Position numbers and translations under genes: made by a program
Notes under the pieces: model-generated
What the model was told of the DNA's origin: nothing
Database searches by the model: none
The model's input: the letters and a program-made list of their open reading frames with translations, nothing else
Shown: one piece after another, positions 1-64,000 of the stretch
Layout: every line of letters begins with the position of its first letter
Numbering within the stretch: the stretch's first letter is position 1
Assembly (NCBI GenBank): GCA_025361565.1
Contig: JANYKN010000140.1
Location: 62,001-126,000, forward strand
DNA from: Bacteroidota bacterium
Lineage (GTDB): Bacteria > Bacteroidota > Bacteroidia > Bacteroidales > NBLH01
Direction of reading: 5' to 3'
DNA: 64,000 nucleotides

Positions 1-93
1 TTTTTGGCTCTTATCCAAGCACAAAAACTTACGCAAAAAGAAAAAGTAAAGCAATATCACCCCAAAATTCAATTTAGATTATTAAAGAATTAG
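1..93 (+). CDS. Possible C-terminal tail of an upstream gene (partial)
   Basis: Frame 1 is open from the window edge to a TAG at 91-93. The 30 residues are basic and rich in Gln and Lys, with the motif KEKVKQYHPKIQ near the end. It could be the end of a real gene or a chance open frame, because the stretch is too short to identify a family. The remaining bases up to the next gene carry no other clear coding signal. Confidence 0.25.
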   Translation, partial: FLALIQAQKLTQKEKVKQYHPKIQFRLLKN

Positions 94-436
94 TTAATCA
101 TCCAAACGGTTTGTTTTTATGTCAAACAGGTTAGAAAAAAAACACTGCCATCCGGCCTCCACCAAACATCGGTTCCCAGCCAATTTTATTTTTTTGAACA
201 TTTGGAAGATAACAAATCAGTCCATTAAAAAGCATTCGAGTTTCTTTTTCCGGAGCTGAATATCAGCTTTTCGTAAATACCGATAAAAGCATTAAAATCA
301 TTTGGATAAACCAATAGATAAATATAATTTTAAGCAAGATATAACGGTTTAAATTTTGCAGAATGCTATTTCAATTCATAGAAATGTTTATATTTGATTT
401 AAGTAGTACCTAATCAGAAAGATACAGATATAGTGT
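94..436. other. Intergenic region before the seven-PAS kinase
   Basis: This AT-rich stretch has no convincing complete gene. A short minus-strand frame (131-235) reads like a protein scrap (WEPMFGGGRM) but has no start context. The last 50 bases hold the likely promoter of the following kinase. Confidence 0.4.
389..396 (+). promoter_or_regulatory. Candidate -7 box for the seven-PAS kinase
   Basis: TATATTTG matches the Bacteroidota -7 consensus TAnnTTTG exactly and lies about 40 nt before the ATG at 437. No well-spaced TTG -33 element is visible, so this rests on the -7 box alone. Confidence 0.4.
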
Positions 437-3400
437 ATGAAAGAAATTGATAAATCCAAAGAAGAACTTTTACTTGAGCTGAGTGAAGCAAAAAAAGAAA
501 TTGAAAGACTGAAAGTAATTCACCAAAAAAAAATTGTTGAACACAAAGAAGTTGAAGCAGATTTATCTTCTTACAAAGAACAATTTGAACTTATCATGCT
601 TTCCGCCAATTTTGCATGGTGGGAAATGGATATTTTAACTGGCAATGTAAAATTCAGCAACCGCAAAGCTGAAATACTCGGATATTCACCTGATAAATTT
701 CATCACTACAAAGATTTTATGGATTTGGTCCACCCCGACGACCATGATAAAACCATGCAGGAAATGCGTGATCATATTTCAGGAAAGGCTGAAAATTATG
801 ATGTTTACTACAGGATTAGAACAAATTCAGGAGCCTATAAAAGTTTCCACGATATAGGTAAAGTCACTCGCAGGGATTCAACCGGCAAACCTTTAATAGT
901 TACCGGAATTGTAATTGATATTATCGATAAAATTAAGCTTGATGAAGTTCAGCAGGAAAACGAGCTTTTATTTAAGCTCATGTTTCAAGAACATAAATCT
1001 ATTATGTTATTAATGCACCCAAATACCGGAAAGATAATAGATGCAAACAAATCAGCAGTAAATTTTTACAAATATTCGATTGATCAGTTAAGAGAAATGA
1101 ATATTAATCAAATCAATACACTAAGTCATGAACAAATTGAAATAGAGAGAAAAAAAGCAATTAAATCAGAACAAAATCTATTTGTCTTTCCACATCGGAT
1201 TTCCAATGGTGAAATAAGGCAGGTAGAAGTTCATTCAACATTGATTAAATACAAAAATCAACCGCTTCTTTTTTCAATAATTGATGATATTACGGAACGT
1301 AAAAGTATTGAAGAAGAACTAAAAAAAAGCGAGGAAAACCTTAGAAAAGCAGAGGAAATAGGAAAATTTGGAAGCTGGCAACTCTATTTGGATCAAAAGT
1401 TAATGACCTCATCCAACGGTGCAAGCAAAATTTATGGCTTTGACAAAAACGAAAACCTGCTTGCCCAGGTACAGAGGATGGCCCTTCCACAATATAGGCC
1501 TATGCTGGATAAAGCATTAAACGAATTAATTACTTTTGGTGCACATTATGACCACGAATTTAAAATAAAAAGAGAATCTGACGGTAAAATTATAGATATT
1601 CATACCTTGGCCGAATTTAATGCATTTAATAACACGGTTTTTGGAACCATTCAGGACATAACAGATCGAAAACGAGTTGAAGAAGCACTGCTTGAAAGCG
1701 AAGAAAAATTTAGACTCATAATTGAAAACACAAGCAATGCAATTTTATTTACAGAACCTGATGGAGCTATTAATTTTGCAAATCCCGAAGCATGCAAAAT
1801 TTTTGGTTTTAGCCTTGGCGAATTTCAAAACCTCGGAAGAAATGGCATAGCAAATATAAACGACCCACGATTAGAACATGCACTTGAAGAAAGAAAACAT
1901 ACAGGCAAATTTAAAGGTGAACTTTCGTTTGTAAGAAAAGATGGCACTGTTTTTCCTGCTGAAATCACAACAAATATATTTATTGATTCAAAAGGAATAA
2001 AAAGAACAAGCATAATAATTAATGATATAACTGAAAGAAAGAAAGCTGAAGAAGCATTAAAAGAAAGTGAGGAAAAATATCGTTTTTTAGCTGAAAACAT
2101 TGCTGATGTAATTTGGATATTAAATATTAATCTTGGAAAATTTACTTTCATTAGTCCGTCAGTCAAACAATTGCGCGGATTCACAGTTGAAGAAGCTTTG
2201 GCGCAAGATATAAACGAATCATTATCACCAGAATCAGCTCAAAAAGTTTTAAATGATATCCCAATCCGTTTTAGTGATTTTCAAAATGGCAATCAAAAAA
2301 TTCATGTTGACGAGCTTCAACAAACTTGTAAAGATGGGAGTTATAAATGGATTGAGACAGTAACCAAGTATCAGTATACAAAAGACGGTACCATTGAAGT
2401 CTTTGGGGTTTCGCGTGATATCTCGGAACGGAAAATAGCGGAAAAAGAGCTTAGCGAATTGTCTCTCCAAAACCAAACTTTGCTACAGACAGCGAGTGAC
2501 GGCATTCATGTATTGGATAATCAAGGAAACATAGTTGAAGTAAATGAAGCTTTTTGTAAAATGCTAGGTTATGCATCCGCAGAAATGAAGCAACTCAATG
2601 TTTCGGATTGGGATTTACAATGGCCTGGTAATGAATTGATTGAAAAAGTCAGAGATTTAATGTTGCATCCGGCAGTATTTGAAACTCGTCATCGAAGAAA
2701 AGATAACACAATCATTGATGTAGAAATCAATAGCACAGGAATTATGCTCAATGGTACTCATTATCTTTATGCAGCAGCCCGTGATATAACCGAACGTAAA
2801 CAAATAATTGAAGATATAAAGAAAAGTGAAATCAGATTTCGGACGATTTTAAACGTATCTCCCGCTCCAATGGCGTTAAATGATGAAAATCAAAAGATTA
2901 CGTTTCTGAATCTGGCTTTTATCCAAACTTTCGGATATACGTTAGAAGATATCCCTACGCTTGGACATTGGTGGCCAAAAGCTTATCCAGACCCGGAATA
3001 TCGAATAAAAGTTGCAGATGAATGGAACACTGAATCAGAAATATCAAAACAGACTGGAGTCAATTTCAGACCGATGGAAGTAATGATCAAATGCAAAAAT
3101 GGCGAAAATAAAACAGTACTGGTAAGCGGAACTTCGTTTTCAAACTCTTTTGAAGGGAACCACATTGTATCTTTTTTTGATATAACTGAACGCAAACAAG
3201 CTGAGCTAAAAATTCAGCAACAAAATATGGAATTGTTAAATTTAAATGAGGACAAAGATCGGTTTATATCCATACTTGGGCACGATTTAAAAAGTCCATT
3301 TAATTCAATTCTTGGTTTTTTGGGTTTATTAACAAAAAATATTCGCAAATATGATATTGATAAAATTGAAAAACAGATAAATATTATTAATAGCTCGGCA

Positions 3401-3937
3401 CAAAATACGTTTAATTTATTGGAAGACATTTTATTGTGGGCCAGATCGCAAGCAGGCAAACTTGCTTATGAACCACAAAAACTGAATTTTACAAACATCT
3501 GTAATGAAGCAATAGATACTTTGAATTTAACTATAAATAATAAAAACATTAACATCAATCATTTTCCATCGGGTGAAATAAATATTTTTGCGGACAAAAA
3601 CATGGTAAATACCATACTTAGAAATCTAATTTCAAATGGAATAAAATTCACTAAACCTAACGGCAATATTAGTGTTTATGCTGAGTTGAACCAGAAAAAT
3701 GCACTAATCACAGTTTCGGACAATGGAGTAGGCATTGAACCTGAAAAATTAATTCAATTATTTGATATCACACAAAAAATTACAACCGAAGGAACTGCAA
3801 ATGAAAAAGGAACTGGCTTAGGATTAGTTATTTGCAAAGAATTAATTGAAAAACATGGTGGAAAAATTTGGGTAGAAAGTGAATTAGGAAAAGGCAGTGA
3901 TTTTAAATTTACTTTGCCTTTATGTAATGATAAATAA
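437..3937 (+). CDS. Soluble multi-PAS sensor histidine kinase
   Basis: A 1166-residue kinase with no membrane segment, so it probably senses signals in the cytoplasm. After a short coiled coil (residues 1-45) come seven consecutive PAS/PAC units. Each ends in a PAC-type signature such as DITERK; these fall roughly at residues 165, 290, 410, 535, 665, 790 and 925. The first unit resembles the PAS_3 fold (HPDDHDK). The HisKA domain carries the phosphoacceptor His949 in [12 protein letters not shown]. The ATPase domain has an N box ([11 protein letters not shown]), G1 (SDNGVGI) and G2 ([12 protein letters not shown]). There is no receiver domain and no adjacent cognate regulator, so it is an orphan here. 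The start follows a TAnnTTTG box. The signal sensed cannot be read from the sequence. Confidence 0.93.
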
Positions 3938-4302
3938 GTCCAAAATCATTAGAATTTGTTTTAAAAGCACATAATTCAGTTTTGCTTATTTTCTGAATTA
4001 GTTAATCTCTATTAATGTAGTTAATCTATAATTGTTTGCAATTCAAAGACTAAGGCTTCTTTGGTTTAAACCTATTAAGCAATTTTATATTTCTTCTTTA
4101 CAAAAACAGGAACTAATATTTCAATTATTCCATTAGTTAATTGATTTTGATTTATTTGATTTTTTCAAAAAGGTAAACAATAAACAAAATAATATCCTTT
4201 TAACCCTACTCATCAATAGTATCACAAAAGTTAATGCTTTTCCATAAATTCATATAATTTTGCCTGATAATGTTGGAAGCATAAATCGCAAGGAAATAAT
4301 TG
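3938..4302. other. Intergenic region between kinase and TPR regulator
   Basis: AT-rich, with no open frame that looks coding. It holds a small palindrome, AATTGTTTGCAATT, near 4030. The same 14-mer occurs again just after the LytTR regulator gene (near 51256), but with no T-run, so a terminator role is unproven. The 3' end carries the promoter of the next gene. Confidence 0.4.
4255..4262 (+). promoter_or_regulatory. Candidate -7 box for the TPR/PAS regulator
   Basis: TAATTTTG fits TAnnTTTG and lies about 40 nt upstream of the ATG at 4303. The expected upstream TTG is not clear. Confidence 0.4.
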
Positions 4303-7215
4303 ATGAATAAACATAAACTACTATTGGTTTTAGTCTTGTCGATTTTTATAGATGGATTTGCTAATGCACAGAGTGCAAAAGTAGATAGTCTTGAAAATCT
4401 TTTAAAAACCTATAAAACTGACGATACTATTAAAGTAAATTTACTGAATGAAATTGCTTATGTCGTTTTTGAACATGAAAGTAAGAAAACTATAAATTAC
4501 GCAACTCAATCCGGTGAATTATCGGACAAATTAAAGTTTTTAAAAGGAAAAGCCGAAAGTTTATGGTTAATTGGCATGTATTATCATAAAACTGATGAAT
4601 CGCTTGCTCTTGATTATTACCAAAAGTCAATGAAATTAGCAGAAACTGCAAAATATAAAACCGGAATTGCAAAATGCTGGAATGCTTATGGAGTGATTTA
4701 TAATGCGCAAAATAAAATAGCACAATCTATTGATTGCTATAATAAAGCAATAATTATTTCGGAGGAAATACACAATAAGTCAGAAACCGTTAAATATTTG
4801 CAAAATTTATCCATAACTCATTTTAAACAAGGCAATTATACAAAAGCAATCGAAACTGATAAAAAAGCAATCAAGCTTTCGGAAGAACTGAATGATAAAT
4901 ATTTATGCTCAGTAATCCTAAATAATTTAGGAGCGGTATATGAAAGAATGGGAAACAAGCCCGAAGCACTTGAGTGTTATCAGAAATCAATCACATTTAG
5001 GGAAAAACTGACCGATAAAATCATAATTATCGGTACCTTTTACACCATTAGCAAGCTATATTCATCGCAGTCAGATTATCAAAACGCACTTATTTACCTT
5101 CAAAAAGCATTAAAATTAGCTGAAGAAATTAAGGATAAACATGAGATTTCTTCCTGTTATGAGCGTATTGGAAATCTATTCATCTCCATGAACAATCCAC
5201 AAGCGCTTGAATATTTACAGAAAGCATTGAAAATACAGGAAGAGTTATCTGAAACTTCTTCAATATTAACGACTTCGAATAGAATAGGAGATTTCTATCT
5301 TAAACAAAAAAATGCCACCAAAGCGCTTGAATATTATCAGAAGTCGATGAAAATAGCTGAAGAAATTGGTAAAAAAGGCACAACATGCAGTATATTTTAT
5401 AAAATTGGCAAAATTTATTTACTCCAAAAAAAATATGGAGATGCAATGAGTTATACACTAAAAAGTTTAGAAATTGCAAATGATTTGAAAATGCTGAGCA
5501 ACCTCAAAGATATCCATTTTCAACTTTCTGAAATATACGCCGCAACCAGCGATTATAAAAACGCATACCAGCATCATAAAATTTATAAAGAATTAAACGA
5601 CAGCATTTTTAGCGAAAAAAACATAAAGAAAATCGCCGAACTTGAATTCACATTTAAATACGAAAAAGAAAAACAAGCAGCCGAGCTAGATCTTCAGAAA
5701 AAGGATGCAATTTATACTGCTGAAAAACAAAAGCAGAAGACGTTAATCTTTTCGTTAATTGGTGGTTTTGTTTTGATGTTTTTACTAGCGGTCTTTGTGT
5801 ATCGTTCCTACCGCATTAAGCGAAAAACCAATATTGTTCTCATTGAACAAAAACACGAAATAGAAGAATTAAATGCAGAATATCTGGCTGTAAACGAAGA
5901 ATTAAAACAATCGAATGAACAACTTTATTTTACAAAAAGCCTGGTTGAAAAGAGTGAAGAAAAATTAAAATTATTGATTAAAAATTCGAACGATATTTTT
6001 GTATTGGTAAATGATAAAGGAGAACAGTTTTTTATCAGTGATGTAGCTAAAAAACTTACCGGATATGATGTTGAAGAGCTATTAGGTGCTGTTGAAGATG
6101 TGATTTATCCAGAAGATATAGAAATTGTGCAGAAGCATTGGGATAGGGTGTTAGCAAACAAAAACACTACCGATATTATCCAATATAGGCATAGACACAA
6201 GGAAAAAGGTTATGTTTGGTTTGAAGCAGCAGCACAGAATTTTCTTGATCATCCAGCAATAAAAGCGATAGTAGCTAATATCCGTGATATTAATGAGCGC
6301 AAAAAAATTGAACAGGAACTGAAAGAATCCGAAAAAAAATTAAGCAAAATAATTGAGCAAATCAGCGATGCTTTGGTAATAATTGATATTGAAGGAAAAA
6401 TTATCATTTGGAATTCAGGCGCTGAAAAAATAACCGGATTGTCTGCAAATGAAACAATAAACAAAAAACTTGCTGATATTCAGTACCAATTGGCACCATT
6501 GCATCTCAAAAACAAAGGAGCAATTGAAAAAATAATAAATGGGATTGTTACTTTCGAAACACCTGATTTATTCAATCGCTTTATTGACGATGAAATTCTT
6601 TTATCAGATAACTCTGTTAGAAACATTCAGTGCATAAATTTTCCAATTGATTTAGGGACACATTATTTATTTGGTTCAGTCTATAGAGATATTACTGAAA
6701 AAATATATATCGAAAAACAATTGGAAGAATTCAATGATACCAAACAGAAATTACTTACCATTGAGCTAGATAAGATTAACCACGAACTTGAAACCAACCA
6801 AAAATCGATAACCGCTGCTACCTTAAAATTAATTCAGAACGCTGAACGTGATTCGCAAACTATTGATCGATTAATGGAAATTGAAAAAAATACGAATCCT
6901 ACAGGCAAACAAAAAATAAACACACTTGTTTCGGATTATAAGCGATTATCGTACAATTCGAACTGGGACGAATTTGAAATTTTATTTGAAAAAGTACACA
7001 GTTCTTTTTATGAAAAACTGAATGCTCAATTCCCAACACTTACAGCCAATGAGCGAAAAATTTGTGCTTTTTTAAAACTTAATATGAGCAGTAAAGACAT
7101 GGCGCAAATCACTTTTCAATCGGAAGATGCACTAAAAAAAGCACGTTTGAGGTTACGCCAAAAGCTCGAAATAGGAAGAGAAACTAATCTGGTTGCTTTT
7201 TTACAAAACATTTAA
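4303..7215 (+). CDS. TPR-membrane-PAS-HTH transcriptional regulator
   Basis: A 970-residue membrane regulator of the Bacteroidota TPR-TM-HTH type. It starts with a signal peptide (MNKHKLLLVLVLSIF...). About ten TPR units follow (residues 45-440, with repeated ALEYYQKS/ALEYLQKA motifs), so the TPR part is probably periplasmic. One membrane helix lies near residues 480-502, followed by a coiled coil. Two cytoplasmic PAS domains occupy about 550-670 and 675-800. The C-terminus (LTANERKICAFLKLNMSSKDMA) is a LuxR-like helix-turn-helix. There is no kinase domain, so it may transmit a periplasmic signal directly to DNA. The ATG at 4303 is preferred over the TTG at 4300 because AAGGA at 4290 is then well spaced. 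It lies directly upstream of the first copy of the repeated 38-bp box. Confidence 0.88.
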   Translation: MNKHKLLLVLVLSIFIDGFANAQSAKVDSLENLLKTYKTDDTIKVNLLNEIAYVVFEHESKKTINYATQSGELSDKLKFLKGKAESLWLIGMYYHKTDESLALDYYQKSMKLAETAKYKTGIAKCWNAYGVIYNAQNKIAQSIDCYNKAIIISEEIHNKSETVKYLQNLSITHFKQGNYTKAIETDKKAIKLSEELNDKYLCSVILNNLGAVYERMGNKPEALECYQKSITFREKLTDKIIIIGTFYTISKLYSSQSDYQNALIYLQKALKLAEEIKDKHEISSCYERIGNLFISMNNPQALEYLQKALKIQEELSETSSILTTSNRIGDFYLKQKNATKALEYYQKSMKIAEEIGKKGTTCSIFYKIGKIYLLQKKYGDAMSYTLKSLEIANDLKMLSNLKDIHFQLSEIYAATSDYKNAYQHHKIYKELNDSIFSEKNIKKIAELEFTFKYEKEKQAAELDLQKKDAIYTAEKQKQKTLIFSLIGGFVLMFLLAVFVYRSYRIKRKTNIVLIEQKHEIEELNAEYLAVNEELKQSNEQLYFTKSLVEKSEEKLKLLIKNSNDIFVLVNDKGEQFFISDVAKKLTGYDVEELLGAVEDVIYPEDIEIVQKHWDRVLANKNTTDIIQYRHRHKEKGYVWFEAAAQNFLDHPAIKAIVANIRDINERKKIEQELKESEKKLSKIIEQISDALVIIDIEGKIIIWNSGAEKITGLSANETINKKLADIQYQLAPLHLKNKGAIEKIINGIVTFETPDLFNRFIDDEILLSDNSVRNIQCINFPIDLGTHYLFGSVYRDITEKIYIEKQLEEFNDTKQKLLTIELDKINHELETNQKSITAATLKLIQNAERDSQTIDRLMEIEKNTNPTGKQKINTLVSDYKRLSYNSNWDEFEILFEKVHSSFYEKLNAQFPTLTANERKICAFLKLNMSSKDMAQITFQSEDALKKARLRLRQKLEIGRETNLVAFLQNI

Positions 7216-7294
7216 ACCGAATTGCCAAATTTGCACAGTTTCAATATCTCATAATTACAACCATCACATAAATAAGTACAGAAAACCGCATTCC

Positions 7295-7332
7295 GAAATT
7301 ATTTTCCAATTGTCCACTTTTTGTCTCACTGC
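7295..7332 (+). promoter_or_regulatory. Repeated 38-bp upstream box, copy 1
   Basis: The core CAATTGTCCACTTTTTG is followed by TCTCACTGC. It lies 115 nt before the start at 7448. Two further copies occur at 9427 and 11417, each upstream of an exported-protein gene. Copies 1 and 3 match at 36 of 38 positions by eye. A further word, ATATTTAAAATTGT, follows copies 1 and 2 only. Confidence 0.7.
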
Positions 7333-7447
7333 TTTTTTACTGCTTCGATTAAAAATATATTTAAAATTGTGATCTGGTTTTATTATGCACAAATGCAAAT
7401 GTTACCATAAAAAATTTCTAAATCTTTTTTTCACTAATATTTTAAAT

Positions 7448-9043
7448 ATGAAATCTGTAAAATTTTTATTTGTTTTTGCCTTTTTGGCAATTTCTGCATT
7501 AATTGCAAAATCCCAGGTGGTGAGCGATATAAATGAAACAACCTTTTTTAAGGCCAAATATAGAAAAGATAAAGTCTGGGATGTTAAGCGTTCACCTGCT
7601 TTCCCAATTGCCGGGCAAAACTGGACATTATCCGGATTAATGGCTGCTTATGATGCAAATGGAGGCACCATTGATTGGGGACAAGATAGGTATTTGATGC
7701 TTGTTGCAGAAGTTGACAACACCAACGGTGCCAATTCATTAGTTGATGATGTGAATAAAAGTGCGGTAAAATACAGCGTTTCTCTTCAATTGTTTGAGAG
7801 CAACGGTGCACTTGTGAAAGTCGTATCGAAATGGGGGAAAATAGCAGGCATTGGTGAAAAAGGTTTTATGTATGAAGAACAAGGATATTATGGAACTTTT
7901 TTCTCGGTTGCTGCTGTGCCTTCTTCAACTATAATCAGTTATAAGCCAACATTGGGTACTATAACAAAATTGTCGGAATTAGTGAATACTTCGGATTTAA
8001 CGAAAAGTTTGGAAGTTGCAACAGGTATTTCAGATGGTCCATTTTTTAGTACCAAATATAGAAAAGAAAATGTTTGGGATGTTCAACGCTCACCAGCTTA
8101 CCCTATTGCAGGTCAAGATTGGACCTTATCAGGCTTAAAAGGTGCATTGGACAACAGTGGAGCTTCTTTAGATTGGGGTCAAGACAGATATTTGATGCTT
8201 GTACCTGAAGTTGATAATGCCAACAGTGCAAATTCATTAATCGATGATATAAATAACAATGGTTCAAAACATAATGTTTCCCTCAAACTTTACGAAAGTA
8301 ATGGAACATTAGTAAAAGTTGTTTCAAAATGGGGAAAAATAGCTGGAATTGGTGAAAAAGGCTTTATGTATGAAGAAGAAGGAAGATTTGGTACATTTTT
8401 CTTCGTAGCAGTAGTAAATGCAACTACAGTAATCAAATATAAACCAACATTAGCAGCAGTAACCAAATTGTCGGAATTGATAAATGCCTCGGATTTAACA
8501 AAAAGTTTGAACGTAGAAAAAGCCTCAGAAGGTACAAAAAATATGGAAGTGGAAAAAGTGGTTTCGATATCTCCATTTTTTAAAGCCAAATATACAAAAA
8601 ATCAAGCTTGGGATGTTCAGCGCTCGCCAGCGAACCCAGTTGCAGGGCAAGATTGGACATTATCTGGCCTTAAATGTGCTTTAGATGCAAGTGGAGTGAA
8701 CATAGATTGGGGTACAGGCAGGTATTTGATGATTGTTGCATCAGCTGAAAATTCAAATAAGATTGCAAATACATTTGTATATGATATTTATAAAAACAAT
8801 GCAAGATTTAATCTTTCACTCAGACTCTATGAAAGCAATGGAACATTAGTAAAAGTTATATCAAAATGGGGTAATATAAAAGGAATGGGCGACAAAGGTT
8901 TTGTTTATGAAGTAGAAGGAAAGTATGGAACATTTTTCTCTACAACTGATGTAAATCCTTCTAGTACAATCACCTATAAACCACGTTTGGCCGATGTAAC
9001 CAAACAGACAGAATTAATCCAAAATAAGAAAGAAGGTAGGTAG
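7448..9043 (+). CDS. Exported protein with three copies of an unrecognised repeat (paralogue 1)
   Basis: A 531-residue protein. The chosen start is the ATG at 7448 (MKSVKFLFVFAFLAIS), which gives a clean signal peptide ending at KSQ and matches the start of its paralogue at 9588. The upstream in-frame ATG at 7385 would bury the signal peptide. The mature protein is three tandem repeats of about 165-175 residues. Each contains the same landmarks in order: FF-x-KY, VWDVQRSPA, GQDWTLSGLK, DWG-x-x-RYLM, KLYESNGTLVKV, SKWGKI, FGTFF and a YKP-containing end. The strict conservation suggests a folded beta-rich domain. I do not recognise the family. There is no T9SS sorting domain or lipobox, so it is probably periplasmic or released. 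Confidence 0.85.
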   Translation: MKSVKFLFVFAFLAISALIAKSQVVSDINETTFFKAKYRKDKVWDVKRSPAFPIAGQNWTLSGLMAAYDANGGTIDWGQDRYLMLVAEVDNTNGANSLVDDVNKSAVKYSVSLQLFESNGALVKVVSKWGKIAGIGEKGFMYEEQGYYGTFFSVAAVPSSTIISYKPTLGTITKLSELVNTSDLTKSLEVATGISDGPFFSTKYRKENVWDVQRSPAYPIAGQDWTLSGLKGALDNSGASLDWGQDRYLMLVPEVDNANSANSLIDDINNNGSKHNVSLKLYESNGTLVKVVSKWGKIAGIGEKGFMYEEEGRFGTFFFVAVVNATTVIKYKPTLAAVTKLSELINASDLTKSLNVEKASEGTKNMEVEKVVSISPFFKAKYTKNQAWDVQRSPANPVAGQDWTLSGLKCALDASGVNIDWGTGRYLMIVASAENSNKIANTFVYDIYKNNARFNLSLRLYESNGTLVKVISKWGNIKGMGDKGFVYEVEGKYGTFFSTTDVNPSSTITYKPRLADVTKQTELIQNKKEGR

Positions 9044-9254
9044 TTTCGCAAACATACCAGCAAATTAAACAATGCATTATTGAATTTTAATATAACTTAT
9101 GTAAAATGCAAAAAACCGGGCATAATACATGAAAATCAGAAGCTCAATAATGTTTGGAGGAAAGCACAAGTAGGAGAATGAAACTGGCTAATCTTATATT
9201 TTTTCAATTAATGTAAGCACAGATTTGAAATCCATTGCCAAAAGTGTTTAAATA

Positions 9255-9326
9255 TGAATAACCGTGGGTGATTGCTTGATAAACCTAAGCATAACCCATG
9301 GTTATTCAAATAACTCAATTTTTTTT
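9255..9326 (+). terminator. Long-stem hairpin with T-run
   Basis: TGAATAACCGTGGGT (9255-9269) pairs with ACCCATGGTTATTCA (9294-9308), with one G-U position. An inner GCTT/AAGC stem lies inside. A run of eight T follows at 9319-9326, about 10 nt downstream. It is 210 nt after the stop of the preceding gene, so it may end that transcript or a separate small RNA. Confidence 0.55.
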
Positions 9327-9426
9327 CATAGCTATCACTAGATTTATGGGCAAAATTTTGATTATCTGTTTAATCTCAATTAAAATAATTAATCATCTTA
9401 TTATCTGAAAGTTAAAACTACCCAAC

Positions 9427-9464
9427 AGAATTATTTTCGAATTGTCCACTTTTTGTCTCATTGC
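9427..9464 (+). promoter_or_regulatory. Repeated 38-bp upstream box, copy 2
   Basis: Contains GAATTGTCCACTTTTTG then TCTCATTGC, 123 nt before the ATG at 9588. It differs from copy 1 at about four positions. A candidate promoter lies between box and gene: TTG at 9499-9501, then 19-21 nt, then TATAATTTTA. Confidence 0.7.
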
Positions 9465-9498
9465 ATTTTCACAATTTCAACATAAAATATATTTAAAA

Positions 9499-9530
9499 TT
9501 GTACACATGGTTTTAGGTTGTATAATTTTA
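9499..9530 (+). promoter_or_regulatory. Candidate promoter of paralogue 2
   Basis: TTG (9499-9501) and TAATTTTA (9523-9530, one mismatch to TAnnTTTG) are separated by 21 nt. The spacing suits a Bacteroidota housekeeping promoter and would leave a leader of about 55 nt. Confidence 0.4.
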
Positions 9531-9587
9531 AAATCCACGATATAATTGAGTTCTTTTTATCCGATTGTTTAACTAATAAATTTTAAT

Positions 9588-11180
9588 ATGAAATCAGTAA
9601 AATTTTTATTTGTTTTTTCCTTTTTAGCAATTTCTGCATTAATTGCAAAATCCCAGGTGGTGAGCGATATAAATGAAACAACCTTTTTTAAGGCCAAATA
9701 TAGAAAAGATAAAGTCTGGGATGTTCAACGTTCGCCAGCCTACCCTATTGCAGCACAAGATTGGACATTATCTGGATTAAAAGGAGCTTTTGATGCAAAT
9801 GGAGGAGCTATTGATTGGGGCCAAGACAGATATTTGATGCTAGTTGCCGAAATTGACAATACCAACAATGCCAATTCATTGGTTGATGATGTAAATAAAA
9901 GTGGTGCAAAATACAATGTTTCACTCCAACTCTTCGAAAGCAACGGTACACTTGTTAAGATTTTATCGAAATGGGGAAAAATAGCCGGAATAGGCGATAA
10001 AGGATTTCTGTATGAAGAACAAGGATTTTACGGAACTTTTTTCTCGGTAGCAGCCGTACCATCATCTACCGTAATCAAATATAAACCAAGCCTGGCGGTA
10101 ATATCCAAATTATCTGAATTAATAAATAGTTCGGATTTAACAAGAAGTTTAGAAAAAGCAAACAGTATTTCAGAATCTCCATTTTTTTCTAACAAATACA
10201 CAAAGGAAAATGTATGGGATGTTCAACGCTCACCTGCATACCCTATTGCCGGACAAGAATGGACATTGTCTGGATTAAAAGGATCTTTAGATGCAAGTGG
10301 AGCTAACGTAGATTGGGCAGTAGGCAGATATGTAATGCTGGTTGCCGAAGTTGATAATACAAATGGTGTAAATTCATTAATTGACGATATAAATAACAAC
10401 GGCACAAAACTTAATGTTTCACTTAAACTCTACGAAAGCAATGGTACACTGGTTAAAGTTGTATCAAAATGGGGTAAAATATATGGAATAGGTCCCGAAG
10501 GATTTATGTACGAAGTTGAAGGAAGATTTGGCACATTTTTCTCGGTAGCTAAAGTGACTCCATCCACTGTTGTCAAATATAAACCGACCCAGGCAGCGGT
10601 TAACAAATTGTCAGAATTAACAAAAGGTCTGAATGTAGTAAAAGGTTCAGAAGTAGTAAAAGTTATCGTAACTCCTTCTTTTTTTGCAACTAAATATTCT
10701 AAATACACTGTTTGGGATGTTCAACGTTCACCTGCACTTCCAATGGTTGGAAGAGAATGGAAATTATCGGGACTAAAAGCACCTTTTGATGCAAGTGGAG
10801 CAGCCATAGATTGGGGTACAGGTAGATATTTGATGTTTGTTGCAGAAGTTGATAATTCAAATGGTGTAAATTCGTTGGTTGATGATGTAAAGAATAACGG
10901 CCAAAAACAGAACATTTCCCTCAAATTGTACGAAAGCAATGGTGCACTGGTGAAAGTTGTTTCGAAATGGGGTAAAATAATTGGAATGGGTTCACAGGGC
11001 TTTATGTATGAAGTTGAAGGAAAATTTGGAACATTTTTCAGCGTAACCGCAGTTGGACCAACTAATATATTTATTTATAAACCAAGCCTGGCAGTAGCTA
11101 CCAAAATGTCGGAATTAGAAAAAGGCTCAAGCGTGAAACCAAATTCTGGAAAAAGAGGTTCTGAATCTTTGGAGGAATAG
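9588..11180 (+). CDS. Exported protein with three copies of an unrecognised repeat (paralogue 2)
   Basis: 530 residues, a close tandem paralogue of the preceding gene. The first 45 residues (signal peptide MKSVKFLFVFSFLAIS and the start of repeat 1) are almost identical even at DNA level, which points to recent duplication or gene conversion. Three repeats follow with the landmarks VWDVQRSPA, WTLSGLK, YESNGTLVKV, SKWGKI and FGTFFSV. Linkers between repeats carry SELxKxL-type helices. The C-terminal tail is Ser/Lys-rich (KPNSGKRGSES). The upstream box and promoter region are shared with its neighbour, so both are probably controlled together. No known domain is recognised. Confidence 0.88.
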   Translation: MKSVKFLFVFSFLAISALIAKSQVVSDINETTFFKAKYRKDKVWDVQRSPAYPIAAQDWTLSGLKGAFDANGGAIDWGQDRYLMLVAEIDNTNNANSLVDDVNKSGAKYNVSLQLFESNGTLVKILSKWGKIAGIGDKGFLYEEQGFYGTFFSVAAVPSSTVIKYKPSLAVISKLSELINSSDLTRSLEKANSISESPFFSNKYTKENVWDVQRSPAYPIAGQEWTLSGLKGSLDASGANVDWAVGRYVMLVAEVDNTNGVNSLIDDINNNGTKLNVSLKLYESNGTLVKVVSKWGKIYGIGPEGFMYEVEGRFGTFFSVAKVTPSTVVKYKPTQAAVNKLSELTKGLNVVKGSEVVKVIVTPSFFATKYSKYTVWDVQRSPALPMVGREWKLSGLKAPFDASGAAIDWGTGRYLMFVAEVDNSNGVNSLVDDVKNNGQKQNISLKLYESNGALVKVVSKWGKIIGMGSQGFMYEVEGKFGTFFSVTAVGPTNIFIYKPSLAVATKMSELEKGSSVKPNSGKRGSESLEE

Positions 11181-11230
11181 GAATTATAAAAAAATATCGA
11201 AAACTATTTGAAAACTTAGATAGATAATTT

Positions 11231-11263
11231 TGCAGCAGGCATTTATGCTTGCTGCATTTTTTT
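11231..11263 (+). terminator. Rho-independent terminator after paralogue 2
   Basis: A 12-bp stem, TGCAGCAGGCAT / ATGCTTGCTGCA (one G-U pair), with a TT loop, is followed directly by seven T. It lies 50 nt after the stop at 11180 and should end the transcript of that gene. Confidence 0.85.
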
Positions 11264-11416
11264 GTTGAATAGATTGATATAAAAGTTTTTGCCTTTTGCG
11301 GAAATTTCATCACACTGTTTTAACAAAAATTACAATTTTTCAAAGTTTTAATTTGATAAATTCAACTTCATCAAATTATTAATCAACTTATCTACAGTCA
11401 TATATAAATATCTATC

Positions 11417-11454
11417 GAAATTATTTTCCAATTGTCTACTTTTTGTCTCATTGC
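11417..11454 (+). promoter_or_regulatory. Repeated 38-bp upstream box, copy 3
   Basis: Contains CAATTGTCTACTTTTTG then TCTCATTGC, 192 nt before the ankyrin start at 11647. The gene downstream is unrelated to the two triple-repeat genes, so the box is conserved independently of the coding sequence. Confidence 0.7.
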
Positions 11455-11646
11455 ATTTTTCCTTATCATCCTAAAACAAATTTAGCTTTGTGTTTAAGTT
11501 TTGAGCCAGGAAAGAATACTTGCTTGCAAGCGCTGTCTGCAAGGATAATCCTTTCACGAAATCTCATTCTTTAAAATTTCTATAATTCAAACGCCAAATC
11601 CGAAGTTCGATAACTTTATAAACAATTTTAAATTAAAAAATTGAAA

Positions 11647-13587
11647 ATGAAAAAATCATTATTTACAAATCTAATGGTGCTCATTGCCCTTTTTATGTTA
11701 ATTGGCGGCAGTGAGCTTAGTGCCCAGAAAAAAACAAAGAAAGAGCAAAAAGAGGATCTTGCGCAAAAGGCAAGGTTAGAAAAAGTACAGGCAGAGCTTG
11801 CCAGTGGTGCTGACCCCAACAAAAAAGATGGCAAGATGACCTGGTTGGGAAGCGAATTGCACGAATATAACCGAAATGGAGAATATTCTGAAATACCCAA
11901 ATTGCTGATTAATGCCAAAGGAATTAAACTTAATGAATGGAACATATATGTGCAGCCCGAAGTTTCATGGAAATTCACCGCATTGATGGATGCCGTTGCA
12001 TTTCCTGAATTAGTAACCATGATACTCGACAAAGGCGCTTTGATTGATTTACAAGATGAGTGGCTTGAATGGGACGGAAAACCTCACGAGACTGGCGGAA
12101 ATACTGCGCTTATGATTGCTATCGGACAAGATGGTTTTACTCATACTGAATCGGCAAAGTTACTTATAAACAAAGGAGCCAAGCTTGATATCCAGAACAG
12201 GCTCGGAAACACTGCTTTGATGGATGCTGTGCACAATACCGAAATAGCAAAAATCCTAATAGACAAAGGAGCAAAAATCGATCTTCAAAACATTGGTGGC
12301 GAAACAGCATTAATGCTTGCCGCAGCAAAATATCCCGAAGTTGTAAAGCTTTTGCTTGATAAAGGAGCAAATATCGTGATCAGACAAAATGCAAAGTATA
12401 ACTTTACACCAAATGCACTCGATAATGCTGCAATACATGGAAACATTGAATGCGCCAAATTAATTCTGGCAAAAGCCACAAACCTGGGATTAAAAGACGA
12501 AGTGATACGTGTTGCCCTGCATTGGGCAGTGAGTTCGAATCAGCTCGAAATGGCCAAATACCTGCTCGATGAGGGCGCAAATGTTGATGGCAATGATGAG
12601 TATGCCGGATATACTCCGCTTATGGAAACTTCGATGCCAGAAATGGTACAACTGCTTGTTAGCCGTGGTGCCAAAGTCAATGCTAAAAATAAAATGAATT
12701 ACACTCCTTTGCACAAAGCCGTTTTCAACTATATGGGAGCCGATATAAAAGAAAAGGATTGCGATAAAATACTAAACTTGCTTTTAGAAAAAGGTGCAGA
12801 TGTGGATGCCCAGGACAACAATGGTATTACTCCATTGATGGGTGCTGTTCAAAAAATGTCTCCAACAAAAATACTTATCGATAAAGGTGCAAAGCTTGAT
12901 ATTCAAAATAACAATGGCGAAACTGCTTTGATGTATGCAGTAAAAGGTGGATTGTTAAAGGTGTCATTTTTAATGCCTGTGATTGGAAGTTTTACCGACG
13001 CTGCAAAATTATTGCTAAGCAAAGGTGCAGATGTAAATTTGCAAGACAAATGGGGTAAAACCGCCTTGATGCATGCTGCCGGAGCTGCAAATGCCCAAGG
13101 GGATAATTACAGTTCATATACTGAAATGTTGACCCTATTGTTAGAGAAAGGTGCTAAACTGGAAACACAAGATAAAGAAGGATTTACTGCTTTGTATTGG
13201 GCACAGCGCTTTGGACGCACTAGATCTGCTGATCTTCTTATCTCAAAAGGTGCTAATCCTGCTAAAAAATACGACAAAGCAACCGACAAATCCAACGTAA
13301 AAGCCGGTATTGTGGGTATCTGGATAAATACTATTAACATGCAACAGGGAAATGTAAAGGTAAACATCACCAACAAAGTAATTTTCAAAGCCGACTGGAC
13401 TTACAGCAAAGTAATGATAACCTCGGGGCAGACAATTCCCGATGGTGGTGGTTATAATACCTATGATTTGAGAGATGGAAGAATTTGGCTGTTTAATAAA
13501 CTGGGAACAAATGCTGTTCTGGAATATAGGTTCGAAGGAAAAACACTGATTATTAATGGTGAAAAATATACGAAATCAGTAAAATAA
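11647..13587 (+). CDS. Secreted ankyrin-repeat protein
   Basis: 646 residues from the ATG at 11647 (MKKSLFTNLMVLIALFMLIG); the in-frame TTG at 11641 is less likely. A signal peptide ends near SAQ. Residues about 100-545 are ankyrin repeats, roughly ten, with typical GETALMLAA, LLLDKGANI and LLEKGADVDAQDNNGITPLM segments. Several are irregular, with longer loops (LEWDGKPHETGG). The final 95 residues (IVGIWINT... to the end) form a separate beta-rich domain reminiscent of lipocalin-like C-terminal modules. Ankyrin repeats bind proteins, so an envelope protein-binding role is likely. Its binding partner is not evident. The upstream 38-bp box links it to the triple-repeat genes. Confidence 0.88.
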   Translation: MKKSLFTNLMVLIALFMLIGGSELSAQKKTKKEQKEDLAQKARLEKVQAELASGADPNKKDGKMTWLGSELHEYNRNGEYSEIPKLLINAKGIKLNEWNIYVQPEVSWKFTALMDAVAFPELVTMILDKGALIDLQDEWLEWDGKPHETGGNTALMIAIGQDGFTHTESAKLLINKGAKLDIQNRLGNTALMDAVHNTEIAKILIDKGAKIDLQNIGGETALMLAAAKYPEVVKLLLDKGANIVIRQNAKYNFTPNALDNAAIHGNIECAKLILAKATNLGLKDEVIRVALHWAVSSNQLEMAKYLLDEGANVDGNDEYAGYTPLMETSMPEMVQLLVSRGAKVNAKNKMNYTPLHKAVFNYMGADIKEKDCDKILNLLLEKGADVDAQDNNGITPLMGAVQKMSPTKILIDKGAKLDIQNNNGETALMYAVKGGLLKVSFLMPVIGSFTDAAKLLLSKGADVNLQDKWGKTALMHAAGAANAQGDNYSSYTEMLTLLLEKGAKLETQDKEGFTALYWAQRFGRTRSADLLISKGANPAKKYDKATDKSNVKAGIVGIWINTINMQQGNVKVNITNKVIFKADWTYSKVMITSGQTIPDGGGYNTYDLRDGRIWLFNKLGTNAVLEYRFEGKTLIINGEKYTKSVK

Positions 13588-13671
13588 TTGCTTTGCAATG
13601 ATAAAAGTATTTGAATGCAGCTTGCAGCCTAAGGCTTTGACTATTTGAAACCAGGCAATAATTAAACTGTG

Positions 13672-13803
13672 ATGCATAAAATACTGGTTGCAGATTTTAA
13701 TTCAGGTGTAAAAGGGTGAAAAGTAGCTATTGATGATTATAAAAAAGCTACAATGCATCCTGTTTTAGAAGATATAAACAAGCAGTTACATATTAACAAA
13801 TAA
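13672..13803 (+). pseudogene. Degraded coding remnant with in-frame stop
   Basis: A frame beginning ATG at 13672 reads MHKILVADFNSGVKG, then TGA (13717-13719), then continues as KVAIDDYKKATMHPVLEDIN to a TAA at 13801. The protein-like composition on both sides of the stop suggests a decayed tail of a longer gene. The IDDYKKA segment faintly recalls small-molecule methyltransferase C-termini, but this is a guess. Confidence 0.35.
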
Positions 13804-13839
13804 GTTTTTACAACAATCTTTTCAACTTAAAATCCACAT

Positions 13840-14226
13840 ATGGAAAAAACATTTCTAGTGAAAATAGCTTGCATTTTTGCAGCAATGATAATTATTAGCT
13901 GTGGTATATCCAGCTCTACTGAAAACGATGATGGTACAAAAACTGTAACCGCAAAATTTTTAGATGCAGGTTCGCTTGAAGGTGAAGCAACACTAACATT
14001 CGAAAAAGAAGACGGCAGCAAAATTGAGTTTTTTAGAAATTATACAAATCCGGAAGAACCGAAATTGAATTTTGAATTCCTTATTAAAGAAGGCATTGGG
14101 GGAAACAAAGAATTGATAGGTTCAACATTTATTATCAAATACATCGAAAAACCCAATGGTGGGGCAAGTGGAATGAATGCAGAAGGTGAACCTTGCAATC
14201 AAATACTTTCAATAGAGAAAAAATAA
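13840..14226 (+). CDS. Small lipoprotein
   Basis: 128 residues. The N-terminus (MEKTFLVKIACIFAAMIIISCG) is a type II signal peptide with lipobox IISC, so Cys21 should be lipidated. The next residues (ISSSTEND) are Ser- and acid-rich, which in Bacteroidota can favour outer-membrane or surface export. The rest is a short beta-rich domain with no recognised family. A secreted protein gene follows 39 nt downstream, so the two may share a transcript. Confidence 0.75.
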   Translation: MEKTFLVKIACIFAAMIIISCGISSSTENDDGTKTVTAKFLDAGSLEGEATLTFEKEDGSKIEFFRNYTNPEEPKLNFEFLIKEGIGGNKELIGSTFIIKYIEKPNGGASGMNAEGEPCNQILSIEKK

Positions 14227-14265
14227 ATACTAATTCATGTTTTATTAACTATTAAATTATCAATT

Positions 14266-14772
14266 ATGAAAAAAGTAAGTTTTATTTTAATGATTGCTTT
14301 ATTTTTAAGTGCAGGATTTGCGCAAACAGTAAACGCACAGTGGCTCACATTAACTTATAGCCAGTATGGAATTTCTTTTAAAGTTCCTAAGGGCTTTAAA
14401 GTAACTCAAAATGATGCAGAAGGATTCGTTGCCAATGGCGCTAATTTTACAATGGAAATTTATCCGTGGGCAGACGCCGAAATTAATGAGCCTGCTGATA
14501 TTGCACAAGCAGCTTTTGATGCCATGAACGCCACTGACAAAACCATTGTAGATCAAGGTGCGATAACTTTAGATGGTTTTACTGGGCATAAAGTTGTTGG
14601 AACTGGCACTCAAGACGGTAATGTACTGGTTTATGCTCTAGGTGGCTATCTTAATCCTGAAAATTCAACAAATTTTAAAGTGACTTGCACATTTTGGTAC
14701 GATGAAAAAACTTATGATGTAAATTATGCGGCAGCAGAGTATATTTTATCAAGTTTTAAAGCAGTTAACTAA
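14266..14772 (+). CDS. Small secreted protein, PsbP/DUF1795-like fold possible
   Basis: 168 residues with a clear signal peptide (MKKVSFILMIALFLSAGF...NAQ). The mature part begins YGISFKVPKGFKV and later has TLDGFTGHKVVGTGTQDGN and an ending of type EYILSSFKAV. This layout (a short 'fragment-fit' domain ending in ILSSF) resembles small PsbP-like/DUF1795 proteins, but the assignment is only by general pattern. It is probably periplasmic and may be cotranscribed with the upstream lipoprotein gene. Confidence 0.72.
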   Translation: MKKVSFILMIALFLSAGFAQTVNAQWLTLTYSQYGISFKVPKGFKVTQNDAEGFVANGANFTMEIYPWADAEINEPADIAQAAFDAMNATDKTIVDQGAITLDGFTGHKVVGTGTQDGNVLVYALGGYLNPENSTNFKVTCTFWYDEKTYDVNYAAAEYILSSFKAVN

Positions 14773-14793
14773 TTCTTTAAACTATTGCATGAT

Positions 14794-14836
14794 ATCTCTA
14801 ATAATCCAAATTTTCTATATCTGGATTTTTAGAGAT
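14794..14836 (+). terminator. Hairpin after the small secreted protein
   Basis: ATCTCTAATAATCCA (14794-14808) pairs with TGGATTTTTAGAGAT (14822-14836) with one mismatch. It lies 22 nt after a stop codon. There is no clean T-run, so it may be an mRNA 3'-end structure. Confidence 0.5.
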
Positions 14837-15032
14837 TCAATATATGAACATATTTTTCTAATTCGCCTTTCTAAAAGTAAGTGCCTGTATGCCTTTTTAA
14901 CTATGTTTCTAAGTGGTAATTTTTAAAACTTTTCGGTACGGTAGCAATATCTTAAAATTCAATTACTTTAAACTTAGTAAAGTAGAGCTGACAAAAAAAT
15001 TTAAAATAAAGTTATTAATCCCTCCATATTTC

Positions 15033-15815
15033 ATGTTCAAAACAATTACCCAAATTCTTATTCTGTTCATTGCAATTCCGCTATTCATAGCTTGTACGAA
15101 TAAAAAAACGATAATAAAAACCACCAATCAAACAAGTAAAATATCAAATAATTTTCCAGATTCTCATTCACTGGTTGGACAGAATCTAATTTCCGAAAAA
15201 TCGCAGATTTATATCCGGCAGGATAAACTTCCATATTACAGAACCGACACAACCTTGCAGCGAATATTGCTTATTGGCGATTCGATGTCGAAATGGCTCA
15301 GGTATCGCCTGAAGGACTATTGCCAACATAATGGCCATAAATTATTTACAGTAACTTGGGTGAGTGGCAATACCGAATGGTTTGCCCAATGCGATACCTT
15401 GAATTATTTTATAAAGAAAGAAAATATATCTTATGTTTTTTTTGTGCTCGGATCCAATGAATTGTTTATCAGAGATTTTGAAAAAACCAGAGGTGCTTTT
15501 GTTGATAAGATTGTAGACAAGCTTTCTGTTGTAAAATGGATTTGGGTTGGCCCTCCAAATTGGAAAAAAGATAAAGGAATAAACGATTATTTGCTTGGAA
15601 AACTAAGTAATCGGAAGTTTTTTGTTTCAAAAAATTTAAAATTCAACCGACAAAAAGATGGAATGCATCCCACTGTTTCATCTTGTTCCATGTGGGTAGA
15701 CAGTATTATTGGATGGATTGGTAACACAAGCACCAGCCGCATAAAATTGAATGTGCCCGAAAACTCATATCACCTAAAACCTGATGCAGTTATCTTAGCC
15801 CCTTTGCTTCAATGA
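15033..15815 (+). CDS. SGNH/GDSL-family hydrolase-like lipoprotein
   Basis: 260 residues from the ATG at 15033, which gives a lipoprotein signal (MFKTITQILILFIAIPLFIAC, lipobox FIAC). The longer frame from 14913 has no such signal and is rejected. SGNH blocks are visible in order: block I LLIGDSMSKW (nucleophile Ser), block II with SGNTEW, block III VLGSNE (Gly-x-Asn) and block V DGMHPT (Asp-x-x-His). Family members deacylate esters, for example acetyl groups on glycans; the actual substrate is unknown. It stands alone, with no polysaccharide genes next to it. Confidence 0.78.
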   Translation: MFKTITQILILFIAIPLFIACTNKKTIIKTTNQTSKISNNFPDSHSLVGQNLISEKSQIYIRQDKLPYYRTDTTLQRILLIGDSMSKWLRYRLKDYCQHNGHKLFTVTWVSGNTEWFAQCDTLNYFIKKENISYVFFVLGSNELFIRDFEKTRGAFVDKIVDKLSVVKWIWVGPPNWKKDKGINDYLLGKLSNRKFFVSKNLKFNRQKDGMHPTVSSCSMWVDSIIGWIGNTSTSRIKLNVPENSYHLKPDAVILAPLLQ

Positions 15816-15968
15816 TTTAGCATAATTGCAATTACTTAAATTCCTATCTATGGTTTATCAAAACGCCTTTGTAAATATGGCAAAGTGGAAATGAACCTAT
15901 AATGGTTTTTGTGCTGGCTCAGATTTAGATAATTTAAAATCAAACCTTTTATTAGTCGCATTTTTTTT

Positions 15969-15976
15969 TATCTTTG
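15969..15976 (+). promoter_or_regulatory. Candidate -7 box for the chemoreceptor at 15998
   Basis: TATCTTTG is an exact TAnnTTTG match 21 nt before the ATG at 15998. It also argues against the in-frame TTG at 15974, which overlaps the box. Confidence 0.5.
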
Positions 15977-15997
15977 AGACAATCCAACTCATTAATT

Positions 15998-17818
15998 ATG
16001 AAAAACTTGAACCATTTAAGCATAAAGGTAAAAGTAATACTATTTATTGCTACGATACTTTTGTTAGCTTTTGCAGGAATGAATATCTCCAATTATTTTA
16101 CTTCGCAAAAAGGTTTAGTAAATAGAATTACACAACAGGAACTTCCTGTTTATATGGATAATATTTACAATTCCATACAATCACAGCTTTGGAAAGAAAT
16201 TATGGTAAGTGATGTGATTTGCAACAACACTTTTTTAATGAAATGGTTGAAAGAAGATGAAGCCGATAATGAACCCCTGAATTCTTTTTTAAAGCTAATA
16301 AACAAACGGTATGGATTATTTGTAACCATTGTTTCGAACAATAGTTTAAATTATTATTCAAACGAAGGTTTTTTGCGTAAGATGGACGAAAAAACGGATC
16401 CCTGGTATTTTATTTTTAGAAACTCTCCAAATAACAGAGAGTTCAATGTTGATGATGATTACGGTAGCAGTAAAGTACGTTTGTGGGTTAACTATAAAAT
16501 CATTGACAATGATAATAATTTCCTAGGCGTAGCAAGTGTAGGACTCGACATGATGAAAATTGTAAATTTCGTTTTAACCAAGCAATATGGCAAAAAAGGA
16601 AATATTATGATGGTTGATGAAAAAGGAGGAATTAAAATCCATAAAAACAAAGAATTAATAAATACTGGCCGTGGGCAAGAAATCGGTAAAAGCATATTTT
16701 CAATTGATGGCATTAAGGAAGTGGCCAAAGAATTGTTAAAAAATCCTGAAAAAACATATTCTTATACCAATGCCAAAAACGAAGAATTCATAGTAATTAC
16801 CAGATATATTCCAGAATTTAAGTATTACATAATAGTGGAGGTTTCGAAAGATGAAATTACAGAACAGCCCAAAGCTATTTTTATTAAAAACATTTTTGTG
16901 GGAATTGTCATAACTATCATTATTATACTCGTTTCAATATCAATAATAAACAAAAGCCTTATCAATCCATTTAACAAAATTGTTGAGGTAATAAAAAGCA
17001 TTTCAAACGGACATTTAGATACAAAAATTGAAACAGACAGGTTTGATGAAGTTGGACAAATATTAATTGCTTTAAAACAAATGCAGGAAACTACAACCAA
17101 TATTGTTCAACAAATTCTGATAGGTGCAAACTCAATCATTTCGGCCAGCAGAATAATTAGCAGCGGATCGCACCAATTATCGGAAGGAGCAAATGAGCAA
17201 GCATCAAATATTGAAGAAGTATCGGCATCGATGGAAGAAATGGTAGCCAACATACAACAAAATACCGAAAATGCTAAAGAAACAGAAAAAATATCCGGTT
17301 TTGCATCAAAAAGTGTAGTGGAATTAGGCAATTCCTCTGAACAGAGCCTACAAGCTATTACATCAATTGCCAATAAAATAGGTATTATTAACGATATTGC
17401 TTTTCAAACCAACTTGCTGGCATTAAATGCTGCGGTAGAAGCAGCCAGAGCAGGTGATAAAGGGAAAGGCTTTGCCGTTGTGGCTGCTGAAGTACGAAAA
17501 TTAGCCGAAAGAAGTAAAATAGCTGCGGATGAAATAAATCATTTGTCACGTCAAAGTGTTGAAGTAACTAATAAAGCCAAAGATTTGATGCTAAAAACTT
17601 TTCCTGAAATAAAAAAAACATCCATGCTTGTTCAAAATATTGTAATGTCGAGTATTGAACAAATATCGGGGGCAGAGCAGGTAAATAACGCAATACAACA
17701 GTTAAATCATGTTGCACAACAAAATGCTTCCACTGCGGAGCAAATGGCTGCAAGTGCCGAATTATTTAAAGAACAAGCTGAAAATTTGAAAGAAAGTATA
17801 TCGTTTTTTAAACTTTAA
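15998..17818 (+). CDS. Methyl-accepting chemotaxis protein (Cache-type sensor, HAMP)
   Basis: 606 residues from the ATG at 15998. Membrane helix 1 lies near residues 10-30. An extracytoplasmic sensor of about 260 residues follows; it contains [18 protein letters not shown] and GVASVGLDM and looks Cache-like. Membrane helix 2 is at about 297-318, then a HAMP domain. The signalling domain has the receptor hairpin [20 protein letters not shown] and [17 protein letters not shown]. The protein stops directly after the coiled coil at SFFKL, so it has no C-terminal CheR-tethering tail, unlike three other receptors in this window. It is monocistronic. The ligand is unknown. Confidence 0.93.
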
Positions 17819-17925
17819 AGTTTATATTTTGAGTGTTATCTTTAATGTCAATCTTGAAAATTATAATTTAATTATCGCTTCAAAAATTGATTTGTGCATA
17901 AAATAATATCCTAAAATATCCTTTT

Positions 17926-18612
17926 ATGAAGAATAAAATTATTTTTGTGGGAATTTTATGTTTCCTAACTTTAAAATTGTTTAGCCAAAACTTGCAACTC
18001 CACTACGATTTTGGAAAAGCCGACGATGGAACTAAAAATATGGACAGGGGCTATATTACTTCAACGCTTGAAATGTTTAAAGTAGACACCCTTGGCTCAA
18101 CCTTTCTATTTGTTGATATGGATTACGATGCAGAATCGGGTATGTCATTTGCCTATTGGGAAATCTACCGCACATTTAATATCCCAAAAGTTAAATTTGT
18201 GAAATTGGAATTTGGATTTAATGATGGAATGTTTATCCCAGCAGCTTGGTTAGCGGGAGTTAACTTCCCGATACATTTTGCTAATTTTAATTGTACAGCT
18301 AGTGCTTTTTACAGAGCCGAAAGATATGAAAAATCAGCAGATATGCAGATAACCGGAGTTTGGTTTGCCAATTTCTTTAAAGGGAAAGTTACATTTTCAG
18401 GTTTTGTAGATCTTTGGTCAATGGACGATTATAACGATCTTGGTGAAAGAGAAGGCAAGCGATTGGGCTTTTTATCAGAACCACAATTATGGTTCAACCT
18501 GAATAAAACATTCTCTGTTGGAAGCGAGCTGGAAATTAGTAAAAACTTTTTCACTTTCGATGGAGATTTTGAATTTATGCCAACATTGGGTATAAAATGG
18601 ACTTTTCATTAG
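17926..18612 (+). CDS. DUF5020-like secreted protein
   Basis: 228 residues with signal peptide MKNKIIFVGILCFLTLKLFSQ. The mature sequence (LQLHYDFGKADDG, then FVDMDYD and AYWEIYRTFNI) and its alternating aromatic strands fit the DUF5020 family of Bacteroidota. Members look like short outer-membrane beta-barrels related in shape to Tsx-type nucleoside channels. The last residue pattern (TLGIKWTFH) ends in an aromatic strand, as barrels do. A channel role is inference only. It sits alone between a receptor and a hypothetical gene. Confidence 0.75.
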   Translation: MKNKIIFVGILCFLTLKLFSQNLQLHYDFGKADDGTKNMDRGYITSTLEMFKVDTLGSTFLFVDMDYDAESGMSFAYWEIYRTFNIPKVKFVKLEFGFNDGMFIPAAWLAGVNFPIHFANFNCTASAFYRAERYEKSADMQITGVWFANFFKGKVTFSGFVDLWSMDDYNDLGEREGKRLGFLSEPQLWFNLNKTFSVGSELEISKNFFTFDGDFEFMPTLGIKWTFH

Positions 18613-18724
18613 AATTATTCTCATGAATAATAGAAATAGACAAATTATTATTAAATTTATAATGAACAAATTTTTACATGTTGATAGAATAAATATTTAT
18701 TAACCGCTAATAAAATTTACAACT

Positions 18725-19075
18725 ATGGAAAATAAAACTGTTTATTATGCATTATTCAATGCCCACCCATCAACCAGGCCACCTTTTACGGTTGAACTTG
18801 GCACAGGGAAAAATTCGGTTCACAATCTTGAAAATTGTCAGGATATACCAGAAAGTATTACCAGAATTTTGTCATTTTGTAAAGAAAAATCGCTTGTTTT
18901 AAGTCCAGACTTTGCTTTGTTGTATCCCATTTACATGGATGCTATGGATACAGAATTTGAAGGCACTATGCACCAAATTGCCTGGCTGATAAAAGATGAA
19001 GCCGATGCCAAAAAATGGAAATTCGATAGAATTGGTGGATATACAGGAAATACCACTTCAAGTTTTGTACCCTGA
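18725..19075 (+). CDS. Hypothetical cytoplasmic protein
   Basis: 116 residues with no signal peptide or membrane helix. The composition is mixed and acidic, with recognisable segments LFNAHPSTRPPFTVE and MHQIAWLIKDEADAKKW. I do not recognise the family. Clean start and stop, normal codon use and a following hairpin support a real gene. Confidence 0.65.
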   Translation: MENKTVYYALFNAHPSTRPPFTVELGTGKNSVHNLENCQDIPESITRILSFCKEKSLVLSPDFALLYPIYMDAMDTEFEGTMHQIAWLIKDEADAKKWKFDRIGGYTGNTTSSFVP

Positions 19076-19112
19076 TTTCAAATGATTTTCAAGAATTATT
19101 TGATCTGAATAA

Positions 19113-19141
19113 AATACCTAGCCACAAGCAGGCCAGGTATT
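19113..19141 (+). terminator. Hairpin after the 18.7-kb hypothetical gene
   Basis: AATACCTAGCC pairs with GGCCAGGTATT with one mismatch and a 7-nt loop, 38 nt after the stop. No T-run follows, so terminator function is uncertain. A second arm pair, GATCCC/GGGATC, near 19195-19226 belongs to a degenerate repeat-like patch. Confidence 0.4.
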
Positions 19142-19281
19142 GAAATGAAAAGATTTTCTTAAATTTCGCTACAAGCTGCAGGGAATAAGACCCAAGATCC
19201 CCTACAAGCTACGCTTTCGGGATCAGTTCGACTGAATAATTTTAATGCGTCTTCGACTTTTAAAATAATTGTCTCACTGAT

Positions 19282-19975
19282 TTAAACATTAGAAACTGTT
19301 AATTTTTGCTGTGCAATTTGTCTGTTAATTTTTAATGCACCTTGCAAAAAATAATACGCACTAATTGACATAAAAATATGACTTACATCAATATATCTAA
19401 ACCATTTAAACATTTCAATTTTGGTCATGAAAAACAGTGCAGCTATTGCAGCAAAACCAACGGCATATAAAAGGGTTTTGCTTGCTTCATTTTTAGTTTT
19501 AAAATATAAAATAGCTTGCAACGAAAGAACCACAAACATTAGCCCATAACCTGAATGAAACTCAACATAAAAAAAATCAAGATAATAAAAAGTAAGACTC
19601 ATAAATATCAATAGCTCAACAATATTTAGAATATATAAACCCTTAACCAACTTAGGTTTAAGAATTGTTCGGGTATGTTCAATGGCTGCCCTTTCAATTA
19701 ACATGATGGCCAACATGCTCGAAACCCAGCCGGGCAATTTCCATGCAAATGCTATTGAATGGATAAAACCATGACCCAACACCCCTCCCAAGCATGGTTG
19801 CAAACCCCATGATTAGAAAGTAAAATTTAAAAAACAGAATTACCTTTTCAGCATTCTTTATCCGGTGTAGCCTGTAAAATGAATAAAAACAAACCGCTGA
19901 TACTATTAAGTCTGTAAATACGGTTACCGGAGAGTACATTAAAATTCCAAATACTTCAATAGCTGTCATTTCCAT
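19282..19975 (-). pseudogene. Frameshifted multi-spanning membrane protein
   Basis: Two overlapping minus-strand frames make one protein. The first (from the ATG at 19975) has membrane helices, reads into GFATMLG and then goes out of frame. The second resumes with GGVLGHGFIHSIAFAWKLPGW and four or five further helices up to 19282. Removing one G from the G-run near 19785-19795 restores a continuous protein of about 230 residues with about seven membrane helices (MLGGVLGHGF). The family is not recognised. Either the gene is truly broken or the single base is a sequencing error; good coding quality on both sides favours a recent event or error. Confidence 0.7.
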
Positions 19976-20170
19976 TGTTGCAGAATTAAATGATTCTTTT
20001 AAAACAGAATAATTAGCGATTAAACAGTATGTGAATTATTTACTGACGTTCTTACCGTAAATTTACCAAATTAAAACATTAAATTCAATTAATTAAACCA
20101 AATATTTTTAAGATATAACTATAATTTAAAACATAGTTTCAGATCATTTCAATACCTTCAAGAAGTTTGT

Positions 20171-20178
20171 TATATTTG
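20171..20178 (+). promoter_or_regulatory. Candidate -7 box for the membrane protein at 20233
   Basis: TATATTTG fits TAnnTTTG. A weak -33 TTC lies 20 nt upstream (20148-20150). The implied leader is about 50 nt. Confidence 0.42.
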
Positions 20179-20232
20179 CTAATCAGACTGAAAAAAGATA
20201 TATCGATACTCACAACACATTAAATAATTAAA

Positions 20233-20748
20233 ATGGCTACAAAACAAATCACATCTAAAGAGTATTTCAGAATATTGAACATACTGTATTTCGGCCTACT
20301 TTCCGGTCAAATTTTCTTTGCTGCTGTTACATTATATCTAACCCTAAGCGGCGCTGTAAACCAAGAAAACAGTAGTTTAAGGGATATATTTGTTTTTATA
20401 GTTCCACTTTTTGTAGTTGGTGGAATTTATGGAAGCCTTGTAGCATTTAAAAATAGATTATCAGTTACAAAAAGCAAGGTTAACTTAATAGAAAAAATGT
20501 CTGATTATCGCACAACTTGTATTGTGAGATGGGCTTTATTGGAATTCCCATCTTTCTTTGCAATTATAGTCTATTTTTTAACCGGTGATTTTATATTTCT
20601 TGCAATGGCTGCTTTAATCATTGCTTATTTCGTCACCATCAAGCCCAATGTTGAGAAAACCACTATTGATCTGGAACTCGATTATACTGATAAAACAAAA
20701 GTGGAAGATCCTGATTCAGTGATTGCTGAAATGGATATAAACCAATAA
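20233..20748 (+). CDS. Small integral membrane protein
   Basis: 171 residues with four predicted membrane helices: near residues 13-36, 53-70, 97-113 and 118-134. The tail is acidic and cytoplasmic (DLELDYTDKTKVEDPDS). No catalytic motif is visible and the family is not recognised, though such four-helix proteins are common in Bacteroidota. A methyltransferase gene starts 31 nt downstream, so they may form an operon. Confidence 0.72.
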   Translation: MATKQITSKEYFRILNILYFGLLSGQIFFAAVTLYLTLSGAVNQENSSLRDIFVFIVPLFVVGGIYGSLVAFKNRLSVTKSKVNLIEKMSDYRTTCIVRWALLEFPSFFAIIVYFLTGDFIFLAMAALIIAYFVTIKPNVEKTTIDLELDYTDKTKVEDPDSVIAEMDINQ

Positions 20749-20779
20749 AATTTACCGTAAATAATTAAAATATAGACTT

Positions 20780-21541
20780 ATGAAACATTGGTACGAAACA
20801 TTATTCGAAAATTATGCATTGCAATACGACAATGAAAGTTTTACACAAGGTACGGTAGGTGAATGTAATTTTATCGAAAGGGAACTAAATTTCAACAAAG
20901 GATCACGAATTCTGGACATTGGCTGTGGAACAGGCCGCCATTGTATCGAATTGGCAAAAAGATGGTTTAAACTTACAGGGATTGATTTGTCAGAATCGCA
21001 ATTAGATCATGCAAGAGAAAAAGCAAAAAAATTGCATCTTTCCATTGATTTTCAAAAACAAGATGCCCGCTACTTGCCATTTTCAGATGAATTTGATTTG
21101 GCAATTATGATTTGCGAAGGCGCTTTTCCACTTATGGAAACCGATGAAATGAATTATCAAATTCTGCAAAATGCAGCAAGGGCTTTAAAAAGCAATGGTA
21201 AGTTGATATTTACAACTTTAAATGGTTTGTACCCATTATATCATTCGGTGAAAGATTACCATGCAGCCGAAAAAAAAGAAAGCAATGCGAGTATGCATAA
21301 AAATACTTTTGATATCATGACTTTCAGGGATCACAATATAACTACGATTGTTGACGATTCGGGACATACGAAAAAACTTCATTGCAATGAAAGATATTAT
21401 GTACCATCTGAGATTACGTGGCTATTGAAGTCGCTTGGCCTAAAAAACATTGATATTTATGGTGCTAATTTAGGTGCTTTTAGCAGAAACGACAAGTTGA
21501 CTACTGACAGTTTTGAAATGCTGGTTATTGCGGAGAAATAA
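20780..21541 (+). CDS. Class I SAM-dependent methyltransferase
   Basis: 253 residues. Motif I is ILDIGCGTGRHCIELAK (about residues 42-58). The acidic end of strand beta2 is GIDLSESQL, and motif II is DLAIMICEGAFPL. The C-terminal half (LHCNERYYVPSEITWLLKSL) resembles the lid of small-molecule methyltransferases. The substrate is unknown. No export signal, so it is cytoplasmic. It lies 31 nt after the small membrane protein gene, but nothing nearby suggests a pathway. Confidence 0.87.
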   Translation: MKHWYETLFENYALQYDNESFTQGTVGECNFIERELNFNKGSRILDIGCGTGRHCIELAKRWFKLTGIDLSESQLDHAREKAKKLHLSIDFQKQDARYLPFSDEFDLAIMICEGAFPLMETDEMNYQILQNAARALKSNGKLIFTTLNGLYPLYHSVKDYHAAEKKESNASMHKNTFDIMTFRDHNITTIVDDSGHTKKLHCNERYYVPSEITWLLKSLGLKNIDIYGANLGAFSRNDKLTTDSFEMLVIAEK

Positions 21542-21675
21542 ATGATTTGTTCAAATAGAAGGTAATATTCACCTAAAATTTGCTCTATTCCATGTAAAAT
21601 AAAGAGTATCTTTTTGCTGAATCTGGTATTATTGAGTAAAAATTTGTAAATCTTTGTAAACTAAAGAACAACACC

Positions 21676-22764
21676 ATGAAAACCATATTTCTAATTCTTA
21701 CAATAGCGTTTTGTTTCATAGCAAAAGCACAAGACCCTAATATCATACCTTCAATTAATGATACAACCTCCACTTATTTAATTAAGCTCAACGATAACAC
21801 TGAGCTTTCGGGTAAAATACTTGAAAATAAAAATAACGAAATTATTTTTAATGATATTACTATTGGAAAAGTTAATATTCCGGTAAAGAAGATTGTTAAA
21901 CTGGTTCGTCTATCGGGTGATCAATATTGTATTTTAACAACCAATGATGGAAAAAAGTTTATTGGACAGATTATTTCTCAAAACGAAACGGAATTAAATC
22001 TTAAAACAGAGAGTTTAGGCGTTTTAACTATTCCAAATACCAAAATAAGGGATATTAAACTGGCAGAAAAGGAACAATTTGTAAATGGGAAATACTTTTT
22101 CCCAAATCCGCATCCAACCAGGTATTTTTTTGCACCATCTGCAATTCAGCTTGAAAGAGGTGAAGGATATTATCAAAATGCTTATGTTTTGGCTAATAGC
22201 GTGCAGGTTGGAGTTACCGATCATTTTTCAATGGGTGGTGGTATCGTCATTCCGGTTCTATTTTTTCTTACTCCAAAATTTGGATATAAAGTAGCTAAAA
22301 ATGTTTATTTAGGTGGTGGATTATTGGTTGCCGCATCATTCATACCCGATATGCACTTTGGATTGGGAGTTGGATATGGTTCAATTACTTTGGGTTCTAA
22401 AGAATACAATTTTACGCTTAATGCAGGCTGGGGATTTTCAAAGGCAGAAACTTATAATTCGCAAACCCAAACAAGCGATTATAAATGGAAATATGCAAAA
22501 AAACCAATGTTTTCGATAAATGGAGCTGTAAGGGTTGCACCAAAATTATCGCTAATTACCGAAAACTGGATTTTTGCTACAGAACAATATACTTACGATT
22601 CCTATACTGGAACCGATACTTACGAAAGTAGATATGGTTCTATAATATCCTTTGGTTTCCGATTGATGGGCGAAAGAAATTCATTTGATCTTGCAATGGC
22701 AATACCAACTTTTGAAGGCACAACATTTGGCTTTCCATATGTTGATTATGTGTTTAAGTTTTAG
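21676..22764 (+). CDS. Exported beta-barrel-like protein
   Basis: 362 residues with signal peptide MKTIFLILTIAFCFIAKAQ. Residues about 30-130 hold two copies of a small beta module (ELSGKILENKNNEIIF and KFIGQIISQNETELNL), resembling SH3/LSM-like strands. From about 140 on the sequence alternates glycine and aromatics (GVGYGSITLGSKEYNFTLNA) and ends VDYVFKF, which fits an outer-membrane barrel with a C-terminal Phe. Function is unknown. Confidence 0.78.
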   Translation: MKTIFLILTIAFCFIAKAQDPNIIPSINDTTSTYLIKLNDNTELSGKILENKNNEIIFNDITIGKVNIPVKKIVKLVRLSGDQYCILTTNDGKKFIGQIISQNETELNLKTESLGVLTIPNTKIRDIKLAEKEQFVNGKYFFPNPHPTRYFFAPSAIQLERGEGYYQNAYVLANSVQVGVTDHFSMGGGIVIPVLFFLTPKFGYKVAKNVYLGGGLLVAASFIPDMHFGLGVGYGSITLGSKEYNFTLNAGWGFSKAETYNSQTQTSDYKWKYAKKPMFSINGAVRVAPKLSLITENWIFATEQYTYDSYTGTDTYESRYGSIISFGFRLMGERNSFDLAMAIPTFEGTTFGFPYVDYVFKF

Positions 22765-22850
22765 CGTTTTGGGAGTTTATATTTTAATCGAAACTGTAAA
22801 CTTTAAACTTCAAACCGTGAACAGTATATATAACTATTCCCCTATTCCTC

Positions 22851-23042
22851 TTATAAAATTTTCTTAACCCTGCCTACCTCACCTGTTGTTAACATCACTT
22901 TAATACCATGATGATGTGTTGGGCTGCTGGTTAATATTTTTGCAACTGTACCTTCTGTTAATGTGCCGCTGCGCTGATCTTTCTTTAGTACAATGGCTAC
23001 TTCAATGCCTACTTTAATATCGCTCCGTTTTGTTCCGTCCAT
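22851..23042 (-). CDS. ywbE: YwbE family protein
   Basis: 63 residues from the ATG at 23042. The sequence matches the short YwbE/DUF2196 family: KVGIEVAIVLKKDQRSGTLT, TSSPTHHHGIKV and a VGRVKKIL end. Family members are about 60-70 residues, which supports this start over an in-frame ATG 45 nt upstream whose extra residues (AAQIQQQQI) are not part of the family. Biochemical function is unknown; a KOW-like nucleic-acid-binding fold is plausible. Confidence 0.85.
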   Translation of the reverse strand: MDGTKRSDIKVGIEVAIVLKKDQRSGTLTEGTVAKILTSSPTHHHGIKVMLTTGEVGRVKKIL

Positions 23043-23160
23043 GATTTGCTGTTGTTGAATTTGTGCTGCAAGGTAAAACTTTGCCACGATTAATGAAAAT
23101 ACTGAACTAAAAAATCGGAATTTCCGAAATCAATTTTCAAGCACTTGAAATGTACCTGAT

Positions 23161-24093
23161 TCACTTAATTTTAAATGATAGAATCCTGCTCAAAAAAACC
23201 TCTTCCATTTTTTGATGATCAATTGAAGTGTAAGCAGAAATGTTACGTTGCTTATTTTCCTGAGGTGTTTTTACTGTTTGTTGTGATGCTAAATTCGGGT
23301 GAAGATAAGCTTCGATCAAAGCAAGGTCCCACATTACCCAGGTTTCCTTTGCTCCAACCAGGTTCGAACGGCTATAAAGAAATTGGAACAATTCATTTCT
23401 GTTTTCAAGATTTTCTTTGGCGATTTTGCGCGTTAATTGAAGGTCATAAGTAATATTTGCTGGCATAATTGTTAATTCTAGCCCATCCAAATTTAAAAGA
23501 TAATCAAACGAATTGAGATCGTTCCGCACATTGAATTCATTTTTATTCCAAACATTTTTAGCAACATCAAATTGAGCACCCAATAAATAGATATGTATTT
23601 TAGATTTTATTGTTGAATCAGCCAACAAAGCACTCGAAATATTACTCGAAGCTCCAATAACAATCACATCCAATTTTTCGCCAGGTTTTATTTTTTGTGC
23701 TTTTTCAATAATCATGGCCGAAGCCGGTGACGGAACAGGTTCTTGTCCACCCCATGCACAACCAATCATTTGCTTGGCACCGATGGGATGCGGAATATAT
23801 TCTTTATGTGTCAATTTGAGCAACTTCTCATTCAATTGCTGACTGATTTTTACTGTATTAATTTTTTTTGTGGGATAAGAATTCCAATCTTTTTTAGTTA
23901 AAAGATCAGGATTATTGAAATGCGCAGAACTAACTCCAACCAAATCAACAGTTGTATCCAACAGTAAACAAGTTATCGCGTATAAATCGTCCATTTCGTT
24001 GCCTGAATCAGAATCAACCCAAACTTGCTTTTTTTGTGCTGAAACATGGAACATGAATAAAAGTGAGAAAATGACAGTTAATTTTATTTTCAT
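23161..24093 (-). CDS. Exported nucleoside hydrolase-like protein
   Basis: 310 residues from the ATG at 24093, which gives the signal peptide MKIKLTVIFSLLFMFHVSAQ; upstream in-frame ATGs would extend it with unrelated residues. The mature protein opens with VWVDSDSGNEMDD, the DxDxGxxxDD calcium-binding motif of nucleoside hydrolases that act on N-glycosidic bonds. KNEFNVRNDLNSF carries the N-x-x-x-D site, and WDLALIEAYLHP provides a late Asp in the position of the active-site His/Asp loop. Periplasmic location suggests salvage of nucleosides or related ribosides outside the cell. It is monocistronic. Confidence 0.82.
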   Translation of the reverse strand: MKIKLTVIFSLLFMFHVSAQKKQVWVDSDSGNEMDDLYAITCLLLDTTVDLVGVSSAHFNNPDLLTKKDWNSYPTKKINTVKISQQLNEKLLKLTHKEYIPHPIGAKQMIGCAWGGQEPVPSPASAMIIEKAQKIKPGEKLDVIVIGASSNISSALLADSTIKSKIHIYLLGAQFDVAKNVWNKNEFNVRNDLNSFDYLLNLDGLELTIMPANITYDLQLTRKIAKENLENRNELFQFLYSRSNLVGAKETWVMWDLALIEAYLHPNLASQQTVKTPQENKQRNISAYTSIDHQKMEEVFLSRILSFKIK

Positions 24094-24210
24094 TTTAGGA
24101 TATTGTGTAATTACATCATTCATCGTATAAACTTTTTGTTTTTCATGCAATGCTTGGGACTTTTGTCTTTTTACTTTTATCTTTAATCTTAATCGTTAAC
24201 CTTATAATCT

Positions 24211-25518
24211 TTAATTTATCCTTATTCCAATCACCAGTATATCATCTACCTGATCGTGCTTGCCTTGCCATTCCATAAGCGTTTGTTCCAAAATCTGTTT
24301 TTGGGTTTCCATATTATGGTCCTGAATGCTTAATATTGAATCCTGAAATCGTTTTGCGGAATATTTGAAAGCTTTTTCACCGCCAAATTGCGAAAAGTAA
24401 CCATCCGAAAAAATATAAAAAGTGTCACCTTTATTCATTTGAAAATCATGACCTGTAAAACTTTGATCATCTTTTGGATAAACACCAACCGGCATTCTAT
24501 CACCTTTGTATTCGATTAGTTCGCCATTACGTACCAAATATAACGGAATATTGGCTCCTGAAAACTGAACTGCTGTGGTTTGGAGATTAATCAGGCATAA
24601 AGCCAGATCCATTCCGTCCTGGGTTCTGTTTTGATGCAAACTATTTTTGATTCTCATTCGTAGTTCCTCTAAAATCATTTCGGGCTCTTTCAACTCGTTA
24701 TGGTTTAAGATTTCATTTAAAAGTGAAATACCCAAGGTGCCCATGAATGCACCCGGAACTCCATGTCCGGTACAATCGGCAACTGCAATATAAATAGAAT
24801 TGTCGATTTGTTTAAACCAATAAAAATCGCCACTAAGAATATCGCGTGGTTTGAACAAAATAAAATGATTTGGAAAATTATTTTCAAGCACTTCAATGGA
24901 AGGTAGCAAGGCTTGCTGAATTCGACTAGCATATACTATGCTATCGGTAATGTATTCCTTTTGTTTGGCCAACAAATCACGTTGTACTGTTATTTCCTCA
25001 TTTTGTTCGGTAATTTGTGCAGTCCGTTCTTTTACTTTTTCTTCCAGGGTTTCGTTATATTGCTTGAGTTCAAGAACCAATTTTTCTAATTCTATATTTT
25101 GCTCCTCTATTTTTTTATCCTGAAAATATCTTCGCAAAGCTTCGGAAATGGTCATTTTCAAATCTGTTTCATCCCAGGGTTTTGAAATATAGCGGTAAAG
25201 TTTAGCCTTGTTCAATGCATTACCAACCGCTTCTGCATCGGCCTGCCCTGTAAGCATAATACTCAATGTTCTGGGTAGTTTTCCATGTACATTTATTAAT
25301 AATTCATCGCCTTTCATTCCAGGCATGATATGGTCAGATACAATAACGGGCATCTCATTTCCCTGTTCCATGGTTTCAATTACAAAATCAAACGCATCAT
25401 TCCCGTTTTCGGCAGTTTCAATAAGATACTCATCTCCAAAATGCCTTTTCAGTTGTGCTTTAAGACTGGTCAGCACCACTTTTTCATCGTCTACACAAAG
25501 TATAATTGATTTTTTCAT
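24211..25518 (-). CDS. Response regulator with SpoIIE-type PP2C phosphatase output
   Basis: 435 residues. The REC domain (1-130) has the acidic DDE cluster, phosphoacceptor Asp in SDHIMPGMKGDE and switch residues around SKPWDE. A coiled coil spans about 135-190. The C-terminal domain (about 200-435) is a SpoIIE/RsbU-type phosphatase with the metal-binding DFYWF and VADCTGHGVPGAFMG motifs and a late DDILVIGI. Such proteins dephosphorylate anti-sigma-factor antagonists or other Ser/Thr phosphoproteins in response to a kinase. No STAS or RsbW-like partner is in the window. A highly similar stand-alone REC protein lies directly upstream, and two kinases follow in the same direction. Confidence 0.9.
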   Translation of the reverse strand: MKKSIILCVDDEKVVLTSLKAQLKRHFGDEYLIETAENGNDAFDFVIETMEQGNEMPVIVSDHIMPGMKGDELLINVHGKLPRTLSIMLTGQADAEAVGNALNKAKLYRYISKPWDETDLKMTISEALRRYFQDKKIEEQNIELEKLVLELKQYNETLEEKVKERTAQITEQNEEITVQRDLLAKQKEYITDSIVYASRIQQALLPSIEVLENNFPNHFILFKPRDILSGDFYWFKQIDNSIYIAVADCTGHGVPGAFMGTLGISLLNEILNHNELKEPEMILEELRMRIKNSLHQNRTQDGMDLALCLINLQTTAVQFSGANIPLYLVRNGELIEYKGDRMPVGVYPKDDQSFTGHDFQMNKGDTFYIFSDGYFSQFGGEKAFKYSAKRFQDSILSIQDHNMETQKQILEQTLMEWQGKHDQVDDILVIGIRIN

Positions 25519-25589
25519 CTCACTGATTTTGTTTAATTTAATTCAACTTTAGATGCTCCAAACTCTAGCGCACTCAAGGCTCTTCTTCA

Positions 25590-25991
25590 CTACTCACTCA
25601 GTTTATTTAAAGCACTATCAATGATATTTTTCAAATCATCCTCGTTCCATGGTTTTGGAATACAACCATAAATATCCGCATCATTATATGCTCTTTCAAT
25701 AGCCTTATTATCAGCTTGCCCGGTCAATAGAATTTTAATAATCTTTGGATATGTTTTATTGATTTGTATGAAAAACTCATCACCTTTCATTTCGGGCATT
25801 AACCAATCCGAAATAATAACCACAATTTTATTGCCCATTTTAATGTGCTCTTCAACCAATTCAAAGCCTTCCTGAGCATTTTCGGCAGTTTCGTATGTAA
25901 ATTCATTGCCAAAGCATTTTTTCAGCTGGCTTTTCAACGATGTTAATATTACTTTTTCATCGTCGATGCAGATAATGACTTTTTTTGTCAT
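25590..25991 (-). CDS. Stand-alone REC-domain response regulator
   Basis: 133 residues, a single receiver domain. It shares its layout with the REC domain of the downstream phosphatase (IDDEKVILTSLKSQLKKCFG, SDWLMPEMKGDE, LTGQAD, PKPWNEDDLK), so one probably arose from the other. Asp in SDWLMP is the phosphate acceptor. With no output domain it could act by protein contact, or as a phosphate sink for the neighbouring kinases. The gap to the next gene is 71 nt, so they may be cotranscribed. Confidence 0.88.
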   Translation of the reverse strand: MTKKVIICIDDEKVILTSLKSQLKKCFGNEFTYETAENAQEGFELVEEHIKMGNKIVVIISDWLMPEMKGDEFFIQINKTYPKIIKILLTGQADNKAIERAYNDADIYGCIPKPWNEDDLKNIIDSALNKLSE

Positions 25992-26097
25992 AAATATAAT
26001 TGTTAACTACAAATGCGAATTAATAGTTCAATCAAGTAAATTTAATGTATAACTATATTACTGATAACAAGTAATTTGAAATAATATTTTTGTGATT

Positions 26098-26171
26098 CTT
26101 TGTGTCTTTGAGTCTTGGTGGCAACTTACTTTTTTTGCCACTAAGTCACTAAAGCACTAAGAAGCACTAAG
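26098..26171. repeat. Imperfect inverted repeat in intergenic DNA
   Basis: One arm reads CTTTGAGTCTTGGTGGCAA; the other carries TTGCCACTAAGTCAC followed by AAAGCACTAAG, which occurs in similar form twice. This word set is of a kind often seen scattered between genes in Bacteroidota. It lies between the end of the kinase gene and the start of the REC gene. Confidence 0.5.
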
Positions 26172-26219
26172 ATTTCCATAAACTAAAAGAAACTCAACCC
26201 TTAATTCGCATTACAAATT

Positions 26220-28664
26220 TTAATTCAATTCTGCTTTTTCAACAGGCAATTCCACTGTAAAACTGGTACCTTTACCCATTTCGCTTTCAAAAGTAATTGT
26301 TCCATTATGCTTATCAACAATCTGTTTTACAATATACAAACCCAGCCCACTACCTTCGCCTGCAGGTTTGGTGGTGAAAAAGGCATCGAAAATGCGATCT
26401 TTTATTTCAGGTGGGATTCCTTTGCCAGTGTCGGTTATCGATACACGTAGAGATGCACGGCCGTGCATCTCTACGTGTATCGATAAATCGCCCTTCCCAT
26501 CCATTGCCTGAATTGCATTGTGTATCAAATTAGTCCAAACCTGGTTTAATTCATCGGGATAACATAAAATTTGCGGTATTTCTTGAAATTCTTTGTGCAG
26601 TATAATCCCATGCTTTAATTGGTTCTGATAAAGGATTAATACGGTTTCCAAACCATCCACAATATTAGCTGCCACCATACTTTGTTCATTCCCATAACGG
26701 GCGTAATTTTTTAGTGCAAACACCACTTTTGCAGCACGATCTACAGCCATTTTAATATTCTTGCTGTTTTTTATCAACATGGAAAGATGGTACAAGGCAT
26801 GCATTGTTTGCGGTTTAAATAATGAATGATATTCTTCAATTTCATTATAAATACCCATATCTACCAGTATATCGGCAAAATCATCGGCTTCGGCAATTCC
26901 TTTTTCTTCAAGCTGGCTGGCTATTTTTCTACGGAATTCACGCTCTTCCTTTGATGTCATAATATTATTACTTACAGAACTTCTGTTTATTAGTTCCATA
27001 AATAATTTAAGCTCAATATCTGATAATGATTTTACCAGTTCGGGCAATAACTTAATAGTATGCTGTGTGCTATCAGTTATTGTGTTGACAGAAGCATTTA
27101 TCGCGCCAAGCGGAGTGTTTATTTCATGAGCAATTCCAGCAATTAATTGACCAAGCGAAGCCATTTTTTCTGATTGGATTAATTCAGCCTGGGTCAGTTT
27201 TAGGTGTTCAAGAGTGGAATGGAGTTCTTCTTTTTGTGCTGTGAGTTCTTCTTTACTTTGCTGCAATATTTCGTTTTGTGCCAAAATTTCTTCCTGCTTT
27301 TGAATTAATTCATGATTTTTAAGTTCAATGTTTTTTTTATGTTCGTTTATCTCATCCTGGCTTTTTATAAGCAGCTTATTGTCTTTTTGCTTTAATATAT
27401 AAGCTCTTGTGGTGATAATGAGCAAAACCAAAATAAAAACTACGCCAATGGTCACAAAAAAAATATAACTTTGCTGCTCACGAAGTTCATTTTTCGTTTT
27501 TGCCATAATCAAATCATTTATTTCCTCCTTCTGACGCAGGTCAGATAATTCCTTTTCATTTTCACCTATAGCTTTTATGGCCTCCTTTTGCGATAATTCA
27601 TGAATAACAATTTTTTCCTGGTCAGAATTCAATTTGTTTATCAATGCATTGATACATGTATTTTCAGTTAGATAAGCCATGTTTTCGAAATATGCCAGAT
27701 TTGAAAGTATGTTGATTAAAACTATGTCGGCAAAATATTTTTCTTCCCAGTTGTATCGTGGATTATGAGTTTTGGTTTCGAGTCCGATTCCAATATTCGA
27801 AACGGTTAGATTTTCAAGAGCAAGAATATATTTAATATTATCGACATATTTGTTTATTTGCTCCTTTAATTCCAAAGCACAATAAGGTGTTTTAACAGGA
27901 TTACTAAATGGATCGTCGCCTAATAGAAGCTTAGTTGCTTCACTATAACTTTCCTTATCAGGTAATCTGAAAAATCCGCTGCTGTCTATTTTTTTTCGGT
28001 CCCAATTGGTAGTTGCTTCCAATAACCTGTATCTAAATTCTTTAATATAATTATGCAAAGAATCGCTTGCTTCTTTTGTTCTAGTCAATGATTTTATTAC
28101 AGAGCTATTTACGTACTTGCCAGATAATTTAAAGGTGGTTTCGTAAATGGAATTGTTTGCTGCCTTTAGGCCGCTGTTAATTGTCCTGTAATTTTCTTCC
28201 TGTATAGCAAAAGAATTGACAACACCTGGATTTACCATATTTAATGCCATCCATCCAAAATTCACCAGAACGAAAATGGTAACTACGATATCGTTTATGA
28301 GTACTGATTCATAGATTTTTTCTTTTTTACGCTTAATAAAATACAAAACCAGCAAAACGATAAAAAGAATATAAGTTGTGTTTATAAAAATATCAGCACC
28401 AGGCCAATGCATCATTTTAAAAAAGTGAGCGCTGAAACCAAAAAACAACAAGATAAATCGCACTAGAATATAAATCTTTCCCCAAATTTTTTTGTAGATT
28501 CTCCAATCGCTTATTAACTGAATAGGTAAATAAAACAAGTTAAAAGAAATTATGCTTATAAGAAATGCTATAACAGCACCATCAAAGCTATAATATTTAA
28601 GAACACTGCCAATAATCAGTAAAATTGCAGCTAAAATCCCAAAAAATCGTTCAAGTTTTTTCAT
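26220..28664 (-). CDS. Membrane sensor histidine kinase with DHp insert (kinase A)
   Basis: 814 residues. Five membrane helices fill residues 1-145, a periplasmic or loop region runs to about 410, and a last helix (FFVTIGVVFILVLLII) lies near 412-432. A long coiled coil leads to the DHp domain with phosphoacceptor His in AGIAHEINTPLGAINAS. About 110 residues separate the two DHp helices; they include the segment EEKGIAEADDFADILVDMG. The ATPase domain has N box LIHNAIQAMDGKG, G1 DTGKGIPPEI and G2 GSGLGLYIVKQIVDKH. A 52-bp perfect palindrome (26435-26486) lies in frame between N box and G1. The C-terminal 400 residues are closely related to kinase B at 30222. The upstream REC and REC-phosphatase genes are the likely partners. 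Confidence 0.92.
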   Translation of the reverse strand: MKKLERFFGILAAILLIIGSVLKYYSFDGAVIAFLISIISFNLFYLPIQLISDWRIYKKIWGKIYILVRFILLFFGFSAHFFKMMHWPGADIFINTTYILFIVLLVLYFIKRKKEKIYESVLINDIVVTIFVLVNFGWMALNMVNPGVVNSFAIQEENYRTINSGLKAANNSIYETTFKLSGKYVNSSVIKSLTRTKEASDSLHNYIKEFRYRLLEATTNWDRKKIDSSGFFRLPDKESYSEATKLLLGDDPFSNPVKTPYCALELKEQINKYVDNIKYILALENLTVSNIGIGLETKTHNPRYNWEEKYFADIVLINILSNLAYFENMAYLTENTCINALINKLNSDQEKIVIHELSQKEAIKAIGENEKELSDLRQKEEINDLIMAKTKNELREQQSYIFFVTIGVVFILVLLIITTRAYILKQKDNKLLIKSQDEINEHKKNIELKNHELIQKQEEILAQNEILQQSKEELTAQKEELHSTLEHLKLTQAELIQSEKMASLGQLIAGIAHEINTPLGAINASVNTITDSTQHTIKLLPELVKSLSDIELKLFMELINRSSVSNNIMTSKEEREFRRKIASQLEEKGIAEADDFADILVDMGIYNEIEEYHSLFKPQTMHALYHLSMLIKNSKNIKMAVDRAAKVVFALKNYARYGNEQSMVAANIVDGLETVLILYQNQLKHGIILHKEFQEIPQILCYPDELNQVWTNLIHNAIQAMDGKGDLSIHVEMHGRASLRVSITDTGKGIPPEIKDRIFDAFFTTKPAGEGSGLGLYIVKQIVDKHNGTITFESEMGKGTSFTVELPVEKAELN
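26435..26486. repeat. 52-bp perfect palindrome inside kinase A
   Basis: The axis is between 26460 and 26461; each 26-nt arm contains CACGTAGAGATGCACGG or its complement. It is read in frame and encodes part of a loop (HVEMHGRAS) plus flanking strand residues of the ATPase domain. It resembles REP-like palindromes dispersed in Bacteroidota and cyanobacteria. Confidence 0.9.
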
Positions 28665-28690
28665 TTGTCAATAGAGATGAATGTTTAAGG

Positions 28691-28723
28691 CAAAACTAAA
28701 TTAGGCAAATTTATATATAGCAA
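28691..28723 (-). promoter_or_regulatory. Candidate promoter of kinase A
   Basis: On the minus strand TTG (28723-28721) is followed after 22 nt by TAGTTTTG (28698-28691), an exact TAnnTTTG. The leader to the ATG at 28664 would be about 22 nt. A second -7-like box lies at 28713-28706. Confidence 0.5.
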
Positions 28724-28838
28724 TCATTAGGTAAGATAAATGTAAATTTCAATTGTCAAATTTCTAATTAATCTATATATAATTTTTGAGTAGGTATAAA
28801 ATTAAGAAAGTTTTTGTGATTCAGCGAATTTTAGATAT

Positions 28839-28965
28839 TCATTGCTCTAATTGTAATTCTACATTAACCGTTGTTCCTTTACCCACTTCACTTTTAAAAC
28901 TAATGGTTCCTTTATGTTTATCTAAAATCTGTTTAACAATATGCAACCTAATCCATTATCCTTCA
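28839..28965 (-). pseudogene. Decayed 3' end of a third histidine kinase
   Basis: The minus strand reads HIVKQILDKHKGTISFKSEV, then GKGTTVNVELQLEQ and a stop at 28839. This is the C-terminal end of the same kinase family as genes A and B (LYIVKQIIDKHKGTISFESE). Before it, GAAGG and TGGATTAGG align with the GEGSGLGL codons but contain a stop and two single-base indels. The remnant begins exactly where the AAA ATPase gene ends, so the rest of this kinase has been lost or displaced. Confidence 0.8.
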
Positions 28966-30156
28966 ATATAAAAATCCAAATAACCAAAGTGGAATTTTGT
29001 TTCCATATCCGTATTCCAAATCATCTGCTGCTATAAATGAATCTGGTAAATCCTTTATTTGATTGTAAGATTTGTTTTTGCCTCCTATTTCGAATATAAA
29101 TTTGTTGTTAACCAAAAAATCCCCATTTGGCGAATAATTCACCGTATTTGAATAATTTAGGTGCTGCAGGAAAAATGTTTCGCGTATTGTTCCTGAATTA
29201 GGCTCTGTATTGCTAATTGCAAATAGTTGGTTGGTATTGTTCAAATAAATTTTTTCCGGTTTTTCAAATCTTCTGAATCCTTTATTGGCGGCACCAAGCA
29301 TATATATTAGATTAGCTTTTTGCAGATAATCAAAATATTTCATTACAGAATCCCTTGTAATGGCAACCTTTGAGCTCAATTCGGAAATATTTGGTTTAAA
29401 AGGCACACTTTCAGCTATTAAGAGCAATAATTTTTTAAGCTTCAGAATATGACTGTAATCGATATTTAATACCGAAATTAAATCTGTTTCCAACAATAAA
29501 TTGATTGTCTTTAACAATTGGTTTGAGTAATCGTTTTTAGCTTCTAAATAAAATGGATAAGCTCCGGTTTTTATATATTTTTGATAATAGAATATTGGTT
29601 TAATTTTTTGATTGATTTCTTTTGCAATTTCAGCATGATTATCAAGAATATCAATGATTGAATAAACCGGAAATTCAAACCCGTCTTCAAACAATAGAAA
29701 TTCACGAAATGATAAGGTAGGCAGAACGTAATCTACCGAACGCCTGCTTAAATCTGCATCTCCTTTTTGAATTTCCAGTATCGAAGAACCGGTAAAAATA
29801 ATTTGCAAATCTTTGTAATCATCATAGATATTCTTTATTTCTTTGGACCAATTGGGGTATTTATGCACTTCGTCTAGTGCCAACAATATGCCTCCGTTCT
29901 TAACAAAATCTGCAGCCAGCTCCACCAGGAGGTTGTTCGAAAAATAGATATCGTCTAAACTGATAAAAAGTATTTCATGATTTTGCTTATTCAAATTTTT
30001 TAGATGTTGCAACAGAAGGGTAGTTTTTCCGACACCCCTCGAACCCATAATGGAAATTAAACGGTGGTTCCAGTCTATTTTATCCAATAAAAACCTACTA
30101 TACAAATAATTTGTTTCGCTTATCTTTCGTATTGATTTCTCTATCAGGCTGTTCAT
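28963..30156 (-). CDS. AAA ATPase with DUF4143-type C-terminus
   Basis: 397 residues. Walker A is GSRGVGKTTLLLQHL (about residues 37-51), Walker B is ILLALDEVHKYPNW, and sensor 1 is IIFTGSSI. A winged-helix-like part follows (ITRDSVMKYFDYLQKANLIYML), then a DUF4143/PD-(D/E)XK-like end with KFIFEIGGK. This is the widespread 'ATP-binding protein, DUF4143' family, often mobile and with no settled function. The gene is bounded on one side by a kinase fragment and on the other by kinase B, with a 20-bp palindrome over its promoter, which suggests insertion as a self-regulated unit. Confidence 0.88.
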   Translation of the reverse strand: MNSLIEKSIRKISETNYLYSRFLLDKIDWNHRLISIMGSRGVGKTTLLLQHLKNLNKQNHEILFISLDDIYFSNNLLVELAADFVKNGGILLALDEVHKYPNWSKEIKNIYDDYKDLQIIFTGSSILEIQKGDADLSRRSVDYVLPTLSFREFLLFEDGFEFPVYSIIDILDNHAEIAKEINQKIKPIFYYQKYIKTGAYPFYLEAKNDYSNQLLKTINLLLETDLISVLNIDYSHILKLKKLLLLIAESVPFKPNISELSSKVAITRDSVMKYFDYLQKANLIYMLGAANKGFRRFEKPEKIYLNNTNQLFAISNTEPNSGTIRETFFLQHLNYSNTVNYSPNGDFLVNNKFIFEIGGKNKSYNQIKDLPDSFIAADDLEYGYGNKIPLWLFGFLY

Positions 30157-30160
30157 AATA

Positions 30161-30206
30161 TTGTATTATTAATAATACAAATTTAGTCATATTTTGCATT
30201 ATACAA
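30161..30206 (-). promoter_or_regulatory. Candidate promoter and operator of the AAA ATPase
   Basis: The minus strand has TTG (30206-30204), 18 nt, then TAAATTTG (30185-30178). A perfect 20-bp palindrome, TTGTATTATTAATAATACAA (30161-30180), overlaps the -7 box and expected transcription start, just ahead of the ATG at 30156. The position suits an operator for a dimeric repressor. Confidence 0.5.
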
Positions 30207-30221
30207 TAGTCAAACATATAT

Positions 30222-33200
30222 TTAATTATTCATAGGCAATTCCACAATAAATGTAGTCCCTTTCCCCACCTCACTTTCAAAAGAAATTGTTCCTTTATGC
30301 TTATCTATAATCTGTTTTACAATGTATAATCCTAATCCACTGCCTTCGCCGGCCGGTTTGGTAGTGAAAAAGGCATCGAAGATTCTATCCTTTATTTCAG
30401 CTAGGATTCCCTTTCCTGTATCACTTATGCGCACTTCCAAACCCCAAAGGTTTTGAAAACCTTTGGGGTTTTTTAATACGGAAATAATTAATTCACCTTT
30501 TCCATCCATCGCTTGTATGGCATTGTGTATCAGATTTGTCCAAACCTGGTTCAGTTCATCGGGGTAGCAAAGAATTGCCGGAACTTCTTCATATTCTTTA
30601 TGCAGGTTAATTCCATGCTTTAACTGGTTTTGATAAAGCGTTAAAACCGTTTCCAAACCATCAACAATATTAGTTTCAACCATGGCCTGTTCATTGCCAT
30701 AGCGCGCGTAGTTTTTAAGTGCAAAAACTACTTTTGAAGCCCTGTCGACAGCCATTTTTATGTTTTTGCTGTTTTTTATCTGCATCGACAGGTGATAGGC
30801 GGCCTTCATTGTAAGGGGTTTTAATAAAGGCAAATAGCTTTCAAATCCATCATAAATTCCCATATCAACCAGTATATCAGCAAAATCATCGGCTTCAGCA
30901 ATGCCTTTTTCTTCTAACTGGCTTGTTATTTTTCTGCGGACTTCGCGTTCTTCTTTCGATGATAATGAATTGTTATTTTTTGCGCTTCGGTTTACCAGTT
31001 CCATAAACAATTTCAGTTCTTTATCAGATAAAGATTTAACAAGGTCGGGCAATAATTTGATACTTTGCTTTGTACTATCAGTAATGGTGTTAATTGAAGC
31101 ATTTATCGCGCCAAGCGGCGTATTGATTTCATGTGCAATTCCGGCAATCAGTTGACCCAGTGAAGCCATTTTTTCAGACTGGATCAATTCGGCCTGGGTG
31201 AGTTTCAGGTGTTCGAGGGTTGAATTAATCTCTTCTTTTTGGTTGTTAACCACATCTATTGTTACCTTTAATTCTTCATTGGTCTGGTTTAGCTGATGGG
31301 TACGCTCTTCCACTTTTTGCTCAAGCTTTTCTTTCTCGACTTTAATTTTGCTAATTCTCCATCGAATGAATGCAGCAATTGCTAGTAAGATTATCATAGA
31401 TACGCTTATTCTAAACCACCATATTTGCCAGAAAGGAGGATTAATGGTTACTTTTATTGAAGCACCGGTATCATTCCACACACCATCATTATCGCATGCT
31501 TTAACCCTAAAAACATATTTTCCCGGGGGTAATCCGGAATATTTAGCTGAACGTTCTGTACCACAATTAATCCATTCTTTGTCATGGTTTTGAAGCATGT
31601 AAGCATACTGGTTTTTAAACGCATTTTTATAGTTGAGTGCAACAAAATCAAAAGAAAAAACATTTTCTTTATAATCCAAAACGATTTCTTTTGTTTCATA
31701 AATTGGTTTTTCAACAAAAACCCTATTGTGGAATTTATAAAAAGCAGTGATTAAAACTGGTGGAGGATTTGTATTTTCCATAATTAGCCAGGGCCTGATA
31801 ATGTTGAAACCATAAGAACCTCCAAAATACAATTCACCTTCTTTTGACCTGAAACAAATACCAAGTTCATCACTCCCTTGAAATCCATCATTTTTATCAA
31901 AGTTTTTTACAATCACTTTTAAATCACTGCCTTTGATTGATTTTGTTCCTTTCGAATAGGTTTTTGTAAAAGTCAGCTTCGAAATTCCTTTCCTGTTGCT
32001 CACCCAAAGATTTCCCTGTTCATCATCGATTATTTCATTTATGGTATGATCTGCAAGGCCCTGATTTTCATCAATCAATAAAAAACCATCTATTTCAGGA
32101 ACATACAAATTCAATCCCAGATTGGTACCTATCCATATCCTATCCTGCATATCTTTGTATAGATTAATTACTTCGTTACAGGCCAGGCTGTATGGATTAT
32201 TCGGTTCATGTTTATAGTTTGTTACCTTATATTTTTTATTTATAATAATCTCTTCCATCTTACTGGTTGAAGAAGCTTTAGGGAATTCATATTTGAAAAC
32301 GCCCAAACCATAATCGCCTGCCCAAACAGCGCCATCTTTATCCACAGCAAAATATAAATTCATGATGTCCTTTGGAATGATTGAATCGTTGCTATTGCAT
32401 TTCAATCGTAAAAACTCATTGGTTTGCAGGTTTAAAAAATTAAGGCCATATTGGGTAAGAACCCATAAAAATCCCTGCGAATCCTCGTAAATTTTAGTGA
32501 CCTGGGCAGGGCCAATACTTTTAGAATTTTCAGGATTGTTTTCAAATGATTGAACAACATGGCCTTTTTTTGTGTCAAATTTATATAGCCCTGATGCCGT
32601 ACCTATCCATAAAAACCGTTTTTTATCTAAATACAGGACATTAATGAAATTATCACCGGCATTTACATGTTTATCTTTTAAATAGAACTTTTCAAAATGC
32701 TTTAATCCGGAAGTATCTGTTTTCATCCTGTATAAACCTGATGCAGCACCAATCCATATATTTTCCTTGTCCTGACTAAAACAAAGTACTAAATTGCGCA
32801 GTGGCGTATAATTATCACCAAATTGTGAATCAAAAGAATCAAAAGCATTTCCAAATGCTGAAAGCATACTCACTCCTCCCCCATAATCAATAAATGATAT
32901 TCCACTGTTTTTACCACTATATGCGAATCTGACTTGAAAATTAAGCAAACTGTAAGGTCTAGCCTGATTTTGCCTGTAAAGATTAAGGGAATGGGTATTG
33001 GAATTAAAAACGGCTATTTTTCTATCAGGGTCTGTAAGCATCCAGAATTTTCCCTCATTATAATTCACTGTCCAGAAAGAAAATGTAAAGTTGAAATCGT
33101 AGGTTGTAAAATCATAACTTTTATAATTGTATTTTGATATTCCTCTGTGACCAGTAATCCAAAAATCACCTGAATTATCAATAAAACCATTGTAAGGGCG

Positions 33201-34073
33201 TTGAATTGGGCTTCCTGCTTTGTTTTTAGAATAATAGTAATGCCTGAATATTCCTTTTTCGGGATTCGTTAATATGCTTATTACATCCTCGCGTGAATAT
33301 ATAATCCATAAATTTCCATTTTTGTCAGGTTTAATTGATAATATGTAATTGTCTCTGATGCTGTTGGAATCTAAAGTATTTACTTTATAGCTAATAAATG
33401 AAGCCCGGGCATGATCGTATTTCATTAATCCTTTACCCCAGGTAGCAAGCCAGATATCTCCATTTTTATCTTCATAAAAATTATTCCTGAAATAATAATT
33501 TTTAAAAAATTCAGCGAATTCACTCCATGTATTGAGACTATCTTTTTTACAATCTGTGAATTGCTTTGTTTTTGGGTTAAATAAAAAAAGACCACTATTG
33601 GCAAATACCCACAAAATACCTTTGCTATCCTGCTTAAGGCTCCAGATTTGATTATCTTCGCTACCAGGATCTTTTCTATTTGGAAGGTAATTTGTAAAGG
33701 TTTCGCTTGCAGCATTAAATTTGCTGAATCCTTTATTGGTGCAAGCCCATATTGTTCCGTCCTTATCGAGGAAAATATCTCTTATTCTATCGTTTGCTAT
33801 GGAAATGGTATCGTCTATTTTTGGTCTAAACCATTTAAAGGAATATCCATCATAGCGGTTTAATCCAAATTCAGTACCTATCCAGACAAAACCCTGCCAA
33901 TCCTCCACCATACATGTTGGAAGATTTGATGAAAGTCCAGCTTTTGTGTCCAGTCTGTTAAATCTGAGATCATCTTCGCTTAAAATAGGCTTTAGCTTAA
34001 TCTGTGCAGAAATATTTAGGTTTGTAGCAGAAAATATTGTGGCTATAAGAATTGAAACCAATAGTTTATTCAT
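30222..34073 (-). CDS. Beta-propeller/Y_Y_Y sensor histidine kinase (kinase B)
   Basis: 1283 residues. Signal peptide MNKLLVSILIATIFSATNLN, then about 750 residues of two-component propeller repeats (DWQGFVWIGTEFGLNRYDG and similar; typical W-I/V-G-T-x-x-G-L-x-R/K-Y). A Y_Y_Y domain (about 795-870, YSGLPPGKYVFRVKACDNDG) and a membrane helix (near 885-903) follow, then a coiled coil, DHp (AGIAHEINTPLGAINAS) and ATPase (DTGKGI, GSGLGLYIVKQI). Unlike hybrid regulators with this sensor, it has no REC or AraC output. The DHp and ATPase parts, including a ~110-residue insert, match kinase A closely. A palindrome (30439-30471) lies in frame in the same loop as in kinase A. Periplasmic sensing of glycans is common in the propeller family, but no glycan genes are nearby. 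Confidence 0.93.
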   Translation of the reverse strand: MNKLLVSILIATIFSATNLNISAQIKLKPILSEDDLRFNRLDTKAGLSSNLPTCMVEDWQGFVWIGTEFGLNRYDGYSFKWFRPKIDDTISIANDRIRDIFLDKDGTIWACTNKGFSKFNAASETFTNYLPNRKDPGSEDNQIWSLKQDSKGILWVFANSGLFLFNPKTKQFTDCKKDSLNTWSEFAEFFKNYYFRNNFYEDKNGDIWLATWGKGLMKYDHARASFISYKVNTLDSNSIRDNYILSIKPDKNGNLWIIYSREDVISILTNPEKGIFRHYYYSKNKAGSPIQRPYNGFIDNSGDFWITGHRGISKYNYKSYDFTTYDFNFTFSFWTVNYNEGKFWMLTDPDRKIAVFNSNTHSLNLYRQNQARPYSLLNFQVRFAYSGKNSGISFIDYGGGVSMLSAFGNAFDSFDSQFGDNYTPLRNLVLCFSQDKENIWIGAASGLYRMKTDTSGLKHFEKFYLKDKHVNAGDNFINVLYLDKKRFLWIGTASGLYKFDTKKGHVVQSFENNPENSKSIGPAQVTKIYEDSQGFLWVLTQYGLNFLNLQTNEFLRLKCNSNDSIIPKDIMNLYFAVDKDGAVWAGDYGLGVFKYEFPKASSTSKMEEIIINKKYKVTNYKHEPNNPYSLACNEVINLYKDMQDRIWIGTNLGLNLYVPEIDGFLLIDENQGLADHTINEIIDDEQGNLWVSNRKGISKLTFTKTYSKGTKSIKGSDLKVIVKNFDKNDGFQGSDELGICFRSKEGELYFGGSYGFNIIRPWLIMENTNPPPVLITAFYKFHNRVFVEKPIYETKEIVLDYKENVFSFDFVALNYKNAFKNQYAYMLQNHDKEWINCGTERSAKYSGLPPGKYVFRVKACDNDGVWNDTGASIKVTINPPFWQIWWFRISVSMIILLAIAAFIRWRISKIKVEKEKLEQKVEERTHQLNQTNEELKVTIDVVNNQKEEINSTLEHLKLTQAELIQSEKMASLGQLIAGIAHEINTPLGAINASINTITDSTKQSIKLLPDLVKSLSDKELKLFMELVNRSAKNNNSLSSKEEREVRRKITSQLEEKGIAEADDFADILVDMGIYDGFESYLPLLKPLTMKAAYHLSMQIKNSKNIKMAVDRASKVVFALKNYARYGNEQAMVETNIVDGLETVLTLYQNQLKHGINLHKEYEEVPAILCYPDELNQVWTNLIHNAIQAMDGKGELIISVLKNPKGFQNLWGLEVRISDTGKGILAEIKDRIFDAFFTTKPAGEGSGLGLYIVKQIIDKHKGTISFESEVGKGTTFIVELPMNN
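30439..30471. repeat. 33-bp palindrome inside kinase B
   Basis: Sixteen-base arms around a single central base (30455); the inner part reads CCCCAAAGGTTTT on one side and its complement on the other. It is read in frame as KNPKGFQNLWGL within the ATPase domain, between N box and G1. Its sequence is unrelated to the palindrome in kinase A. Confidence 0.9.
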
Positions 34074-34168
34074 GATTTTCTTTTTTTAACATGAAGTTAC
34101 TTTAACAGTTAAAAACAACAATACATGTCCCTCTCACAAATTCACCTTCAAATTATTATATTAAAATA

Positions 34169-34597
34169 TCAACCTTTATTTCCCTTAATTTCAGCAATCC
34201 GCTTATATATTGATTTCTTCTTAGCCTGCCTCTCTGTCGAGAATAATTTGGTTGCCTTTTCTAAAAATTCAAACAAAATGGATGATTTAAGATACAATAC
34301 AAGGCTCTCATTTTTATTGCCTTTTGCAAACTGCAATTCAGCTTCGGCATAAAACAGCTCTGATAATATTTCCAAATGGCTGTTTGTATAATGATGTTCT
34401 TGAATAAGTTCATCCGTCAATTTTTCGATAGGAATGTTTTGGAAAAAAAACGAATCTTCCTTCAATAATGTTTGGTAGGCATTTTCAAGTGCTGTGTATG
34501 CTTTTTCAAATTCGCCTTTTTTGATATAATTCAATATGGAAGCCAGCATTTCGGCAAGCATTTCAAGCATTCTCAATATATAATCTTTTTGAATCAT
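34169..34597 (-). CDS. DUF6483-like helical protein
   Basis: 142 residues from the ATG at 34597 (MIQKDYILRMLEMLAEMLA). This N-terminus is typical of the DUF6483 group; the upstream in-frame ATG adds only six residues. The rest is helical and TPR-like (AYTALENAYQTLL, ELFYAEAELQFAKGN). Function is unknown. It lies about 95 nt upstream of kinase B on the same strand, so it may be cotranscribed with it. Confidence 0.72.
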   Translation of the reverse strand: MIQKDYILRMLEMLAEMLASILNYIKKGEFEKAYTALENAYQTLLKEDSFFFQNIPIEKLTDELIQEHHYTNSHLEILSELFYAEAELQFAKGNKNESLVLYLKSSILFEFLEKATKLFSTERQAKKKSIYKRIAEIKGNKG

Positions 34598-35038
34598 GTA
34601 AGGAATTATTAATTGCAAAATTTAGCAAAGTCATTAATGGCTGGGCTTTTATTTAAGCCCTTGAAATTTTAAATATTTATTCTACCGGATCATATTACCA
34701 AATTTACGAAATAAACCATTATATAACAGCAATATAGAATCGAAAAATAAATTGTTTGTACAATGGCAGATAATCAATCAAATTCTAATAATTGATTGTT
34801 ATGATGTACTTTCTGTAAATGCTTTGTAAACTTATAATTCTCTGCATCAAGCTTAAAAATTGAGAATAATTTGCTTTTGATAATTATTGAATTGTAAAGA
34901 ATAGTGTTTTTTATTTGTAAAAACGAACTGAATCATTATTGTAATTGAGATTTAATGACCATTTAGAATAAAGCAAGATTGCGATGTTCGATTTGGGTTT
35001 TTATTTAGTAACTTAGCTTCTGATAAATATGAAATACA
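34598..35038. other. Divergent intergenic region before a chemoreceptor
   Basis: AT-rich, between a minus-strand gene and a plus-strand receptor. No gene or strong hairpin is seen. TAACTTAG at 35009-35016 is a near match to TAnnTTTG, about 25 nt before the receptor start. Confidence 0.4.
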
Positions 35039-37111
35039 ATGAGATACAAAGACTTAAATTTAAGGACGAAACTTTTTGGGACAATTTCTGTTACTATTGC
35101 ACTGGCAATTTCTTTGATTATTATAGTAATTGAAGTTAGAACTACTAAGCTTGCAAAAGATGACGCTGAACAAATTGCCAAAAACATAGCTGATAAGTGG
35201 GGTGTGGAAGCAGCAGCTTATTTCGAAGGTCCTTTGCACGAAACACGAAGCCTGGCAAAATTAATTGGAGGCGAATTAAGTTCATCTACTACCAAGCTAA
35301 CTCGTCAACAAGTCAATGCCATGTTAAAAAACCACATATTGCAGAGCCCTGAATATTTAGGAATTTGTGTATGTTTTGAACCCAATGCCTTTGATGGTAT
35401 GGATTCAATCTATAAAGGAACTCCCGGACATGATAATACCGGAAGGTTTATTCCATACTGGACCAAAGGAAATGGACAAGGACTTATGGAACCACTTGTT
35501 CAATACGAAGAGGAAGGTATTGGCGATTATTATATTATACCAAAAAGAACCGGTAAAGAAATATTTTTAGAACCTTACGAATACAAAATTGAAGACAAAT
35601 CTGTTTTAATGACCTCATTGGCTGTTCCAATTAAAGTTAATGACAAATTTGTTGGTATTGCCGATATTGACTTGTCAATTTCAGAAATCATAAAAAAATA
35701 CAGCGAAATATCTTTCTATGAACATGGATTCATCAATCTCATTTCACAATCGGGTGTTGTAATCGCATCAAAAGAAAAAGAGAATTTGAATAAAAAAATT
35801 ACAGAAATTACTGATAACGAAATTTATCTTGATGGTATAAAAAACAGCCAAAGTATAATTACAGAAATGACATCCAAAACAGATGGAAAAGAATATATTG
35901 TAGCAGGGGCACCAATCAAAATTGGAGAAACAGGAACATCATGGTATGTATCTGCATATGTCCCTAAAGATGTTATATTGTCGCAGCTGGGCAGTTTAGC
36001 TATGCTGGTTATTGGCTTAGGAATATTGGCAATTTTAATTATAATGGGCTTCATATGGTATATTGCAAACACAATCAGTATTCCAATTTTCAAAGGGGTT
36101 GATTTTGCTAAAACAGTTGCAATTGGGGATTTAACAGCAACTATTGAAATTGATCAAAAAGACGAAATAGGCCAATTTGCAGATGCTTTGAGAGATATGA
36201 TATTTCGTTTGAAAAAAATTGTGACCAATATTAGAACAGGATCCGATTTATTGGCTGCTGCTACACTACAGATTAGTGCATCCACCCAGCAACTTTCACA
36301 AGGTTCAACCGAACAAGCCTCTTCGGTTGAGGAAGTTTCGGCTACCATGGAAGAAATGGTATCCAATATAGCCCAAAACACAATGAATGCGCAAGAAGCT
36401 GAAAAAATATCAGTAATTGCGCAGAAAGGGATTAAAGAAGTAAGCGAGTTTTCGGCAAAATCGGTTGAAGCCAGTAAAATAATTTCGGGCAAAATTCAAA
36501 TTATCAACGACATAGCATTCCAGACCAACATCCTAGCACTAAATGCTGCTGTTGAAGCTGCCAGGGCTGGTGTTCAAGGAAAAGGTTTTGCCGTTGTGGC
36601 ATCGGAAGTGCGTAAGCTTGCGGAGCGAAGTAAATTTGCAGCCGACGAAATTGCAGCATTGGCCAAGAATAGCCTTAAATATGCCGAAGGTGCAGGAAAT
36701 TTGCTAAATAAAACCTTACCCGAGATTGAGAAATCGACAAAATTGATTCAGGAAATTGCAAGTGCAAGCCTTGAGCAAAATAATGGTGCAAACCAAGTTA
36801 ACAATGCAGTTCAACAATTGAATGATATAACCCAGCAAAATGCATCGACAGCAGAAGAACTTGCAAGCAGTACCGAAGAATTGAGCAATCAGGCAGAAAA
36901 ATTAAAAGAGTTGGTTGATTACTTTAAGTTGGGTGTTGAAAATAGCACTTATGGCTTTGAAAAGGAGGAAGATACTCCAATAATCGAAAAACCAATTGTT
37001 CATGAAAATACACTTAAAATAACACAAACTTATGAAAAAGTAAAAGCAAAATCATTTACATTGGATATGTCAAAAGAAGGTGAAAATTCAGATGATTTTG
37101 AAAAATATTGA
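35039..37111 (+). CDS. Methyl-accepting chemotaxis protein, dCache type with tether tail
   Basis: 690 residues. Membrane helix 1 (about 15-32), a double Cache sensor of about 270 residues and membrane helix 2 (about 318-342) are followed by HAMP and a signalling domain with [20 protein letters not shown]. The Cache sensor has the motif set EPNAFDGMD, GHDNTGRFIPYW, DYYIIPKRTGKE and GIADIDLS, shared with the receptors at 53174, 60314 and 62930, so these recognise related ligands. After the coiled coil there is a ~55-residue linker ending NSDDFEKY, which matches the aromatic-x-x-aromatic rule of CheR-tethering pentapeptides. The gene is monocistronic. Confidence 0.93.
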   Translation: MRYKDLNLRTKLFGTISVTIALAISLIIIVIEVRTTKLAKDDAEQIAKNIADKWGVEAAAYFEGPLHETRSLAKLIGGELSSSTTKLTRQQVNAMLKNHILQSPEYLGICVCFEPNAFDGMDSIYKGTPGHDNTGRFIPYWTKGNGQGLMEPLVQYEEEGIGDYYIIPKRTGKEIFLEPYEYKIEDKSVLMTSLAVPIKVNDKFVGIADIDLSISEIIKKYSEISFYEHGFINLISQSGVVIASKEKENLNKKITEITDNEIYLDGIKNSQSIITEMTSKTDGKEYIVAGAPIKIGETGTSWYVSAYVPKDVILSQLGSLAMLVIGLGILAILIIMGFIWYIANTISIPIFKGVDFAKTVAIGDLTATIEIDQKDEIGQFADALRDMIFRLKKIVTNIRTGSDLLAAATLQISASTQQLSQGSTEQASSVEEVSATMEEMVSNIAQNTMNAQEAEKISVIAQKGIKEVSEFSAKSVEASKIISGKIQIINDIAFQTNILALNAAVEAARAGVQGKGFAVVASEVRKLAERSKFAADEIAALAKNSLKYAEGAGNLLNKTLPEIEKSTKLIQEIASASLEQNNGANQVNNAVQQLNDITQQNASTAEELASSTEELSNQAEKLKELVDYFKLGVENSTYGFEKEEDTPIIEKPIVHENTLKITQTYEKVKAKSFTLDMSKEGENSDDFEKY

Positions 37112-37130
37112 AAGGTATTCAAATGATCAA

Positions 37131-37158
37131 TCCCCTTAACCCTCTACTCCAAGGGGGA
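37131..37158. terminator. Hairpin between convergent genes
   Basis: TCCCCTT pairs with AAGGGGGA across a 13-nt loop, 20 nt after the receptor stop. The CCCCTTAACCCTC word is of a kind seen in dispersed Bacteroidota repeats. It may end the receptor transcript; there is no long T-run. Confidence 0.4.
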
Positions 37159-37345
37159 ATTCATTTCTAATGACCTTTCTGCAAATTTTTCAATTTATAA
37201 ATCAATTTGCATAGCTTATTTAATATGTGAATTATTCTTCGCCTGCTAGTTGTTAATTGATAATGATATGTTTTTTCGTCTGAAATATTGTTGAATTTCT
37301 TTAAAATTCGACGTTGAATATCAAAAACCCTCGCCATCAAACAAA

Positions 37346-38254
37346 CTATCCACCTATACTGGCCTCAATACCATAACTCTTAAATTTCTCAATCATAGCA
37401 GCCAAATCTTCTTTTGATGGCTCATTCATCCTCTTAAAATCATCAGCTTTGCCCAATTTTTGATATTTTGTTTGTGCAATATTATGATAAGGAATCAGAT
37501 TTACTGGTTTTTTTTCTCCTGCCAGGTTTGCCACAAATTCCGCTGTTTTTTCAATATTTTCATCATCATCATTCACTCCTGCAATGATTGGAATACGAAT
37601 AAATATATTTGCACCAGTTTCGGCCAATAATTTAAGATTGTCCAATATTTTTTCATTGGAAGTGTTGGTCCATTTTTTATGATTTTTGGAATTAATCATC
37701 TTTAAATCGAATAGAAATAGATCTGTTCTTTTGGCAACTTCCAATAGTGTTTCGGTTTTAATGAAGCCTGCCGTATCAACTGCCCTGTGGATTCCTCTTT
37801 TTCCACACTCGTCCAGCAATTCAATCAACATTTCGGAATGCAATATTGGTTCGCCACCAGAAAAAGTTACACCCCCACCCGATTGATCAAAAAACATCCG
37901 CTCTTTTTCGATAATAGCCAAAATTTCATCCACATTTTGCATATACCCAGACATTTCGGTTGCTTTTGTAGGACAAACTTCTGCGCACTTTCCGCATAGT
38001 TTACACAGATCCGGATTGGTAATAATGCCTTCTGAACTATGTGTAATGGCTTTTTCAGGACAAACGGCTGCACATTCGCCACACAGCATGCATTTTGCAC
38101 GCGAATACATTTTTTCGATTTTAGGCGAAATACTTTCCGGATTATGGCACCAGGCACAGTGTAGGTTACATCCTTTAAAAAATATTACCACACGTATTCC
38201 CGGCCCATCATTAATTGCATATCGTTTTATATCGAATATTAAACCAGATTTCAT
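37346..38254 (-). CDS. Glycyl radical enzyme activase (radical SAM)
   Basis: 302 residues from the ATG at 38254; a TTG one codon earlier is less likely. The radical-SAM cluster motif is CNLHCAWCHNPE (CxxxCxxC). Between it and the barrel are two ferredoxin-like [4Fe-4S] motifs (CMLCGECAAVCP and CKLCGKCAEVCP), typical of activases of the HypE/PflA class. GGGVTFSGGEP is the SAM-binding GGE motif. The enzyme uses SAM to place the glycyl radical on its partner, encoded upstream on the same strand (38512-40974). A 128-bp inverted repeat lies between the two genes. Confidence 0.92.
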   Translation of the reverse strand: MKSGLIFDIKRYAINDGPGIRVVIFFKGCNLHCAWCHNPESISPKIEKMYSRAKCMLCGECAAVCPEKAITHSSEGIITNPDLCKLCGKCAEVCPTKATEMSGYMQNVDEILAIIEKERMFFDQSGGGVTFSGGEPILHSEMLIELLDECGKRGIHRAVDTAGFIKTETLLEVAKRTDLFLFDLKMINSKNHKKWTNTSNEKILDNLKLLAETGANIFIRIPIIAGVNDDDENIEKTAEFVANLAGEKKPVNLIPYHNIAQTKYQKLGKADDFKRMNEPSKEDLAAMIEKFKSYGIEASIGG

Positions 38255-38383
38255 CAATATTTTTAATTTATTAAACCCTTGCCAGCATTATTATATTTAG
38301 AAAGTGAAAATTTGAAGAAACTAAATCTAAATTTGAAGAACTCTGTCATTGCTAAGATAAGTTCATGTGCGTTTTCAAAAAAC

Positions 38384-38511
38384 TAAGTTTCTGATAAGAA
38401 AATACCAAGTTCGAGGCTTGTGAAGTCAGAAAAAGCGTAGTTTACTTTTCGTAAATGAGCATTTTTCTGACAAGCATAACGATGAAATTGGTGTTTTCTT
38501 GCAGAAACTTA
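38384..38511. repeat. MITE-like inverted repeat between enzyme and activase
   Basis: Ends are TAAGTTTCTG and CAGAAACTTA, a 10-bp perfect terminal inverted repeat with flanking TA. The whole 128 bp is an imperfect palindrome: GTCAGAAAAAGCG on the left matches the complement of the right half, folding around TTTAC-TTTTC-GTAAA. The right end abuts the stop codon of the glycyl radical enzyme. No coding capacity. TA flanks suggest a non-autonomous IS630/Tc1-type element. Confidence 0.7.
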
Positions 38512-40974
38512 TTAAAAGGTATCATTCTCTGTCCGCTCTATCACCTCCTGCTGCAAATCCGCATTCATATCATTGAAATAATCACTATAACCCGCCATTC
38601 TTACCAACAAATCTTTATAATCTTCGGGACAAGCCTGGGCAGCAAGCAAAGTAGCCGTATCAACAACATTAAACTGGATATGATGCCCACCAAGTGTAAA
38701 ATAGCTTCTGATTAGTTGGCCCAGTTTTTTAATATCTTCTTCCCTTCTCATCAAACTTGGAAGGAAACGTTGATTGAGCAAGGTTCCCCCCGATTGAACA
38801 TGATCGAATTTTGTCAATGATTTAATAACCGATGATGGTCCATGCGTATCTGCACCGTGCGAAGGTGATGTTCCATCAGATATAGATTTACCTGCCAATC
38901 GCCCGTTTGGAGTAGCTCCCATCACTTTTCCAAAATAAACATGGCATGTAGTCGAAAGCATATTCAAATGATATTTCCCACCTTTTTTAATGTTTGGTTT
39001 TCCATCGATAGCTTTTAATAAATCATTGTAAACACGCACTGCTATAGAATCTGCATAATCATCGTCGTTTCCGAAAAAAGGTGTTTTGTTGATTATGGTT
39101 TGACGCATAAATTCATCGCCTTCAAAGTTTTTTGATACTGCATTTAAAATCTTGTCCATGCTAAATGTTCCGTTTTCAAAAACATGCTTTTTAATTGCAC
39201 AAAAACTATCGGTAACTGTTCCAAGCCCTGTACATTGAATGTAGCTTGTATTATAGCGTGGCCCGCCATCGTAATAATCTTTTCCTCTACTTACACAATC
39301 TTCAATAACCACCGAAAGGAAAGGCGCTGGTGCATATTTGGCAAACATCCTATCAATGTAATTACTCACTTTTATTTTTTGATCCACCACAAAATTCAAT
39401 TGCCTGATAAATGCACCATAAAGTTCTTCAAAATTTGTGAAGTTTTTAGGGTCTCCAGTTTCAATGCCTGCAACCAAGCCTGTAACCGGATCAATGCCAT
39501 TATTGAGCGTAATTTCCAATATTTTAGGAACATTCAAATATCCGGTCAACAGATAAGCTTCTTTTCCAAAAGCACCAACTTCAATACAGCCACTGCATCC
39601 ACCTTCGCGTGCATCCTGCAATGATTTTCCCTGGCGAAGCATTTCAAGAATATAAATATCAGGATTAAATACCGAAGGATAACCATGGCCCTGACGTATT
39701 ACATGGGCTGCCGCATTCAGAAATTTATCGGGTGTTTTTGCACTGATATGCACAGAATTGCCCGGCTGCAAAACATGTAGTTCTTCAATTACTTCAAGCA
39801 TGATATATGAAACTTCACTGGTACCATCGCTTCCATCGCTTTTTACACCTCCAAGGTTAATATTGGTGAAATCATTATAAGTGCCGCTTTCTTTGGCCGT
39901 AATACCTACTTTTGGAGGTGCCGGATGATTATTTACTTTAATACAAAAACACGAAATCAATTCTTTTGCCTGATCTCTAGTTAATGTTTCTTCAGCAATC
40001 TCCTTATTGTAGAATGGTGTTAAATGTTGATCGAAGTGTCCCGGATTCATAGCATCCCAACCATTCAACTCGGTGATGGTTCCCAGGTGGACAAACCAAT
40101 ACATTTGAATGGCTTCCCATAAATTACGGGGCGCATTTGCAGGAACCCAACGGCAAACTTCGGCAATTCTTTCTAATTCGGCAATCCTTTCCGGATTTGT
40201 TTCATTTTTTGCCAATTCATCTGCTAAATCAGCATGTCGTTCAGCAAATACAATTACTGCATCGCACGAAATATCCATGGCTTTCCATTCTTCCAATTTA
40301 TCTGTTGCTTCCGGATCATTCAGAAAATCTAGGTTGGCAATATTTTCGGCAATTTCTTTTTTATAATCCAACATGCCTTTTCGATAAATTTTACCATCAA
40401 GTGCTGTATGTCCAGGAGCACGTTGTTCCATAAATTCGGTGAATAAACCGGCTTCATATGCAGCTTTCCATTCTTTTGGCACATGACTGAAAATCCTCTC
40501 TCTCTGGGTTTTACCTTCCCAATACGGAATAACTTCTTTAGCATAAGTATCAATATCGGCTTGGCTGATTGTGTACCTTTGCATATCCCTTGTGTTTAAA
40601 ACATTAAAATCTTCAACAGTGTGGCAGGTAAGTTCTGGGAAAGTGGGCACAGCTTTGGGCGAAGGGCCTCTTTCACCTACAATTAATTCCCCTGCGCCCA
40701 AGTAAATGGTTTTCTTGTGGCAATGATCAAGGAAGTTTAAGGCTCTTAAAACAGGAATTGAATATTTGCCATAATTCTCTTTATAAAATGTAGTTTCGTG
40801 CAAAGCCCGTTCTATTGATAAACTCGGTTCGGTTTCAACGCTTAATTTACGCAACTTCTGGATACGTTCATTCATTCCCGGCCCAATATTGCCAACTTTA
40901 GCCGTATAGAAGTTTCCTTCGGCGGTTGCTTTTCTTTCGGGAGCTTCGGTATGTAATTTTACTTTTTCAAACAT
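38512..40974 (-). CDS. hypD: Glycyl radical enzyme, trans-4-hydroxy-L-proline dehydratase type
   Basis: 820 residues, the usual length for the pyruvate-formate-lyase superfamily. The active-site Cys lies in GGCSGCIEVGAFGKEAYLLT; the C-x-E pattern followed by G-x-FGKEAY fits HypD (trans-4-hydroxyproline dehydratase) better than PFL or choline lyase. ITELNGWDAMNPGHFDQHL provides the expected Asp. The glycyl loop is RMAGYSDYF near the C-terminus. HypD removes water from hydroxyproline to give pyrroline-5-carboxylate, a route to proline from collagen or plant-wall residues. The reductase ProC, often adjacent, is not in this window. HypD carries Val where many have Thr after the C-x-E, so substrate identity needs testing. 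The reaction is oxygen-sensitive, implying anaerobic growth. Confidence 0.85.
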   Translation of the reverse strand: MFEKVKLHTEAPERKATAEGNFYTAKVGNIGPGMNERIQKLRKLSVETEPSLSIERALHETTFYKENYGKYSIPVLRALNFLDHCHKKTIYLGAGELIVGERGPSPKAVPTFPELTCHTVEDFNVLNTRDMQRYTISQADIDTYAKEVIPYWEGKTQRERIFSHVPKEWKAAYEAGLFTEFMEQRAPGHTALDGKIYRKGMLDYKKEIAENIANLDFLNDPEATDKLEEWKAMDISCDAVIVFAERHADLADELAKNETNPERIAELERIAEVCRWVPANAPRNLWEAIQMYWFVHLGTITELNGWDAMNPGHFDQHLTPFYNKEIAEETLTRDQAKELISCFCIKVNNHPAPPKVGITAKESGTYNDFTNINLGGVKSDGSDGTSEVSYIMLEVIEELHVLQPGNSVHISAKTPDKFLNAAAHVIRQGHGYPSVFNPDIYILEMLRQGKSLQDAREGGCSGCIEVGAFGKEAYLLTGYLNVPKILEITLNNGIDPVTGLVAGIETGDPKNFTNFEELYGAFIRQLNFVVDQKIKVSNYIDRMFAKYAPAPFLSVVIEDCVSRGKDYYDGGPRYNTSYIQCTGLGTVTDSFCAIKKHVFENGTFSMDKILNAVSKNFEGDEFMRQTIINKTPFFGNDDDYADSIAVRVYNDLLKAIDGKPNIKKGGKYHLNMLSTTCHVYFGKVMGATPNGRLAGKSISDGTSPSHGADTHGPSSVIKSLTKFDHVQSGGTLLNQRFLPSLMRREEDIKKLGQLIRSYFTLGGHHIQFNVVDTATLLAAQACPEDYKDLLVRMAGYSDYFNDMNADLQQEVIERTENDTF

Positions 40975-41348
40975 GAATTTATCATTATTAAATGTTTATT
41001 ACGAGGGAATTATCAATAACTGTATCCGAAAAAAAAAGAAACAGAAATATCGAATTGGATAAAGTTGTGAATTATAAAAAAAATGATCTAATTGTAGAAC
41101 ATCAAACAATTAAACAGGCGTCGGTAGCCTTTGATGAGAGTGATATAACAATGATTCATTTCATTCAGGGATTAATGAAAACAATCAGACTTTATTTGTT
41201 GCAAAGGTAGCAAAAAATACAGTGTTTTTGGCTTGTTTTTGGAAATTTTTGAGATTTCAAACCAAAATAAACGTTTCACTTACAATAGAATTTTTTTTAC
41301 TTTCGGGAAGCATACCAATGGAACGCGAATACAAATAAAATTTTCTAA
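40975..41348. other. Divergent promoter region between hypD and DUF309 genes
   Basis: Contains a good minus-strand -7 box (41202-41209) facing the enzyme gene and a weaker plus-strand TACTTTCG at 41298. A short plus frame (40992-41210) lies under the leader and has no coding support. If the minus promoter is used, the enzyme mRNA has a leader of about 220 nt. Confidence 0.5.
41202..41209 (-). promoter_or_regulatory. Candidate -7 box for the glycyl radical enzyme
   Basis: The minus strand reads TACCTTTG, an exact TAnnTTTG in its commonest form. No clear -33 TTG is seen at the usual spacing. The implied 220-nt leader is long for this window. Confidence 0.4.
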
Positions 41349-41834
41349 ATGACTAATATTCTGCGCTATACAAATTTAAATTTGCCCTTATACCGCTATA
41401 TTCCAGGAAAGGGAGAACATCCAAACAAACTTAAGGATCAAATTCATATTCCTGAAATACCTGAATCGATCACCAGATTTTCAGATCAAACCTGGAAACA
41501 ATCAAAAACATACTTATATGCAATTGACCTTTTCAACCATGGATACTACTGGGAAGTACACGAAGTATTGGAAAAAATCTGGTTAAAAATTGGCAAAACA
41601 TCTCCTGAAGGCATTTTCATCCAGGGAATTATACAACTTTCGGTGGCTTTGTTGAAAAAAAGTCAATTAAACAAGAACGGCTTTAAAAGATTATACGACA
41701 AATCACTGCCTAAGATCCTTACCCAACAAAGTGTATACTTGGGGATAGATATTGAAAAATTAATTAATCAATTCAACATATTTACCGAAACGGAAGATAT
41801 ATCGCCCCCAATAATTATTTTAAGATTTGAATAA
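41349..41834 (+). CDS. DUF309 family protein
   Basis: 161 residues. The central part (FNHGYYWEVHEVLEKIWLK, then GIFIQGIIQLSVALL) is the diagnostic DUF309 signature, with the buried HE-x-W-E/EVHE helix. Family members are small helical cytoplasmic proteins of unknown function. It is transcribed away from the glycyl radical enzyme and shares its intergenic region. Confidence 0.85.
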   Translation: MTNILRYTNLNLPLYRYIPGKGEHPNKLKDQIHIPEIPESITRFSDQTWKQSKTYLYAIDLFNHGYYWEVHEVLEKIWLKIGKTSPEGIFIQGIIQLSVALLKKSQLNKNGFKRLYDKSLPKILTQQSVYLGIDIEKLINQFNIFTETEDISPPIIILRFE

Positions 41835-42055
41835 TTGCAATACTTCAGTTTTCTGCTTCGAATGGATAATTTATTTTCTATAGCAATAAATACAACTAAA
41901 GGAAAATGTCCCAACTTCTCATCATCAGCTCTAGAAATTATTCACGGTTGTACTATTTCGATATAATATTATTATCACTTTACCACAATTTTAGGGTTGA
42001 AAACAGTTTTACATAAGGATTGGATACTTTGTCCATTTTCAATGTAGCATTAAAT

Positions 42056-43798
42056 TTAAAAAAATTCGATCATTTCTTTTAAATGAATTGCCTGATTTGC
42101 CAACAGTTCTGCACTTGACGAAAGTTCCTCGCTGGCCGATGCATTTTGTTGGGTTACATTATTGAGTTGCTGTATTGCACTGTTTACCTGGTTTGCACCA
42201 TTTGATTGTTCGGAGCTGCTTGCTGAAATATCCTGCACCATTGAAGTTGTTTTTCCAATTTCTGGCATAATTTCCTCCATTTTTTTACCAACCATTTCTG
42301 CTAAAACCAAACTTTTTTTAGATAATGAAACAATTTCATCGGCCGCAACCTTGCTTCTTTCGGCAAGTTTACGAACCTCGGCTGCTACAACTGCAAATCC
42401 TTTTCCTTGCTCACCAGCCCTGGCAGCTTCAACAGCCGCATTTAGAGCCAATATATTGGTTTGAAATGCAATATCATTAATAATCTTTATTTTATCGGCA
42501 ATTGTTCTGTTTGCTTGAACAGCTTCAGATGATTGCATAGTAACTTCCTTCAGCGCCTTATATGTTTCAATTGAAATTTTTTCTGTTTGAATTGCATTTA
42601 AACTATTTTGTTCAATGTTCGAAGTCATTTGTTCCATGGTTGCCGAAACTTCTTCAACAGAAGATGCCTGTTCATTTGCACCTTGCGATAGTAATTGTGA
42701 AGTACCATTCATTTGCTCACTTGCCGATGCAATATTATCGGCTCCGGTTATAATATTTGCTACCGTTACTATTAACTTGATTGTCATCTGATACAAGGAT
42801 TGCAATGTTCCTGTCCGGTTTGCAAATGTTTCAATATTAAATGCCAGATTCCCTGATGAAATATTTGCGGCAATATCCATTACTTCTTTGGTATCGCCCC
42901 CAAGATTAACGTTAATATCATGAATAATGTATAATGCCAGGATTATGGCTACAACCAGACCGATGATTAACAACAATGTCATTAAAAATTTTGCCTGATT
43001 TGTGCCTGAATCAACAATCTGGCTAATCAAGGTATGAGTCTCGTCTATAATCGGATCTGATTGTTTAACTTCAGATCTCATTGCACCAATGATACCATCA
43101 TTTTCAGTAACTCCAATTTCTATCATTAAATTTACCAAATCATTGAATTCCTTTTTATATTCATCTATTAATGTCTGGTTTTGAACATCGTTAGCTCCAA
43201 CAGTTGCTTTTAAAGTGGTAATCCGTGCATTTACTGCATCAACATATGTGGATTCTTTACGAAGTAGAAAATCTTTTTCATCTTTTCTCAATCTCAATAT
43301 TTCAATTTCCGAATTGCCTTTTAAATTGTCGCTAAGTTTATGAACAGCCTTTCGGAATGAACCCTCAAGTCCAAAATCCTTAAATCCTTTTTGCTTTACC
43401 TTATCGGTTAAATTATGAAAAGCTTCTGTGTACTTTTTAAGGTGATCTTTTATTGATATTAAATTGGCTTTAATACGCTGATCGTCAATATAGCTGTTAG
43501 TTTCAACCTCATCAATATGTGTTTGGACTAACAAATATAAACTATCAAATGCAGTAACATATTTACTTTTACCTTGTTCGAAAAATATGGGATTAATCGA
43601 TTCGCGCATAATGAAGTCTTTTTCTGCTTTACCCATTTCAAAACTTGTCGATTCAATATCCTTAGCAGCAATAAGCCCATCGTGCAAACGGTTAATCTTG
43701 TTCAAGGAAACGAACGTATTTATCCCAACAAATACAAAAAATAATGTAATAATTCCTATCAGGGCATAAAGTTTATGCTTTACAGATAAATCTTTCAT
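42056..43798 (-). CDS. Methyl-accepting chemotaxis protein, helical-bundle sensor
   Basis: 580 residues from the ATG at 43798; a TTG three codons earlier is not used because TATTTTTG lies close upstream. Membrane helices sit at about 9-30 and 270-292. The ~240-residue periplasmic part is all helical and charged ([36 protein letters not shown]), which fits a helical bimodular (HBM)-type sensor rather than Cache. The signalling domain has [20 protein letters not shown]. The protein ends at KEMIEFF with no tether tail. It is monocistronic and convergent with the DUF309 gene. Confidence 0.92.
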
Positions 43799-43820
43799 AA
43801 ATAACAAATTATTTTTTCTC

Positions 43821-43828
43821 CAAAAATA
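43821..43828 (-). promoter_or_regulatory. Candidate -7 box for the HBM-type receptor
   Basis: The minus strand reads TATTTTTG, an exact TAnnTTTG, 23 nt before the ATG at 43798. Confidence 0.4.
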
Positions 43829-43902
43829 TTATTCTTTTCATCCTTGAAATTAATAATTTTTCTAGAAAATACAAAAGTGCTTATTTATATACTATGTAAC
43901 TA

Positions 43903-45468
43903 TTATTCTACTTTTACGAAATCCAAATCCTGAAAATCGTAACTAAAATCCGTTAACGGCGAAAATGCTTTCATTTTTATGGATGATGGTTTTCCTTCAT
44001 AATCCAGTCCAAACATTACAAAAGCATCGGCGTCGAAACTCCGGTCGTTCCATTTTACTACAAATGTATTTCCTTTATAATAAAACATTTCACCAGAAAG
44101 GCGTGGAGATCGGATGGAATTAAAAATAAGTTTCCCGTTTTCAAGTTTTATAGTAACGTTTCCCAACCAATTATCATGATAAGTGCCAACAAATTGGTTC
44201 AAATCGAGAACTGTTGGATTTTTTTGCTGTTCTGAAACTTTATTCCAAACATCGGTAACTATTTTTTCAGCATCGGTATTGGAAGTGTTCATCCTGTCGC
44301 TGTTTTCTTTTATTCTGTCAATACCTTTTACACCCAAATAACTATCCTTAATTTGATTGGTAATTGATGTAAATGCCGCACCGGATTGTTGATTAGTCAA
44401 TACAATAATCCCCAATTGCAGTTCCGGGATTAAAGTAATCTGAGTAACAATTCCGGTCAGCCCACCGGTATGCGAAGCTTGTTTGTAACCCTTAACATCG
44501 CTCAAAAACCAGCCCAAACCATATGCTCCAAAATGGGTGTTGTATGAATTTGTGCCTCTTATTGGAAGAATAGTTTGTGGTGTCCACATTTCATCACTTG
44601 CATCGGTACTAAATATTTGTTGCTTAAGGCCTTCGCCATATTTTCCGTGGTTCATTTGCAAAATAACCCATCTGCTCAAGTCGTTTATACTTGAATAAAT
44701 TCCTCCGGCTGCATTTCCATAGTCCAATATATCGCGGCCAACAACCTGAATTTTACCGTTTATAGGCACATGCGCATCAATCACATTCGAAAAATCTTTT
44801 AATCTTTTGTAACTGGCTGCACTATTGTTCATTTGCAAAGGTTTCATAATTCTGGTTTCAACAAATTCTTCCCATGACACGCCTGAAACCCTTGCTATAA
44901 TTTCGCCTGCAACAATAAAAAGTAAATTATCATAATCAAATTTGGTCCTAAATGCCGAAACAGGTTTTAAATATCTCAGATTATAGATGATATCTTTAAG
45001 CGTAAAAGTATTCGAATCGGGCCAGAACATCAAATCACCTGCACCAAGACCTAAACCGCTCCTGTGAGTCATCAAATCTTTGATGGTAAATTCTTCGGTA
45101 ACATACGAATTGTACATTCTGAATTCAGGAATATAATCAATCACTTTATCGTTCCAATTAACTTTGCCTTCATCAACCAAAATGCCCATGGCCGCAGCTG
45201 TAAAAGCTTTACTGTTAGAAGCTATTCCAAACAAAGTGTTTCCATCCACTTTCTTTTTTGTATTGAGCGATGAAACGCCATATCCTTTTGAATGAATCAC
45301 TTTACCATCTTTAACCACACAAACAGCTATTCCAGGAACATCGAAGGTTTTTAAAGTCCGTTCAACCAGCACATCAATTTCTTTTGAGCTGATGGCTTGT
45401 GCATAAGCGGTTAAGTTGCTTACTAAAATAATGCTAATTAAAAGCAATGTTAATTTAAACTGTTTCAT
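43903..45468 (-). CDS. Exported serine hydrolase, beta-lactamase/PBP4* type with DUF3471
   Basis: 521 residues from the ATG at 45468 (MKQFKLTLLLISIILVSNLT). A longer in-frame start at 45555 would translate a dispersed repeat and is rejected. The penicillin-recognising fold has SNSK (SxxK nucleophile), YDN (YxN) and HTGG (KTG equivalent). The C-terminal ~110 residues (FVGTYHDNWLGNVTIKLENG) form a DUF3471-like beta domain. Family members are esterases, D-amino-peptidases or carboxypeptidases acting in the periplasm; true beta-lactamase activity is not implied. It is monocistronic, preceded by a REP-like inverted repeat. Confidence 0.9.
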   Translation of the reverse strand: MKQFKLTLLLISIILVSNLTAYAQAISSKEIDVLVERTLKTFDVPGIAVCVVKDGKVIHSKGYGVSSLNTKKKVDGNTLFGIASNSKAFTAAAMGILVDEGKVNWNDKVIDYIPEFRMYNSYVTEEFTIKDLMTHRSGLGLGAGDLMFWPDSNTFTLKDIIYNLRYLKPVSAFRTKFDYDNLLFIVAGEIIARVSGVSWEEFVETRIMKPLQMNNSAASYKRLKDFSNVIDAHVPINGKIQVVGRDILDYGNAAGGIYSSINDLSRWVILQMNHGKYGEGLKQQIFSTDASDEMWTPQTILPIRGTNSYNTHFGAYGLGWFLSDVKGYKQASHTGGLTGIVTQITLIPELQLGIIVLTNQQSGAAFTSITNQIKDSYLGVKGIDRIKENSDRMNTSNTDAEKIVTDVWNKVSEQQKNPTVLDLNQFVGTYHDNWLGNVTIKLENGKLIFNSIRSPRLSGEMFYYKGNTFVVKWNDRSFDADAFVMFGLDYEGKPSSIKMKAFSPLTDFSYDFQDLDFVKVE

Positions 45469-45523
45469 ATTAAATATTTTTGATTTAAGATTTGATTTAT
45501 AATGATTCAATGTCGTTAAGTTT

Positions 45524-45596
45524 GGAAAAAACACTTCGACAAGCTCAGTGTCCACCCTTTAGTTACTGATCGTTGAGCTTGTCGAAACGTTTTTCC
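45524..45596. repeat. REP-like inverted repeat upstream of the serine hydrolase
   Basis: Arms TTCGACAAGCTCA (45535-45547) and TGAGCTTGTCGAA (45574-45586) are perfect inverses. The flanks GGAAAAA and TTTTTCC extend the symmetry. The CTTCGACAAGCTCAGTG word is a familiar dispersed repeat in Bacteroidota genomes. It lies 56 nt upstream of the start codon and may fold in the transcript or simply be a passive repeat. Confidence 0.75.
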
Positions 45597-45751
45597 ATCA
45601 TAAAATATTTCCCTAACTAAACAACATTTTATAATGATTTGTAAAAAACAAATTCAAATAGAAAACATATTCTGGCATCAAATATATAAAAATTCAAGTA
45701 AGGTTAATGTCTATTATCATTCCAGTTTTGAATTGAATCATTTGATTAAAG

Positions 45752-45949
45752 TTAAGGTTCAATTTCGAATTGGCTTATTCTTCCCGCATCTTCTTTCGTA
45801 TCTAAAAGTTCAATTTTTATTTCTTGCTTATCTTCTTTTCTGTTTGATGAAGAAATAGGAATTCCTCCAGCAATTCCAATTCCTAAGCATGCAAAGACAA
45901 TAAGTATGATCAAGCCCGAGATTTTCAGTATTTTTTTTAAATTTCTCAT
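45752..45949 (-). CDS. Small membrane-anchored protein
   Basis: 65 residues: a basic N-terminus (MRNLKKILKISG), one membrane helix (LIILIVFACLGIGIAGGIPI) and a charged tail (NRKEDKQEIKIELL). Normal composition and position between two minus-strand genes support a real gene, but it is short and has no recognised family. Confidence 0.55.
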   Translation of the reverse strand: MRNLKKILKISGLIILIVFACLGIGIAGGIPISSSNRKEDKQEIKIELLDTKEDAGRISQFEIEP

Positions 45950-46044
45950 TTAATAAGAATAAAGGATTGGCTGATGCGTATTGCAACAGCTTATTATGTA
46001 AATAAAGGAATGATTCTTATCGAATTGATAAGTTGGAAAGTAAA

Positions 46045-46419
46045 TTATCCAAATAGAGCGGTAAAAATATCCTCATCAGAAGTTGGAGGAATTGTTTTTA
46101 TTTGTAAAAAGCAATTGGCAATTTCAAATAAATTAGAACGCTTTAAAACAGAATCGAATTTAACTTTAATCAGTCTGTTGAAATTGATTACACATTGCTT
46201 TTGATCAATAAATGAACTGAAAAATTGTGCACTAATCCAATCTGCCGAAACTTTTTTATACGAAACAATTCTGTGCGAAGCTTTTTGTTTATTAACAAAA
46301 AATAATTCGGTCTGCGGATTACTCGCACTTGAAGAATAGGAATTTTCGGCATATCCCGAAAAGGAGAAAATGCTAAAAAACAAAGAAACCGTCAGAAGGT
46401 ATTTTGAAATCCTATGCAT
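46045..46419 (-). CDS. Small secreted hypothetical protein
   Basis: 124 residues with signal peptide MHRISKYLLTVSLFFSIFSF...YAE. The mature part is basic and contains FNRLIKVKFDSVLKRSN. No family is recognised. A TATCTTTG -7 box (46452-46445, minus strand) 26 nt upstream supports it over the overlapping plus-strand frame. Confidence 0.6.
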   Translation of the reverse strand: MHRISKYLLTVSLFFSIFSFSGYAENSYSSSASNPQTELFFVNKQKASHRIVSYKKVSADWISAQFFSSFIDQKQCVINFNRLIKVKFDSVLKRSNLFEIANCFLQIKTIPPTSDEDIFTALFG

Positions 46420-46444
46420 TTGATTGTTTCAATTCAATTTGGTA

Positions 46445-46452
46445 CAAAGATA
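46445..46452 (-). promoter_or_regulatory. Candidate -7 box for the small secreted protein
   Basis: The minus strand reads TATCTTTG, an exact TAnnTTTG, 26 nt before the start at 46419. Confidence 0.4.
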
Positions 46453-46706
46453 TGGTATTTGAGAATTGTTCCATAGAAACCATTCAATAAACTTTATCAA
46501 TATGAGTATTTTATACGCAGATCATTGATAAAACAAGTGTGCTCTTGTGCTTAAAATAATTCGAATATAAGCTACTAGCTAATTCTTTCAATAACATCCT
46601 ACATTTTAAATTATCAATAAGAATAAAAAATGAATGGAACTCATTTCAATTGACTCCATTATTTCAACAATTTAATACATTGGTTTTACAGTTGGTTTTA
46701 TATTGA

Positions 46707-46737
46707 TTGCCAAGCAATGCGCCTTGATTTACATTTG
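46707..46737 (+). promoter_or_regulatory. Promoter of the SDFEK-repeat gene
   Basis: TTG (46707-46709), 20 nt, TACATTTG (46730-46737): both elements fit the Bacteroidota consensus, with a leader of about 22 nt to the ATG at 46766. This is the best-formed promoter in the window. Confidence 0.55.
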
Positions 46738-46765
46738 CTCCTACTAAAATACTAAATCAAAAACC

Positions 46766-48088
46766 ATGAAGAACATTTTCAAATATCACCTTTTTTCAGT
46801 TTTCCTGATTGTAAACTTTTTTATTCTTCCTTATCCGGTTTCAGCTCAGAACAGTTTTTTCAAACTAAAAAATTGTTACATTTTTAATGGATTATCGGGC
46901 GATTTCAACATCAACTTTAAAGGCGACATTAAGGTTGCTGATGATGATAAAAGCATCAAATCTATTTCGGAAGGTGGATTTTTGGAAATCGAGAAAAAAA
47001 CATTTGGAAATTCCAGAAAATTAAACATTTATCCGAATTCATCTGGAACTTTGGTTTACGAGTACAAAGAAGGTTCGAGTATTATAAATTTTGAACCCAA
47101 TGGCCGTAAATGGATGGAGGAAATTCTTCCTGAAATTATCAGGAATACTGGCATTGACATCGAAGGCAGGGTAAAAAGGATTTATGCAAATAATGGAATA
47201 AACGGAATTTTAAATGAAATAAAATCGATTGAAAGTGACTTTATATCTGCTAAATATTACAAAGTTTTAATTACCCAGGAACAATTAACTGAAAGCGAAT
47301 ACAAACTGGCAATAATTGCACTTTCAAATACAGTTTCGTCCGATTTTGAAAGATCAAATGTTTTAAGCCTGGTAAGCAGTTTATATATTTCAAATAATTC
47401 TTTAACTGAAGCTTATCTAACTACTGTTTCGGCACTATCGTCGGATTTTGAAAAAGCAAAAGTGCTCAAGAATTTGGATATTGATCATTTTACCGAAAGT
47501 CAGCAAATTAATTACCTTCATTCTGCAAGTACCATTAATTCTGATTTCGAAAAATCAAATGTCATCAACGCCCTAATAACAAAACAAGTACTTTCTGAAA
47601 ACACTTTTTTGCTGGCCATAAAAGTTATAAATGATATCAACTCAGATTTTGAAAAGTCCAAAAATTTTGCGCTAATGCTCTCAAAATCTCCAAGTGAAAA
47701 TGCTTTGGCTGAGATGTTTAATGGTGTTAGGAATATGAATTCAGATTTTGAAAAAGGCAATTTACTAAGTAATGCATCCGACAATATTAAAATTTCTTCA
47801 ACTTCGCTTGACGCTTATTTTGAAGCAATTAATTCAATAAACAGTGATTTTGAACATGCAGGTGTTCTTAAATCGATAATTAAAAAACACAACACCGATG
47901 ATGCACTTTATATCCGGGTTTTTACCTCAGCAGAACGATTAAATTCAGATTTTGAAAAATCAGGTGTACTTACTTATGCTTCAACAAAAATGCCTAAATC
48001 AGACAAAGTAAAAGAACAATATATTAACACAGCAAAAACAATTAATAGCACTTATGAACTTGATAATGTAATGAAAGCAATTCTATAA
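46766..48088 (+). CDS. Exported protein with SDFEK helical repeats
   Basis: 440 residues. A signal peptide (MKNIFKYHLFSVFLIVNFFI...SAQ) is followed by a beta-rich domain to about residue 130 (FNGLSGDFNINFKGDIKV). From about 145 on, nine to ten helical repeats of about 32-35 residues follow. Each has a core like INSDFEKSNVL or LNSDFEKSGVL: S-D/S-E-F-E-K-x-x-V-L. This suggests a solenoid, possibly HEAT-like. Similar repeats, as I recall, occur in extracytoplasmic parts of some Bacteroidota BlaR1/M56-type proteins, but no peptidase domain is here. It ends with a strong terminator. Confidence 0.82.
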   Translation: MKNIFKYHLFSVFLIVNFFILPYPVSAQNSFFKLKNCYIFNGLSGDFNINFKGDIKVADDDKSIKSISEGGFLEIEKKTFGNSRKLNIYPNSSGTLVYEYKEGSSIINFEPNGRKWMEEILPEIIRNTGIDIEGRVKRIYANNGINGILNEIKSIESDFISAKYYKVLITQEQLTESEYKLAIIALSNTVSSDFERSNVLSLVSSLYISNNSLTEAYLTTVSALSSDFEKAKVLKNLDIDHFTESQQINYLHSASTINSDFEKSNVINALITKQVLSENTFLLAIKVINDINSDFEKSKNFALMLSKSPSENALAEMFNGVRNMNSDFEKGNLLSNASDNIKISSTSLDAYFEAINSINSDFEHAGVLKSIIKKHNTDDALYIRVFTSAERLNSDFEKSGVLTYASTKMPKSDKVKEQYINTAKTINSTYELDNVMKAIL

Positions 48089-48135
48089 TTATTTAAAAAC
48101 AAATTTACCTTTTCATTCTTCTAGTTTATATTTAA

Positions 48136-48190
48136 GACGCTGATTTTTATAATAATTAATATTATTTATAAAAATCAGCGTCATTTTTTA
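48136..48190 (+). terminator. Strong terminator after the SDFEK-repeat gene
   Basis: A 17-bp perfect stem: GACGCTGATTTTTATAA (48136-48152) with its complement (48166-48182), then ATTTTTT. It lies 48 nt after the stop at 48088. Confidence 0.85.
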
Positions 48191-48198
48191 TAGCTTTG
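48191..48198 (+). promoter_or_regulatory. Candidate -7 box for the LytS-LytTR operon
   Basis: TAGCTTTG fits TAnnTTTG and lies directly after the terminator, about 57 nt before the ATG at 48255. The -33 position falls within the terminator stem and has no TTG. Confidence 0.35.
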
Positions 48199-48254
48199 AT
48201 CCCTCATATTTTGAGTTCATCCACTACCCTGTTTAAAATTATCACATCAAGCAC

Positions 48255-49409
48255 ATGGACATAAAAAAACCAGAAGAGTTCAAGGTAAAAATGGATTCTT
48301 CAATCTACAGAATTCCATTGTCAGTTGTTATGTTTGCGGCAATTGGCTATCTGATAGGCATTTATCTTTTATACAACGATACTGCAAGAACCGGAAGTTT
48401 TAATTACTTAAATATATATTTGCTCATCCTCTTTGTTCCAACAGCTATTATTACCGGATTTTGCTGCGATTTTATACTTTTAAAATTAAATAAACTAATT
48501 CCGTGGAAACGATTTATGTTGGCAAGGTTTACCATCGGATATTTAGCAAGTTTTATTGTTGTGGCCATAAACATACTTGCTGCAAATGCGATATTTCAGC
48601 TAAGCAATGCCAATCAATATCTTAATTATCAACTAACTGAAGTTGAAATTCAACTGCTGCTCAAACTTATTGTTATTTTAACATTTATACTTTTTGTATA
48701 CAACCTGCTACATCTAACGCTTTATTCTTATGGTAGTTTTTTTAATAATTCGCTGAAAATAAAAAAGACAAAAAGAGAGCAAATGGATTTACACATCCAG
48801 GCACTTAAAAATCAATTAACTCCGCATTATTTGTTTAATAATTTGAATACCATTTCAACTTTATTGATTTCAGATAAAAAGCTGACAGATAAATATATCC
48901 GTAATTTTGTCAATTCTTGTAGATTTATCATGGATAACAGCCGAAATGTATTGATATCGCTTGATCAGGAACTCGAATTTGTTAAAAGCTATTTGTTTTT
49001 GATGGAAATTAGGTTTGCCAATATGCTAAAAATTGAAATTGAGGTTTCCGAATCTTTAAAAACATGGTATTTGCCTCCGCTAAGCGTGCAAATATTGGTT
49101 GAAAATGCAATTAAACACAACACTTTAAAATCGGGGAATTTATTGGTGATAAAAATTTATTCTGACAAAAAAAATTACCTGGTTGTGGAAAATAATTTAA
49201 CAGAAACTCCAAAATCTAAAAATTTGGGCGAAACTGAAATTGAAAATGAAACAAAAACTGAGCGAATAAAAATTGGTTTAAAAAACATTAAATCACGATA
49301 TTCCTATTTGACTCAAAAAGAAGTGCGTTTAGAAAAAACCGACAAATTTTTGGTGAAAATACCATTATTAAAAACCAGAAGTAAAGTATATGACACAAAA
49401 ATTGCCTAA
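48255..49409 (+). CDS. LytS-type sensor histidine kinase
   Basis: 384 residues. Four membrane helices fill residues 18-170. The His_kinase domain holds the acceptor His in LKNQLTPHYLFNNLNTIS, the family's PHFLFN motif. The ATPase domain has the N box VQILVENAIKHN and a short G region (KIGLKNIKSRYS). The next gene overlaps it by 20 bp and a LytTR regulator follows, so the three form one operon. The sensor has no large extracellular domain, so the signal is probably membrane-associated or intramembrane. Confidence 0.92.
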   Translation: MDIKKPEEFKVKMDSSIYRIPLSVVMFAAIGYLIGIYLLYNDTARTGSFNYLNIYLLILFVPTAIITGFCCDFILLKLNKLIPWKRFMLARFTIGYLASFIVVAINILAANAIFQLSNANQYLNYQLTEVEIQLLLKLIVILTFILFVYNLLHLTLYSYGSFFNNSLKIKKTKREQMDLHIQALKNQLTPHYLFNNLNTISTLLISDKKLTDKYIRNFVNSCRFIMDNSRNVLISLDQELEFVKSYLFLMEIRFANMLKIEIEVSESLKTWYLPPLSVQILVENAIKHNTLKSGNLLVIKIYSDKKNYLVVENNLTETPKSKNLGETEIENETKTERIKIGLKNIKSRYSYLTQKEVRLEKTDKFLVKIPLLKTRSKVYDTKIA

Positions 49410-50448
49410 AAACCGATTATTCCGCATTTTGTTTCCGGTATTGTATGGTTCCGTGCTTTATATTTTGATATTGCTGGTTTTTGAAAATTTTAATGCGGCA
49501 TTTGAAAGTTTTTTCAATAGTGAGTGGATGTTCACAGTTATTCTAAGTTATTTGACTTCAGAATTGCTTCACCAAATTTCATGGTTTTTATCCAACAAAC
49601 TGACTTTTGCAAATAAAATTGCCAAATACATTATTAGTCAGCTTGTTACTACCATTATTGCCGAAATTCTATTGGTTTATATTGCCATTCATTTCTATTT
49701 TACCATGGTTGAAGGTTTTTCGGTATATTCTACCGAATTAACTGTTTTTGAATTGTTTTATGTTTTTTCCGCATTATTATATAATCTGTTTATTTTCAGT
49801 TATTTATTCCTAAATGAAGAAAGCACGATTCAATATGAACAGGAAACGGAATTTAAAAGAAAAAATGATTTCCTGCTTCAATCGGTTCATAACGATATAG
49901 ATCCGGATGTTTTATATGCCGCAATGGAATCTTTACTGGTTTATATCAATAAAGACGAACGTATTGCAGCGGATATAATTAACAAGCTTTCATTACATTA
50001 CCGCTATCGTCTGGAAAACAAATTCAACGAATTGATAACGGTAAATGAGGAAAGAAATGTTTTGGAAAATCTGGTTCAACTTTTCAATTATATTCATTCT
50101 GGTTCCATTGAATATGAATTTAACGAGGACCCAAATGAAAATGAATCACTGATAATGCCGGTTTGGCTGCAAAAAATTATTTTATCCGTATTTAAATGCA
50201 ATATCATTTCGCCAATTGATAAATTTAAAATTTCGATAAACCTGAAGGATAACAGTCTAATTTTAAAACATAGTTGGCGCGAAAAATTATTACTTTCGGA
50301 AGCAAATGAAATAAATAAAATTTCAGGTAATTTTGAATTTTACACCAAAAGAAAAATCGATATTCACAATGATAATGAATGGGTTACATTGACAATTCCT
50401 ATATTTCTTCCTAATATTGAGGATGATGAAGAAATGGACAAAAATTAA
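49390..50448 (+). CDS. Degenerate LytS-like kinase (apparent pseudokinase)
   Basis: 352 residues with about four membrane helices in residues 10-150. It aligns with the preceding kinase in layout: the position of PHYLFN reads DPDVLYAAMESL, so the acceptor His is replaced by Asp. The N box reads LQKIILSVFKCN and lacks its Asn. No G1 or G2 motif remains. It should not autophosphorylate. It overlaps the true kinase by 20 bp and is followed 5 nt later by the regulator, so it is probably a partner of that kinase, for example in a heterodimer or as an allosteric or scaffold subunit. Confidence 0.82.
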   Translation: MTQKLPKNRLFRILFPVLYGSVLYILILLVFENFNAAFESFFNSEWMFTVILSYLTSELLHQISWFLSNKLTFANKIAKYIISQLVTTIIAEILLVYIAIHFYFTMVEGFSVYSTELTVFELFYVFSALLYNLFIFSYLFLNEESTIQYEQETEFKRKNDFLLQSVHNDIDPDVLYAAMESLLVYINKDERIAADIINKLSLHYRYRLENKFNELITVNEERNVLENLVQLFNYIHSGSIEYEFNEDPNENESLIMPVWLQKIILSVFKCNIISPIDKFKISINLKDNSLILKHSWREKLLLSEANEINKISGNFEFYTKRKIDIHNDNEWVTLTIPIFLPNIEDDEEMDKN

Positions 50449-50453
50449 TTAAT

Positions 50454-51221
50454 ATGAAAGTTCTAATCATTGAAGACGAAAAACCTGCGTCGGAAAAAAT
50501 AACCGGCTTTTTAAAATTGTACGATCCGGACATTGAAATCCTTGAAATTATCGAATCTGTGAACAGATCGGTTGAATGGTTCAAATCATCAAACACTTTG
50601 CCTGATCTTATTTTTATGGATGTTCAGCTCACCGATGGGCTTTGTTTTGAGATATTTAAGCAGGTAAACATTAAAAAACCAATCATCTTCACCACCGCTT
50701 TTAATCAATACGCACTTGAGGCGTTTAAGCAAAACAGTATCGATTATCTTTTAAAACCAATTAGCTACGAACAATTCGCTCAAAGTTTAAAAAAGCTGGA
50801 TTCGCTCAAGGAAAATTTGCCAAAGACTAATGATTTGGAGCATTTGCGCAATATTTTTTCGAACATGAACCAAAATTATAAACCACGGTTTATGGTAAAA
50901 GTTGGCGAACATTTGCGTTCGGTACAAACCGAAAATATTGTTTTATTTTATGCCGAAGGCCGAAATGTAACGCTAATTACAAATAATTCAAAAAGATATA
51001 TTGTAGATTATAAAATGGAAGAACTTGAAAACATGCTCAATCCCGAACATTTTTTCAGGTTGGGCAGATCTTTTATAGTGAACATAAACTTTATTGCAGA
51101 TACGCTGGTTTATTCCAACAGCAGGCTAAAAGTAACATTGAGCATTCCTTTTGAAGAAGAAATAATTGTTAGCCGCGAAAAAGTAAAACAATTTAAAGAT
51201 TGGTTTGATGGGATGGAGTAA
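50454..51221 (+). CDS. LytTR-family response regulator
   Basis: 255 residues. REC domain (1-120): IIEDEKPASEK, phosphoacceptor in LIFMDVQLTDGL, and LKPISYEQF at the switch end. The LytTR DNA-binding domain (about 155-255) has KVGEHLRSVQTENIVLFYAEGR and FFRLGRSFIVNINFI. LytTR proteins bind direct repeats as dimers. Stop-to-start distances in the operon (overlap, then 5 nt) indicate cotranscription with the kinase and pseudokinase. Confidence 0.94.
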   Translation: MKVLIIEDEKPASEKITGFLKLYDPDIEILEIIESVNRSVEWFKSSNTLPDLIFMDVQLTDGLCFEIFKQVNIKKPIIFTTAFNQYALEAFKQNSIDYLLKPISYEQFAQSLKKLDSLKENLPKTNDLEHLRNIFSNMNQNYKPRFMVKVGEHLRSVQTENIVLFYAEGRNVTLITNNSKRYIVDYKMEELENMLNPEHFFRLGRSFIVNINFIADTLVYSNSRLKVTLSIPFEEEIIVSREKVKQFKDWFDGME

Positions 51222-51318
51222 TCCGATCGTTTTTTCAAAAATATATTTTTATAATTGTTTGCAATTAAACATCCTATTTCATTTAAAATGAATCATTTAA
51301 CTACAAGTAGAATTTTAT

Positions 51319-52821
51319 TTATTCATCAATCCAATTTCTAGATCTTTCCACTGCTTTATGCCAAATCTTTAAATAGTTGTCTACCTCAAATTTGCGCATT
51401 TCGGGAATAAAAGTGCGATCTACAGACCAGTTGTTCTTTAGGTCGTCCAGGTTTTTCCAGTAACCAACAGCTAAGCCCGCAAGATAAGCTGCACCTAAAG
51501 CTGTGGTTTCAAGCACTTGTGGCCTTACAACTTTACAATTGCAAACATCAGCCTGAAATTGCATCAATAGATTGTTGGTTACAGCACCGCCATCTACACG
51601 AAGTTCCAAGGTAGGCTTTCCTGCATCAGATTCCATTGCTTTTAAAACATCAAATGATTGGAAAGCAATTGATTCAAGCGCTGCACGAGTTATATGTGCC
51701 GAAGTGGTTCCTCGTGTAAGGCCAAGGATTGTGCCCCGTGCATATTGATCCCAGTGCGGAGCGCCCAAACCAGTTAATGCCGGAACAAAATAAACACCTC
51801 CATTATCTTTTACCTGATTTGCCAGAGATTCACTATCGGCAGAAGATGAGATCAGGTTTATTCCATCGCGTAACCATTGAATAGCAGCCCCAGCCACAAA
51901 AACACTTCCTTCGAGTGCATAATTGGTGGTGTTGCCAATTTTCCATGCAATGGTAGTTAACAAATTATTTTTTGATTCTACTGGTTTTTCGCCTGTATTC
52001 ATTACCATAAAGCAACCAGTTCCATAGGTGTTTTTTGCCATTCCGGGTTGTGTGCAAAGTTGACCAAAAAGTGCAGCATGTTGATCCCCAGCAATTCCTG
52101 AAATGGGAATTTTTGTCGCAAAAAGGGTGGTAGCGGTCTCGCTATATATCTCGCTGCAAGATTTTACTTCAGGCAACATATTTTCAGGGATATCAAAAAT
52201 CTGAAGTAGCTCTCTGTCCCACTCCAGTGAATGAATATTGAACAACATAGTTCTACTGGCATTGGTTACATCTGTGATATGGATCTTTCCCATGGTAAAT
52301 TTCCAGGTAAGCCAGCTATCAACCGTTCCAAAGCAAAGTTCTCCATTTTCGGCTTTTTGCCTGGCATCAGGAATATTTTCAAGAATCCAGTTAATTTTTG
52401 TGGCTGAAAAATAGGCATCAATTACAAGCCCTGTCTTGCTTCGGATGGTTTCTGCATATCCTTTCGCTTTGAGATCATCACAAAATTTAGAAGTTCTCCT
52501 GTCTTGCCAAACAATTGCATTATAGATCGGTTGTCCTGTTTTTCTGTCCCAAACAATCGTAGTTTCCCTTTGATTGGTAATCCCTATTGCCGCAATATTC
52601 CTCCCATTTAAACCCGCCTTTGCAATTGCTTCGGCAGCAACACCGGCTTGAGTAGACCATATTTCATTTGGATCGTGTTCTACCCAACCAGGTTTAGGAA
52701 AAAACTGTTCGAATGGTTTTTGAGCAGAGGTAACAATTTGCCCACGATGGTTAAAAACAATTGCCCTGGAACTTGTTGTTCCCTGGTCTAATGACAAAAT
52801 GAACTTATCGGAGTTACTCAT
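51319..52821 (-). CDS. glpK: Glycerol kinase
   Basis: 500 residues, the normal length. Motifs: [15 protein letters not shown] (N-terminal ATP loop), [11 protein letters not shown] (glycerol site), [11 protein letters not shown], and [13 protein letters not shown] near the end. It phosphorylates glycerol to glycerol-3-phosphate in the cytoplasm. No glpF or glpD is adjacent. A near -7 box (TTACTTTG on the minus strand, 52860) lies about 35 nt upstream of the start. Confidence 0.95.
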
Positions 52822-53173
52822 GATTGATAACTGGTTTGGTTTTTATAGGAATATCAAAGTAAAGATATCAAAATTTTGAATTCAAGAGCTATCTACTTTC
52901 ACCAAAGCAAGCATCCAATTTCTCTCTAACTAATTTATATTAATGACTGCAATTCCAGTAATCAATAAAAGTGCAACGCTATTCATTTTAAAAATGTAAC
53001 CAACTGATTTACAATCACAAGTATCCGAAATTTGCTTTTATCAATTTTATCATTAATTTTAAAACAGTTTTTTTAAATTATTTATATACTACTTTTTAAG
53101 TTTAAAAGCGATAAAATGCCCAATTATCCACAAGGTTATAAACCTAATTATTAAATTATACCATCGGCTCAGT
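52822..53173. other. Divergent intergenic region between glpK and a chemoreceptor
   Basis: AT-rich. A near -7 box for glpK lies near 52855-52862; no clear promoter for the receptor at 53174 is seen. No gene. Confidence 0.4.
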
Positions 53174-55195
53174 ATGAAAACAAATTCATTCAAAACCAAA
53201 ATTATTCTATCTACAGCAATTGTTGTTCTTATAATCCTAGTTTTAGTTGTTTCTTATAATTCATTTTCAAGGATAAAGAGCGAAACCAAAAATGCAATTG
53301 AAAATTCAAATCTGATAACCGAAAAACTGGCTGGAGATTTAAAAATAAAAATCGATTATTCATTTGATATATTGCGCGTTTTTACGGTTGATATTATTAC
53401 TTCGAAAAGTAAACTTGACCGTCAAACCATAAACAATATGCTGCTGGTGATGCTTAAAAACAACCCTGAATTTCTGGCAACTTATGTTGGATGGGAACCA
53501 AATGCGTTCGACAATCTCGATAATGAGTTTAAAAATACGCCGGGCCATGACTCGACCGGAAGATATATTCCATATTTTGCCAGAAATGAGGCTTCTGAGA
53601 TACATTTGGAACCATTGACTGCATATACTACTGAAGGCGAGGGTGATTATTTTCTGATTCCTGAAAGGACAAAAAAAGAATGCATGATTGATCCTTATAG
53701 CACAACCGTTGGGAATAAAATAATCCTGATGATTTCTGTAGTAGTGCCAATAATATATAATTCAGAATTCCAAGGCATTACAGGTATCGATTATGGAATG
53801 TCTTTTATGCAGAATGAAGCCACAACTTTACAATCGAAAATCTTCAGCGGCCAATCGCAAATTGAGATATTTTCAAATAAAGGTATAATTGTAGCAAGCA
53901 CCGTTCATCCAGATTCGATTGGAAAAAGTATAATCGAATTAGGATATAAAAATGCAGAAGAATTGCTTAAAAATATCCAGCAAGGCAATTCCGAAACTTC
54001 AATTATTGATGATAATCTAATAATTTCAAAATCATTCCTGTTTGGAAAAACTGATACTCCTTGGCAGATCCGATTTACTGTTCCATATTCCGAAATAACC
54101 AAAAGCAGCACAGAAGCGGTTATATATTCTGTTATTGTAGGTTTGATTTTATTGATTATTGGATTGGCAATCATTTACTTCCTGATTGCCAGGTTAACCG
54201 AACCGCTAAACCGTTTGGTTGAACAAACAAAGCGGATTACAACCGGAGATTTAACAGGAAAAATTGAAGTACAGCAAAACGATGAAATTGGATTACTGGC
54301 CAATTCGTTCAACACCATGATTGAGAAATTGAAAGAAATAATTAGCACGGTGCTCGAAAGTGCTAATAATCTCACATCCGGTACAAATCAAATAGCAGCA
54401 AGTTCTCAGCAAATTGCGCAGGGTGCAAATGAACAGGCATCTTCGTCAGAAGAAGTTTCGGCTTCGATTGAAGAAATGGTGTCAACGATACAACATAACA
54501 CTGAAAATGCCATTCAAACTGAAAAATTTTCGCAAGAAGGCGCAAATGGTATCATGGAAATTTCAAATGCATCTAAAAAAAGCCTGGATGCCGTAAATAA
54601 AATAGCGGATAAAACTTCAATTATTGATGAAATTGCCCAGAAAACAAATATACTTGCTCTTAATGCAGCCATTGAGGCAGCCCGTGCCGGCCAATATGGA
54701 AAAGGATTTGCAGTAGTTGCCGATGAAGTGCGAAAACTTGCAGAAATAAGCCAGGACGCAGCCAAAGAAATAAATGATCTTTCAAGTCATATTCTCGAAC
54801 TTACTCATGAATCAGGAATTTTAATGAGTGGAATAATTCCTAAAATTCAAAAAACCGCAAAATTGGTAAATGAAATTGCACTGGCTAGTACTGAGCAAAA
54901 TACCGGTTCTCAGCAAATTTCGAAAGCAATAGATCAACTTTCAAAAGTAACGCAGCAAAACTCAGCAGCAGCAGAAGAAATGAGTAGCAGCAGCGAAGAA
55001 CTTGCAAGCCAGGCAGAAGTGCTCAAAGAAGCAATTATGTTTTTTAAAATCGATCAGGTTGAAAACATTTTTAACAAACCTGAGAAAATAAAGCTCCCAG
55101 AAAAAGCCAATTTTCCAACATCAACAAAAAAACCAGGTATAATTCTGGATTTATTCGATAAGGAGAATAAAGATTCTGAATTTGAACAGTTTTAA
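53174..55195 (+). CDS. Methyl-accepting chemotaxis protein, dCache type with tether tail
   Basis: 673 residues. Membrane helices are at about 10-30 and 318-342. The double Cache sensor has [33 protein letters not shown] and GITGIDY motifs. HAMP and a signalling domain follow with [20 protein letters not shown] (note DEIAQ, where most receptors here have NDIAF) and [16 protein letters not shown] linker ends DSEFEQF, which suits CheR tethering. It is closely related to the receptors at 60314 and 62930, which share the [14 protein letters not shown]-type start. Confidence 0.94.
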
Positions 55196-55226
55196 AATTT
55201 TCTGAATTCAGAGTTATCATGCACTT

Positions 55227-55246
55227 GTTCAAGCGAATGCTTGAAC
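55227..55246 (+). terminator. Small hairpin after the 53-kb receptor
   Basis: GTTCAAGC pairs with GCTTGAAC around a GAAT loop, 31 nt after the stop. No T-run. A similar hairpin follows the receptor at 60314. Confidence 0.4.
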
Positions 55247-55452
55247 CATTAGTCAAATTGATAAATTTTCACACCATTGACTATTTGGTCTAAATCCTAA
55301 GAGAAGTTTGGATAAACACTCAAATTCCAATAACGAAGCTTCTGTAAAGCCCAATGGTTTAACCCTTTAATCAAGCCTGACGCTTTTATTAAATTTGAAA
55401 ATTTAAATATTATATGTAACTTTAGAATCAATATTTGATAATTTGATACTTC

Positions 55453-56088
55453 TTGTTTTTATTTTATCCTGAAGAAAGAGAGCGAAAAAGTTTTGCCCAG
55501 GAATTACACGACGGTTTAGGCCCGTTGCTTTCAGCCGCCAAAATGTACCTTCAATGGATTACCCAAACGGAGGACAAACAAGATATCCCAAATTTATTAA
55601 ATAAAACACAGGTATTGCTTGATGAAGCACACAAAACCTCCAGGGAAATTTCGCATAACCTAAGCCCACACATTTTGCAGAATTTTGGATTTGTTGCAGC
55701 ATTGAGAAATTTTATTGAGCATACAAAGCTTTCAAAAACCCTTGCAGTAAAATTTAATGAAGATGATGAAATTTTAAAAAATTACTTTAAAAAATTGGGG
55801 ATACAAAAAGAAACTATTTTATATAGGGTTCTGACCGAAAGCATAAATAATACATTAAAACATGCCCAGGCCAGTGAAATAGGTATTTCAATACAACTCA
55901 AAAAAAATATCTTGGAAATTATCTATAATGACAACGGAATAGGTTTTGATACAAATCAAACGCTAATTAGCACTACCGGATTAGGCCTTTTTAATATGAA
56001 GTACAGAATTGAGGCAATTAATGGTATATTTACATTATCGAGCAAACCAGGTGAGGGTACAAAAATTAAAATTCAAATTGAGATATGA
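55453..56088 (+). CDS. NarL-type histidine kinase core, lacking sensor
   Basis: 211 residues. The HisKA_3 domain starts almost at once: FAQELHDGLGPLLSAAKMYL, with acceptor His19. The HATPase part has ESINNTLKHAQASEI, NDNGIGFD and GLGLFNMKYR. The usual N-terminal sensor and membrane part is absent. The only in-frame start upstream of the domain is a TTG (55453); a stop lies at 55444-55446. It may be a 5'-truncated gene or a genuine soluble kinase with a TTG start. The regulator gene overlaps its end by 4 bp, so they are translationally coupled. Confidence 0.8.
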   Translation: MFLFYPEERERKSFAQELHDGLGPLLSAAKMYLQWITQTEDKQDIPNLLNKTQVLLDEAHKTSREISHNLSPHILQNFGFVAALRNFIEHTKLSKTLAVKFNEDDEILKNYFKKLGIQKETILYRVLTESINNTLKHAQASEIGISIQLKKNILEIIYNDNGIGFDTNQTLISTTGLGLFNMKYRIEAINGIFTLSSKPGEGTKIKIQIEI

Positions 56089-56717
56089 CAACAATAATCA
56101 TTGTAGATGATCATCAGATCTTCAGAGAAAGTTTGGTCGAATTGCTTACCAAACAAGGATTTAAAATAGTGGGTTCCGCAGGTAATGGAAAACAATTATT
56201 ATCCTTGTTGGAAAAAATTATTCCGGATATTGTGATTATGGATATTGCAATGCCTGAAATGGACGGTTTTGAAGCTACACAAAAAGCACTTGAAAAATAT
56301 CCAAATCTCAAAATATTGACGTTGTCCTCCTTTGGCGACGAAAAGTATTATTATCAAATGGTACAAGCTGGAGTTAAAGGATTTGTAGTTAAAAATGCCG
56401 GAATTAATGAGCTAAAGCAAGCAATTTACGAAATAGATGGAGGAGGAAGTTGGTTTTCGAATGAATTGTTACAAAAAGTAATAAGTTCGTTAAATAAAAA
56501 ACCACTGACTGATAATTCGACCAAACTCACCGAACGCGAAATAGAAGTTCTTGGCTTTATTTGCAAAGGTTTAACTGCCGAAAAAATTGCAGAAGAACTA
56601 TGCCTTAGCCAGGAAACTGTTCGCACTCATAGAGCAAATCTTTTATCTAAAACCGGTTGTAGCAATGCACCCGCATTGGTTATGTATGCTATTAAAAACA
56701 AATTAATTGAGATTTGA
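56085..56717 (+). CDS. NarL/FixJ-type response regulator
   Basis: 210 residues. REC domain with IIVDDHQIFRESL, acceptor Asp in IVIMDIAMPEMDG and the VVKNAGINEL end. The LuxR-type HTH (about 150-205) has KLTEREIEVLGFICKGLTAE and ETVRTHRANLLSKTG. It overlaps the kinase by 4 bp and is its evident partner. Confidence 0.95.
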   Translation: MTTIIIVDDHQIFRESLVELLTKQGFKIVGSAGNGKQLLSLLEKIIPDIVIMDIAMPEMDGFEATQKALEKYPNLKILTLSSFGDEKYYYQMVQAGVKGFVVKNAGINELKQAIYEIDGGGSWFSNELLQKVISSLNKKPLTDNSTKLTEREIEVLGFICKGLTAEKIAEELCLSQETVRTHRANLLSKTGCSNAPALVMYAIKNKLIEI

Positions 56718-56747
56718 TTTTATGCTTAACGTTGTTTCCAGTTTATC

Positions 56748-56775
56748 CATGGTTGTGTTCTCATAACCATGTTTT
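56748..56775 (+). terminator. Terminator after the kinase/regulator pair
   Basis: CATGGTTGTG pairs with CATAACCATG (one G-U) around TTCT, followed by TTTT. It lies 30 nt after the stop at 56717. Confidence 0.65.
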
Positions 56776-57035
56776 AAAATATTACAATTTATTTCATAAG
56801 CCGTTTATTACGCCAGCCGATCCATTCAAATCAAACAAACTGATTTTCCGGTTTTTGAATCAGACTGTGTTGCATTTCTAAAAGTGCTTTTCTTTCTACT
56901 TCCAAATTTCGTTGTCTCTCAATTATATCCTACATTATTTTCCTTTCCATCATCACCCTTTTGTACTACTTAAATTCCACCATTTTTCCTACATTTTTCA
57001 CCCTAATTGACCTAGTAAAAGTCAGTTTATCATGG

Positions 57036-57043
57036 TAATTTTG
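57036..57043 (+). promoter_or_regulatory. Candidate -7 box at the head of the REC/cheA cluster
   Basis: TAATTTTG is an exact TAnnTTTG. The predicted leader is only about 11 nt to the ATG at 57058 or 23 nt to the one at 57070. Confidence 0.45.
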
Positions 57044-57057
57044 GTATACAAAACTAA

Positions 57058-57483
57058 ATGCCAACGGACATGGAAAAATTGAAAATTATATTGGTTGACG
57101 ATAATCAAAAATTCAGAGAAAGCATAAAGGACTTGCTGATTCATGTATATAAATATGATGTAATTGCAGAAGCCAGTAATGGTGAAGAATTTTTAAACCT
57201 CCCAAAATCTTTGCTGCCCAATATTATTTTTATGGATTTATCAATGCCTCAGATTGATGGCTTTGAAGCAACTAAAAATTATTTCTGGGAATTTCCAAAA
57301 TCTAAAATTATTGCCGTTACCAATCATGTTGAAAAAGCATATCTGTTAAAACTCATTGAAGTAGGTTTTAAAGGATGTATTTTCAAATACAACTTTTTTG
57401 ATGAAGTTCACCCTGCAATTACAGCTGTAATGTCTGGCGAATTATGGTTTCCGGGTGAATTTAACATAGGTATGAAATTTTAA
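57058..57483 (+). CDS. Stand-alone REC-domain protein
   Basis: 141 residues, one receiver domain: ILVDDNQKFRESI, acceptor Asp in IIFMDLSMPQIDG, and FKYNFFDEV in place of the usual Lys-Pro end. Its REC resembles that of the NarL-type regulator (same DDxQxFRES start) but the HTH is missing, so it may be a shortened copy. The ATG at 57070 (MEKLKIILVDD) is an equally good start. The next gene follows 11 nt later. Confidence 0.85.
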   Translation: MPTDMEKLKIILVDDNQKFRESIKDLLIHVYKYDVIAEASNGEEFLNLPKSLLPNIIFMDLSMPQIDGFEATKNYFWEFPKSKIIAVTNHVEKAYLLKLIEVGFKGCIFKYNFFDEVHPAITAVMSGELWFPGEFNIGMKF

Positions 57484-57494
57484 AAATTAACAAT

Positions 57495-57863
57495 ATGAAA
57501 AAAAGTATCTTGATAGTAGATGATTTTGTAAATACGCTCTTTGTAACTGGTTTTACAATTGAAAGAGCGGGCTACAATGCATTGAAAGCCGAATCTGGCA
57601 AAAAAGCCTTGGAAATTCTAAAAGCAAACCATGATATTGATTTAATAATTACCGATTACAATATGCCGGAAATGAACGGATTACAATTTGTTTTGCAGGC
57701 AAAAACAATCATGGGAAACAGACATATTCCAATATTTGTACTCTCAACCGAATCAAAAGAAGAGATTCAAAAAGCAGCTCTTGATGCCGGCGTAACTCTT
57801 TGGATTAGAAAACCTTTTAAAAGCGAGCAGCTTGTTGAATATATTAAAAAGGCTATTGGTTGA
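57495..57863 (+). CDS. cheY: CheY-like response regulator
   Basis: 122 residues, a single REC domain: ILIVDDFVNTLF, acceptor Asp in LIITDYNMPEMNGLQF, switch Thr/Ser region FVLSTES and Lys in IRKPFKSEQL. Length, neighbours (CheA 126 nt downstream) and the MPEMNG motif fit CheY. It is the best candidate for the phosphorylation target of CheA here, though the flagellar or gliding output is not in view. Confidence 0.88.
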   Translation: MKKSILIVDDFVNTLFVTGFTIERAGYNALKAESGKKALEILKANHDIDLIITDYNMPEMNGLQFVLQAKTIMGNRHIPIFVLSTESKEEIQKAALDAGVTLWIRKPFKSEQLVEYIKKAIG

Positions 57864-57989
57864 TAAATAACAAAATTCGAAAAACAAAATCCAAAAAATA
57901 AATATCAAAATTCAAACAACAAGGATCAAAAGACAAAATTCCAATTTCCAATTTCTAGCATAAATCATACATTTTTTAAATTGAAAATT
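57864..57989. repeat. Degenerate short-word repeat between cheY and cheA
   Basis: The stretch repeats words such as CAAAATTC, CAAAATCC and TTCCAATTTCC in imperfect series. Such A/C-rich runs are common between Bacteroidota genes. It leaves cheA with a leader of about 120 nt inside the cluster. Confidence 0.45.
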
Positions 57990-59981
57990 ATGGACTTACT
58001 GCAATTCAAGAATAAATATATCGAAGATGCCCAGGATTTACTCAATAATCTGGATAATGATTTAATCAGCTTTGAGAAAAATCCTGATGATTCTCAGTGT
58101 ATTGAGCGAATTTTCAGGGTGATGCACACACTAAAAGGCACAAGTGGAATGTATGGTTTTGATTACATTGCTGATATAACCCACGATCTTGAAAGTATTT
58201 TTGACCTGGTCCGCGACAATTTACTCAAAGTTACCACCGAACTTTTTAATTTAACCCTGGCTTCGGTAGACCATTTGCGCAACTTATTGGCTGATGAAAC
58301 TTTATCGGACCCGGCAAATGAAAATTTGCATCAAAAAATCAAAGAACAAATAGCTCTAATACTGATACATACTGACCGGAATAACCTACAGATAAAACAA
58401 GAAAAAAAGCAATCGAATAACGAAGTAAAAATAAGAACCTGGCAAATTATGTTTACTCCTAACGATCAGATAATTAAACGGGGCATAAACATTTTATATA
58501 CACTTTCAGATTTATTAAAGCTTGGATATTACCGAATTCAGGAACCTGATAAAAGCAATAATTTTAAGTTTTGGACCATCTTTTTAGTGACCGAAAACAC
58601 ATTAAACGATATTGAAGATGAACTCATTTTTGTAATGGATTATTGCAAAATACGTCTTATTGCTGACTTTGATATTTTTAAAGAAGGAGAACTTGGCAAC
58701 CGTAAAAAAGCAATTGATGAGTTGCCTCAATACCACTCGGAAGAAATCAACGAATATAAAGAAAATGTAAATATTAAATTTGCGGATATCGAGCCAAAAC
58801 AGATTAAAACAGAAAAACATGTCTCGAACCGGATTATGGTTGATTCTTCCAAACTCGATCATTTGATGTTTTTGGTTAGTGAGCTGGTAACTACAAAATC
58901 AGAATTATTGCTTTCAATTGATTTAAAAAATAGAGAAAGAATTTTTGAATGCGCCCAAAAAGTAGATAAACTTTCCAAATTATTACGTGATAATGCTTTA
59001 AGCATAAGGCTAATATCAATCCAAGAACTGACCATGCGATTTAACCGCCTTGTTCGCGATTTATCAAATTCGTTGGGCAAAAAAGTGGATTTCGAAACGC
59101 ATGGCGAAGATATTGAATTGGATAAAAACATTATCGATAATATCAATGAACCCATCATGCATTTAATCAGAAATTGCATCGATCATGGTATCGAATCACC
59201 TGAAGAACGAATAAAAGTAAACAAACCTGAAACAGGGATTATCAAATTATTTGCTTATAAATCGGGCAACTTTATTTTTATGCAAATAAGCGATGATGGT
59301 AAAGGTATAGATAAACAAAAAATTATCAATAAGGCAGTTGGAATGGGTATAATAAAGGAAAACGCCCAACTAAGTGATAAAGAAGTTTATGACTTAATCT
59401 TTTTACCGGGCTTTTCAACTGCCGAAAGCCTTACCCAGGTATCCGGACGTGGAGTGGGAATGGATATTGTACGTAAAAAAATCCAGGATGTAAGGGGCGA
59501 AATTCAAATTGACTCCGAAAATGGCCTTGGAACATCATTTACACTAAAATTGCAGCAAACCATTTCAATTATCGATACTTTGCTGGTTAGATCCGACAAT
59601 TCCAAATTTGCAATACCGCTCGAAGAAGTAGAAAACTGTCAATTGGTTAATACTCAATTTTTAAAATCAAAACAAAACAAACAAATTGCTTACATTGAAG
59701 AACTTATACCATTTATTTCTCTACGCGATGAGTTTGGATATACATCACCGGTACCCGAAAAACAAAAATTAATAGTTATCAATAAACAAGAGAAATGCTT
59801 TGCCGTAGTTGTTGATGAAATTATTGGTGAATATCAGGCAGTTGTAAAATCAATAGGAAGCACATTTGCTGATATTGAATTTATATCGGGAGCAAGCCTT
59901 TTAGGCGATGGTGGCATCGCTTTACTTCTGGATACTGAAAAACTAAAAAAACAATTGACAATTAACAATTATAAACTATAA
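57990..59981 (+). CDS. cheA: Chemotaxis histidine kinase CheA
   Basis: 663 residues from the ATG at 57990; a TTG three codons upstream is rejected. Domain order: Hpt with acceptor His46 in VMHTLKGTSGMYGF; a P2-like region (about 145-255); dimerisation (SSKLDHLMFLVSEL); HATPase with HLIRNCIDHGIE, SDDGKGID and GRGVGMDIV; and a CheW-like domain (about 525-650, ISIIDTLLVRSDNSKFAIPL). It passes phosphate to CheY-type regulators in response to receptors. It sits in a cluster with two receptors and cheW. Confidence 0.95.
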   Translation: MDLLQFKNKYIEDAQDLLNNLDNDLISFEKNPDDSQCIERIFRVMHTLKGTSGMYGFDYIADITHDLESIFDLVRDNLLKVTTELFNLTLASVDHLRNLLADETLSDPANENLHQKIKEQIALILIHTDRNNLQIKQEKKQSNNEVKIRTWQIMFTPNDQIIKRGINILYTLSDLLKLGYYRIQEPDKSNNFKFWTIFLVTENTLNDIEDELIFVMDYCKIRLIADFDIFKEGELGNRKKAIDELPQYHSEEINEYKENVNIKFADIEPKQIKTEKHVSNRIMVDSSKLDHLMFLVSELVTTKSELLLSIDLKNRERIFECAQKVDKLSKLLRDNALSIRLISIQELTMRFNRLVRDLSNSLGKKVDFETHGEDIELDKNIIDNINEPIMHLIRNCIDHGIESPEERIKVNKPETGIIKLFAYKSGNFIFMQISDDGKGIDKQKIINKAVGMGIIKENAQLSDKEVYDLIFLPGFSTAESLTQVSGRGVGMDIVRKKIQDVRGEIQIDSENGLGTSFTLKLQQTISIIDTLLVRSDNSKFAIPLEEVENCQLVNTQFLKSKQNKQIAYIEELIPFISLRDEFGYTSPVPEKQKLIVINKQEKCFAVVVDEIIGEYQAVVKSIGSTFADIEFISGASLLGDGGIALLLDTEKLKKQLTINNYKL

Positions 59982-59993
59982 ACTATAAATAAA

Positions 59994-60275
59994 ATGAAAC
60001 CTTATTTAACATTATTACAAGATAAGGAATTCTTCGAAGCAAGAATGACATATGTTCCTGAAGATTTGCAAAAACACTGGATTTCAACAATATCCAATAC
60101 TGTTAAGCAAAAAAACGATATAAAAAATCATTACAAGATAAGGATTACTCTACCATCAATAAACTTTAAACGTCAGTTCATATACAAAACTTTTCAAAAA
60201 ATGGATAATTGCATCCATTTGAATGAAAATGAGATTTCAACTTCTGATTTGGCAAGTGAATATCAAATCAATTAA
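59994..60275 (+). pseudogene. CheW-derived remnant
   Basis: 93 residues. The first 30 positions resemble the CheW gene at 62430 (MKPYLTLLQDKEFF against METYLTFLLENEKF), and the end, SDLASEYQIN, resembles its end (ADLASIQQIN), also at DNA level. The middle no longer matches and the length is only 60 percent of CheW. It occupies the CheW position before a receptor, as the intact cheW does before the next receptor. It is best read as a decayed or rearranged copy; a new small protein cannot be excluded. Confidence 0.55.
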
Positions 60276-60313
60276 TTAAAAATGAATCGTTTTAACATTT
60301 AAAAACAATGATT

Positions 60314-62329
60314 ATGAAAGCAAATTCATTCAAAACCAGAATAACCGTTTTTACAGCATTAGTTTTGCTTGTTAGTTTAACTGTTATTATAGGGTACAAT
60401 GCCAAATCGCGCATGGACGAAGTGACACAAATAACACTAAACAATTCAACACTGATAACAGATAATTTATGCAACGATATTAAAGTAAAAATCAATTACA
60501 CATACGATGTATTGAGGGTTTTGACGGATAATATTGAATCGTCATATGGAACACTTGATCGCAACACTATCAATCTGTTCCTAACTTCGATGTTGAAAAA
60601 CAATCCCGATTTTCTCGATACTTATACCATGTGGGAGCCCAATGCTTTCGACAATAACGACAAGCAATTTGTTAATACGAAAGGAACTGACGCTTCCGGA
60701 AGATATATTCCTCTCTTTATAAGAACAGATAAAGGTGAGATCGATTTAGTGGCCAACCAAGATTTTGAGGTACCTGTTACCGGTGATTGTTATTTAATTC
60801 CAAGGCAAACCAAAAAAGAAAATATTACCAATCCATATTTTTATACTTTTAAAGTTGGCGAAGAACCTGTATTTATACTTTCATGCACTGTACCAATTTT
60901 AATTAACAATGAATTTAAAGGTGTAACAGGGGTTGACTATCCGGTTACTTTTATTCAAAATGAAGCCACTACTCTACAATCTAAAATTTTTAACGCCAAA
61001 TCGCAGATAGAAATTTTTTCAAACGCAGGCATAATAGTAGCAAGCACAATTTCGCCCGATTCAGTTGGTAAAAGCATTCAGGATTTAGAATTTGAAAATG
61101 CTGATGAAATGCTGATGAAGATTCAACATGGAAAATCAGAAACTAAAATAATTGGAGATAACCTGGTAATTACCAAATCTTTTTTGTTCGGAAAAACAAC
61201 TACACCTTGGCAAGTGCGCATAACAGTTCCTTATTCCGAAATTACAAAACAAGGCAGAAAAACAATAATCTATTCCGTTATTGTTGGCATAATTCTATTA
61301 ATCATCGGCTTGTTTATCATTTATTTTCTGATTAACCGATTAACCAAACCATTAAATCGCCTGGTTGAGCAAGCCAATTTGATAGCAGAAGGAGATTTAT
61401 CAGGTAAAATTGAAATTACAAGAAACGACGAGATAGGTTTAGTAGCCAATTCTTTCAACCAAATGATCGGAAAATTAAAAGAAATTATCAGCATTGTGAT
61501 TGAAAGCACCAACAACCTTACTGCAGGAACAAATCAAATTGCAACTAGTTCGCAACAGATTGCACAAGGTGCCAGTGAACAAGCTGCATCGGCAGAAGAA
61601 GTATCAGCCTCCATTGAAGAAATGGCTGCTACCATCCAGCAAAATTCAGACAATGCACTTCAAACTGAAAAAATTTCGCAGGAAGGTGCAATTGGTATAC
61701 TTGAAGTAGCCGAAGCTGCTAAAAAAAGTGTTGAAGCAATAAGAAAAATTGCAGAAAAAATTACAGTAGTAAATGAAATTGCAGAAAAAACTGATATCCT
61801 GGCTATTAATGCAGCAATTGAAGCAGCCCGTGCAGGTGAACACGGAAAAGGTTTTGCAGTTGTAGCTGCCGAAGTCCGGAAACTTGCTGAAATAAGCCAA
61901 ACTTCGGCCAAAGAAATTAACGAACTTTCAAAACTTAATTTACAGCTAACTGAGGATGCTGGAATAATAATGGCCAAAATAATGCCCAACATACAAAAAA
62001 CCGCTCAATTGGTTAAAGAAATTTCGGCAGCAAGCGCGGAACAAAATCAAAGCTCTGCCCAAATAGCCAAAGCAATTGACCAACTATCAACGGTGACACA
62101 ACAAAACTCCGCTTCATCAGAAGAAATGAGCAGCAGCAGCGAAGAATTAGCAAGCCAGGCAGAAGTGCTCAAAGAAGCGATTATGTTTTTCAAGCTCGAC
62201 AGGAGCAGCTTTATTGAATCAACAAAAGGAAATCAAATTGAAACGCCGATAATCACAAAAGTAAAAAGTAAAAAGTCAATCATAGACCTTGATTTATCTG
62301 ATAAAGACAATGAATTTGAAAACTTCTAG
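60314..62329 (+). CDS. Methyl-accepting chemotaxis protein, dCache type with tether tail
   Basis: 671 residues from the ATG at 60314 ([13 protein letters not shown]), matching its paralogues; an ATG two codons earlier is less likely. Membrane helices are at about 10-30 and 320-343. The sensor motifs are [29 protein letters not shown] and GVTGVDY: the GHDxTGR motif of the others is altered here (GTDASGR), so ligand range may differ. HAMP and signalling domain ([20 protein letters not shown]) follow. The tail ends DNEFENF. The gene lies in the che cluster between the CheW remnant and cheW. Confidence 0.94.
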
Positions 62330-62375
62330 TTGAGCCAAAGTTAATGTATAGATGTTTTTATAAACAAACTTTTTT

Positions 62376-62395
62376 GCATAAGCGAACGCTTTTGC
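62376..62395 (+). terminator. Small hairpin after the 60-kb receptor
   Basis: GCA and AAGC pair with GCTT and TGC around GAAC with one mismatch, preceded by TTTTTT. It resembles the hairpin at 55227. Weak as a terminator. Confidence 0.3.
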
Positions 62396-62429
62396 CAACG
62401 TTGAAAAAAATAATTAAAACATAAAAGAG

Positions 62430-62918
62430 ATGGAAACTTATTTAACATTTTTACTTGAAAATGAAAAGTTTGCGGTACCCGTAGCCAATGTTCTTGAAGT
62501 GTTGCTAAAACAACAAATCACGCCCGTGCCTAAAACAGCATCACATATTTTGGGAATCATCAATTTCAGAGGTGATATTCTACCGGTTATTGATACCCGG
62601 CAAAAATTCAACTTATCAATAGCTGATAATAATGAAAAACATGTGGTTATTGTGTTTGAAATTCAAAATAGTGATGGAACAAAAAACATGATTTCTGCTA
62701 CTGCCGATGCTGTTAAGGATGTAATTGAAATAAAAGATCAGGAAATAAAACAGGTTCCGGAATTGGGATTGAATTTCGATAACCGCTTTATATCCGGAGC
62801 AATTTACCGAAACGACCATTTTATTCTTTTACTCGATATTCAAAAGGTTTTTTCTGCTGCTGATTTGGCAAGTATACAACAAATCAATTTAAGTAACAAT
62901 CAATCTTTAAACATTTAA
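62430..62918 (+). CDS. cheW: Chemotaxis coupling protein CheW
   Basis: 162 residues, normal CheW length. Motifs: FLLENEKFAVPVANVLEVL at the start, ILGIINFRGDILPVIDTRQKF in the middle (the NxRGxxxPVIDxR receptor/kinase contact) and FILLLDIQKVFSA at the end. It couples receptors to CheA. The receptor gene downstream starts 11 nt after its stop, so they are cotranscribed. Confidence 0.95.
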   Translation: METYLTFLLENEKFAVPVANVLEVLLKQQITPVPKTASHILGIINFRGDILPVIDTRQKFNLSIADNNEKHVVIVFEIQNSDGTKNMISATADAVKDVIEIKDQEIKQVPELGLNFDNRFISGAIYRNDHFILLLDIQKVFSAADLASIQQINLSNNQSLNI

Positions 62919-62929
62919 AAGATAAGAAT

Positions 62930-64000
62930 ATGAAAGCAAAATCATTCTCAACCCGGATCATTCTTTCTTCCGCAGTAGTCTTTGTTGTTTGTTTGTCAAT
63001 TATTATTGGCTACAATGCTAAGTCGCGCCTTAATGAAGAAACTGAAATAGCCCTCAAAAATTCGGCTTTAATAACTGAAAATTTGATTAACGATATTACA
63101 AAAAATATTGACTATACTTTTGATGTTATGCGGGTTCAAAACAATCATCTTATTGTTACAAAAAATAAAATTGACCGAAATACTGTAAACGAAATACTTA
63201 CAACTTCGTTGAAAAGTAATCCCGATTTTTTTGGAACCTATACACTTTGGGAACCAAATGCATTTGATGGAAAAGATAAAGACTATATAAACCAGGCAGG
63301 CTACGATAAAACCGGACGTTTCATTCCCTATTGGACAAGAAAAAGTGCCGATGAATTGAGATTGGATGCTTTAACAGATTATGAAACAGAAGGCACGGGC
63401 GATTATTATCAAAAACCCAAAAAGACAAAAAAAGAATGTATTATTGATCCTTACTATTACACGGTTGGAGATAGAAGTGTACTCATGATTTCCATTGTTT
63501 CACCAATTATGATAAATGGAGAATTTCAAGGTATTTCAGGTGTAGATTATGAAGTAGGATTTGTTCAAAATGAATTGCTTTCACTTCAAAAGAAAATTTA
63601 TGATGGCAAATCAAACATCGAAATTTTTTCAAACCAGGGGAAAATAGTTGGAAGCACAATTTTAGCCGATTCTGTAGGTAAAAGTATTGTGGATTTGGAA
63701 TTTGAGAATGCTGAAGGAATGATAAAAAAAATCCAACGCGGAAAATCTGAAACCAAAGTAATTGGCGACAATCTGGTAATCACCAAATCGTTTCGTTTTG
63801 GAAAAACAGACACACCATGGCAAGTACGCATCACAATACCTTATTCCGAAATTATCAAACAAGGCAAAGACGCAATTATGTATTCGGTAATTACAGGAAT
63901 TTTTCTTCTCATTATTGGACTCCTAATTATATTTATACTGGTTAGGCGTTTAACAAAGCCACTTAATCAATTGGTTGAATCTGCCAATAAAATTGCTCTG
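62930..64000 (+). CDS. Methyl-accepting chemotaxis protein, dCache type (runs off the window)
   Basis: The ATG at 62930 opens a frame that stays open to the window end (357 codons). Start MKAKSFSTRIILSS, membrane helix at about 10-28, double Cache sensor with EPNAFDGKD, GYDKTGRFIPYW, DYYQKPKKTKKE and GISGVDYE, second membrane helix (about 320-342) and the start of HAMP (RRLTKPLNQLVE). The signalling domain lies beyond the window. Its upstream sequence closely resembles that of the receptor at 60314, consistent with duplication of a cheW-receptor unit. Confidence 0.93.
   Translation, partial: MKAKSFSTRIILSSAVVFVVCLSIIIGYNAKSRLNEETEIALKNSALITENLINDITKNIDYTFDVMRVQNNHLIVTKNKIDRNTVNEILTTSLKSNPDFFGTYTLWEPNAFDGKDKDYINQAGYDKTGRFIPYWTRKSADELRLDALTDYETEGTGDYYQKPKKTKKECIIDPYYYTVGDRSVLMISIVSPIMINGEFQGISGVDYEVGFVQNELLSLQKKIYDGKSNIEIFSNQGKIVGSTILADSVGKSIVDLEFENAEGMIKKIQRGKSETKVIGDNLVITKSFRFGKTDTPWQVRITIPYSEIIKQGKDAIMYSVITGIFLLIIGLLIIFILVRRLTKPLNQLVESANKIAL

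Follow-up and report, generated by a model that had tools for sequence, protein, structure and literature searches.

Rickettsia palindromic elements (RPE) are palindromes that have been turned into protein sequence in unrelated genes. The kinase palindromes described here are alike in mode of insertion and belong to another phylum, and the two are compared by this mode alone, with no sequence relation claimed. For REPs linked to transposases, the available text of PMC6006769 describes TnpA_REP subclass 2.4 (RAYT group 4), abundant in Cyanobacteria and Bacteroidetes, with “double foot” REPs that carry GT[AG]G 5' and C[TC]AC 3' of the stem-loop; some of these REPs lie in frame inside the tnpA_REP gene, between the HuH and Y motifs, and the Y motif is tabulated as YIxNNP. 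Intragenic in-frame GTAG/CGTC REPs are reported from several species in the available text of PMC3733652 (Di Nocera et al. 2013), together with different REPs at about one recB site in X. campestris and X. oryzae. Besides, coding palindromes with arms of up to 284 bp, for which template switching was proposed, are described for Nematomorpha mitochondria in what is available of PMC6649704.

Here, we describe two palindromes, A and B, in two paralogous histidine kinases. Like the subclass 2.4 double-foot REPs (PMC6006769, available text), palindrome A has GTAG/CTAC feet, a stem-loop and a genome-mate copy in a tnpA_REP-like gene, but it sits in a histidine kinase and is palindromic for 12 nt beyond both feet. 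As with the intragenic GTAG/CGTC REPs, coding genes contain the elements in frame; unlike in the available text of PMC3733652, which stresses genes of DNA synthesis and repair, two palindrome families occupy one kinase loop. The outer arms of A resemble the nematomorph coding palindromes in being perfectly complementary and in encoding plausible protein strands, while those palindromes have arms of up to 284 bp and no repeat family is named at their core in the available text of PMC6649704. Intragenic in-frame REPs are already known, and the new points are the host family, a site occupied repeatedly by two families, and arms that are extended. We also searched the literature for REPs of Bacteroidetes that are intragenic or linked to RAYTs and for REPs in histidine kinases, and the case was not found in the titles and abstracts; subscription journals are thinly covered by this search, which is weak evidence of absence.

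Two palindromes in paralogous histidine kinases

The window, i.e. the whole 64-kb stretch of DNA that was analysed, comes from a genome of 6.76 Mb in 199 contigs, most likely that of a member of the Bacteroidales. The features of the locus are:

26220-28664, minus strand: kinase A, an 814-aa sensor histidine kinase (open reading frame)
26435-26446: 12-nt outer arm of palindrome A (side of hairpin strand RVSIT)
26447-26474: GTAG...CTAC core of palindrome A, 28 nt, double-foot REP-like, translated in kinase A to VEMHGRASL with one base left over
26475-26486: 12-nt outer arm of palindrome A (side of hairpin strand LSIH)
28842-28964, minus strand: C-terminus remnant of a third kinase with a stop inside (tblastn, 72% identity to kinase B over 39 aa)
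28963-30156, minus strand: AAA_14 / DUF4143 ATPase gene between kinases A and B (domain match)
30222-34073, minus strand: kinase B, a 1283-aa two-component propeller / histidine kinase (open reading frame)
30439-30471: palindrome B, AGGT-family element, translated as NPKGFQNLWGL

The HATPase_c domain is matched with 103 bits in kinase A (E=1.3e-29) and 88 bits in kinase B, against a Pfam cut-off of 26. HisKA in kinase A reaches E=2.7e-5, but its 24.5 bits are below the cut-off of 26.9; the Pfam domains matched in kinase B are Reg_prop, Y_Y_Y and HATPase_c. The two kinases are paralogues with 82% identity in the kinase module, and presumably both still work. The C-terminus remnant between them suggests an older tandem kinase array.

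An earlier note on this DNA had claimed a 52-bp perfect palindrome in kinase A and a 33-bp palindrome in kinase B, unrelated in sequence, which both lie between the N box and G1 with the frame kept and would give strong hairpins in the mRNA. All of this agrees with our results. Palindrome A (26435-26486) has arms of 26 nt each (26435-26460 and 26461-26486), 100% complementary with a spacer of 0, and palindrome B (30439-30471) has arms of 16 nt each (30439-30454 and 30456-30471), 100% complementary with a spacer of 1 nt. No other perfect inverted repeat of the 64-kb window combines arms of at least 14 nt with a spacer of at most 8 nt. Both palindromes are in frame between the motifs NAIQAM and DTGKGI of their kinases, which we take to be N box and G1, and are members of two different repeat families. 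The family sequence accounts for 28 of the 52 nt of palindrome A (just over half) and for all of palindrome B, whose element pattern is ACC(N4)AGGTTTT-N-AAAACCT(N4)GGT. Strong hairpins are predicted in the coding region: for 100-nt stretches, the predicted RNA folding is -47 kcal/mol in A and -31.7 kcal/mol in B (z of -7.5 and -4.25), and none of 200 shuffles folded as well.

The loop in homologous kinase modules

Homologues of the 336-aa kinase module were collected from 60 genomes (E<=1e-60), 393 genomes of the order (1e-70) and 395 of the class (1e-110). The named-locus homologues number at least 80, and 19 of the 22 class-level matches without a locus were taken into the set, with three left out. 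The 173 loci gave 157 modules after copies identical over a 200-residue stretch were dropped, and 153 loops, taken as the stretch from QAM to the G1 aspartate, were parsed from them, the other four modules having no parsable motif. Among the matches listed, the nearest named homologue is L099, from a Bacteroidales MAG, and most of the others are cyanobacterial.

It turned out that the loop has 22 aa in 133 of 153 cases. Seven lengths of 12-16 come from the search pattern ending early, and three of these were re-read as 22, 22 and about 38. The best in-loop inverted-repeat scores were 26 for A, 16 for B, and 16 and 14 for two paralogues from one relative, G032, while all others were at most 9, a gap that rules out a chance origin of the loop palindromes. 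Accordingly, 149 of the 153 homologous loops have no palindrome of this kind, so that insert-free orthologues exist among the relatives, as an alignment suggested by the earlier note was meant to reveal; an empty-site strain of the same species was not found in the homologue collection. A scan of all 157 whole modules (perfect arms of at least 10 nt, spacer of at most 12) gave six palindromes: those of A, B and the two G032 paralogues have arms of 14-26 nt and are all in the loop, and the other two (in L257 and L263) are outside it with arms of 10 and 11 nt.

The loop of kinase B has 28 aa. The net insertion that the earlier note had implied fails for A, the loop of which has 23 aa, one residue more than the usual 22, and seven palindrome-free loops are likewise 23 aa long. 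Therefore, a pure net insertion is ruled out here, and palindrome A replaces loop sequence more than it adds to it.

The GTAG family and RAYT-like genes

The core of palindrome A is a double-foot element, with GTAG at the 5' end, CTAC at the 3' end and a perfect stem between them. The family pattern GTAGAGAYG..CRTCTCTAC was found in 22 of 60 genomes including its own, and the reversed-pattern control gave 0. The number of intact copies is two in the own genome and goes up to 44 in a relative (G053). Decayed copies in the own genome are at C149 (L062:17386 and 17416) and in a methylase gene on C106. A genome-wide count, which the earlier note had proposed for both palindromes, thus has a divided outcome: both families are dispersed in the own genome and in relatives, but the exact A core is unique in its genome at up to three mismatches and only its family recurs.

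The second intact GTAG copy of the own genome is in frame inside a RAYT-like gene of 195 aa (C149:174164-174751). Its protein has the motifs NHVH, WQ and YIQTNP, with the element between the HuH and Y motifs, and it matches NF047646 with 57.7 bits (E=1.1e-15, cut-off 80) and has no Pfam match; it was placed in subclass 2.4 by motifs, not by a tree. Eight ORFs from eight relatives combine an in-frame GTAG element with RAYT-type motifs (L206, L207, L211, L215, L216, L217, L221 and L222), all assigned by motif, with L206 and L207 also covered by the NCBIfam scan; L215 and L216 are from same-genus genomes. Against NF047646, the scores of the RAYT-like proteins are 52-63 bits, below the curated cut-off of 80, and of L067, L305, L318 and L207, scanned with Pfam, L305 alone matched Y1_Tnp. 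The own genome has ten Y1_Tnp loci, and neither a GTAG nor an AGGT element was found within 1.5 kb to either side of them; the flanks of 18 Y1_Tnp loci from six relatives had no GTAG element. On the whole, the search for RAYT/REP transposase genes was successful, as RAYT-like genes were found and, for each family, some copies are located in or beside them; movement of the elements was presumably driven by RAYTs.

The AGGT family

Palindrome B ends with AAACC/GGTTT or AGACC/GGTCT and has no GTAG foot, so it was rejected as a REP of the GTAG-tagged superfamily, the terminal GTAG-type tag being absent. The pattern ACC(4)AGGTTTTNAAAACCT(4)GGT is found in 13 of 60 genomes, with five copies in the own genome and up to 21 in others, and the control gave 0. 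The 29-nt core of B recurs on C106 of its own genome. In G053, a RAYT-like gene of 194 aa has two AGGT elements near its ends, at distances of 10 and 19 bp, and in G045, three surround a RAYT-like gene of 195 aa, the nearest being 28 and 8 bp from its ends. An AGGT element flanks one of the 18 Y1_Tnp loci of the six relatives and none of the ten own loci, so the link between AGGT elements and RAYTs comes from the two cases in G053 and G045; no cognate AGGT-type RAYT was found around the ten own Y1_Tnp loci (1.5 kb each side). Besides, a short ORF in G032 that resembles the start of a RAYT-like gene (FYHIYNRG; L309 6069-6347) contains an AGGT element in frame.

Recurrence of the elements in the loop

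L099, the nearest homologue apart from A and B (61% identical), contains a decayed GTAG element: its loop matches the element at 22 of 28 bases exactly at the offset of A, against 18 of 28 for the best remaining loop and 19 of 28 for the best of 1176 control windows. This remnant best matches a variant that has three copies in L099's own genome at 2-3 mismatches. For the AGGT type, the two G032 paralogues carry palindromes at the offset of B, and the inserts of B and of both paralogues all begin 35 nt past the QAM codon. The arms of the G032 kinase inserts are of the genome's resident ACCTGACAGGT type; the two palindromes have different centres and share the outer 13 nt of each arm.

A tree of 76 of the 157 modules was built with the loop left out, by a quick method with SH-aLRT support only. 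Kinase A joins B (98) and both join L099 (92), while the G032 pair groups together (99) and then with L184 (99) in a different part of the tree. A single ancestral AGGT insert for B and the G032 pair is disfavoured: the clades are apart with palindrome-free relatives between them, which would require many losses, and the inserts resemble the residents of their own genomes. One ancestral GTAG insert common to A and L099 is possible; their cores differ, and that of L099 matches residents of its own genome. Three insertion events are most likely needed, or four if A and L099 are separate. On this favoured reading, the “independent hits at one site” of the earlier note stand, with AGGT palindromes of G032 at the offset of B and a GTAG remnant of L099 at that of A.

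Two further observations concern these loci. The loop of L184 (G196), the sister of the G032 pair, is about 38 aa by eye count and has no palindrome. A second, different insert, SEVGSQESE, is present in the kinase module of L027 (G032) and is possibly derived from another repeat.

The predicted protein hairpin

A model of the loop had been proposed in the earlier note as well, and AlphaFold models of the modules (30-row alignments, mean pLDDT 85) predict a beta-hairpin in both kinases with the dyad axis of the palindrome at the turn. The predicted strands are 247-256 and 260-267 in kinase A, with the axis in codon 257, and 247-260 and 263-272 in kinase B, with the axis in codon 261, where the axis codons were computed from the coordinates. 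In blocks of ten residues, kinase A has a local pLDDT of 90-95 and kinase B one of 78-80. From knowledge of the fold, we take the hairpin tip to point away from the ATP site.

Outer arms of palindrome A

The 12 nt on each side of the 28-nt core of A are also perfectly complementary, which is partly made easier by TATCGATA in each outer arm, a self-complementary stretch. These arms differ from the flanks of other GTAG copies. Of 68 distinct GTAG copies, 16 have perfect inverted flanks of at least 8 nt beyond the feet, against an expectation of about 0.001 under even base use. Nine of the 16 are from G053, with a common adjoining GGAAT/ATTCC and some a longer flank, so not all are independent; in the first 31 copies, seven had such flanks, from five genomes other than G053, and these flanks varied by copy. 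For AGGT elements, none of 52 copies has an inverted flank of 8 nt or more beyond the core (maximum 7). No direct target-site duplication longer than 4 nt was found beside the 68 GTAG copies. Template switching at the hairpin is the likeliest cause of the outer arms of A, and either arm may be the overwritten one, as both encode plausible hairpin strands.

Other genes with in-frame elements

The own genome has seven intact family copies; two are intergenic, and five are read in frame within genes, namely A, B, the copy inside the RAYT-like gene and a pair within a Type ISP methylase. This in-frame pair, of AGGT type, is in the Type ISP methylase-like ORF L326 2542-5760 (G000:C106), together with a decayed GTAG element (KDAQPCVST). 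In relatives, in-frame AGGT elements occur in the repeats of two SprB proteins, with three elements in the first and one in the second, and in a SpoIIE-type phosphatase, while in-frame GTAG elements occur in one protein of FGE type and one that is HsdM-like; two of these assignments, HsdM-like and the second SprB, were made by eye. The SprB-repeat proteins L324 and L325 (G053) have in-frame AGGT elements in several repeat units, one of them without a change of unit length, and the HsdM-like methylase ORF with its in-frame GTAG element is L206 850-2085 (G045). In ten clear-gene cases including the kinases, AGGT elements are read in one frame, [DN]xxGxxxLxG[LI], and another frame is open in some of them (eye count).

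Origin and retention of the palindromes

We read the observed family membership, positions, frames and recurrence, together with the predicted hairpin, as the probable outcome of two resident REP-type palindrome families inserting in frame at a permissive hairpin tip of the kinase, with the outer arms of A added by a template switch. Resident palindromes of both families would enter the hairpin tip that joins the N-box helix to G1, kinase A receiving a GTAG...CTAC double-foot element of the subclass 2.4-linked type and kinase B an AGGT-family element. A palindrome in frame would be translated into a few residues that lengthen the tip or take its place, with the dyad axis at the turn, and selection would spare insertions at this tip and purge most of those elsewhere. 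Since A adds one residue only, a simple cut-and-paste fails unless flanking codons were lost. A template switch of replication at the hairpin of A then probably copied 12 nt of one flank to the other side, giving the 52-bp perfect palindrome, with the loop length held near the usual one.

The earlier note had suggested that the loop “tolerates, or attracts” REP-like elements. Tolerance is upheld by the recurrent in-frame occupancy; attraction is not, as tolerance explains the same data. A true hot spot, in which an existing hairpin or hairpin-prone loop attracts new REP elements or RAYT cleavage and one element takes the place of another like a cassette, would fit the finding that B, 82% identical to A, has an unrelated element while A and the more distant L099 have the GTAG type, and also that the G032 palindromes differ in the centre and share the outer 13 nt of their arms. 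However, the tolerance of one permissive hairpin tip accounts for these data too, and kinases are not privileged, with similar in-frame elements in Type ISP methylase, SprB repeats, SpoIIE-type, FGE-type and HsdM-like proteins, so we regard a hot spot as unlikely. Origin in place, by which template switching perfected an imperfect inverted repeat of loop codons with no mobile element involved, would agree with outer arms of A that are unlike the flanks of other copies and encode plausible strands on both sides, and the nematomorph mitochondrial coding palindromes offer a precedent with template switching proposed (PMC6649704, available text). It is nevertheless very improbable: the cores match families that are spread over many genomes, with copies in or beside RAYT-like genes, and this family match is strong evidence against it, leaving the idea for the outer arms of A only. 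We give equally little credence to retention for regulation, i.e. to a strong mRNA stem that slows ribosomes or protects the kinase transcript; the folding energies, which no shuffle equalled, and the perfect arms of A speak for it, but most homologous loops (149 of 153) do without a palindrome and the element of L099 is decayed.

Insertion of resident elements at a permissive tip remains our preferred reading, and one extension of it is offered tentatively, as more doubtful than plausible: the hairpin tip may be a docking site where REP families replace one another, DNA hairpins may persist preferentially in protein hairpins because their axis is at the turn, and GTAG elements may extend by flank copying. 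If the docking-site reading is true, selfish palindromes would be a local generator of new hairpin peptides. Two palindrome families are tied to RAYT-like genes in this order, GTAG firmly and AGGT in two cases, and at a single place in a conserved enzyme domain they have repeatedly become protein that is predicted to fold. The locus is therefore a testable case for mobile palindromes that escape purifying selection, and the inverted flanks in 16 of 68 GTAG copies give a handle on how the elements insert or grow.

Other palindromes of the genome

An 861-kb sample of the own genome contains 34 perfect palindromes (arm of at least 12, spacer of at most 10). Five of them are in frames of at least 120 aa: A, B, one AT-rich case and one each in the RAYT-like gene and in an RNase Z-like gene. 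The last of these (L076) was rejected as a REP, as its sequence fits neither family; its residues presumably fit RNase Z itself. A Y1_Tnp locus of the same genome (L020 1279-1311 and 2676-2698, G000:C186) has a further palindrome type, AAAGGCGAAACCTTT..., which is also present at L095:15159 and is perhaps the repeat of the L020 transposase gene. Within the window, an inverted repeat at 45535-45586 (13-nt arms, 26-nt spacer, TTCGACAAGCTCAG) overlaps the called start of the minus-strand ORF 43903-45555 and may be a third REP-like family. Finally, an AT-rich hairpin with 17-nt arms at 48136-48182, between two plus-strand ORFs, is terminator-like or a repeat.
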